32,823 bases of DNA from Gemmatimonadales bacterium. Its GTDB lineage: Bacteria; Gemmatimonadota; Gemmatimonadetes; Gemmatimonadales; GWC2-71-9. The stretch is taken from NCBI GenBank assembly GCA_025937755.1, contig JAICQR010000013.1, forward strand, positions 1-32,823, in the 5' to 3' direction. This document shows, piece by piece, positions 1 to 32,823 of this stretch (positions are counted from its first letter, which is position 1; each line of letters begins with the position of its first letter). Both the position numbers and the translations under genes were made by a program. The notes beneath the pieces were generated by a model. That model was not told the DNA's origin. It saw only the letters and a list, made by a program, of their open reading frames with translations, and searched no databases.

Positions 1-9
1 GCATTCAGA

Positions 10-38
10 GGCCGGTAGGGGATGTTGTCGCTACGGCC
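10..38. other. Imperfect inverted repeat downstream of pabA
   Basis: GGCCGGTAG (10-18) faces CTACGGCC (31-38), giving a stem with one bulged base and a 12-base loop. It lies beyond the pabA stop, so it could end the folate transcript, but there is no T-tract. Nothing else recognisable is seen in positions 1-77. Confidence 0.25.
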
Positions 39-77
39 GGAAGAGAGCCCTGGTTTCCCGATCCCGTCGTGGGGGAG

Positions 78-117
78 CTACCGCCTTACCGCCCTACCGC
101 CCTACCGCCTTACCGCC
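78..117. repeat. Five tandem copies of octamer YTACCGCC
   Basis: Five contiguous 8-base units (CTACCGCC or TTACCGCC) run without interruption. The array overlaps the 3' end of pabA on the minus strand: read in the pabA frame it encodes the last residues GGKAVGR and supplies the TAG stop. The same octamer family recurs at 5550-5573 upstream of the helicase gene, so it is probably a dispersed intergenic repeat family. Confidence 0.9.
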
Positions 118-678
118 TGTTCGCAGGAAGTTCCGCAGCAGCTCATGCCCATGCTCCGTCAGTACGGACTCGGGATGGAACTGTACTCCGTACACCGGAC
201 GCTCCCGGTGTTGGAGGGCCATGATCTCGCCCTCCTCTGAACGGGCGGTAACCCGCAGCGCCGCCGGCAGTGACTCCTCTTCCACCACCAGCGAGTGATA
301 GCGCCCAGCTCTGAGGGGCGACGGCAGCCCGGCGAGGATCCCGCTGCCATCGTGCTCGATCTGCGACGCGCGGCCGTGCATCGGCCGCGTTCCCCTGACG
401 ATCCGGCCGCCCAGCGCGGCGGCGATGCACTGATGGCCGAGGCAGACGCCGAGAATCGGCGTGCTGCGTGCCAGCGCGCGCACCAGTTCGGGGGCGATAC
501 CTGCCTCGGCGGGAGTGCATGGCCCGGGCGAAACGACCAGGTGGGTCGGCGCCATGGCCAGCACCTCATCGACGCTGATGGCATCATTGCGGCGCACCAG
601 CGGTTCACCCCCCAGTTCGGCGATATAGCGTGCCAGGTTGTGGACGAAGCTGTCGTAGTTGTCGAGGACCAGGATCAT
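94..678 (-). CDS. pabA: Aminodeoxychorismate synthase, glutamine amidotransferase subunit (PabA/TrpG type)
   Basis: Class I glutamine amidotransferase of 194 residues that releases ammonia from glutamine for the chorismate-aminating partner. The triad is visible: Cys79 in GVCLGHQ, and His168 and Glu170 in QFHPES. The N-terminus has the family signature LDNYDSFVHN and the oxyanion region SPGPCTP. The ATG overlaps the pabB stop as ATGA, so the two subunits are probably translationally coupled. Sequence alone does not separate PabA from TrpG; the PabB-type partner (PIKGT) and folate neighbours favour PabA, though such subunits are often shared with tryptophan synthesis. The last residues (GGKAVGR) are encoded by an octamer repeat array and are unlikely to belong to the ancestral fold, which ends near LLRNFLR. 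Confidence 0.93.
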   Translation of the reverse strand: MILVLDNYDSFVHNLARYIAELGGEPLVRRNDAISVDEVLAMAPTHLVVSPGPCTPAEAGIAPELVRALARSTPILGVCLGHQCIAAALGGRIVRGTRPMHGRASQIEHDGSGILAGLPSPLRAGRYHSLVVEEESLPAALRVTARSEEGEIMALQHRERPVYGVQFHPESVLTEHGHELLRNFLRTGGKAVGR

Positions 679-2015
679 TCGGCTACCGCGTCGAGCAACG
701 CGCGCGCCTTGACCACCGTCTCGTCGTACTCGGCCACCGGGTCGGAGGCGGCGACAATGCCACCGCCGGCGTGCACGTGGGCCACCCCGTCACGGCGGAC
801 CACGGTGCGAATGGCGACGCTGAACACGGCGTCGCCGGTGCGGCTGATGCAGCCGATGGCGCCGCAATAGGGACCCCGGCGCACCGGCTCCAGTTCGGCG
901 ATGATCTCCATGGCGCGCACCTTGGGCGCGCCGGTGATCGATCCGCCGGGGAACGCGGCGCGGATGGCGTCGAATGCGTCGAGCCCCGGGCGCAGCGTGG
1001 CGGTGACGGTCGAGACGAGGTGATGCACCGTCGGGTACTGCTCCAGCGCCAGGAGCTGCTCCACCACGACGCTGCCGGGCTCCGCCACCCGCGACAGATC
1101 GTTGCGCAGCAAATCCACGATCATCACGTTCTCGGCGCAATCCTTCTCGCTCGCCAGCAGTTCGCGCCCGAGCGCGGCATCGCTGTCGGGGTCCGCGCCG
1201 CGCGGTCGGGTTCCCTTGATCGGGCGGGTTTCCAGCTTGCGCCCGTCGACCCGAAGGAAGAGTTCGGGCGAGGCGCTGAGCACCTCGTGGTCACCCGCGT
1301 CGAAGAAGGCGCCGTGCGAGGCGTGGGTGGCAGCGCGCAGCCGCCCGTAGAGGTCGATCGGGTCATCGGTGGACCAGGTCTCGAATCGCTGTGACAGATT
1401 CACCTGGAACACGTCGCCCGCGAGGATGTAGTCGCGCACCCGTGAAACCGCGTCCACATAGCCGGTGCGGCTGAAGCTGGACCGCGGCACATCGGTGCCG
1501 CGGGGCCGCGCCGGTGGGACCGGATGTCCCGGCGGCGCTTTCGCGATCAATTGCTGCACCGCGTTGGCGCGGAGCTGGGTGCGGACTTCGCTCGAACCGG
1601 GCGGGGTGACCGCGATCAGCCAGGCCTTCTCCGTGGCATGGTCCCACGCTACGGTCCAGTCGTAGAGGCCCAGCAGGACGTCGGGTGTGGCGGCAGGGTC
1701 GTGTGGAGGCACCGGCATGCGGTCGAGTGCGCGGCCGTACTCGTAACCCAGGTAACCGGCGAGTCCTCCCTGAAACGGCGGCAGACCCTCGATCCTCGGT
1801 GCATGCCACGGTTCGAGCAGCGCTTGCGCCAGCGCGAGGGGATCGTGACCCGGGCGCACAGCATCGCGGATGACGTCCACTGGATCGGCCATCAGGTAGG
1901 AGCAGCGGCCGGTGGTGGAGTGTTCGCCGGCGCCGTCGAGCAGCAAGGGGTACGGCAGTTCGCGCACCGCCCGAAGCGCCGCCATGGGATCGGGCGGCGG
2001 CTCGAGCGGAATCAC
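675..2015 (-). CDS. pabB: Aminodeoxychorismate synthase component I (PabB)
   Basis: Chorismate-binding enzyme converting chorismate plus ammonia to 4-amino-4-deoxychorismate, the p-aminobenzoate precursor. With a GTG start at 2015 it has 446 residues, normal for the family. The motif PIKGTRPRG (Lys267) marks PabB; anthranilate synthase TrpE has PIAGT there. Also visible are the chorismate-binding signatures EKDCAENVMIVDLLRNDL and PGGSITGAPK. The GTG begins just after the stop of the upstream dehydratase gene (2024-2026) and keeps the N-terminal strand VIPLEPPPDP; an internal ATG at 1985 would remove it. The frame stays open far upstream, but that part is the shadow of the dehydratase gene. 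It is third in a PTPS, dehydratase, pabB, pabA run. Confidence 0.92.
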   Translation of the reverse strand: MIPLEPPPDPMAALRAVRELPYPLLLDGAGEHSTTGRCSYLMADPVDVIRDAVRPGHDPLALAQALLEPWHAPRIEGLPPFQGGLAGYLGYEYGRALDRMPVPPHDPAATPDVLLGLYDWTVAWDHATEKAWLIAVTPPGSSEVRTQLRANAVQQLIAKAPPGHPVPPARPRGTDVPRSSFSRTGYVDAVSRVRDYILAGDVFQVNLSQRFETWSTDDPIDLYGRLRAATHASHGAFFDAGDHEVLSASPELFLRVDGRKLETRPIKGTRPRGADPDSDAALGRELLASEKDCAENVMIVDLLRNDLSRVAEPGSVVVEQLLALEQYPTVHHLVSTVTATLRPGLDAFDAIRAAFPGGSITGAPKVRAMEIIAELEPVRRGPYCGAIGCISRTGDAVFSVAIRTVVRRDGVAHVHAGGGIVAASDPVAEYDETVVKARALLDAVAE

Positions 2016-2023
2016 CAGTGGTG

Positions 2024-2374
2024 CTATTTCGCGGGCTTGATCCACTGCTTGGTGGTGCCGGTGAGCGCGCCGCTGGTCGGACGCCAGTTGGCCTGTTCCT
2101 CGATGACCCGCGCCAGCGCGATGTCCTTGGCGGTGATCCCGCCGGCCGAATGGGTGTTGAGCCGGACAGTTACATTGGGCCAGCTGACAGCGAGGTCGGG
2201 ATGGTGATCGGCGGCTTCGGCGTAAAATGCGATAAGGTTGACCAGCAGCATGGTGGTGGACCAGCCGTCGGTCTCGAAGGTGCGGGTGATGGCGCCGTTC
2301 TGCTCGGACCACTGCGGAAGGTCGCGGAGCTTATCGGCCAGCGCCTGGCCGGTGTACGTCTGTTCCTTTGCCAT
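2024..2374 (-). CDS. phhB: Pterin-4a-carbinolamine dehydratase
   Basis: Small enzyme (116 residues) that dehydrates 4a-hydroxytetrahydropterins during pterin cofactor recycling; homologues may have other pterin roles in bacteria lacking aromatic hydroxylases. The family pattern is present: EAADHHPD, then a Trp-Pro, then a His (NTHSAGG) and an Asp (KDIALA). The ATG at 2374 is preceded by AGGA within ACAGGATAATC. It begins 13 bases after the stop of the PTPS gene and is followed within 10 bases by pabB, so it sits inside the folate operon. No aromatic amino acid hydroxylase is in the window, so its natural substrate is open; a folate or molybdopterin-linked role is possible. Confidence 0.9.
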   Translation of the reverse strand: MAKEQTYTGQALADKLRDLPQWSEQNGAITRTFETDGWSTTMLLVNLIAFYAEAADHHPDLAVSWPNVTVRLNTHSAGGITAKDIALARVIEEQANWRPTSGALTGTTKQWIKPAK

Positions 2375-2387
2375 GATTATCCTGTCG

Positions 2388-2909
2388 TCAGCCGGCCTGC
2401 GGTTTCCCGCCGGCGGTTAAGTTGAGCCGATAGACCGCAGTCTGGCCCGGGCTCTCCTCGACCTCCAGTTCGAGGGCGCTGAGGTGCACAACGCCGCGCT
2501 GGGCCAGTGCTGTGCGCACCTGCTCGGCGAGGTAGCGGGCCAGGACTTCGGCGGTACTGTTCTCGATCGGCAGTATGGCGCAATCGCGCAGGGGGAAGAC
2601 GTACCGCGGCTCGCCCAGCACCGACACCGCGACCTGCTCACCATCGACTCGCAGCGCCAGCTTGTTGCTGGCTGAGGGCAGCAGGACCTTGTGGTCCACA
2701 GCCTTGACCAGCGGCCGGGCGATGTCCTTGAGCAGGCTGAAGTCCACCACCCAGAGCGGCTCGGGCTCGAGGTCTCCGTCCACCCGTATGCCGACCCGGT
2801 AGTTGTGGCCGTGGAGGGACTCGCACTGATGTCCCTTCATCGTGATGAAGTGTGCCGCGGAAAACTGGAGATAATCCTTGGCTACCGTGACACTGAAGTT
2901 TCCCTGCAC
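2388..2909 (-). CDS. queD: 6-pyruvoyltetrahydropterin synthase / 6-carboxytetrahydropterin synthase family (CExxHGH type)
   Basis: T-fold zinc enzyme acting on dihydroneopterin triphosphate. With the GTG start at 2909 (GAGGG a few bases upstream) it has 173 residues. Zinc ligands are His20 (FSAAHF), His33 and His35 (HGHNY); catalytic Asp72-His73 and Glu121 (ENSTAE) are also visible. Before HGH the sequence is C29-E30-S-L, carrying both the Cys typical of QueD and the Glu typical of PTPS-III, the enzyme that gives 6-hydroxymethyl-dihydropterin and bypasses FolB. From memory of COG0720 studies, CExxHGH marks dual PTPS-I/III enzymes. First gene of a run with phhB, pabB and pabA, which favours a folate role, possibly besides queuosine. 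The symbol is by family only. An insertion near residues 45-55 and 85-105 makes it longer than E. coli QueD. Confidence 0.87.
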   Translation of the reverse strand: MQGNFSVTVAKDYLQFSAAHFITMKGHQCESLHGHNYRVGIRVDGDLEPEPLWVVDFSLLKDIARPLVKAVDHKVLLPSASNKLALRVDGEQVAVSVLGEPRYVFPLRDCAILPIENSTAEVLARYLAEQVRTALAQRGVVHLSALELEVEESPGQTAVYRLNLTAGGKPQAG

Positions 2910-2958
2910 GTGGCCCTCGGTAAGAGTGCGGACGGTCGAGACAGAAAGGTAGGGCGAG

Positions 2959-3528
2959 GTGAACGAGAAAGCACGGCTGCGGCGGGAAGTGCTGGCGCGG
3001 CGAGAGGCGGAGCCCGACCGGGAGGGCAAGAGCGCCCGGATCCGAGCCCGGCTGGAAGCGTTGCCGGAGTACGGCTCGGCCGGCTTGATCGCCGCCTTCG
3101 CAGGCGTGGGCAGCGAGGTGGATACCCTGCCCGCCATAGCGACGGCCCTGGACTCCGGGCGGCGCGTGGCGGTGCCCAGCGTGGTGGCCGGACGCCTGGT
3201 GCTGACGCTGTTGCGGGATATCGCCGAACTGGAGCCGGCGCCATTCGGACTGCTGGAGCCACCTGCCGGGCTGCGGGACGAACCCGGCCGGCAGGTGGCG
3301 CCTGACGAGGTGGATTTCTTCGTGGTGCCGGGAGTTGCCTTTGACGCCGAGGGTGGGCGCCTGGGGCACGGCAAGGGTTACTACGACGGGCTGCTGCGGC
3401 AGGCGCGACCCGATGCTTCACGCACTGCGGTGGCGTTCGAGTGCCAGATCCTCACGAGCGTTCCGATGACGGAACGCGACGTCCCGATGCACCGCATCAT
3501 CACCGAGCATCGGGCGATCGCGCCCTAG
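2959..3528 (+). CDS. fthC: 5-formyltetrahydrofolate cyclo-ligase
   Basis: Cytosolic enzyme (189 residues) that converts 5-formyl-THF to 5,10-methenyl-THF using ATP, returning the storage form to the folate pool. The C-terminal signature is RLGHGKGYYDGLL, a variant of the usual GxGxGYYDR loop; the substrate-pocket Glu is in PFGLLEP and the N-terminus KARLRREVLARREA matches family helix 1. The start is GTG at 2959, preceded by AGGGCGAG. Only 49 bases separate it from the divergent PTPS gene, so both promoters must overlap there, fitting shared control of folate genes. Its stop lies 5 bases from the stop of the convergent gene at 3534. Confidence 0.93.
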   Translation: MNEKARLRREVLARREAEPDREGKSARIRARLEALPEYGSAGLIAAFAGVGSEVDTLPAIATALDSGRRVAVPSVVAGRLVLTLLRDIAELEPAPFGLLEPPAGLRDEPGRQVAPDEVDFFVVPGVAFDAEGGRLGHGKGYYDGLLRQARPDASRTAVAFECQILTSVPMTERDVPMHRIITEHRAIAP

Positions 3529-3533
3529 CAGCG

Positions 3534-4010
3534 TCAGTCGTCCCACCAATCGTCGTCTCGGTCATTTCCGTCACGACTGTCCCGATGCCACCGGTCGTGC
3601 TCGCGCTCCCAGCGGTCGGCCTGGATCCGGTCGTGGCGGTCGCCCCGCATGGACCAGTCGCGATAGTAGCGGCCGTCGCGATACCACACGGTGATCTCGC
3701 GCAGCCCGCGGCGATCGTGCCAGCGATCGTAGATCCGGTTGCCATGGACGTACACGCGCACCGGACGGAAACCATGGCGCACCCACCATCGATCCGACAC
3801 CCTGCGCCCGTCGCCGAACCAGACCCGTTCGACGTGGATCAGGCGGGGTGCGACGACACGGCGAACCGGACGGCGGGTGCGATAGTCAGGCCCGTCATTC
3901 CGGCCGTGTTCGATGATGATGCGGGTTTGCGCTTCTGCTACGGAGGGCATTGCCGCAGCAGCTACCAGCGCACCGAGAGCGAGCGGCGCAAGGAGACGAA
4001 TTGATCGCAT
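3534..4010 (-). CDS. Secreted Arg/Trp/Asp-rich protein of unknown function
   Basis: Not recognised as a named family. The 158-residue product starts at ATG 4010 behind TGAGGT. Residues 1-27 look like a Sec signal peptide (MRSIRLL, then an Ala/Leu-rich core, cut after AEA). The mature part begins with a basic segment (YRTRRPVRRVV), has a middle full of aromatic pairs (DRWWVRHGF, YRDGRYYRDW), and ends in alternating basic and acidic clusters with DDDWWDD. Such composition occurs in periplasmic or envelope proteins, including the loosely similar RcnB-like group, but I see no diagnostic motif. Longer open frame upstream of 4010 is not supported, because the signal peptide marks the start. Confidence 0.75.
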   Translation of the reverse strand: MRSIRLLAPLALGALVAAAAMPSVAEAQTRIIIEHGRNDGPDYRTRRPVRRVVAPRLIHVERVWFGDGRRVSDRWWVRHGFRPVRVYVHGNRIYDRWHDRRGLREITVWYRDGRYYRDWSMRGDRHDRIQADRWEREHDRWHRDSRDGNDRDDDWWDD

Positions 4011-4241
4011 GGCGACCTCACAAGTGAAACGGCTTCGAGAGGTGAAGCATTGACTCTGCCGTCGAATGCGAACGGCATGCCAACCCGTAACTGCTTGCGG
4101 GGGAAGGGGTAACAAAACTGCGCGAAGCGCGCGGCGTCCTCGGGGTGGGACGGCCGTTACGAACACCCAGCGCTCCGGCGCTCCATACCCAGGCCAACGT
4201 GTCTGAGCCTCACCGCGCTCGCCAGGCAGCCCGCCAGGAGA

Positions 4242-4247
4242 TACGGT
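4242..4247 (+). promoter_or_regulatory. Candidate -10 element for a leaderless transcript
   Basis: TACGGT fits TAnnnT and ends exactly five bases before the ATG at 4253. No -35-like hexamer is evident upstream. An AGGAG at 4235-4239 lies 13 bases from the ATG, too far for a typical ribosome binding site, which leaves leaderless initiation as the alternative. Confidence 0.35.
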
Positions 4248-4252
4248 ATAGC

Positions 4253-5410
4253 ATGCGACGTTTCCTGAGGCCCCTGGCGATTGTTCTGCTGGCCGCAGCG
4301 TGCGGAGAGTCCCCAACGATACGGCATTCCGCTCGGCTGCCGCCTCCAATCGAACTGCAACTGCTCTGGCGTCGATCGGCGCCTCACTATCCCGGCAGGA
4401 ACGTGTCAGTTGCCGTGCTGCCGCCCTGCGTGATATGGACAACCGGCATTGAAGCGGCAGCCTGGAGCTGTGGCGGCGATTCGCTGCAGTCCTTGCCGAC
4501 GGGGGAAGGGCCGGGCGAGTTCATCCAGCCCTGGCTCGCCGCAAGCTGGGGGCCCGATTCGATCGCCATCTGGGATGCGAGGCTCCGGCGCGTCAGCATC
4601 TTTCATTCAGATGGGTCACTCGGTCGCGTCGCTGCCTTGCCGATCTCGGCCGGGCAAGGCCGAGTGGCCGGCATCTTCCACCGCGACAGCGCACTTCGAA
4701 TCTGGACCAACCCATATCCCATCGCGTTCGGAGATATCGAGGCGGATTCCCTCGGGCACGTGTGGGATGCGGAACCCGGGGCAGCAGGCCTCGGTGCGGC
4801 GCTTCTTTCATTTCCCGGCCCCCGTTCCACCATCATCCGGGACGAGACCACCTTCTCGCGTGTGGATGCGCCGCTGCGCCGAAAGCCGCTGGTGGCGGCG
4901 CTCGCGGACGGGAAGCTGCTGGTCGGTTCAACCGGGTCCGACACGGTCACCATGCACGACTGGAACGGAGCGGTGCTCGACACGCTGGTGCTGGGGCTGC
5001 CGTCCCAACCGGTGACCAGCGACGATCGCTCGCGCTACGCGGATTCGGTCAGGAAGTCATTTCGGGACGAACTGGCGGGGCAGCAGCTCGGCGCCGAGCT
5101 CAACGCGTTTTTCCTGGAGCGAGCCGAGCAGATCATCGAGGCCGCGGAATGGCCGGCCACGCGCCAGCGGCTCGACCTGATCGTCGCGAGCGCCGCGGGT
5201 GAGTTCTGGGTGCTGCTTCCCGGATTCGAGGCCGGGTACGACCGCGAGTGGCGGGTGTATCAAGGGGATGGTTCGCTGCGAGCAGTGCACCACGTGCCGC
5301 ACGTCGGCAGCGTCAGGGCCGCTGCAGTAACAGGTGGCACGCTCACGACGCTGGAGGTGCAGTTCCACCAGGACACGGCCAGCTTGGCGCGGTACGCGGC
5401 GTCGCGCTGA
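4253..5410 (+). CDS. Lipoprotein, probable 6-bladed beta-propeller family
   Basis: 385-residue exported lipoprotein. The signal peptide MRRFLRPLAIVLLAAAC has a lipobox with Cys17, which also fixes the start at 4253. The mature protein carries repeated strand-turn segments, such as the GEGPGEF turn, PDSIAIWDARLRRVSIF, DGKLLVGSTGSDTVTMHDWNG and GEFWVLLPG. These match the 6-bladed propeller proteins (DUF5128-like) found in Bacteroidota and Gemmatimonadota. The ligand or role is unknown; it has no obvious functional partner next door. A helical stretch near residues 265-310 (SVRKSFRDELAGQQLGAEL, LERAEQIIEAAEW) interrupts the propeller, as is common in this group. Alternative: a generic NHL-repeat-like protein. 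Confidence 0.72.
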   Translation: MRRFLRPLAIVLLAAACGESPTIRHSARLPPPIELQLLWRRSAPHYPGRNVSVAVLPPCVIWTTGIEAAAWSCGGDSLQSLPTGEGPGEFIQPWLAASWGPDSIAIWDARLRRVSIFHSDGSLGRVAALPISAGQGRVAGIFHRDSALRIWTNPYPIAFGDIEADSLGHVWDAEPGAAGLGAALLSFPGPRSTIIRDETTFSRVDAPLRRKPLVAALADGKLLVGSTGSDTVTMHDWNGAVLDTLVLGLPSQPVTSDDRSRYADSVRKSFRDELAGQQLGAELNAFFLERAEQIIEAAEWPATRQRLDLIVASAAGEFWVLLPGFEAGYDREWRVYQGDGSLRAVHHVPHVGSVRAAAVTGGTLTTLEVQFHQDTASLARYAASR

Positions 5411-5549
5411 TCGTTTCCACCGACATCAGCTCGCGCCGAGTCTCCTTCCGGCGGCTCGGCGATCGCGGGTACGGGAGGGATCACGCTGTCAAACAGCCGC
5501 GATCGCACGCCGCCTCCAGGAGACATCGGCGCTCGCGGCTTCCTTCGCC

Positions 5550-5606
5550 TTACCGCCATACCGCCATACCGCCGAGCCGTCCAGCCGTCCAGCCGTCCAG
5601 CCGTCC
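5550..5606. repeat. Two adjacent octamer arrays upstream of the helicase gene
   Basis: Positions 5550-5573 hold three TACCGCC-type octamers (TTACCGCC, ATACCGCC, ATACCGCC), the family also found at 78-117. After one base, 5575-5606 holds four perfect copies of AGCCGTCC plus a partial fifth. The arrays end 17 bases before the helicase ATG and cover the place where a -35 element would be. The rest of this intergenic region (5411-5549) holds two GCGATCGC palindromes (5459-5466, 5499-5506) and nothing else I recognise. Confidence 0.9.
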
Positions 5607-5612
5607 AGCCGC

Positions 5613-5618
5613 TACTAT
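5613..5618 (+). promoter_or_regulatory. Candidate -10 element for leaderless helicase mRNA
   Basis: TACTAT matches TAnnnT and ends five bases before ATG 5624. No ribosome binding site lies between the octamer repeats and the ATG (the gap reads TCCCC), so a leaderless transcript is the simplest reading. Confidence 0.4.
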
Positions 5619-5623
5619 TCCCC

Positions 5624-8173
5624 ATGCATCCTGCCCGCGACCATCACCTTCCTGTCGATCCCGAGGCCTACCGCCGGGCACCGCATCGGCACGGCCGGGT
5701 CATCGTCATTGCCCCCACCCGCGCCGCCTGCGAAACCATCGAGCTGGCGCTGGGTCTCCACCTCGACACCCTGCTGGAGCGGGAGCACGGGACCGAGCTG
5801 CGCACGTGGGCCGAAGCCGGACTGGCGTTCGGGATCGTGGCGGGCACCGGCACGGGCAAGACGCTGGGCATCCGGCCCATCGCCGAGGCGATCCTGCGGG
5901 AATCGCTGCGGGTCGGCGTCGTCAATCGTGAGCGTGAGGCCACACCCGAAACACCGTCGTGGAACGTGGTGATTGTCACCACCGGTATTGCCCGGCGCTG
6001 GTTCCAGGACGAACTGATCAGCGGCCACGACACGGTCATCGTGGACGAGATCCACCAGACATCAGCCGAGCTGGAACTCTGCCTCGCCCTGGGCAAGCGC
6101 GCCGGCTGCCGGTTCATCTGGCTCAGTGCGACGGTCGATCCCGCTTTCTACTCTGCCTACCTCGAAAGTCGCGAGGTGCTGGTGACCTCGGCCTTCGACC
6201 CCAAGCTCAAGGCGCGGGTCGAGGTGGTACCGAAGAAGCCGCAGGAGTTCCTGGACGCCGAGTTCGTGCGCAGGGCCATCAAGCAGAAACGGGGCGTGGC
6301 GGTGTTCGTGCCGACGCGGGCCGAAGTGGAGCAGCTGGCCGAGGGACTGGGGGAGCAGTGGAAGCGGCTCACCACTGCGTTCTACCACGGAGGCGAACCG
6401 ATCCGGGTGATTCGTCCCTTCCTGGAAGGGGAGGTGGAGCACCCGTGGCTGCTGGCGATGACCGCCGCGGGCCAGAGCGCGCTCAACTTGCGCGGCCTCG
6501 ACACCGTGGTGATCTACGATGCACGCTACGGCAACGTGGTGGACCGCGGCCGCAACGTGCTTCACCGCCTGTACCTCGGTGCCAATGAAATCCTGCAAAT
6601 GGCGGGGCGGGTGCACGGCCGGGTGCGGAACGGGGAGGTCTGGATTCTGAGTGATCGCGACTTGCAGTTCGAGTCGCTCCAGCCAGGGCCGCCCGAGTTC
6701 CAGCTGGCCGGGGACGCCGAACGGGTAGCGGTGACCTGTGCCGCGATCGGGGTGGATGCGTCGAACCTCGACCTGCCGGTGCCGCTGGACCGGATCGCCT
6801 ATCGCCGCGCGGTGGAGCTCCTCACCAGCCGGGGACTGATCGAGAACGGCCGGCTCACCGGCTACGGGAAGTCAGTCGAGGCGATGCCGGTGGACCGCCC
6901 ATGGGGCGAGATGCTGGTCAGTGCCGAAGGCGAGCTGGTGCCGGTGGTGGCGGTGTGCGCCAACATCGACTCGCTGCACCGGATGACCCGCGATGAGCGC
7001 GACCTGCATGGCCTGGTGGCCAACGGAAGCGACCACCTCACGGCGTACAATGTGTTCGCCGAGGCGGTGAACCAGCACGGATACCTGGGCGAAGTGTACG
7101 GCCTGCCCCGGCACCTGTTCGAGGATGGACTGGCCGACTGGGCCGAGCGGCGGGGCGTGCTGGTCAAGGCGATCGAGGACATCGCGCTCGGGACTGCGTC
7201 GGTCTATCGCGCGCTGGAGCTCCCATTGCCGAAAACGTTTACGCACGCGTCGAAGGACCTGCGCCAGCAGTTTGCCGAGCTGGTCGCGCGGATCATGCCG
7301 TTCGACCTGGTGATGGATGAGCGCACCGCCAGCGGCCAGGAAGCGCGGGTGTCGCGCACCTCGGTGGCGGGGAGCTGGGGCGCGGTGGCAGGATCGCTGC
7401 GCTGGTTTGCCGATAGGTGGGGAACTCCGCGCGCCGCCATCGAGGGCACCACACTGTCGTACGAACTGGTTCAGCGACACGCGACGTGGGGACCGCCGAT
7501 GCTGGAGGTGGGGGGGCCGAGAAAGCACCAGCGGGTGCAGGTCGCGCGTACGCGTGAGTATTTCGGGTTCGAGCTGGACAGCGACCGGCAATCGATCGAG
7601 GGGCGCTTCCCGCCCGAGCACCAGGAGGCAGCGCTCAAGGCGCTCGCGTCGGCGCTGCTTGCGGGCGACACGGTGCACGCTGATCAGGGCCGGATCCGCC
7701 GCGCGGCAGAAACGCTGGATGACTACTGGCGCCGCAGCGGTGGGAGGCTGGCGGTCGCGTCGCGGGAATCGCTGCAGGAGTTGATCGCGTCACAGCTCGA
7801 AGCCGAAGGCGTGAACAGCTGGGAGACGTTCGTCCGGGCGGGGATCACGCTCGATATCGATGAGTTGATCGGCAGCGAGACCCGGGCCGAGCTGGATGCG
7901 CTGCCCAGCAGCGCCCGTATCAAGGGCGACGTCGTTCCGCTGGACTACGACGTGGTGAAGGGCAGGGCGGTGGTGCGGCTGACATTGCGCGACGGCCAGG
8001 TGCGGCGGGTGCGTGCGGGCGACCTGCCGGACGTGGACCGCCCGCTGGTGTTCGAGGTCCGGCGAGGCAATCACTCGCCGCTCAGGGCTGATACGCTGGA
8101 AGAGCTGCGGTCCCAACTGGAGCGCCAGCCGCCCCGACGCCATCAGCAACGTCGGCGGGGCGGCAGGCGCTGA
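5624..8173 (+). CDS. DEAH-type (HrpA/HrpB-like) superfamily 2 helicase
   Basis: 849-residue nucleic-acid-dependent ATPase. Motif I is GTGTGKT (74-80), motif II DEIH (141-144), motif III SAT (168-170), followed by a second RecA-like domain with VAVFVPTRAE (about 225-234) and MTAAGQSALNLRGLDTV (279-295). Motif VI reads QMAGRVHGR (325-333), where most DEAH proteins have QRxGRxGR, so the first arginine is replaced by Met. A segment VIVIAPTRAACETIE (about 26-40) resembles motif Ia but lies before motif I, which is unusual. The C-terminal 450 residues resemble HrpA/HrpB-type tails only in general character, and the end is very basic (RRHQQRRRGGRR). RNA is a likely substrate; the pathway is unknown. 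It stands alone, with repeats in front and a convergent gene behind. Confidence 0.8.
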   Translation: MHPARDHHLPVDPEAYRRAPHRHGRVIVIAPTRAACETIELALGLHLDTLLEREHGTELRTWAEAGLAFGIVAGTGTGKTLGIRPIAEAILRESLRVGVVNREREATPETPSWNVVIVTTGIARRWFQDELISGHDTVIVDEIHQTSAELELCLALGKRAGCRFIWLSATVDPAFYSAYLESREVLVTSAFDPKLKARVEVVPKKPQEFLDAEFVRRAIKQKRGVAVFVPTRAEVEQLAEGLGEQWKRLTTAFYHGGEPIRVIRPFLEGEVEHPWLLAMTAAGQSALNLRGLDTVVIYDARYGNVVDRGRNVLHRLYLGANEILQMAGRVHGRVRNGEVWILSDRDLQFESLQPGPPEFQLAGDAERVAVTCAAIGVDASNLDLPVPLDRIAYRRAVELLTSRGLIENGRLTGYGKSVEAMPVDRPWGEMLVSAEGELVPVVAVCANIDSLHRMTRDERDLHGLVANGSDHLTAYNVFAEAVNQHGYLGEVYGLPRHLFEDGLADWAERRGVLVKAIEDIALGTASVYRALELPLPKTFTHASKDLRQQFAELVARIMPFDLVMDERTASGQEARVSRTSVAGSWGAVAGSLRWFADRWGTPRAAIEGTTLSYELVQRHATWGPPMLEVGGPRKHQRVQVARTREYFGFELDSDRQSIEGRFPPEHQEAALKALASALLAGDTVHADQGRIRRAAETLDDYWRRSGGRLAVASRESLQELIASQLEAEGVNSWETFVRAGITLDIDELIGSETRAELDALPSSARIKGDVVPLDYDVVKGRAVVRLTLRDGQVRRVRAGDLPDVDRPLVFEVRRGNHSPLRADTLEELRSQLERQPPRRHQQRRRGGRR

Positions 8174-8193
8174 TCAGCCAAGCCCGGCCGATC

Positions 8194-8742
8194 TTACGCC
8201 GGCAACAGCGTCAGCCACCAGCGGTCGAAGCCCTCGTGGAGGGCGCCGCGCGGCGAGCCGATAATCATCGCCGCGCCGAGGCCGTCCAGCATGGCCCACG
8301 TGGCGCGGGTTTCGGCGCTGGTGACGGCGGGCAATGTGAGTGCGTCGGCGATCGCGGCGCCAAGGCTCATCAGTTGTTCCGCGGTGGGTTCCAGCGCCGT
8401 GCGAACCGCCTTGTCGCCGGAACCGAGCAGCGAGAGCCGCGCAGCGAGCTCGCCCGATGATTCCTCGCGTTCCAGTTCCTTCCAGAGCCGGTCCAGGGCG
8501 ACAGTCCCGGTCCCATCGAGTGCTGCGGCCCGCTTCTCAGCTGCGCCCTGAACCAGCAACCGGGCTACTTCGGTCATCAGCGCCGTGCGCCCCTTGAAGT
8601 GGTAGTGCACCAGGCCCTTGGCGCAGCCCGCTGCACGCGCGACGCGCTCGGTGCTCCACTCATCCAGTCCTCCCCGGGTCAGAAGGGTGCGTGCGGCATC
8701 CAGGATCCGGGCGCGCTTTTCTCCCGCCGGGCTCCGGCTCAT
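8194..8742 (-). CDS. TetR-family transcriptional regulator
   Basis: 182-residue regulator with an N-terminal TetR helix-turn-helix: ARILDAARTLLTRGG, then STERVARAAGCAKGLVHYHFKGRTALM (about residues 11-60). The C-terminal helical ligand or dimer domain is not assignable to a ligand. The ATG at 8742 overlaps the upstream ArsR stop as ATGA, so it is the last gene of the TauE, PDO-rhodanese, ArsR, TetR run and is probably co-transcribed. A longer start (8796) would lie within the arsR coding region and is less likely. Whether it controls this operon or other genes cannot be read from the sequence. Confidence 0.87.
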   Translation of the reverse strand: MSRSPAGEKRARILDAARTLLTRGGLDEWSTERVARAAGCAKGLVHYHFKGRTALMTEVARLLVQGAAEKRAAALDGTGTVALDRLWKELEREESSGELAARLSLLGSGDKAVRTALEPTAEQLMSLGAAIADALTLPAVTSAETRATWAMLDGLGAAMIIGSPRGALHEGFDRWWLTLLPA

Positions 8743-9065
8743 ACCTCGCGCACCGCCTGCCGGTCGCGCTCGAACTCCAGCTCCACCCGGCCGCACATGA
8801 TATCACACAGCTTGGCGATCTCCTGGTCGGCGATGCCGTATCGGACGAAGGGACCCTCCCGCTGGCGGCGCACCAGTCCGGCTGCGTGCAGGATCTGGAG
8901 ATGGCGCGACAGGTTGGCCTGGCTCAGCCCCGACGCGTCTCCCAGCTGGCTGACGGTCTGATCGCCCCCGGTGCGCAGCAGTTCGATGATGCGCAGCCGC
9001 CCGGGCTCGCCCAGCGCCTTGAACCGGGCCGCCATGTGACGGACGAACGGATCGCTCCAGCTCAC
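8739..9065 (-). CDS. ArsR/SmtB-family winged-helix regulator
   Basis: 108-residue repressor-type protein. The winged helix is clear: LGEPGRLRIIELL, TVSQLGDASGLSQANLSRHLQILHAAGLV (recognition helix about 47-60) and the wing RREGPFVRYGI-like stretch. The only cysteines are Cys87 and Cys91 in the C-terminal helix (LCDIMC). BigR/SqrR persulfide sensors instead pair a Cys in helix 2 with one in the last helix, so thiol sensing here would need a different geometry. The GTG start overlaps the upstream stop as GTGA. Position within a persulfide-oxidation operon suggests it senses sulfur species and binds the palindrome at 11321-11342; this is inference. Confidence 0.9.
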   Translation of the reverse strand: MSWSDPFVRHMAARFKALGEPGRLRIIELLRTGGDQTVSQLGDASGLSQANLSRHLQILHAAGLVRRQREGPFVRYGIADQEIAKLCDIMCGRVELEFERDRQAVREV

Positions 9066-10495
9066 GCTTCGACTTCCTCCTCGGCGTGCTCCACCGGATG
9101 CCCCTGTTCCTGCCAGGCGCGAAACCCGCCCACCAGGTTGATCACGTTCTCGACGCCCTGCGCCTGCAGCACGCTCGCGGCGATGCTCGAGCGTCCTCCA
9201 CCCTGGCAGTGCAGAACCAGCGGCCGGCCCTGGGGCACCTCGTCTATCCGATCCTGCAACTCGCCCAGCGGGATATTCGGCACGCCGGGCAGATGCCCCG
9301 CCTTCCACTCGTGCCGCTCCCTCACGTCGAGGACCACGGCACCGTCGCTCTCGGCAGCGAGGTCCGCCGGCGTCATCTGCCGCACCGATTGCAGCGTGCC
9401 ACCGCCGCCGGTCCACTCGTCCAGCGCCTCGGCCGGCGCCCAGTGGCCCAGCCGGTCGAGCCCGATCATCGAAAGATCCCTGCGTGCCTCGGCCAGCTTC
9501 GTTTCGTCCGCGACGATCAGGTGAAAATCGCGATCGTAAGGAATCAGCCAGCCAGCCCAGTTGGTGAACGACTTGTTCATCGGGATGCTGATGGTGCCGG
9601 GCACGTGCCCCGCGGCGAATTCGGTAGCTGGCCGGGTGTCCACCACGATGTCGCCTGCAGCCGCACGGCGCAGCAGCGTGTCGATGTTGCTTTGCCCGGG
9701 CGCGACCTGATCGCCCAGGATCCGGGGGCCCTCGCGGTTCATCCGCTTCATCTCGGCGAAGTACGTCGGCGGTGAGGGCTGCCCCGCCAGCACCGAGTCC
9801 ACGAACTCCTGCTCGTTGGTGATGCTGAGCGCCCAGTTGACCATGCGCTCGTACCCCAGGGTGGACTGCGGCACCGCCCCCAGCGCCTTGCCGCATGCCG
9901 AACCGGCGCCATGGCCGGGCCAGATCTGCAGGTAGTCCGGCAGCGATTCGAGGTTCTGCAGCGACTGGAACAGCTGGCGAGCGCTGGCGACCATCGTCCC
10001 CTCGATCCTGGCGGCGCGCTCCAGCAGGTCGGGCCGTCCCACATCGCCCACGAACAGGAAGTCGCCGGTGAATATCCCCATCGGCCGTTCGGTGGCAGCC
10101 CGGTCGGTCACCATGAACGACAGGTGCTCCGGTGTGTGCCCTGGCGTATGCATCGTCTTCACCTGGATGTTGCCGACGTCGAACGTGTCACCATCGTGCA
10201 GGACGACTGCGTCATCCGATTCTGCGAACGCGTACTGCCAGTCAGGTCCGCCCTCGCCCGAGAGATACAACTGGGCGCCAGCCTCTCGGGCCAGCTCGCG
10301 GCTGCCGCTGGCGAAATCGGCGTGGATGTGGGTCTCGGTGACATGCGCAACCAGCAGTCCTTCGGCGTGCGCGGCATCGAGGTATTGCTTGATGTCGCGG
10401 TTGGGATCAACCACCAGCGCCTCGCCGGTGATGGAGCAACCCACGAGATAGCTCGCCTGGGCCAGCTTGGGATCGTAGAACAAGCGGAACAGCAT
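9062..10495 (-). CDS. CstB-like persulfide dioxygenase fused to two rhodanese domains
   Basis: 477-residue cytosolic enzyme. Residues 1-250 are a metallo-beta-lactamase fold of the ETHE1 type with predicted iron ligands His56 (THIHAD), His120 (TPGHTPEH) and Asp145 (FTGD). The usual HxHxDH ends in Phe61 rather than His, consistent with a single-metal dioxygenase site. Residues about 265-360 form a rhodanese-like domain without a catalytic Cys (the loop reads IVADETK); residues about 372-470 are an active rhodanese with Cys430 in HCQGGGRS. This three-part order matches Staphylococcus aureus CstB, which oxidises low-molecular-weight persulfides to thiosulfate. ATG 10495 follows AAAGGAG; the tauE stop is 16 bases upstream, and the stop overlaps the arsR start. 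Confidence 0.88.
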   Translation of the reverse strand: MLFRLFYDPKLAQASYLVGCSITGEALVVDPNRDIKQYLDAAHAEGLLVAHVTETHIHADFASGSRELAREAGAQLYLSGEGGPDWQYAFAESDDAVVLHDGDTFDVGNIQVKTMHTPGHTPEHLSFMVTDRAATERPMGIFTGDFLFVGDVGRPDLLERAARIEGTMVASARQLFQSLQNLESLPDYLQIWPGHGAGSACGKALGAVPQSTLGYERMVNWALSITNEQEFVDSVLAGQPSPPTYFAEMKRMNREGPRILGDQVAPGQSNIDTLLRRAAAGDIVVDTRPATEFAAGHVPGTISIPMNKSFTNWAGWLIPYDRDFHLIVADETKLAEARRDLSMIGLDRLGHWAPAEALDEWTGGGGTLQSVRQMTPADLAAESDGAVVLDVRERHEWKAGHLPGVPNIPLGELQDRIDEVPQGRPLVLHCQGGGRSSIAASVLQAQGVENVINLVGGFRAWQEQGHPVEHAEEEVEA

Positions 10496-10511
10496 GACGA
10501 TCAGGCTCCTT

Positions 10512-11300
10512 TCAGGGCTGCACAACAGCTGCCGGGGTCGCTCCGCCCGGCAGCGCGTCACGATTCTGGTAGAAGACGTAGGCGCCAACCACCAGCAGGA
10601 AGATGGCAAAGGCACGTTTGAGCTGGGCCGGCGTCGCGACCCGCACGACCCGGGTTCCCAGCAGTATGCCGCAGAGCGCGATCGCAGTGAAGAGCGCGAC
10701 GGGACCCCAGGGGATGTCCACCTGACCGGCATAGCCCAGGAATCCCGCCAGCGTGTTGAGCACAATGACGAGCAGCGAGGTGCCGATGGCTTCCTTGATG
10801 GGAATGCCGGCGAACAGGACCAGCGCCGGCACCATGAGGAACCCGCCGCCGACACCCGCAAGCCCGGTAACGACTCCTACGCCGAGGCCGATGGGAATCA
10901 ACCACAGCTCGCCGCGGGGCGACGTCGGCCCATCACTGCGTCCCCCGGCAGTCCGAAACATCGAGATCGATGCCACGATCATTACAATGGCGAGAAATGC
11001 CAGCTGGGCCGAGCCGCTGACCAGCGGTGCAATGAAGCGCGCCGAGAAGAACGCGGACAGCATCGCCGCGGCGCCGAGGATAATGGCGGTGCGCCACCGA
11101 ACGCGTCCCTCGCGGGCGTGCCCCAGCACGCCGACAAGACTGGCCGCGCCGACGACGGGAAAACTCATCGCGATGGCCTGCTTGGCGCCGAATCCCATCA
11201 CGTAGACGAGAATCGGGACCGTCAGCGTTGACCCGCCGCCGCCAAGAGTTCCCAGTGCCAGGCCCATCAGTAAAGCCAGGGCGTAACCGAATGCGATCAA
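10512..11300 (-). CDS. TauE/SafE-family sulfite/organosulfonate exporter-type permease
   Basis: Membrane protein of 262 residues from the TTG start at 11300, with about eight hydrophobic segments. The family's paired motifs are present: an N-terminal glycine-rich turn GTLGGGGSTLTVPILVY and its C-terminal counterpart GLAGVGGGFLMVPALVL, each followed by a helix with AIAMSFPVV or AIGTSLLVI. Such proteins are proposed to move sulfite, sulfonates or related anions. The start is uncertain, since the frame is open upstream, but the region above 11300 contains the promoter-like palindrome. It leads the operon with the PDO-rhodanese, the same pairing as in the staphylococcal cst locus, so sulfite or thiosulfate export after persulfide oxidation is a reasonable role. 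Confidence 0.85.
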   Translation of the reverse strand: MIAFGYALALLMGLALGTLGGGGSTLTVPILVYVMGFGAKQAIAMSFPVVGAASLVGVLGHAREGRVRWRTAIILGAAAMLSAFFSARFIAPLVSGSAQLAFLAIVMIVASISMFRTAGGRSDGPTSPRGELWLIPIGLGVGVVTGLAGVGGGFLMVPALVLFAGIPIKEAIGTSLLVIVLNTLAGFLGYAGQVDIPWGPVALFTAIALCGILLGTRVVRVATPAQLKRAFAIFLLVVGAYVFYQNRDALPGGATPAAVVQP

Positions 11301-11320
11301 GCGGATTCCATCTGAGGATT

Positions 11321-11342
11321 CAAGTATATGAGTATAGGCTTG
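11321..11342. promoter_or_regulatory. Palindromic operator candidate over the tauE promoter
   Basis: CAAG-N14-CTTG with an inner TATA-N4-TATA gives an imperfect 22-base palindrome in an AT-rich patch unlike the surrounding DNA. On the minus strand it contains two TATACT hexamers two bases apart, good -10 candidates for tauE. ArsR proteins often bind such AT-rich palindromes over a -10, so the ArsR at 8739-9065 is the likely ligand (inference). Confidence 0.5.
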
Positions 11343-11347
11343 TGCCT

Positions 11348-11363
11348 CGTGACGCAAGTCACA
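11348..11363. promoter_or_regulatory. CRP/FNR-family binding site candidate
   Basis: CGTGA-CGCAAG-TCACA matches the CRP consensus TGTGA-N6-TCACA at nine of ten positions. It lies between the divergent tauE operon and the PAS-Fis gene, centred about 46 bases upstream of a start point expected from a TATAGA at 11390-11395 on the plus strand. Confidence 0.5.
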
Positions 11364-11389
11364 GCCTGAATCTGTGTCAGGATGCACCG

Positions 11390-11412
11390 TATAGACGACT
11401 CCCTAATGGGAG
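11390..11412 (+). promoter_or_regulatory. Candidate -10 and small hairpin upstream of the PAS-Fis gene
   Basis: TATAGA (11390-11395) is a plausible -10 with a poor -35. It is followed by CTCCC-TAAT-GGGAG (11399-11412), a five-base-pair inverted repeat around the expected start point that could be an operator or an mRNA 5' hairpin. Confidence 0.3.
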
Positions 11413-11465
11413 CTAGGTTGTCACGATATGAAACCCTGGATTCCCGTGAGCGTAATCGATATAAG

Positions 11466-11921
11466 ATGACTGACACACACACTCAGAACGGCATGCCCTC
11501 TGTCTTCTCGCCACTGGCCAAGGCTCTCCTCGACGGTTTCGCCGAGGGGGTTGTGGTCTTTGACGCCGAGGGCAAGATGCTGTACGCGAATTCTCAGGCC
11601 CGGCTGACGCTGAGCGAGGCGGACCTGAGCGATGCTGCCACCGACCTCATGCCACGACTGGCCAGCGTTGGCGGTCGACTGCAGCCACTCCGGATCGGCG
11701 CGCTTGAGGTGGGCGAGGCGATGTTCCTCCCTGGCCAGGAAGGCCCGACCACGCTGGCCGACCGCGAGCGTGAGGCTATCGTTCGCACCCTGGATGCGCA
11801 TAATTGGAAGCTCGCGGAGACGGCGCGCGAGCTGGGTATCAGTCGAACCACGCTCTGGCGGCGCCTCAAGGCTTACGGGCTTCACCGTGACGGCCGGAGC
11901 AAATGGGCGCATTCGTCCTAG
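11466..11921 (+). CDS. PAS-like sensor with Fis-type DNA-binding domain
   Basis: 151-residue one-component regulator. Residues about 15-85 resemble a PAS domain start (LLDGFAEGVVVFDAEGKMLYANSQARLTL). Residues about 105-142 are a Fis/NtrC-type helix-turn-helix: IVRTLDAHNWKLAETARELGISRTTLWRRLKAYGL. There is no AAA+ sigma54-activation domain between them, so it cannot act as a classical enhancer-binding protein. ATG 11466 lacks a strong ribosome binding site (ATAAG); an upstream start at 11382 in the same frame is possible. Its last 19 bases overlap the start of the outer-membrane protein gene. It is divergent from the tauE operon, across a region with CRP-like and ArsR-like sites. The signal sensed is unknown. 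Confidence 0.75.
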   Translation: MTDTHTQNGMPSVFSPLAKALLDGFAEGVVVFDAEGKMLYANSQARLTLSEADLSDAATDLMPRLASVGGRLQPLRIGALEVGEAMFLPGQEGPTTLADREREAIVRTLDAHNWKLAETARELGISRTTLWRRLKAYGLHRDGRSKWAHSS

Positions 11922-14071
11922 CCATTGCAGTAGCGGCAGCATCGCAGGCGCAGGACAGCATACGGACGTACGGGACACCCGCGGCACGCGAGGTGGTGAC
12001 CCGTGCGTCCGCTCGTTTTTACAGCCAGGATACGCTGGTTCGCGACTACCGGGCGGACATCCGTTACCGGCTGGCGGCCGCGCTGGGGCGAGGTCGCTGG
12101 GAACGGGCGCTCCCCGCAGCAGTCGAAGAGCAGGTGGGGCGGGTCGCATGGCAACGGCCCAACGACCTCCGCGTTGAGATCACCGGACGGCGGGCGCGCT
12201 CTCGGGTAGAGGATGTCGAGCTCTCGTCGTTCTTCAGCCGCCCCTGGTTTGTGCCGCGCGGCGTCGGCGACTCGGTTCGTCTCTTCAGCGATGACTTCCC
12301 GGCCACTGGAGCACTCCATCCGCTGGGTCGCGACGCAGACTTCGCCTATCACTACGATCTGGTTGACAGCCTCACGGCGACGCTGCCCGACGGCCGGCGG
12401 CTCAAGCTGTACGCAGTGCAGTTCGTTCCCAAACGCATAGCACCGGCGCTGATCGCGGGCCGGCTCTGGCTCGATGCCGAGACCCATGACGTTGCGCGGC
12501 TGACGTTCCGGTACGTGGGCGAGGGGCTGTGGGAGGCGCCCGACGGCGAGACGGCAGCCGACAGCAGTAGTGCCCGGCGAACTAATGCCTTCGTCAACCG
12601 CATCCTCACCATTGACGCGGACCTGGAGTACGGACTCCAGGATGGCCGCTACTGGATGCCGTTCCGGCAATCCGTGGTGGGCACCGCGCGGATTCCGCTG
12701 GGCGGCGGCGCGACGGTCTCGTTCCGCGCCATCACCCGGTTCTCCGATTACGAGATCAACACCGGTGTTCCGATCGCCTTTACCCTGGCGGTCCCCGTCG
12801 AGCTTGATTCCACCGCCCGCGCGGCGGTGCGGGACTCAATGCGGGCGGCGCGCCAGCAGCAGGATGACGCCAGACACCATGACCGGGCGGGGCTATGGCA
12901 GGGCGGCCGCTTCGAGCTGCACCGGCCGTCCAACGATTCACTGGCTGAATACCGGGGATGGACCGACTCGCTGACGCTGAGCTCGACGCCAGAGGAAGAG
13001 GTTCGGCTGCGAGACGCCCAGGCGTTCCTGGCGCAGCTCGCCGAGGAGCTGCCCGATGACATGACCGGGCGGCGTGCGATCGGGATCGGCTACGAGCGCA
13101 ACTCCGACGCGATCCAGTACAACCGAGTGCAGGGACTCTCGCTGGGCGCTGGCCTCCGGATCAGCGTTCCGGGGTCAGACTTCACCAATCTCCATCTGAC
13201 TGGCCGCTACGGTTTCAGCGACCAGCGGGGCACCGCGCGCGCGTCGATTGTGCGCGACGCTCCGGGCGGCAGGCTGGTGCTGAGCGGCTATCGCGACATC
13301 AGTGACGTGGATCCATTTTCCCAGGGACGCACTCTGGCCAACAGCGCCAACGCGCTGTTCACTGCGCACGACGAAGGTGACTACGCGCTCGCAACCGGCG
13401 GGCACGCGGAGCTCCGGCTCTACGCTGCACCAGGCCTGGATGTGACCGTGTCCGGTGGCTGGGAACGCCAGCGATCCACCATTCGCGAGGCACGCTCGGC
13501 GGTGAACGACTGGCTGGGTGGCGCGGGGCAGTTTCCGCCCAATCCGCCAGTCCTGGAGGGTGATTTCGGCGTGGGCGGGCTGCGAGTGGATCACTTCGGC
13601 GGGCTGCGCTGGACGCTGGCCGCCGAAGGGCTCCAGGGTGCGGGCGTGACCAGCGGTCGGGTATACGGTGAGGCGCGAAAGGGCTGGGGCGGGGCGCGGG
13701 GCTTCACCTTGAGGCTCAAAGGTGGCCTGGCCGATGCAACCGCCCCGCCGCAGATGCTGTTTCGGCTCGGCGGCCAGGCGACCGTGCGCGGGTTCGAGTA
13801 CGCCAGCATCCGTGCGCCTGCCTTCTGGGCGGCGCAACTGGATGTCTCTCCACTCAAGGGCACCATCCGGCCGGTGCTGTTCATCGACGCCGGGCAGGCC
13901 GGCACTGGCAGCGACCTGTTTGGCAACGATGCGCTGGTGGGAGGCGGCATCGGGGTTTCGATGTACAGCCCGCTGCTCCGGACCACACTGGTGCGGTTCG
14001 ATCTCAGTCACCCGATCACGCCTGAAGGGGGCGAATGGCGATTCGACCTGGTCTTCTCGCCGGTGCGCTGA
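11903..14071 (+). CDS. Outer-membrane beta-barrel protein, DUF5686/BamA-superfamily-like
   Basis: 722-residue secreted protein with signal peptide MGAFVLAIAVAAASQAQ. Residues about 25-260 form an N-terminal domain (ARFYSQDTLVRDYRADIRYRL, then VEITGRRARSRVEDVELSSFF) like the periplasmic part of DUF5686 proteins. From about residue 390 on, alternating amphipathic strands lead to a C-terminal surface-antigen barrel. This contains MLFRLGGQATVRGFEY (the VRGF loop motif of BamA/FhaC proteins), LFIDAGQAG, and a final strand ending in WRFDLVFSPVR. The role may be outer-membrane protein or lipid handling; no substrate can be named. The start overlaps the PAS-Fis gene by 19 bases, with CGGAGC just upstream, and the 3' end overlaps the next lipoprotein gene by 37 bases. 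Confidence 0.75.
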   Translation: MGAFVLAIAVAAASQAQDSIRTYGTPAAREVVTRASARFYSQDTLVRDYRADIRYRLAAALGRGRWERALPAAVEEQVGRVAWQRPNDLRVEITGRRARSRVEDVELSSFFSRPWFVPRGVGDSVRLFSDDFPATGALHPLGRDADFAYHYDLVDSLTATLPDGRRLKLYAVQFVPKRIAPALIAGRLWLDAETHDVARLTFRYVGEGLWEAPDGETAADSSSARRTNAFVNRILTIDADLEYGLQDGRYWMPFRQSVVGTARIPLGGGATVSFRAITRFSDYEINTGVPIAFTLAVPVELDSTARAAVRDSMRAARQQQDDARHHDRAGLWQGGRFELHRPSNDSLAEYRGWTDSLTLSSTPEEEVRLRDAQAFLAQLAEELPDDMTGRRAIGIGYERNSDAIQYNRVQGLSLGAGLRISVPGSDFTNLHLTGRYGFSDQRGTARASIVRDAPGGRLVLSGYRDISDVDPFSQGRTLANSANALFTAHDEGDYALATGGHAELRLYAAPGLDVTVSGGWERQRSTIREARSAVNDWLGGAGQFPPNPPVLEGDFGVGGLRVDHFGGLRWTLAAEGLQGAGVTSGRVYGEARKGWGGARGFTLRLKGGLADATAPPQMLFRLGGQATVRGFEYASIRAPAFWAAQLDVSPLKGTIRPVLFIDAGQAGTGSDLFGNDALVGGGIGVSMYSPLLRTTLVRFDLSHPITPEGGEWRFDLVFSPVR

Positions 14072-14523
14072 GCGGAGCATTGCTTTCGCTGGCCGGCTGC
14101 GATCGCGGCTCGCACCTCACCGTCTCGTGGACTGGCGCGGACACAGGTGCGGCGGAGCTGTCGCTGAGCGCCACGAGTTGCGCACCGGATCAGCTGAGTC
14201 TGACGGCAATGTCGGGCGACACCGGGGTGCTGATTCTTCTGCGGCCAGCGGCGGAGGGAGGTGGCGTGGGGCCGCTGCCGGTACTGTCGCCCGCCAACTT
14301 CCAGCAGACCCGGCCAGCCGCGACGGTCACGGCACGCTGGCTCGACTCCACCAAGGTGTCAGGCTACCGCAGCACGAGCGGCACGGTGGACCTGTCATTC
14401 AATACTCCCCCCCAAGGCAGCTTTCGCGCAGTACTGCAACGGCAAGGCGACTTGCAGGAGGTCACCCTCGAGGGCGATTTCCGCGTCCGGGCCATTACCG
14501 CCTGCCAGGACTCGGCTGGTTAG
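14035..14523 (+). CDS. Small lipoprotein of unknown function
   Basis: 162-residue product not matched to a known family. The signal peptide runs to a clear lipobox LAGC (Cys22), supporting the ATG at 14035, inside the preceding gene by 37 bases. The mature part is beta-rich (SHLTVSWTGADTGAAELSLSA, GTVDLSFNTPP, EVTLEGDFRVRAI) with Cys residues near both ends (SATSCAP and ITACQDS) that could pair. The deep overlap with the outer-membrane protein gene suggests co-expression and perhaps a joint envelope role. Its TAG stop forms part of the TAGATT in front of ispH. Confidence 0.72.
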   Translation: MAIRPGLLAGALSGALLSLAGCDRGSHLTVSWTGADTGAAELSLSATSCAPDQLSLTAMSGDTGVLILLRPAAEGGGVGPLPVLSPANFQQTRPAATVTARWLDSTKVSGYRSTSGTVDLSFNTPPQGSFRAVLQRQGDLQEVTLEGDFRVRAITACQDSAG

Positions 14524-14526
14524 ATT
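14521..14526 (+). promoter_or_regulatory. Candidate -10 element for leaderless ispH mRNA
   Basis: TAGATT begins with the stop codon of the lipoprotein gene and ends five bases before ATG 14532. The spacing is identical to that at 4253 and 5624. The alternative is readthrough transcription with weak translation signals (CAGG lies just before the ATG). Confidence 0.35.
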
Positions 14527-14531
14527 CAGGC

Positions 14532-15734
14532 ATGGAATCGACCTATTTCCGCCGCGGATTTGGCCTCAAGAAGGAGATCGAGGAGGATCTGTCGCGGGAC
14601 TACGCCAGCGCGCTGGTGGAGCAGATGCGGGCGGGTGACTACACCTTCGAGCGCGGGCCGCTGACATTCCGGCTGGCCAAGGAGTTCGGGTTCTGCTACG
14701 GCGTCGATCGCGCGGTGGACTACGCCTACGAAAGCCGGCGCAAGTTTCCCGACCGCCGACTTTTTCTGGTGGGCGAGATCATCCACAACCCCCACGTCAA
14801 CGACAACCTGCGGGCCATGGGTATCAGCATCCTGGCTCACGATCCCGACAGGCCATTCGATTTCTCGGGTATCACCGCTGACGACGTGGTCATCATGCCG
14901 GCGTTCGGCGTCACGATCGACGACTTCAAGCGGCTGCGGGAGACCGGTGCGGTACTGGTGGACACCACCTGCGGATCGGTGCTCAACGTCTGGAAGCGGG
15001 TGGACAGCTACGCCAGAGACGGCTTCACATCGCTGATCCACGGCAAGCACTGGCACGAGGAGACCAAGGCCACCGCCAGTCAGACCGCGAAGCATCCCGA
15101 CGGCAAGTACCTCGTGGTGCTGGACATGGCCGAGGCCACTCCGGTACTCGACTTCATTCGCAGGGGAGGGAGCGAGGCCGAGGCGGCGGCGCTGAGCGAG
15201 AAGTTCGCCAAGGCGGTATCACCCGGCTTCGACTTCGATCGCGACCTGGTGCGGATCGGGGTCGCCAACCAGACCACGATGCTGTCGGGCGAGTCACTCG
15301 CGATCGCGGCGGCGTTTGGTGAGGCGCTGGCGGAGCGCTACGGCCCGGACCACGCGGCTGAACATTTCCGCAGCTTCGACACCATCTGTTCCGCCACCCA
15401 GGAGCGGCAGGACGCTGTTGAGGCGCTGCTGGCGGAATCGCCCGACGTGATGATCGTCGTGGGCGGTTACAACTCGAGCAATACCTGCCACCTGGCGGAA
15501 CTGTCGGAGATCAAGGGAGCGCGGACGTATCACATCGCCGACGCTGACTGCATCGATGCCGCCGCCGGCACCATCCGGTACCAGCCAGTGGGGGCGAAGC
15601 TGGAGGCGACCGAGACCGGGTGGCTGCGCGACGCGCGCCGGATCGGGCTCACGGCAGGGGCGTCCACGCCGAACAACAAGATCGGGGAGACCATACTGCG
15701 CATCTGTGAGACGGCAGGGGTCGACGCCATTTAG
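14532..15734 (+). CDS. ispH: 4-hydroxy-3-methylbut-2-enyl diphosphate reductase
   Basis: Last enzyme of the MEP isoprenoid pathway, a [4Fe-4S] reductase giving IPP and DMAPP in the cytosol. The 400-residue length is that of the long cyanobacterial/plant-type IspH rather than the roughly 315-residue E. coli form. Cluster ligands are Cys55 (FGFCYGV), Cys147 (DTTCGSV) and Cys286 (DTICSATQERQ). Substrate-binding motifs EIIHNPHVN, KHWHEET and GGYNSSNT are also present. Start: ATG 14532, nine bases after the upstream stop. The stop codon TAG abuts a heptamer repeat, whose first unit starts on the G of the stop. Confidence 0.95.
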   Translation: MESTYFRRGFGLKKEIEEDLSRDYASALVEQMRAGDYTFERGPLTFRLAKEFGFCYGVDRAVDYAYESRRKFPDRRLFLVGEIIHNPHVNDNLRAMGISILAHDPDRPFDFSGITADDVVIMPAFGVTIDDFKRLRETGAVLVDTTCGSVLNVWKRVDSYARDGFTSLIHGKHWHEETKATASQTAKHPDGKYLVVLDMAEATPVLDFIRRGGSEAEAAALSEKFAKAVSPGFDFDRDLVRIGVANQTTMLSGESLAIAAAFGEALAERYGPDHAAEHFRSFDTICSATQERQDAVEALLAESPDVMIVVGGYNSSNTCHLAELSEIKGARTYHIADADCIDAAAGTIRYQPVGAKLEATETGWLRDARRIGLTAGASTPNNKIGETILRICETAGVDAI

Positions 15735-15821
15735 TGGGGAGTGGGAAGTGGGGAGTGGGAAGTGGATGGGCGTCTAACTTCACTTCTTCCCACTTCCCGC
15801 TTCCCACTTCCCACTTCCTGC
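15734..15821. repeat. Inverted pair of heptamer tandem arrays at a convergent gene junction
   Basis: Left array: GTGGGRA repeated four times plus a half unit (15734-15765), starting on the last base of the ispH stop. Right array: the complementary heptamer TTCCCRC, four copies (15787-15814) and a degenerate fifth. The arms are near-perfect complements about 20 bases apart, so the RNA from either strand could fold into one long hairpin, possibly a two-way transcription terminator. The right array is also coding: it forms the C-terminal tail of the DUF72 gene. The same heptamer family recurs at 24416-24443. Confidence 0.9.
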
Positions 15822-16739
15822 TTTCCAGAGCCTCGCCAACGCCGCGATCGTCAGCGGCGAACACCCTTCCGTCCGGTTGTTGATCACCACGAATGCAGGC
15901 GTATTGAGTTCGAGCGCTGTGTGCATCAGCCGGACAAGATCCATCCGAAGCACGGGGTCTGGTGCCCGGATCCGGTCGAACGGCGCGAACGCGTCCACCG
16001 ACTCACCGTAGAGCATGCCCGGGCGAAGCAGGGCACGGCACACGATGAACCCTGCCGTGGTCGCCGTGCCCAGGTCCAGCTGCTGCCCGACCGTGGGCAT
16101 GTTGCTCCAGGCATTGAGCGTATGGGCCACCCCGTGGGTCCGCAGCACCTCGAGGTACATCGGCGTCAGGAACTCGGGGCTCCGCAGCTCGACGGCGTAC
16201 TGAAGTTCACGCGGCAACTGCTCCAGAAACCGATCCAGCGCTTCCGCAAACCATTCCGGCGTCAGCCCCTTCTTTCGGCCAAACGCGGGGAACTCGAGCA
16301 CCAGCGGCCCCGCGTGCCCGGCAAACGATTCGAGGTACGGGCCTGCCACTGCATCCAGGAAGAGCTGGGCGTTGAGGAAGTTCTCGTTGAGCTGACCCGC
16401 GCGCTTCCGGTCCTGGCGAGTCCAGGTATGAACGGTGATCTCCTGCCACACCTTGCTTACACAGGGAAAGTCTTCCGGCAGCTGCTCGGCGTAGCGGGCG
16501 AGGGTATCGCGCGAGGGCGGGGCGTAGAAGGCGGAGTCGATTCCGACGGTACGAAACAGCGGGTAGCGCGCTGCTTCTCCCAGCAGCAGGGTGGCGGCGT
16601 TTTTCCTGGGATACTCTCCGTGATATACGAGGCCGGTCCAGCCGGGATAGGTCCACGACGATGGGCCGAAACGCACCAGCTCCGGTAGCAGCGCCGCCAG
16701 TTCGGCGGGGGTCTCGTTCCCCTCGACGTCGTCAATCAT
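15780..16739 (-). CDS. DUF72 (YecE-like) protein
   Basis: 319-residue protein of the TIM-barrel-like DUF72 family, whose activity is not established. Family signatures are RFGPSSWTYPGWTGLVYHGEYPRKN at the start, AFYAPPS and a central VSKVWQEITVH, then VELRSPEF and AFVVINNRTEG near the end. ATG 16739 lies 10 bases after the stop of the metallo-beta-lactamase-like gene, so it is third in the BTAD regulator operon; the frame is open up to 16787 but that would overlap the upstream gene. The final residues (WKAGSGKWEAGSGKK) are encoded by the heptamer repeat array and probably extend the ancestral C-terminus. Confidence 0.88.
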   Translation of the reverse strand: MIDDVEGNETPAELAALLPELVRFGPSSWTYPGWTGLVYHGEYPRKNAATLLLGEAARYPLFRTVGIDSAFYAPPSRDTLARYAEQLPEDFPCVSKVWQEITVHTWTRQDRKRAGQLNENFLNAQLFLDAVAGPYLESFAGHAGPLVLEFPAFGRKKGLTPEWFAEALDRFLEQLPRELQYAVELRSPEFLTPMYLEVLRTHGVAHTLNAWSNMPTVGQQLDLGTATTAGFIVCRALLRPGMLYGESVDAFAPFDRIRAPDPVLRMDLVRLMHTALELNTPAFVVINNRTEGCSPLTIAALARLWKAGSGKWEAGSGKK

Positions 16740-16749
16740 CCGGGAGGAT

Positions 16750-17685
16750 TCAAGGCGAAGTCTGCCGTACCTGGTCCTGATACACAATCCTGATGAACTG
16801 GTCCGACTTCATCCACCCGTTCCCCCACGCCGCATCGAACGCCTTTGCAGGGCGCGCGGCGACGACCGTGTCGAGATTCGCCCCGCCCGCCACCAGCCGC
16901 GCAACGGAGTCTTGCACCCCGGCCAGCATCGCCCGGTACGCCGCCAGCTGCGCCCGCGTGGCGACCGGGCCATGTCCGGGAATGATCCGTGTGGCAGGGT
17001 CCGAGAGCGCGAGAACCATGTCTGCCGCGCGAATCATCCCCTCCACGGTGCCACCGCTGCTGAGGTCGATGAATGGGTACTGCGCACTGAAGTAGAGGTC
17101 GCCCATCTGCACGACGTTCGCGCGCGCGAACCGCACCACCGCGTCGCCATCGGTATGCGCGGAGTCGACGTGAAAGGCGGTAATGGTCTCGCCATCCAGC
17201 CGAATGCTGATCGAGTCGACGAACGTGACGGCGGGCCGCGCATCATTGGTCGCTGCGGGTGTGGTACGCCCGAAGAACTCGGTGTACTGAGGCGTAGCCA
17301 TCCTCCTCGCGGTGCCCGCCTGACTGATGAGCGTTGCGCCGATGCGGGTCATCGGCGCGTTGCCGCCGACATGATCGGGGTGCCAATGGGTATTGATCAC
17401 GTAACGCACCGGAGCGTCTGTGAGTTCGCCGACCGCGGCCAGTATCCGGTCGGCCAGCGGCGCGAACTGATCGTCCACCAGCAGCACCGCGCTCGAACCC
17501 GCGAACACACCGACGTTCCCGCCCGCGCCGTGCAGCAGGTACACCGAACCGCCGAGGTCAGTGGTCCGAATCCGGACGGTGTCGAGCGTCTGGGCACGGA
17601 GCGTTGCGGCCCCTGCGGAGGTGAGCAGGGCCAGAAGGGCGAAACGGGAGAGTGTGCTGTATGGCGCGAGGCGATGAGCAGTCAT
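16750..17685 (-). CDS. Secreted metallo-beta-lactamase-fold hydrolase
   Basis: 311-residue protein with an N-terminal signal peptide (hydrophobic core LALLTSAGAA, likely cut after LRA). Metal ligands follow the HxHxDH pattern: His100, His102, Asp104, His105 (NTHWHPDHVGG), then the His of SAHTDGD, the Asp of MGDLYF and the His of PGHGP. This suits a two-zinc periplasmic hydrolase of the group that includes quinoprotein-relay SoxH-like and subclass B-like enzymes; the substrate cannot be told, and beta-lactamase activity is not implied. ATG 17685 overlaps the stop of the BTAD regulator as ATGA, and DUF72 follows after 10 bases, so these three are one operon. Confidence 0.87.
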   Translation of the reverse strand: MTAHRLAPYSTLSRFALLALLTSAGAATLRAQTLDTVRIRTTDLGGSVYLLHGAGGNVGVFAGSSAVLLVDDQFAPLADRILAAVGELTDAPVRYVINTHWHPDHVGGNAPMTRIGATLISQAGTARRMATPQYTEFFGRTTPAATNDARPAVTFVDSISIRLDGETITAFHVDSAHTDGDAVVRFARANVVQMGDLYFSAQYPFIDLSSGGTVEGMIRAADMVLALSDPATRIIPGHGPVATRAQLAAYRAMLAGVQDSVARLVAGGANLDTVVAARPAKAFDAAWGNGWMKSDQFIRIVYQDQVRQTSP

Positions 17686-20297
17686 TCGCTGGGCCGTGTG
17701 AGGGTCTGAAAGGGCGGGTAGTCCCGCAGCGACTCGAGATCAGGGTCCGCGTGATGATTCCACGCGAAACGATACCCTTCGCCGGCAGCACGACGCAGCA
17801 GCGCCACCGCGGCGACCCGGTCGCCGAGAAGGGCGGCGATCCGGGCCCGCCAGACGGTGTGCTCACCCCAGAGATAGCGCCGGTCGAGGCGGCCTAGCCG
17901 ATCCGAGATGGCCATCGCCGCGGGAACGGCGTTCTGCTGCGCCGCCAGCACACCCAGGTAGCCGAGATACTCGACCCGAGCAGTATCGGACGCGGCGAGC
18001 CGCTCGAAGCTGCGTTCGGCCTCCTCCCACCTGCCGGCGAGATAGAGCGACCTGCCGATGGCGACTTGTGCCGGCACGCCATCCCGTTCCGTCGCCGGGC
18101 GCTCCCGATACCACCGCAGGGCGCGCGCGTTCGCCGCTCGCGCCGCGGCGGGGTGGCCGTGCGCCCGCAACTCTGCGGCGGCCGTCTGCATCACGAGTCC
18201 CGCGGTCCCGGTCCGGTGGGGCGGGAGTGCAAGCGCCGCGTCCAGGCGCTCGGATACGGCCCGCTCGCGACCGAGCGCGGCCAGCGCCCGCACTTCGTAG
18301 AGCAGGGTGTGCATGTTGTCGGGATACTGGTCCCGGCCCCGATGCGCGGCGCGCAGTTCCTGCCGGTGGTCGCCCAGGAGATGATGTGCCGCCGTGACGG
18401 TCTTCCAGTACTCGAACCGTCCGCTCAGCGCACCGATCGTAGGATCGATGTGTGCCGACGCAGCTAGCGCCTCCTCCGCCCGTCCGAGACGCAACGCTTC
18501 AAGCGCAAACTGATACTCCGCTTCCGATCCGGGCGAGAGGTCGCGCTGGCGCGCGGTGGCGCGATACCGCTCGACGGCATCGCCGCGGAGATACGCGGCC
18601 AGCCAATCGAGCATCGCGAGATCCATCGGTGCGAGCCGCTCCCGCACGCCGTTCAGGAACGTCGCGATCGAATCGGCCTTTGCCGGTTGTCCAATCTGGA
18701 TGCATGCCACGGAGACCCAGAGCAACGGAAGCGTAAAGCTGGAGTCGAGCGCGAATGCGCGGTCGAAATGCTCGATGGCGCCCCGCCAGTCGCGCCGGAT
18801 GAACAGCTCCTCACCTGTCGCGTACTCCTTGTACGCTTCGAACGTGGGCGGCTGGCTCGCGTGGAGGGCCATGCCACCGGCGCGAGGGTCGCGCATGGCG
18901 GCGAGTGCAGCCATCGTCCGCTGTCTCAGTTCGCCGATGCCGACGAGCGGGGCCGCCGACGGAGCGCGGACCGGCGGCACCGCCTGCAGCACGCGACCGG
19001 TTCTCGCATCCACCACCCGCGTGTGAAACGTGATGTCTGCTGTGCCTGCCCGGTAGTACGCGCCCTCGATGACCGTTGCCGCTCCGGTCGCTCGCGCGAG
19101 CACGCCCGCGCCCGCGTCGCCCGTCCGTCCTAGCAGCCGGACCGTCCGGGCGCTCACCACTTCCGCGAATCCCGTCTCGCTCAGGCCTTGCGTGATCCAG
19201 TCGGCGGCCAGCCGCCCGAGCGCGTCAACGGTCGAGTCGCCGGTCTCGTTGACGAACGGGGCGACGACGATGCGGTCGGGACCGAGGCTGGCGGGCGTAT
19301 CGGTGAGCCCCAAGGCGCCGACGGTGGCCGCGAGGATGCCGGCTCCCAAGAGCGCAGCGGTCACATGACTCCTGCGCACGGCACGCCTCGGCCGGCCGGG
19401 AGACGTGGCGCCGGGGGTACCGTCACCCAACGCGGGCGCGATCTCATCGGTGACTTCCCCGTCCCACAGTGGCCGTGCGCGCCTCGGCGGGAGCGGTGGA
19501 ACAGCGACACCGGCTGTCACGCGACGCGCCCGTATCGCAGCGACGAGTGCGCGCGTCTCGGCCGATGGCTCCAGCTCGTAGTCTTCCAGCAGCATCCGGG
19601 CGAAATGATCATACGCCCGAAGCGCGCCTGCGGGATCGCCGCTCTGGTCGAGGAAGCCGATCAGCCGGGCGAGTCCGTCCTCGTCGTCAGGCGAAAGTTC
19701 GGCCAGGCGGCGGGCCCACCGGGCGCCCACGGTGGGCGTTTCTGCGCGCTCCGCGGCATCCATAAGCCGCCTCGCCGCCCCCACGGCGAGCTGCCGGAGC
19801 CGCTCGCGCTGCCCATCCAGCCACCGCTCGAACTCGGCCGAGTCGCCGAGGAAGAATCCCTCCAGAAACGGGCCCTGATACAGCTCGAGCGCGCGTGCGT
19901 CGTCGCCCTGCTTCAGAGCCTGCTCGAACTCCCAGATGTCGAGCACGACTGACGCGGGATCCAGCCACAGCTCCGTCGTGCCGAGCACCACGTGCTCTCC
20001 GTGGTCCTTGCGGAGGGTGTAGACGAGCTGAGAGAGGGCGTGCCGAGCACGGTCATCGGGGCTCTCCGGCCAGAGATACCCCACCAGCTTGTCGCGGCTG
20101 GTTCTGCCTGCCGAGAGGAGGGCGAGAAGTGCCAGCGCCTTTCGCTGGCCGGCCGGCCCGGTGGCCGGTCCTTCCGGACCCGGCAAATGCAAACCGCCCA
20201 GAGTGCAAACACGAAGCACAGGAACCGCGCCGGTGGCGGGGGAGGGCCGCCCCCGGTCGGGGGTTGCCCGTTCCAAGTATATCGCCCGCAACGACAT
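17682..20297 (-). CDS. Membrane-anchored BTAD (SARP-like) regulator with TPR domain
   Basis: 871-residue one-component regulator from the ATG at 20297. Residues about 27-120 form an OmpR-like winged helix (RVCTLGGLHL, then QRKALALLALLSAG and HALSQLVYTLRKDHG). Residues about 121-260 are the bacterial transcriptional activation domain (LDIWEFEQAL to ELEPSAETRALVAAI). A basic stretch (GRPRRAVRRS) precedes one transmembrane helix (about 311-332). Outside, a TolB-N-like segment (RIVVAPFVNETGD, 342-354) is followed by TPR-like helices from about 490 to the end (EELFIRRDWRGAIEHFDRAFALD and others). This cytoplasmic-DNA-binding, external-sensor topology recalls CadC/ToxR. A GTG at 20219 (VLRVCTLGGL) is an alternative start; a TATACT lies between the two. 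Divergent from the SnoaL-like gene. Confidence 0.85.
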   Translation of the reverse strand: MSLRAIYLERATPDRGRPSPATGAVPVLRVCTLGGLHLPGPEGPATGPAGQRKALALLALLSAGRTSRDKLVGYLWPESPDDRARHALSQLVYTLRKDHGEHVVLGTTELWLDPASVVLDIWEFEQALKQGDDARALELYQGPFLEGFFLGDSAEFERWLDGQRERLRQLAVGAARRLMDAAERAETPTVGARWARRLAELSPDDEDGLARLIGFLDQSGDPAGALRAYDHFARMLLEDYELEPSAETRALVAAIRARRVTAGVAVPPLPPRRARPLWDGEVTDEIAPALGDGTPGATSPGRPRRAVRRSHVTAALLGAGILAATVGALGLTDTPASLGPDRIVVAPFVNETGDSTVDALGRLAADWITQGLSETGFAEVVSARTVRLLGRTGDAGAGVLARATGAATVIEGAYYRAGTADITFHTRVVDARTGRVLQAVPPVRAPSAAPLVGIGELRQRTMAALAAMRDPRAGGMALHASQPPTFEAYKEYATGEELFIRRDWRGAIEHFDRAFALDSSFTLPLLWVSVACIQIGQPAKADSIATFLNGVRERLAPMDLAMLDWLAAYLRGDAVERYRATARQRDLSPGSEAEYQFALEALRLGRAEEALAASAHIDPTIGALSGRFEYWKTVTAAHHLLGDHRQELRAAHRGRDQYPDNMHTLLYEVRALAALGRERAVSERLDAALALPPHRTGTAGLVMQTAAAELRAHGHPAAARAANARALRWYRERPATERDGVPAQVAIGRSLYLAGRWEEAERSFERLAASDTARVEYLGYLGVLAAQQNAVPAAMAISDRLGRLDRRYLWGEHTVWRARIAALLGDRVAAVALLRRAAGEGYRFAWNHHADPDLESLRDYPPFQTLTRPSE

Positions 20298-20319
20298 GAC
20301 GCACGTGATGGCGCTGTGA

Positions 20320-20347
20320 TTGCCCGCTGACGCCGCAAGAGTAGACT
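20320..20347 (+). promoter_or_regulatory. Candidate promoter of the SnoaL-like gene
   Basis: TTGCCC (20320-20325) and TAGACT (20342-20347) are 16 bases apart. The expected start point near 20354 leaves a short leader that holds the GGAGG at 20359-20363, a well-placed ribosome binding site for ATG 20373. Confidence 0.45.
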
Positions 20348-20372
20348 GCGCCGCAATTGGAGGAGGTCGGGC

Positions 20373-20762
20373 ATGGGCCTGGACGAAAACAAGCTGCTGG
20401 TGCGGCGCTATTACGCCGCGATGAGCGGCCACGACAAGCCGGCCGGGATGGTCAACGAGTTCGTCACCGACGCGAAGCTGCGCCGCCACATCGCGGCGAT
20501 GGAATCCGCATTCCCACGCTACCGGCTGGTTGCCGAGGATGTCATCGCGGAGGAGGACCGGGTGGTGGTGCGCACCACAATGCGGGGAACCCACCATGGC
20601 GACTTCATGCACACGCCTCCGACCGGCCGCGAGGTCGCCGTACCGATGGTAGTCGTCTTCCGCATCGCGGGCGGCAAGATCGTGGATAGCTGGTTCAGTG
20701 GCGACATGCTGGGATTGCTGTATCAAATCGGCGTGCTGTCGCCGCCACCGCAGGACCCGTGA
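20373..20762 (+). CDS. SnoaL-like ester cyclase family protein
   Basis: 129-residue small alpha+beta barrel protein. Family features are the N-terminal helix NKLLVRRYYAAMSGHD, the central VAEDVIAEEDRVVVRTTMRGTHHGDF and the final strands VVVFRIAGGKIVDSWFSGDMLGLLYQIG. Relatives include polyketide cyclases and many proteins of unknown activity, so no reaction is assigned. It has a strong ribosome binding site (GGAGG) and a promoter-like pair upstream. It is divergent from the BTAD regulator, which may control it from the 75-base shared region (inference). The following lipoprotein gene starts 60 bases downstream. Confidence 0.85.
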   Translation: MGLDENKLLVRRYYAAMSGHDKPAGMVNEFVTDAKLRRHIAAMESAFPRYRLVAEDVIAEEDRVVVRTTMRGTHHGDFMHTPPTGREVAVPMVVVFRIAGGKIVDSWFSGDMLGLLYQIGVLSPPPQDP

Positions 20763-20822
20763 AGCCACGAATCGGCCACGGCAGTTCGCAAGCGCCTTGT
20801 CCCACTAACCGAGGATGACACC

Positions 20823-21299
20823 ATGTCCAGATTGAGCATTCTGCTCCTCGCCTGCACCGGCATCGCTACTGCCGGGTGCGGCGACTCGACCGAGGGTCCC
20901 GAGACGTTCACGGCCAGCTTCGCCAGCGCCAGCACCGCCGCTCCAGGAGGTCGCTGCCCGGCGATCACCGTAGTCATCGCGGCCCCCGGGACCAGCGCCC
21001 CGGGTGGTGCGTTCACGACGGCGCAGAGCCACTGCGTTGATCCTGGGAGCGAGAATGGCGCCTTCACCGACGGCATTTTCACGTTCACGTATGCGGGGGG
21101 CAATGAGCTCAGCGGTACGTACCAGGGTCAGCTCGTGCCTACCGCCGACCCCGCCGTGTTCACGATCGACGGAGAGTTCGCCATCACCGATGGCGATGGG
21201 GACTTCGATGGGGCCACCGGCGCCGGCGATGCTAGCGGCACGACCAATCTCGCGACGGGTGATGCCGCGCTCCAACTCACCGGAACGATCGAACGGTGA
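20823..21299 (+). CDS. Secreted lipoprotein-like protein of unknown function
   Basis: 158-residue exported protein behind a GAGGA ribosome binding site. The signal peptide is MSRLSILLLACTGIATAGC; the lipobox before Cys19 (TAG-C) has an atypical Thr at -3, so a Sec-cleaved alternative is possible. The mature part is poor in charged residues and rich in Gly, Thr and Ala, with two Cys (GGRCPAI, QSHCVDP) that may form a disulfide. It contains strand-like segments (FTFTYAGGNELSGTYQGQLVP) and an acidic Gly-Asp run (ITDGDGDFDGATGAGDASG) that might bind calcium. Not recognised beyond that. Stop is 42 bases before the first start of the next lipoprotein. Confidence 0.72.
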   Translation: MSRLSILLLACTGIATAGCGDSTEGPETFTASFASASTAAPGGRCPAITVVIAAPGTSAPGGAFTTAQSHCVDPGSENGAFTDGIFTFTYAGGNELSGTYQGQLVPTADPAVFTIDGEFAITDGDGDFDGATGAGDASGTTNLATGDAALQLTGTIER

Positions 21300-21340
21300 T
21301 TGCAGGCGATCCCATGCGGACCGCCCAAGAGGAACAAGCC

Positions 21341-21418
21341 GTGACAACGATGCATGTGATTACCCGGACTGCGGCCTGCGGGCTTCTCGCCGTCACGGCC
21401 GCCTGCGAGGACCCAACC
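21341..21418 (+). repeat. First copy of a duplicated lipoprotein signal-peptide segment
   Basis: Positions 21341-21418 (26 codons from a GTG) and 21419 onward (from an ATG) are in-frame tandem copies. Both encode a signal peptide of the form ITRxAACGLLAxTAAC, with roughly three quarters base identity over the first 66 bases. Each copy has its own ribosome binding site-like GAGG upstream. The first copy has no mature protein of its own and runs straight into the second. Confidence 0.8.
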
Positions 21419-21964
21419 ATGAAGTCGATGTCAACTATTACCCGGATCGCGGCCTGCGGACTCCTCGCCTTTACGGCGGCCTGCAATGAGGACCAGGTCG
21501 TCGGCCCGATCAGTGCGGCGTCCGCCGGTTCGATGGTGGTGGCCACCGCCGCTTCGGCCACTGCGCCCGAACAGGTGACGTTCCCGATGTCGTTCGAAGA
21601 CTACATCGATTGCTCCGACGCGATGTTGCATTTGACCTACGCAGGGACGCTCCGGATCGCCCAGTTCTATGGCCGCCTGGGAGAGCCGGTTCGCGAGACC
21701 ATCCGGGTTTTGCTCAAGGGAACCGTGACGAATCTGTCGACCGGCGAGAGCGTGCGCGACGACGAGAACTTCACCATCATGTACGATCTCGTTGGCGGGA
21801 CGCATAGCATCAACGGAGCTACGGCCCACATTACGGTGCCAGGCCAGGGCATCGTTCTCCACAACGCCGGCCGCATCGCATTCGATGAGAACGGTATTCC
21901 GAGATTCATCGCAGGACCCCACACCTTCCCGGGCCCGGCAGAATACTGCTCGGCGCTGACATAA
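21419..21964 (+). CDS. Lipoprotein of unknown function (second of two tandem signal peptides)
   Basis: 181 residues from the ATG at 21419, preceded by GAGGA. The signal peptide MKSMSTITRIAACGLLAFTAAC ends at Cys22. The mature part shows beta-type segments (MLHLTYAGTLRIAQFYG, ENFTIMYDLVGGTHSI, AHITVPGQGIVLHNAGRIAF) and two further Cys (YIDCSDA and AEYCSAL) that could pair across the domain. The family is not recognised. The same frame is open upstream, so translation from GTG 21341 would give a product with two signal peptides in a row (207 residues); the second start is preferred because of its ribosome binding site and normal signal length. DUF418 follows after 11 bases. Confidence 0.72.
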   Translation: MKSMSTITRIAACGLLAFTAACNEDQVVGPISAASAGSMVVATAASATAPEQVTFPMSFEDYIDCSDAMLHLTYAGTLRIAQFYGRLGEPVRETIRVLLKGTVTNLSTGESVRDDENFTIMYDLVGGTHSINGATAHITVPGQGIVLHNAGRIAFDENGIPRFIAGPHTFPGPAEYCSALT

Positions 21965-21975
21965 CGGCGGCCCCC

Positions 21976-23190
21976 ATGTCAGACACACTCGTGATGCGTG
22001 CGCCAGTGCAGCCGTCCGAGCGGATCGTATCGCTCGACATCCTCCGTGGTCTGGCGTTGTTTGGAATGCTGATCGTGCACTTCGCCGATCATGCCGCCGA
22101 AGGAGCTGGTCTCGCCGGCTCAGCGCTGGAAGCAGTCCAGCTGCTCGTGTCCGGGCGGGCGTATGCCACCTTCGCTCTGCTGTTCGGTGCGGGGTTCGCG
22201 CTGCAGCTCGCGCGGGCCCGGAGCCGGGGCGTCCCGTTCACGGCGACGTACCTGCGCCGCCTCGGAGTGCTGGCGCTGTTCGGTGCCATTGCGCACGGCC
22301 TGTTCGGGTTCAATGTGCTCCTGGGGTACGCGGTGTGGGGCACAGTGCTGCTGGTGGTCCAGCGCTGGTCGACCCGGGTGCTCGTGGTGCTCGCGGTGCT
22401 GACCTCGTACGGGTCCGCGACCTACAACTTGGGCCTCATGCGGTTCATGCGGCAGACCATGACGCTACCCGAACGGACTGCGGCCTACGCAGCGATGGGG
22501 GCCGACTTCGAGGCGGGATGGGCGCTGCTCGACGAGGCTCGCGATCAGCCGACCATTGCCGCGGCCGTGCCGTACCGCATCAGACACATGGCGTGGTTCT
22601 ACCGGCAGGCCTGGTTCGTCGGCATGGGGCTGCACCTTTTTCTCTGGGGCATGGTGGGGGTCAGGCTCGGATTCTTCGAGTCGCCGCAGCGACATCTTCG
22701 GCCAATCGCGGCAGTCGCAGGCGCAGGCCTCGTCACATGCGCCGCGTGGCTGCTATGGCAGAGTATCGAGCTTGAATGGCAGGGAGCGTTGCTGTATTGG
22801 GTGACATCGCCCTGGAGCGAGTGGCTGATGTTCTTCTACATCGGCGTCGTGCTGCTCCTGCTCGCAAAGAGCCGGGCGGCAGCCCGCTGGCTGTCCTGGT
22901 TCGCCCCCCCGGGGAGGGCGGCGCTCACCAACTATTTCATCCAGATCGTCACGATCGACCTGCTCCTGTCGCGCTATGGGCTGGGGCTCGGCGAGTTCGC
23001 TGCCTGGGCGGTGATCCCGGCGGCGGTTGCCATGTTCGGCCTGCAGTTGCTCGCGAGTCGCTGGTGGTTCGGGCGCTACCAGCTCGGGCCTCTGGAATGG
23101 GTCTGGCGCGGACTCACCTACGGACGCCGGCCTGCCTTTCTCCGCCTTGCGCCGGTTACTGCGGCGCCGCTTGCTCCAGCTGAGCCTTGA
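21976..23190 (+). CDS. DUF418 (YeiB-like) integral membrane protein
   Basis: 404-residue polytopic membrane protein with about ten hydrophobic segments. The family's N-terminal motif RIVSLDILRGLALFGMLIVHF opens it, followed by LLFGAGFALQL. The C-terminal DUF418 domain holds GRAALTNYFIQ and the closing GPLEWVWRGLTYG signature. The family resembles acyltransferase-3 and YeiB proteins, and its biochemical role is not established. It starts 11 bases after the preceding lipoprotein, so probably shares that transcript, and is followed by a strong hairpin. Confidence 0.9.
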   Translation: MSDTLVMRAPVQPSERIVSLDILRGLALFGMLIVHFADHAAEGAGLAGSALEAVQLLVSGRAYATFALLFGAGFALQLARARSRGVPFTATYLRRLGVLALFGAIAHGLFGFNVLLGYAVWGTVLLVVQRWSTRVLVVLAVLTSYGSATYNLGLMRFMRQTMTLPERTAAYAAMGADFEAGWALLDEARDQPTIAAAVPYRIRHMAWFYRQAWFVGMGLHLFLWGMVGVRLGFFESPQRHLRPIAAVAGAGLVTCAAWLLWQSIELEWQGALLYWVTSPWSEWLMFFYIGVVLLLLAKSRAAARWLSWFAPPGRAALTNYFIQIVTIDLLLSRYGLGLGEFAAWAVIPAAVAMFGLQLLASRWWFGRYQLGPLEWVWRGLTYGRRPAFLRLAPVTAAPLAPAEP

Positions 23191-23198
23191 ATGAGTCG

Positions 23199-23218
23199 GG
23201 GCGGCCGACCGGCCGCCC
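23199..23218. terminator. Stem-loop after the DUF418 gene
   Basis: GGGCGGCC-GACC-GGCCGCCC is a perfect eight-base-pair, all G/C stem with a four-base loop, beginning nine bases after the DUF418 stop. No T-tract follows. The remaining bases to 23461 hold no gene I can support. Confidence 0.5.
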
Positions 23219-23461
23219 GTCCACGATATCTGTACGCCGAGCGGCGCGACATTACCTTGAACGCGGGCCGGCAAACTGTGTCGTTTGGCAACTCCCCTGA
23301 GGCGATGCGATCCGGACGCCATGGTTACCTGGTGCGTGGGGAAGCCCGGCTCTCCACTCCAATTGGCATCCGCCGAATTCCGTTCCAGCAGGAGGGCAAG
23401 GGAGAATGGGTGACGTCTGTCGCACCAGCGCCGCAGACCCCGCACTGAAGCTGATCCTGAA

Positions 23462-24415
23462 GTGAAACAGGTATTCCTCGACGGCCATTTCCTGGCGTTG
23501 CGGGACGTTGCCGATCCCCAACCCGGCGTTGGCCACGTGCTCGTGCGGGTGGCCGCGGCGGGGCTCAACCGGGCTGACCTGCTGCAACGGCGCGGGGGCT
23601 ATCCGGCGCCGGCTGGGTGGCCCGACGATGTGCCGGGGCTCGAGTTCGCGGGAACGGTGGAAGCGACCGGCGCCGAGGCGAGCCGCTGGAGGCCGGGCGA
23701 CAGGGTGATGGGGCTGGTGGGAGGCGGTGCCCAGTCCGAATTGTTGGCCGTGCATGAAGCCGAGCTGCTGCCAGTGCCACCGAGGATGGAGCTCAGTGAA
23801 GCGGCCGCCGTGCCGGAGTCATTTATCACCGCCTACGACGCGCTTCGCAATCGGGGAAGACTCCAGGCTGGCGAACGGGTGCTGCTGCATGCCGTGGGCA
23901 GCGGCGTCGGTACTGCTGCACTGCAGATCGCCCGGCTGTGGGACGCCATTGTGGTGGGCACCTCGCGCAGCGCCGGCAAGCTGGCCCAGGCCACAGCGAT
24001 GGGACTGCACGTGGCGGTCAACACCAGCGAGCGCTCCTTCGCGGAAGCGCTGCGCGAGCCGGTGGATGTGATCATAGATCCGCTGGGTGCACCGTCGCTT
24101 ACCGACAACCTTGCGGTGCTGGCGCACGGCGGCCGGCTGGTGCTGATCGGATTCCTGCAGGGGAGCAGAGCCGAAGTGGACCTGCAGCCGCTGCTCCGAA
24201 AGCAGCTTCACGTGGTCGGCACGCTGATGCGACCGCGGCAGCATGCCGAGCGGGTGGAGGTAGTGCGCCGGTTCGCCGACGACATCCTCCCCGCGCTGGA
24301 GTCGGGGCTGGTTCGGCCGGTTGTCGCTCGGCGCTTCGCCATGGACGCGATTGCCGAGGCACACGAGCTGCTGGAGCAGAATGCGGTGTTCGGGAAGATC
24401 GTCGTGGAGTGGTGA
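23462..24415 (+). CDS. Zinc-independent MDR quinone oxidoreductase (QOR/PIG3-like)
   Basis: 317-residue NAD(P)H-dependent oxidoreductase of the medium-chain family. The N-terminal domain has GLNRADLLQRRGGYPAPAG, typical of QOR and PIG3 proteins, and lacks the structural-zinc cysteines of alcohol dehydrogenases. The nucleotide-binding fold carries LLHAVGSGVGTAALQIARL (about 141-159), with GSGVGT in place of the common GASGGVG, and a basic Ser-Arg-Ser stretch (GTSRSAGK) that favours NADPH. Start is GTG 23462 without a strong ribosome binding site. The stop TGA touches a heptamer repeat. Likely role: reduction of quinones or reactive carbonyls. Confidence 0.9.
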   Translation: MKQVFLDGHFLALRDVADPQPGVGHVLVRVAAAGLNRADLLQRRGGYPAPAGWPDDVPGLEFAGTVEATGAEASRWRPGDRVMGLVGGGAQSELLAVHEAELLPVPPRMELSEAAAVPESFITAYDALRNRGRLQAGERVLLHAVGSGVGTAALQIARLWDAIVVGTSRSAGKLAQATAMGLHVAVNTSERSFAEALREPVDVIIDPLGAPSLTDNLAVLAHGGRLVLIGFLQGSRAEVDLQPLLRKQLHVVGTLMRPRQHAERVEVVRRFADDILPALESGLVRPVVARRFAMDAIAEAHELLEQNAVFGKIVVEW

Positions 24416-24443
24416 GTGGGAAGTGAGAAGTGAGAAGTGAGAA
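24416..24443. repeat. Four tandem heptamers GTGRGAA at a convergent junction
   Basis: GTGGGAA then three GTGAGAA units begin directly after the TGA stop of the quinone oxidoreductase. They end about 11 bases before the stop of the convergent radical SAM gene. This is the same heptamer family as at 15734-15821, in the same position relative to a stop codon. Confidence 0.9.
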
Positions 24444-24454
24444 GTATTGCGGGC

Positions 24455-25459
24455 TCAGAGCAGGTTGAGTTGCGGCGGCGCAGGTGGAGCAGCCGTTTCC
24501 GCGTCGTCATCCTGCGCGGCAGCAGGAGGGAAGCCGTAGCGGGCTCGGAGGTCGTTGACCCGGGTTCTGAGTGCGTCGCGGTATGCCTGCGATGCATGGT
24601 CGTGACGGGCATAGTGCAGGCGATAGCGGGAGACGAGCCGGGGGAATTCCTTCTCCAGCTTGGGCAGAAATGTCGCGCGGGTGGCGGGACCCAACCGGAG
24701 CGGCGAGCAGGTAATGAAGCTGGCGTCGGCCCTCCGGGCCGCGGCGAAGAGCCTGGCCAGCGACGGACGGCGGTCGGTGATACCGGGAATGACAGGCGCA
24801 ACCAGCAGGCCCGCCTCGAGCCCCGCTTCGCGCAGCCGGGTCAGGGCGCGGAGCCGGGCCGAGGGCACCGGCGAGCGTGCCTCGAGCCGCCGGGCGAGAG
24901 TCGGATCGGTGGTGGCGAGGGAGATGTTGACCCGGAGCCGGTGCTGCAGGCTCAATTCCATGAGCAGGTCCAGATCGCGGACGATGAGCGGCGACTTGGT
25001 GATGATGCCGAGCGAGAGCCCGCGGTAGCGCCGGAAGGCATCGAGGATGGAGCGGGTGATGCCGAATTTCCGCTCGCCCGGCTGGTAGGGATCGGTGGCT
25101 GTGCCGATGACGATGGTGACCGATCCAATGCGGGCCGGATCGAGCGTGCGCTCCAGCACCCGGGCTGCGTTCTGCTTGACCAGAATGTTGCGCTCGAAGG
25201 CGAGCGCCGCGTCATCTCCGCTTCCTTCCAGCCCGCCGGCCCGCTCCACTGTCCAGCGGTGGGTATCCCGCGCATAGCAGTAGGAACAGCCGAACTCGCA
25301 GCCCACGTACGGATTGATGGACCAGAACTCCATGTGGGTGGAGGCCGGGGCATTCAGCACCGACCGAGAGTGCACTTCCAGGAAGCGGGTGCCCCTGAGC
25401 CGCTCGTCGGCCAGCCGCATCGGTGCCGGCTGCTCCAGCAACGGAAGCTGGGCGCCCAT
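24455..25459 (-). CDS. SplB-related radical SAM protein (PA0069/Rv2578c-like)
   Basis: 334 residues from ATG 25459. The cluster motif is CEFGCSYC (Cx3Cx2C) within INPYVGCEFGCSYCYAR, the arrangement of spore photoproduct lyase relatives and the PA0069/Rv2578c group, whose reaction is not established. Other family segments are HMEFWSINPY, VTIVIGTATDPYQPGERK, GIITKSPLIVRD and VNISLATTD. The C-terminus becomes low-complexity (AQDDDAETAAPPAPPQ). ATG 25504 (MPFLHRLRL) is an alternative start; further upstream open frame has Pro/His-rich sequence that does not look real. It follows the DUF983 gene by about 180-225 bases and is convergent with the quinone oxidoreductase. Confidence 0.85.
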   Translation of the reverse strand: MGAQLPLLEQPAPMRLADERLRGTRFLEVHSRSVLNAPASTHMEFWSINPYVGCEFGCSYCYARDTHRWTVERAGGLEGSGDDAALAFERNILVKQNAARVLERTLDPARIGSVTIVIGTATDPYQPGERKFGITRSILDAFRRYRGLSLGIITKSPLIVRDLDLLMELSLQHRLRVNISLATTDPTLARRLEARSPVPSARLRALTRLREAGLEAGLLVAPVIPGITDRRPSLARLFAAARRADASFITCSPLRLGPATRATFLPKLEKEFPRLVSRYRLHYARHDHASQAYRDALRTRVNDLRARYGFPPAAAQDDDAETAAPPAPPQLNLL

Positions 25460-25685
25460 GGTCAGCTGCACCTGCCCCAGCCGCAGGCGATGCAGGAAAG
25501 GCATCCGGACCCATGCACTACCGGACCGGCGCATTCCGGGCAGACGCGGATGCCGGGCGGGGTGACCGCCAGGGTGGGTGCGAGCTTGCGGAGCTGGGAA
25601 GGACGGGGAGCTGGGGTGCAGACCGGGCCGGGCATCGGGATCTCCTGGGTGTTCCACCACCCAAGATACCGAAGAAAAACCGAAC

Positions 25686-26099
25686 CTACAAGTGGGCTCT
25701 TTGGCGCTCCCGGGGCAGCGAAAAATCCTCGCTATTGGCTGGCCGGATAAGGAGATCGAACGCCAGGAACAGGGTTCTTGACCAGGGAAATGCCACGAAG
25801 GGCATCGCCACCACGAGGGCTATCGTGCTGAGCCAGAGGACGGTCCACGGCGGACTTGGCCAGGTCAGCAGCAGCCAGAGGCCAAGCCAGACCACGAACA
25901 TGGTCTCCATGATCATCAGGTTCACGAAGTGGGCCCCCAGCCAATAGCCACGCTCCCCTCGTTCAAATCGAAAACCGCACACCGGGCAGTTGGGCAGCAT
26001 CCACAGCCATCGGACGAACACCGGGCGCCCGCCACAATCGGGGCAGCGCAGGCGCAACGCCCTGCCGGCAACCACAGCCGCCCGGGACAGCGAACTCAT
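25686..26099 (-). CDS. DUF983 small membrane protein
   Basis: 137-residue protein with two zinc-ribbon-like Cys pairs (LRCPDCGGRPVF and LPNCPVCGFRFERGERGYW) followed by two membrane helices (about 62-80 and 85-107), the usual DUF983 plan. Its function is not established; relatives often lie near cytochrome oxidase genes in alphaproteobacteria, but here the oxidase is about 4.5 kb away on the other strand. ATG 26099 overlaps the hydrolase stop as ATGA. Downstream (25646-25663) is a six-base-pair hairpin TGGGTG-N6-CACCCA without a T-tract. Confidence 0.87.
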   Translation of the reverse strand: MSSLSRAAVVAGRALRLRCPDCGGRPVFVRWLWMLPNCPVCGFRFERGERGYWLGAHFVNLMIMETMFVVWLGLWLLLTWPSPPWTVLWLSTIALVVAMPFVAFPWSRTLFLAFDLLIRPANSEDFSLPRERQRAHL

Positions 26100-26941
26100 G
26101 CTGCCGTCTCCTGCAACTGGAGTTCCAGCCAGTCGGTGACATCGCGCAGAACCGCAGGGCCCGAGCGGTCTGCGAAGAGCGCGTGGTAGCCTTCGGGATA
26201 CTCCACGTAACGCACCAGCTCGGCCGGCGCACGAGTCACCGCCTCACGGGTCTCGCGCGGCAGAACCATGCGGTCGCGCGCGCCATGGAGCAGAAGGGCA
26301 GGGACCTGGATCGATGCGATTCCGGTGCGGACGCGTTCCGCGGCCTGGTCCAGTTCGGTGGCAAGACGGGCGGTGCCCACGCGATGAAAGTGCGGATCCG
26401 CGAGGAGTTCCTCAAGCACGGCGGGATCGGCCGCGATGCCGCTCAGGTCCATTCGGGTCTTGAGCGAAATACGGGGCAGTAGGCGTGAGGTCAGCCGTGC
26501 GAGGAGCATGAGTGCGGGCGGTACGCCGACTTCGCCCAGGGGCGGGGAGGCCGCGACCACTGCGTTCACCCGGTCAGGATGCGCCAGCGCAAGATCGAGC
26601 GCCAGCAGCGCGCCCATGCTGCTGCCGATGAGCGTGACCCGCTGGACCGAATTGCGGTACTTGAGACGATCGGTGAGGGTGAGTGCGTCGGAGTGGTAGT
26701 CTGACCAGCGCCTGACATAGGCGCGCTGGCCGGCAGACCGGCCGTGGCCCCGCATGTCGATGGCGTGCGCGGCATAGCCGTGTTCCAGCAGGTGATCCAC
26801 CACGTGACGATGCAGACCGGAATGGTCTCCCAGCCCGTGCAGCACCTGAACATGTCCCCTGGGGGGCGAGTCGGGCCACCAGCTCTGGTAATGAAGCCGG
26901 GTACCGTCGCTGCTGGTCAGGAAGCTCGAGTCATGCTGCAC
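26096..26941 (-). CDS. Alpha/beta hydrolase, monoacylglycerol lipase-like
   Basis: 281 residues from GTG 26941. The fold's landmarks are the oxyanion segment VLHGLGDHSG, the strand-turn IDMRGHGRSAGQRAYV, the nucleophile elbow GSSMGA (GxSxG), the acid in LLHGARDRMV and the His in EGYHALF. The HGLGDHSG-type start and DMRGHGRS pattern match serine-aminopeptidase S33/monoacylglycerol lipases, so a lysophospholipid or monoglyceride substrate is likely but unproven. A TTG at 26956 is an alternative start; both overlap the preceding gene. No signal peptide. It is the third gene of the greA run. Confidence 0.87.
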   Translation of the reverse strand: MQHDSSFLTSSDGTRLHYQSWWPDSPPRGHVQVLHGLGDHSGLHRHVVDHLLEHGYAAHAIDMRGHGRSAGQRAYVRRWSDYHSDALTLTDRLKYRNSVQRVTLIGSSMGALLALDLALAHPDRVNAVVAASPPLGEVGVPPALMLLARLTSRLLPRISLKTRMDLSGIAADPAVLEELLADPHFHRVGTARLATELDQAAERVRTGIASIQVPALLLHGARDRMVLPRETREAVTRAPAELVRYVEYPEGYHALFADRSGPAVLRDVTDWLELQLQETAA

Positions 26942-27458
26942 GATCGCGCACCACAATCACCGGAGTTCCCTCCGGAAGCCAGCCGACTGGATTCTGGCGC
27001 ACCTGCTCCAGCGCGAACTCGACAGCATCGTCAGCCGGCTGGTGGACATGACCGTCGCCGCTGAACTGGTGCAGATAGAGCGTAGGACCCGCGTTGCGCA
27101 GATGCTCCGCGACAAACGCCGCGATCTCCCGCTGCCACACGTCCGGCGCGCGGCTTCGCACCGGTGAACGACGGTGGCGATCGGTGGCGGTGAGGATGGC
27201 CTGCCGGTTCATCCCCAGCTTGCGCCAGCGGCGCCGCAGTTCGGACTCCTCGCGGTGAGCCGCCGGATCGCGCTGGACGAAGAAATCGCAACTGCATTTG
27301 CCGGAGAGAAATCTGACGGCCGTCTGCGCTTCCGGCAGGAGTGCCCGCAAGCGGGGACCGTCTGCCGGTGGGAGGAGATCGATGGTGATGCCATGGGGCG
27401 CCATCGAGCGAACTTCGCTGAGCGTCAGGCGGCTAGCGACGAAGAGAAAGTGGCACAA
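26931..27458 (-). CDS. Protein of unknown function downstream of greA
   Basis: 175 residues from the TTG at 27458, six bases after the greA stop; an in-frame stop (that of greA) lies just upstream, so it cannot start earlier. I do not recognise the family. Visible features are an N-terminal strand CHFLFVASRLTLSEVRSM that looks like the start of an alpha/beta fold, a Cys pair GKCSCDFF, and a basic middle (ELRRRWRKLG, TATDRHRRSPVRSR). It ends with HLRNAGPTLYLHQFSGDGHVH, a His-rich turn that could bind metal or be catalytic. It is placed between greA and a hydrolase with overlapping ends, so it is surely translated with them. Confidence 0.68.
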   Translation of the reverse strand: MCHFLFVASRLTLSEVRSMAPHGITIDLLPPADGPRLRALLPEAQTAVRFLSGKCSCDFFVQRDPAAHREESELRRRWRKLGMNRQAILTATDRHRRSPVRSRAPDVWQREIAAFVAEHLRNAGPTLYLHQFSGDGHVHQPADDAVEFALEQVRQNPVGWLPEGTPVIVVRDRAA

Positions 27459-27464
27459 GCCACG

Positions 27465-27947
27465 TTACTCGGTGGCGCTGGCGACATCGTGGACGGTGAC
27501 CAGGTCAGTCACCCGGAGCCGACGCGACCCGTGCGGAAGCCGCAGCGACAGCTCGTCGCCCACCTGGCGGTCCTTGAGCGCGCGGCCAAGCGGTGACGCC
27601 AGGGAAATATGGCCGGCGTCGAAATCCATCATCTCGGCCAGCACCAGCATGTAGGTGTCGGTCTCCTTCGAGTCCAGATCCAGCACCGTCACTTTCGAGC
27701 CGAGCCCGACCCGGTCGGTCGGGGCCTCGGTAGTGGCCAGCTGCCCGAGCTGGTAAAGTCGCGCATGGAGCTGCCCCAGCCGGGCCTGGACGAACTGCTG
27801 ACGCTCCAGCGCCGCCTTGTATTCCGAGTTCTCCCGCAGGTCGCCCAGTTCGACTGCCTGGGCGATGGCCTGGGGAAGGGTGACGTTGAGTTCGTGGCTG
27901 AGTTCGTCGACTTCGCGACTCAGCTTCTCGCGCATTTCCTGGATCAT
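27465..27947 (-). CDS. greA: Transcription elongation factor GreA
   Basis: 160-residue factor that rescues backtracked RNA polymerase by stimulating transcript cleavage through its secondary channel. The N-terminal coiled coil ends in the acidic tip GDLRENSEYKAA, whose Asp and Glu are essential in E. coli GreA, and the C-terminal globular domain has VGLGSKVTVLDLDSKE and ISLASPLGRALKDRQVGDEL. ATG 27947 follows AGAAGG. The leader carries a strong hairpin (27976-27999) and, further upstream, the palindrome TTGAATTCAA (28015-28024). It leads a four-gene run with the unknown protein, the hydrolase and DUF983. Confidence 0.95.
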   Translation of the reverse strand: MIQEMREKLSREVDELSHELNVTLPQAIAQAVELGDLRENSEYKAALERQQFVQARLGQLHARLYQLGQLATTEAPTDRVGLGSKVTVLDLDSKETDTYMLVLAEMMDFDAGHISLASPLGRALKDRQVGDELSLRLPHGSRRLRVTDLVTVHDVASATE

Positions 27948-27975
27948 GGCCTTCTTCTGACGCTATAAAGACGTG

Positions 27976-27999
27976 GCCCGGGGCGGCACGGCCCCGGGC
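27976..27999 (-). promoter_or_regulatory. GC-rich hairpin in the greA leader
   Basis: GCCCGGGGC and GCCCCGGGC form a perfect nine-base-pair stem with a six-base loop, about 28 bases upstream of the greA ATG. On the minus strand it is followed within four bases by CTTTAT, a weak T-rich stretch. This could be an attenuator, as described for the E. coli greA leader, or a structural 5' end. Confidence 0.45.
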
Positions 28000-28094
28000 G
28001 CGAATTCGCTTATGTTGAATTCAAAGCTACGGCAGCGGCGTCGCCGGGGCCAGAGGGTGGGCCAAGTCATTGTGCAACAGTCTCTTCGTCCCTG

Positions 28095-28137
28095 CCGTAC
28101 GTCCGTTGCTGGCTGGGTGGAGACTCCGCCCGTACGT
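28095..28137. promoter_or_regulatory. Two CCGTACGT direct repeats upstream of copC
   Basis: CCGTACGT occurs at 28095-28102 and 28130-28137, starts 35 bases apart, each containing the palindrome CGTACG. They lie 35-75 bases upstream of the copC ATG and could be paired sites for a metal-responsive regulator; chance is not excluded. Confidence 0.3.
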
Positions 28138-28170
28138 TAGAGTTGAACTACAGTTGAGGGGAGCAGACGC

Positions 28171-28605
28171 ATGTCGCGCAGTTTTCTTCCAATCGTCGCC
28201 CTGCTGCTGGTCGGTGCAGGCGGCACCGCAACGCAGCATCTTCGCCTTACCGGAACGTCGCCGGCCAGGGATTCCACCGTGGCCGAGGCGCCGCGCGAGA
28301 TCCGGTTGAGCTTCAACCTCAAGCCCGAGCTGGCGCTGGTGCGGATCGGCCTCGCGTCGGCCTCAGGCACCAAGGTGGCCATGGGCAAACCCGCCCGCAC
28401 CTCCGACTCGCTGACGGTCGCCGCGCCGGTCGAGGGCAAGCTCGCGGCGGGTGGATATACCGTGACCTGGCAGGCGGCCTCGAGTGATGGCCACCCCATT
28501 CGCGGAACTTTCGGATTCACGGTGGCACCTGCGGCGGCCACGGCTGAATCCGCGGCAACGCCGTCAGGAACGACAATTTCCCGGGACCACTCATCGCATC
28601 GTTGA
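28171..28605 (+). CDS. copC: CopC-domain copper-binding protein
   Basis: 144-residue secreted cupredoxin-like protein. After the signal peptide (MSRSFLPIVALLLVGAGGTA) the mature N-terminus places a His first or second (TQHLRLTGTSP), and a second His is in SDGHPIRGTFGF; these are the usual Cu(II) ligand positions of CopC. Family strands LTGTSPARDSTVAEAPREIRLSF and YTVTWQAASSDGHP are clear. The Met-rich Cu(I) site of Pseudomonas CopC is missing, as in many single-site CopC proteins. The Ala/Thr/Ser-rich C-terminal tail ends in HSSHR. A GAGGGGAG ribosome binding site precedes ATG 28171. The stop overlaps the copD start as TGATG. Confidence 0.9.
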   Translation: MSRSFLPIVALLLVGAGGTATQHLRLTGTSPARDSTVAEAPREIRLSFNLKPELALVRIGLASASGTKVAMGKPARTSDSLTVAAPVEGKLAAGGYTVTWQAASSDGHPIRGTFGFTVAPAAATAESAATPSGTTISRDHSSHR

Positions 28606-29534
28606 TGCTGTTGCAGGATCCGACACCGCTGCTCGACGCCGCCACCGGTGCGAGGTGGCTGGGCTACGTGTCGCTTTTCCCGGTGGTGGGAGCGGCGGTA
28701 TTCCGGATTCTGGTTCGGCGCACCGGCTCCGGCTGGCCCGACATGGTGCCTCGGCTGGAACGGCGCGCCGCAGCCGTTGGGTTGGTGGCCGCCGGCGCGC
28801 TGCTGATCGAACTGCTGCTCAAGCTGTACCTGCAGGCCCGCGCGTTCAGCGACCCGACGTTGCCACTTTCCATGGAAGACGTGCACACGGTGCTGCGGCA
28901 TACCAGCTGGGGCAGCGGCTGGCACCTGCAGTTCATGGCGGCGATTCTGGCGCTGGTGGGCTACGCACTGGCCCGGCGCTGGACCTCTGGCTGGATCCTG
29001 GTGTTCGCGGCCGTGCTGTTCAGCCTCTTCGCCACCCCGCTGACGGGCCACGCCACAGAGCATCCATGGGGACCGCGCATTGGCCAGCTGGTGCACTCGC
29101 TGCACCTGGCGGCCGGCTCCACTTGGCTCGGCACGCTCGCCGCGCTGCTCGCCTCGGTCTATCCGGCTACACTCGGCGACCCGCGCCGGGAGCAGGTCCT
29201 GGCAAAATTGGTAAATGCGTTCTCCCCGCTCGCGCTGGTTTCTGCCGGCACCGCGGTGGCATTGGGGCTGGTGCTGGGCCTGACGTACAACGGTGGCATC
29301 AGCGCGATCTTCACCACGGCATATGGCCGTACCATGCTGGTGAAGGTTGGGCTGCTCGGAGGTGTTCTCGTGACGGGCTGGTACAACTGGAAACGGGTGC
29401 GCCCGGCGCTGGGCGCGGAACCGGGGGCCGAGCGGCTGGCGCGATCGGCAGTGGCCGAACTGGTGCTGGGTACGCTGCTGCTGGCGGCGACCGCAGTGCT
29501 GGTGGCACTGCCTGCGGCGGGCATCGGTGAGTAG
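28605..29534 (+). CDS. copD: CopD-family copper transport membrane protein
   Basis: 309-residue membrane protein with about eight helices, proposed to move copper across the inner membrane after delivery by CopC. CopD features are an N-terminal ATGARWLGYVSLFPVVGAAVF, a central TGHATEH, the helix VHSLHLAAGSTWLGTLAALL with two His, and C-terminal YGRTMLVKVGLLGGVLVTGWYNW. ATG 28605 overlaps the copC stop (TGATG), so the pair is translationally coupled. The next gene begins eight bases before the copD stop. Copper supply to the cytochrome oxidase encoded 1 kb downstream is a plausible purpose. Confidence 0.9.
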   Translation: MLLQDPTPLLDAATGARWLGYVSLFPVVGAAVFRILVRRTGSGWPDMVPRLERRAAAVGLVAAGALLIELLLKLYLQARAFSDPTLPLSMEDVHTVLRHTSWGSGWHLQFMAAILALVGYALARRWTSGWILVFAAVLFSLFATPLTGHATEHPWGPRIGQLVHSLHLAAGSTWLGTLAALLASVYPATLGDPRREQVLAKLVNAFSPLALVSAGTAVALGLVLGLTYNGGISAIFTTAYGRTMLVKVGLLGGVLVTGWYNWKRVRPALGAEPGAERLARSAVAELVLGTLLLAATAVLVALPAAGIGE

Positions 29535-30216
29535 CCGGCCTCGTCGATTCTCGTGGCGATGGCCACTGCTGGCGGTCGTCCTGGCGGCGGCATGTGCCCC
29601 GCCGCAGGCAGCGGTCGAGGCCAACACCGTACCGATCCCGACCGCACCTGATTCGGTGGCGGCCCGGCTCCTGGCCGATGTGCGCGATATCGACAGCACC
29701 ATCCGGGTCGAGGCGCGCTATTTCACCAGCAACAACTTCACCGGCGCTCCGCTCGCGGGATACGAGGCCGACCGGGCGCTGTTGCGGCGCGAGGCGGCGG
29801 TGGCGCTGGGCAAGGTCCAGCAGCGCCTGGCCCGGCAGGGGTTGGGTCTGCTGGTCTATGATGGATACCGGCCGGTGCGGGGCACACTGGCGATGGTGGA
29901 GTGGGCAGAGCGGACCGGCAGGGTCTCGCTGCTGGATGACGGCTACATCGCCCGGCGAAGCCGGCACAACATGGGTGTGGCAGTGGACCTGACCGTCGTG
30001 TCGCTGGCCACCGGCGAGCCACTCGACATGGGAACACCCTTCGACACCTTCGACGAATCGGCCCATACTGCCAACGCCACCGGGGAGGTGGCCCGAAACC
30101 GTTCGGTGCTGGTGGACGCGATGGAAGCCGAGGGGTTCGTCAACTACGAGCAGGAGTGGTGGCACTTCAGTTTCGAGGTATCCCACCCGGTTCCGTTCGA
30201 CATGCCTGTCCGCTAA
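29527..30216 (+). CDS. D-alanyl-D-alanine dipeptidase (VanX/DdpX family, M15D) lipoprotein
   Basis: 229-residue exported zinc dipeptidase cleaving D-Ala-D-Ala. Zinc ligands His147 and Asp154 lie in SRHNMGVAVDLTV, His213 and the catalytic Glu210 in EQEWWHF, and the substrate arginine is Arg115 in YDGYRPVRG. The N-terminus is a lipoprotein signal (LLAVVLAAAC, Cys23), so the enzyme works in the periplasm and probably recycles wall peptides rather than giving glycopeptide resistance. The GTG start overlaps copD by eight bases, placing it in the copper transcript, an unexpected pairing. Confidence 0.9.
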   Translation: MSSRPRRFSWRWPLLAVVLAAACAPPQAAVEANTVPIPTAPDSVAARLLADVRDIDSTIRVEARYFTSNNFTGAPLAGYEADRALLRREAAVALGKVQQRLARQGLGLLVYDGYRPVRGTLAMVEWAERTGRVSLLDDGYIARRSRHNMGVAVDLTVVSLATGEPLDMGTPFDTFDESAHTANATGEVARNRSVLVDAMEAEGFVNYEQEWWHFSFEVSHPVPFDMPVR

Positions 30217-30229
30217 GCGCCGAAGCTGC

Positions 30230-30258
30230 TTGATTTTGGCGCTGGGACAGGATAAGAT
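30230..30258 (+). promoter_or_regulatory. Candidate promoter of the cytochrome oxidase operon
   Basis: TTGATT (30230-30235) and TAAGAT (30253-30258) are 17 bases apart. The -35 lies inside an inverted repeat (AGCGCC at 30216-30221, GGCGCT at 30238-30243) that could also end the preceding transcript. A leader of about 50 bases follows to ATG 30317. Confidence 0.4.
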
Positions 30259-30316
30259 GGCACGTCTCGATCGTCCCCGACGATCTGTACGACCCCTTTC
30301 CAACAGGATTGCCGAC

Positions 30317-31444
30317 ATGGCCTCCTGGACCCGTGCCGCTCGCCGCATTCGATGGTGGGCGCCCGTAGTCCTTGTCTCGTTAGCTCTTGCCGCCTGCGGC
30401 GGCACATCAGAGCAATATCCGCAAAGCACGCTGCACCCCAAGGCCGACTTTGCCCGGCTGCTTGATGGTGTGTTCATGCACACCGTCTGGGCCGCGGTCG
30501 TGGTCTTCGTCCTGGTCGAGGGGGCGCTGCTCTGGGTCATGTGGCGCTACCGGGGCAAGCCGGGCGACGCCGAGCCGCCCCAGGTCCATGGCAACACCCT
30601 GCTGGAGATCATCTGGACCGCGATCCCGGCGCTCCTCCTCGCGGTCATCGCGGTGCCTACGGTGCGGGCCATCTTCAAGACCTACGAAGTGCCGGCCGGG
30701 GATGCGCTGGAGGTGGAGGTCATCGGGCATCAGTGGTGGTGGGAATTCCGCTACCCGGATGAAGGCCTGGTCACCGCCAACGAGCTGCATGTGCCGCAGG
30801 GGCGCACAGTCACGCTCAAGATGAAGACGATCGACGTGCTGCACAGCTTCTGGGTACCGCAATTCGCCGGCAAGCGCGACGTCTTCACCAACCGCACCAC
30901 CACGCTCTGGTTCAAGGCCGACACCACCGGGTACTACTCGGGACAGTGTGCCGAGTTCTGCGGCATCCAGCACGGGAAGATGGCGTTCCACGTGGTGGTG
31001 GAGACTCCCGAAGAATTCGCCGCGTATATCGCTGGGCTCAAGGCTACGGCGCCTCCGGCTGACACGGCGGCGGCGAGTACGGCCGCTGTAGCTGCTGCGT
31101 CCGCGGCCGCTCCCGCCCAGGCTGGAGATACCACCGTCACGTCGCTGGCGGCGCAGGCCCCGACCTCTGCTGCCGTGGACTCGGGGGGCAAGCTCTTCCA
31201 GACGAGGTGCACGATCTGCCATTCGCTGAACGCGACGGAGACCCGCAAGATGATCGGGCCCAACCTGGCCACTGTGGGAAGCCGGCGGCATATCGCGGCG
31301 GGCACGCTGCTCAACACCGACGCCAACCTCGCGGCGTGGATCAAGGACCCCCAGCAGCTCAAGGTCGGCGTCCAGATGCAGAACCTCGGGCTCACGACGG
31401 AGCAGGCCGAGATGGTGGCGGCCTACCTCCGGACGCACCGGTAA
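30317..31444 (+). CDS. ctaC: Cytochrome c oxidase subunit II fused to cytochrome c
   Basis: 375 residues from ATG 30317 (AGGA eight bases upstream). A lipoprotein signal ends at LAAC (Cys27), followed by two membrane helices (about 54-77 and 99-118). The CuA domain has GHQWWWEFRY, His176, Cys211 and Cys215 (CAEFCGIQH), His219 and Met222, all CuA ligands. After an Ala/Thr/Pro-rich linker (242-288) comes a cytochrome c domain with CTICH (298-302) and a likely axial Met354 (GVQMQNL). This caa3-type layout takes electrons from cytochrome c and passes them to subunit I. An upstream ATG (30257) is in frame, but would lengthen the signal peptide unnaturally. Confidence 0.94.
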   Translation: MASWTRAARRIRWWAPVVLVSLALAACGGTSEQYPQSTLHPKADFARLLDGVFMHTVWAAVVVFVLVEGALLWVMWRYRGKPGDAEPPQVHGNTLLEIIWTAIPALLLAVIAVPTVRAIFKTYEVPAGDALEVEVIGHQWWWEFRYPDEGLVTANELHVPQGRTVTLKMKTIDVLHSFWVPQFAGKRDVFTNRTTTLWFKADTTGYYSGQCAEFCGIQHGKMAFHVVVETPEEFAAYIAGLKATAPPADTAAASTAAVAAASAAAPAQAGDTTVTSLAAQAPTSAAVDSGGKLFQTRCTICHSLNATETRKMIGPNLATVGSRRHIAAGTLLNTDANLAAWIKDPQQLKVGVQMQNLGLTTEQAEMVAAYLRTHR

Positions 31445-31457
31445 CCTCGGACTTTTC

Positions 31458-32823
31458 ATGGCTACTTCCGCAGTGTCCCCTGCCGGCGAGATCCCCGCGA
31501 TCCACCCCGAAAAGACCGGGCTGTGGAGCTGGATCACCACGGTCGATCACAAGAAGATCGGCATTCTCTACGGCATCAGCGCATTCGCGTTCTTCCTGAT
31601 CGGCGGGCTGGAGGCACTGCTCCTCCGGCTCCAGCTGGGCACACCGGACAACACGTTCCTGTCGCCCGAGCTGTACAACCAGCTGTTCACGATGCACGGC
31701 ACGACGATGATCTTCCTCGCCGTCATGCCGATGAGTGCGGTGTTCTTCAATTACATGATTCCGCTGCAGCTGGGGGCGCGGGACGTGGCCTTCCCGCGGC
31801 TCAACGCCTTCAGCTACTGGGTGTTCCTGCTGGGCGGACTGGTGCTCAATTCGAGCTTCCTGTTCAACGCCGCCCCGAATGCCGGATGGTTCGGGTACGC
31901 CAACCTGACGTCCACCCAGTATTCGCCGGGCCTCAACATCGACTTCTGGGTCGTCGGCCTCCAGATCCTGGGTGTGTCGTCGCTGGCGGCGGGCGTGAAC
32001 TTCTTCACCACCGTGGTGAACATGCGCTGCAAGGGCATGAAGCTCATGCGGATGCCGATGTTCACCTGGATGAGTTTCATCACCCAGGTGCTGATCCTGC
32101 TGGCGTTCCCGGTGATCACGGTGGCGCTGATGCTGGTGATGTTCGACCGGTTCTTCGGCTCGAACTTCTTCGTCACGGCGCGGGGCGGTGACCCGATGCT
32201 GTGGCAGCACCTGTTCTGGATCTTCGGGCATCCCGAGGTCTACATCCTGATCCTGCCGTCGTTCGGGATCGTGAGCGAGGTGCTGCCGGTGTTCGCCCGG
32301 AAGCCGCTGTTCGGCTATGCCGCGATGGTGTTCTCCGGCATCTTCATCGCCTTCCTCGGCTTCGGCGTGTGGGCCCACCACATGTTCGCCACCGGCATGG
32401 GCCCGATCGCCGACACGATGTTCAGCCTGACCACGATGCTGATCGCGATTCCCACCGGGGTGAAGATCTTCAACTGGCTGGGCACCGTCGCGGGCGGGTC
32501 GCTCCAGTACAAGACCCCACTGTACTTCTCGCTCGGCTTCATCGCGATGTTCATCATCGGCGGGCTGTCGGGGGTGATGCACGCGTCGCCGCCGGCGGAC
32601 CTGCAGCAGACCGACTCGTACTTCATCGTGGCCCACTTCCACTACGTGCTGTTCGGCGGTGCGCTCTTCGGTCTGTTCGCCGGCCTCTATTACTGGTGGC
32701 CGAAGATCACCGGGAAGCTGCTCGACGAACGCGTCGGCACGCTGCACTTCTGGCTGATGCTGATCGGGTTCAACCTGACCTTCGCGCCGTTCCACATCCT
32801 CGGCCTGCAGGGGATGGCGCGGC
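31458..32823 (+). CDS. ctaD: Cytochrome c oxidase subunit I (A1-type), 3' end outside the window
   Basis: Partial gene: 455 codons visible, cut by the window edge. The N-terminus TTVDHKKIGILYGI, the low-spin haem His in FTMHGTTMIFL, and the binuclear-centre stretch WIFGHPEVYILILPSFG (with the D-channel Glu of A1-type oxidases and the cross-linked His-Tyr pair) are clear. HHMFATGM holds the CuB histidines, and AHFHYVLFGGALFG the haem a and a3 ligands. The enzyme reduces oxygen and pumps protons in the inner membrane with CtaC, 13 bases upstream. The ATG at 31458 lacks a clear ribosome binding site, so coupling to ctaC is likely. Confidence 0.95.
   Translation, partial: MATSAVSPAGEIPAIHPEKTGLWSWITTVDHKKIGILYGISAFAFFLIGGLEALLLRLQLGTPDNTFLSPELYNQLFTMHGTTMIFLAVMPMSAVFFNYMIPLQLGARDVAFPRLNAFSYWVFLLGGLVLNSSFLFNAAPNAGWFGYANLTSTQYSPGLNIDFWVVGLQILGVSSLAAGVNFFTTVVNMRCKGMKLMRMPMFTWMSFITQVLILLAFPVITVALMLVMFDRFFGSNFFVTARGGDPMLWQHLFWIFGHPEVYILILPSFGIVSEVLPVFARKPLFGYAAMVFSGIFIAFLGFGVWAHHMFATGMGPIADTMFSLTTMLIAIPTGVKIFNWLGTVAGGSLQYKTPLYFSLGFIAMFIIGGLSGVMHASPPADLQQTDSYFIVAHFHYVLFGGALFGLFAGLYYWWPKITGKLLDERVGTLHFWLMLIGFNLTFAPFHILGLQGMAR

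Follow-up and report, generated by a model that had tools for sequence, protein, structure and literature searches.

In the genome of a Gemmatimonadales bacterium (assembly GCA_025937755.1, contig JAICQR010000013.1) the convergent genes ispH and DUF72 meet at two purine-rich heptamer arrays which face each other, one of them being part of a coding sequence. This arrangement raises the question of what kind of element these arrays represent and why they lie exactly at a gene border. The window, i.e., the whole stretch of 32,823 nucleotides that was analyzed, includes the following features:

14532..15734, plus strand: ispH (LytB) coding sequence with stop codon TAG at 15732-15734 (Pfam LYTB, E-value 1.5e-68; start taken from the codon-usage gene caller)
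15733..15765, plus strand: purine-rich heptamer array, 4.7 units of AGTGGGR, its AG being common with the ispH stop codon
15766..15785, no strand: spacer of 20 bases, hairpin loop region separating the two arms
15786..15827, minus strand: facing purine-rich heptamer array, perfect at 15786-15818 and followed by two degenerate units to 15827, encoding the last residues of DUF72
15780..16739, minus strand: DUF72 protein gene with array-derived end WKAGSGKWEAGSGKK and stop codon TGA at 15780-15782 (Pfam DUF72, E-value 6.3e-29; start uncertain, either 16739 or 16787)
24406..24445, plus strand: second AGTGRGA array, its perfect part beginning at 24415, where a zinc-binding dehydrogenase gene has the A of its stop codon TGA (24413-24415)
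79..118, minus strand: octamer array AGGCGGTA, of the same class but with a different unit, located where a minus-strand ORF (94-678) ends
5546..5611, minus strand: two adjoining octamer arrays (5546-5573 and 5575-5611), GGCGGTAT and GGCTGGAC, upstream of a gene starting at 5624

The domain identities of both proteins, LYTB/IspH and DUF72, were confirmed by Pfam. The plus-strand array reads AGTGGGG AGTGGGA AGTGGGG AGTGGGA AGTGG and follows ispH without any gap, its GTGGGGA register beginning on the last base of the stop codon, as the first-pass annotation had stated. Two further claims of this annotation, namely that the complementary array codes for the DUF72 C-terminus and that both arms can pair as one long hairpin, proved correct as well: the minus strand translates into WKAGSGKWEAGSGKK followed by the stop, and the arms exhibit 90% complementarity over 30 bp. 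For the border transcript, RNA folding predicts a single stem of about 33 pairs with -67.8 kcal/mol vs. -35.8 kcal/mol for shuffled sequences (z -9.4).

The end of the DUF72 protein is a translated repeat, an accidental extension. In a comparison of C-termini, the approach that had been suggested for this tail, 13 orthologue loci were matched, all of them without a repeat-coded tail and without GSGKWEAGSGKK. Most of these orthologues end 0-10 residues past the conserved block, with unrelated tails; two of the 13 matches contain an in-frame stop near the end, with reading continuing further.

Within the window, a pattern of three units, with up to 3 mismatches allowed, yielded 9 matches vs. 0.02 expected. 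In the entire source assembly (2.32 Mb, 80% complete, 67% GC) the exact 20-mer pattern AGTGRGRAGTGRGRAGTGRG matched 377 times, with no match of its reversed control. The same pattern was found in only 14 of 102 genomes of the same family, mostly with few matches, while the other 88 did not contain any. One genome of the family (G076) exhibited 14 and 35 matches of the reversed control pattern, with another, GTGARGR-like heptamer class being amplified there. For positional analyses, 121 stretches (1.13 Mb) of the bacterium's own genome were sampled and genes were predicted by a codon-usage caller written for this purpose, with exact gene stops and approximate gene starts. This sample included 111 arrays of the AGTGGGA type, of which 105 had usable flanks away from contig ends; since the first 20 stretches were picked for holding arrays, array densities are biased upward, which does not affect positions. 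AGTGAGA accounted for 119 of the roughly 480 units that were counted; it is the main unit in G087, a genome of the same family but of another genus. Besides the AGTGGGA type, the own genome holds eight further array families of 7-9-mers (e.g., 38 AGTRTGGG and 27 GGCGGTAR arrays), several of them with the same habits at gene borders. The arrays at the ispH/DUF72 border are, in conclusion, members of a large, lineage-specific and multi-family set of elements in this genome.

The arrays are mostly intergenic (12 of 105 lie within predicted genes) and their distances to stop codons are far from random. In 22 of 105 cases the first array base was located at offset -2 from the end of a same-strand stop (T|AG, T|GA, T|AA), whereas any other single offset was shared by at most five arrays (p 6e-17 vs. 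uniform placement). The register of the arrays relative to the A or AG of the stop also departs from chance (p 4e-6). Together with the missing tail in the 13 DUF72 orthologue matches, this supports the earlier interpretation that the repeat accumulates at stop codons. A same-strand stop was present within 25 bp of 62 of the 105 arrays and an opposite-strand start at -10 to 40 bp of 23; the gap to the gene was smaller at the 5′ end of the array than at its 3′ end in 51 of 65 cases. Offsets such as -6 to -21 arise because AGTGAGA arrays contain TGA and can themselves end genes. The ends of the arrays are also fixed: 81 of 105 start in the phase AGTG or RAGTG, and 3′ ends lie preferentially after AAG or AAGTGG (chi-square vs. 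simulated random-phase insertions, p 9e-35 for the start and 2e-6 for the 3′ end). As the start phase was also seen in 43 arrays which are not near a stop, it is inherent to the element and not just a consequence of the stop codon.

Comparison with orthologues shows that most of the tested stops at array joints are native. Orthologue matches ended on the same residue for HslU (9/9), XerC (13/13), QueE (5/5) and Icd (7/9, the remaining two being one residue longer), a few of the Icd and HslU rows being the same genome region fetched twice. Array-created stops as a general rule were rejected for these four proteins. FabI (L207:12634-13521) also ends at an array joint; its orthologues are 5-14 residues longer and therefore the array there may have made the stop. 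FabI thus seems to be shortened, a possible array-made truncation, and not to end at a native stop.

Neighboring arrays, defined as arrays within 80 bp of each other, were analyzed for nine unit families of 7-9 bp in the own genome. The inverted arrangement described at ispH/DUF72 turned out to be the general rule, with 45 pairs in the order '+-', 13 in '++' or '--' and none in '-+'. Both arms belonged to one family in 42 of the 45 inverted pairs (10.7 expected), and the arms of AGTGRGR pairs were alike, weakly, in their unit variants (p 0.02-0.05). For the AGTGGGA/AGTGAGA unit, 15 '+-' pairs and no other order were observed within 200 bp; in G087, 15 inverted pairs were found in the 18 loci sampled. 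Because the purine-rich 5′ ends are the outer ends of an inverted repeat, they adjoin a gene whatever the direction of this gene, which is the polarity known for such repeats. About three quarters of the arrays in the own genome are single and lack a detectable partner. Hidden partner arms for these single arrays were considered and rejected, the excess in the down-flanks being slight (4 of 74 vs. about 3% at random).

Paired hairpins were found at 18 of 114 convergent, 19 of 721 tandem and 3 of 121 divergent junctions, which is an approximately sevenfold enrichment at convergent borders (18/114 vs. 22/842 at other junctions, p 8e-8). This enrichment fits with a serious rival explanation, namely that the arrays are selected two-way transcription terminators or stabilizers of mRNA 3′ ends, the hairpin ending the transcripts of both convergent genes. 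Like intrinsic terminators, the elements form hairpins after the stop and are strongest at convergent borders; every pair that was folded gave a strong predicted stem (z -5.0 to -10.6), and the window contains few classical hairpin-plus-T sites, fewer than its shuffled versions. Unlike intrinsic terminators, the elements have a stem which consists of tandem units and measures about 30 bp, and no T-tract after the pyrimidine arm: a scan for intrinsic terminators yielded no terminator-like site at 15733-15827, and there is no T-run in this sequence. Selection for termination also does not account for the many single arrays which form no hairpin, for arrays adjoining antisense starts, for some array being present in 23 of 121 divergent gaps and for orthologous borders in related genomes being without arrays. 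As the main cause, two-way termination appears not very likely; as a side effect it is possible.

The gene order of ispH and DUF72 is conserved in related genomes. The border is without an array in G055, where the stop codons of the two genes overlap by 9 bp. G074 has 44 bp between the genes, including a few degenerate purine heptamers after ispH, and in G068 a gap of 122 bp contains another purine repeat and a hairpin. In the latter genome (locus L055) the purine-rich repeat GGGACGGCAAGAA lies directly after the DUF72 stop, beside the hairpin CCCCCTCTCCGC...GCGGAGAGGGGG. An empty site was also seen in the comparison of G087 with its congener G086. At locus L285, the only empty site read at base level, G087 has TGAGC, the hairpin and GTCAGCACC, where G086 has TAGC, GCAGAGCAGCC and GTCAGCACC, so that 11 bp in G086 stand against a hairpin region of about 86 bp in G087. 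Two more syntenic sites, compared by coordinates only, are 90 and 51 bp shorter in G086, the pairs in G087 measuring 95 and 103 bp. G086 carries its own hairpins elsewhere. These are signs that whole hairpins are gained and lost as units.

The unit is not restricted to the family. An exact 27-mer was found, among the matches listed, in records of many phyla, isolates included, and of the cyanobacteria Microcystis, Nostoc, Spirulina, Moorena and Prochloron; Thioalkalivibrio sulfidiphilus ALJ17 and Christiangramia oceanisediminis are among the matches as well. Among the matches listed from other phyla, for which gene calls were rougher, 13 of 130 arrays started at offset -2 or -1 from a stop; neighboring arrays had the order '+-' in 16 cases and '-+' in one. 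Several loci in other phyla (L091, L102, L122 and L142) exhibit compound arrays in which the unit changes, e.g., from AGTCGTT to AGTGGGA, and the register of 7 bases is retained. At least five viral contigs (IMG/VR, L217-L221) contain the exact AGTGGGA 27-mer. It could be imagined, though we regard this as rather unlikely, that these arrays form a so far unrecognized class of bacterial mobile elements, i.e., hairpins with stems of tandem 7-9-mers which would integrate at stops by 1-2 nt of homology, change their units between families and genomes, and spread through many phyla by some enzyme or repair route. No mobilizing enzyme, target duplication or direct transposition event was found for the arrays. 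In a comparison with MITEs, which have terminal inverted repeats and duplicate their target site, the outer ends are fixed (AGTG...CACT), and no duplication was visible by eye in the flanks of the pairs or at the L285/L378 empty site.

A further alternative is ordinary slippage, by which arrays would grow in place from local seeds, heptamers being favored by polymerase slippage and purifying selection leaving the copies at borders. Array lengths vary widely, as such growth would predict, and a heptamer excess together with the idea of slippage is attributed to Mrazek where Rehm et al. (2015; PMC4692102) cite this work. However, the recurrence of one unit at more than 100 sites with fixed start and end phases is unexpected from independent local growth, and so are the single favored stop offset, the same-family arms and the presence/absence in the congener. 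Slippage as an explanation is, hence, improbable.

The parallel which the first-pass annotation had drawn to the STRR heptamers of cyanobacteria, i.e., dispersed short tandem heptamers in intergenic DNA, is a fair one, as the arrays described here are likewise dispersed intergenic tandem heptamers; the STRR units are different. A much closer precedent, which that annotation did not name, are the G-rich heptamers GGGAATC in Xanthomonas and GGGGA(C/T)T in Nostoc (Rehm et al., 2015; PMC4692102), which are dispersed, consist of few units and are mostly intergenic. Their purine strand lies near sense-strand stops or antisense-strand starts, with the 5′ end nearer to the gene than the 3′ end; divergent gaps are under-represented, and inverted plus/minus pairs occur in xanthomonads (70 and 75 cases; PMC4692102). 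The arrays of this study share the dispersed and mostly intergenic occurrence, the stop-sense/start-antisense placement and the inverted pairs. They differ in their units, a single genome holding AGTGGGA, AGTGAGA and several 7-9-mers, as well as in the exact register with the stop, the fixed phases of both ends and the congener empty site measured here. As the units differ from GGGNATC, the arrays belong to a similar class but not to the same sequence family; they are the class described by Rehm et al. (2015); their units are new and their anatomy is stricter. In the heptamer-repeat literature searched, neither the exact register with the stop nor fixed phases of the ends were found, nor was a rule by which both arms are of one family, over several units, or a congener empty site.

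The GGG runs of the AGTGGGA unit also bring up regulatory elements that fold as DNA or RNA G-quadruplexes and tune expression. Four AGTGGGA units provide four GGG tracts with 4-nt loops, and related heptamers formed G-quadruplexes in vitro (Rehm et al., 2015; PMC4692102). Unlike GGGNATC with its four G-tracts, AGTGAGA is devoid of G-tracts and yet shows the same placement, end phases and pairing, by which the quadruplex was rejected as common cause and is very improbable as an explanation.

Other known repeats are more distant. The TAACTGA direct repeats of Beggiatoaceae, Cyanobacteria and Bacteroidetes, for which horizontal spread is suspected (MacGregor, 2015; PMC4679880), are also scattered over distant phyla and in part overlap stop codons, but they lie mostly just upstream of starts, are rarely inverted and carry stops in their unit. 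REP elements, of which some are located 15 nt or less from a stop codon (RepRanger paper, PMC12306157), are, as REP/BIME, intergenic hairpins like the elements described here, but their stems are not tandem repeats, REP/BIME being imperfect short palindromes that go with a RAYT (Y1_Tnp) gene. An Rfam search yielded no match above the gathering score and only sub-threshold microRNA-like hairpin matches.

With moderate confidence, we favor the view that the arrays are a proliferating, nearly neutral hairpin repeat which is tolerated at gene ends and gained and lost as a unit at gene borders. This view builds on array positions, end phases, pairing, same-family arms, presence/absence in the congener and native stops, all of which are directly supported. 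Both arrays at ispH/DUF72 would be arms of one intergenic hairpin element with stems of short tandem repeats. The 5′ end of the purine-rich strand would be the outer end of each arm, by which each arm would abut its neighboring gene. Where a gene ends at an arm, the array shares the A or AG of the stop, a microhomology joint of 1-2 nt; such a joint would be tolerated in a stop codon, which is either preserved or supplied anew. Copies inside genes and in divergent promoter gaps would be purged, and most of the remaining ones would be nearly neutral or selfish passengers. Copying would take place between loci, with the second arm possibly resulting from foldback or template switching. Downstream of the stop, the hairpin in the RNA may have incidental effects on 3′ ends, through termination, protection from exonucleases or ribosome release. 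It is hardly credible that a dedicated enzyme is behind this, either a telomerase-like reverse transcriptase by which 3′ ends would be extended at stops or a RAYT-type transposase as for REP: the fixed phases and the junction sharing of 1-2 nt would fit with primed, templated addition, RVT_1 proteins occur in G034, G036 and G087 and two Y1_Tnp matches, one solid and one weak, were seen in the own genome, but the reverse transcriptase was rejected as RVT_1 is absent from the array-richest (own) genome, which is 80% complete, and RAYT as Y1_Tnp occurs in 59 of 102 genomes regardless of arrays, most of them having none.

To our knowledge, heptamer arrays have been described in bacteria for decades, and there is no agreement on their origin or function. 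The stop register, the fixed ends, the same-family arms, the empty sites and the independence from G-quadruplexes argue against slippage or quadruplex formation as the sole cause. The tail of DUF72 is an example of such repeats becoming protein, and the rules described here give concrete loci at which gain, loss and RNA effect of the arrays can be tested.
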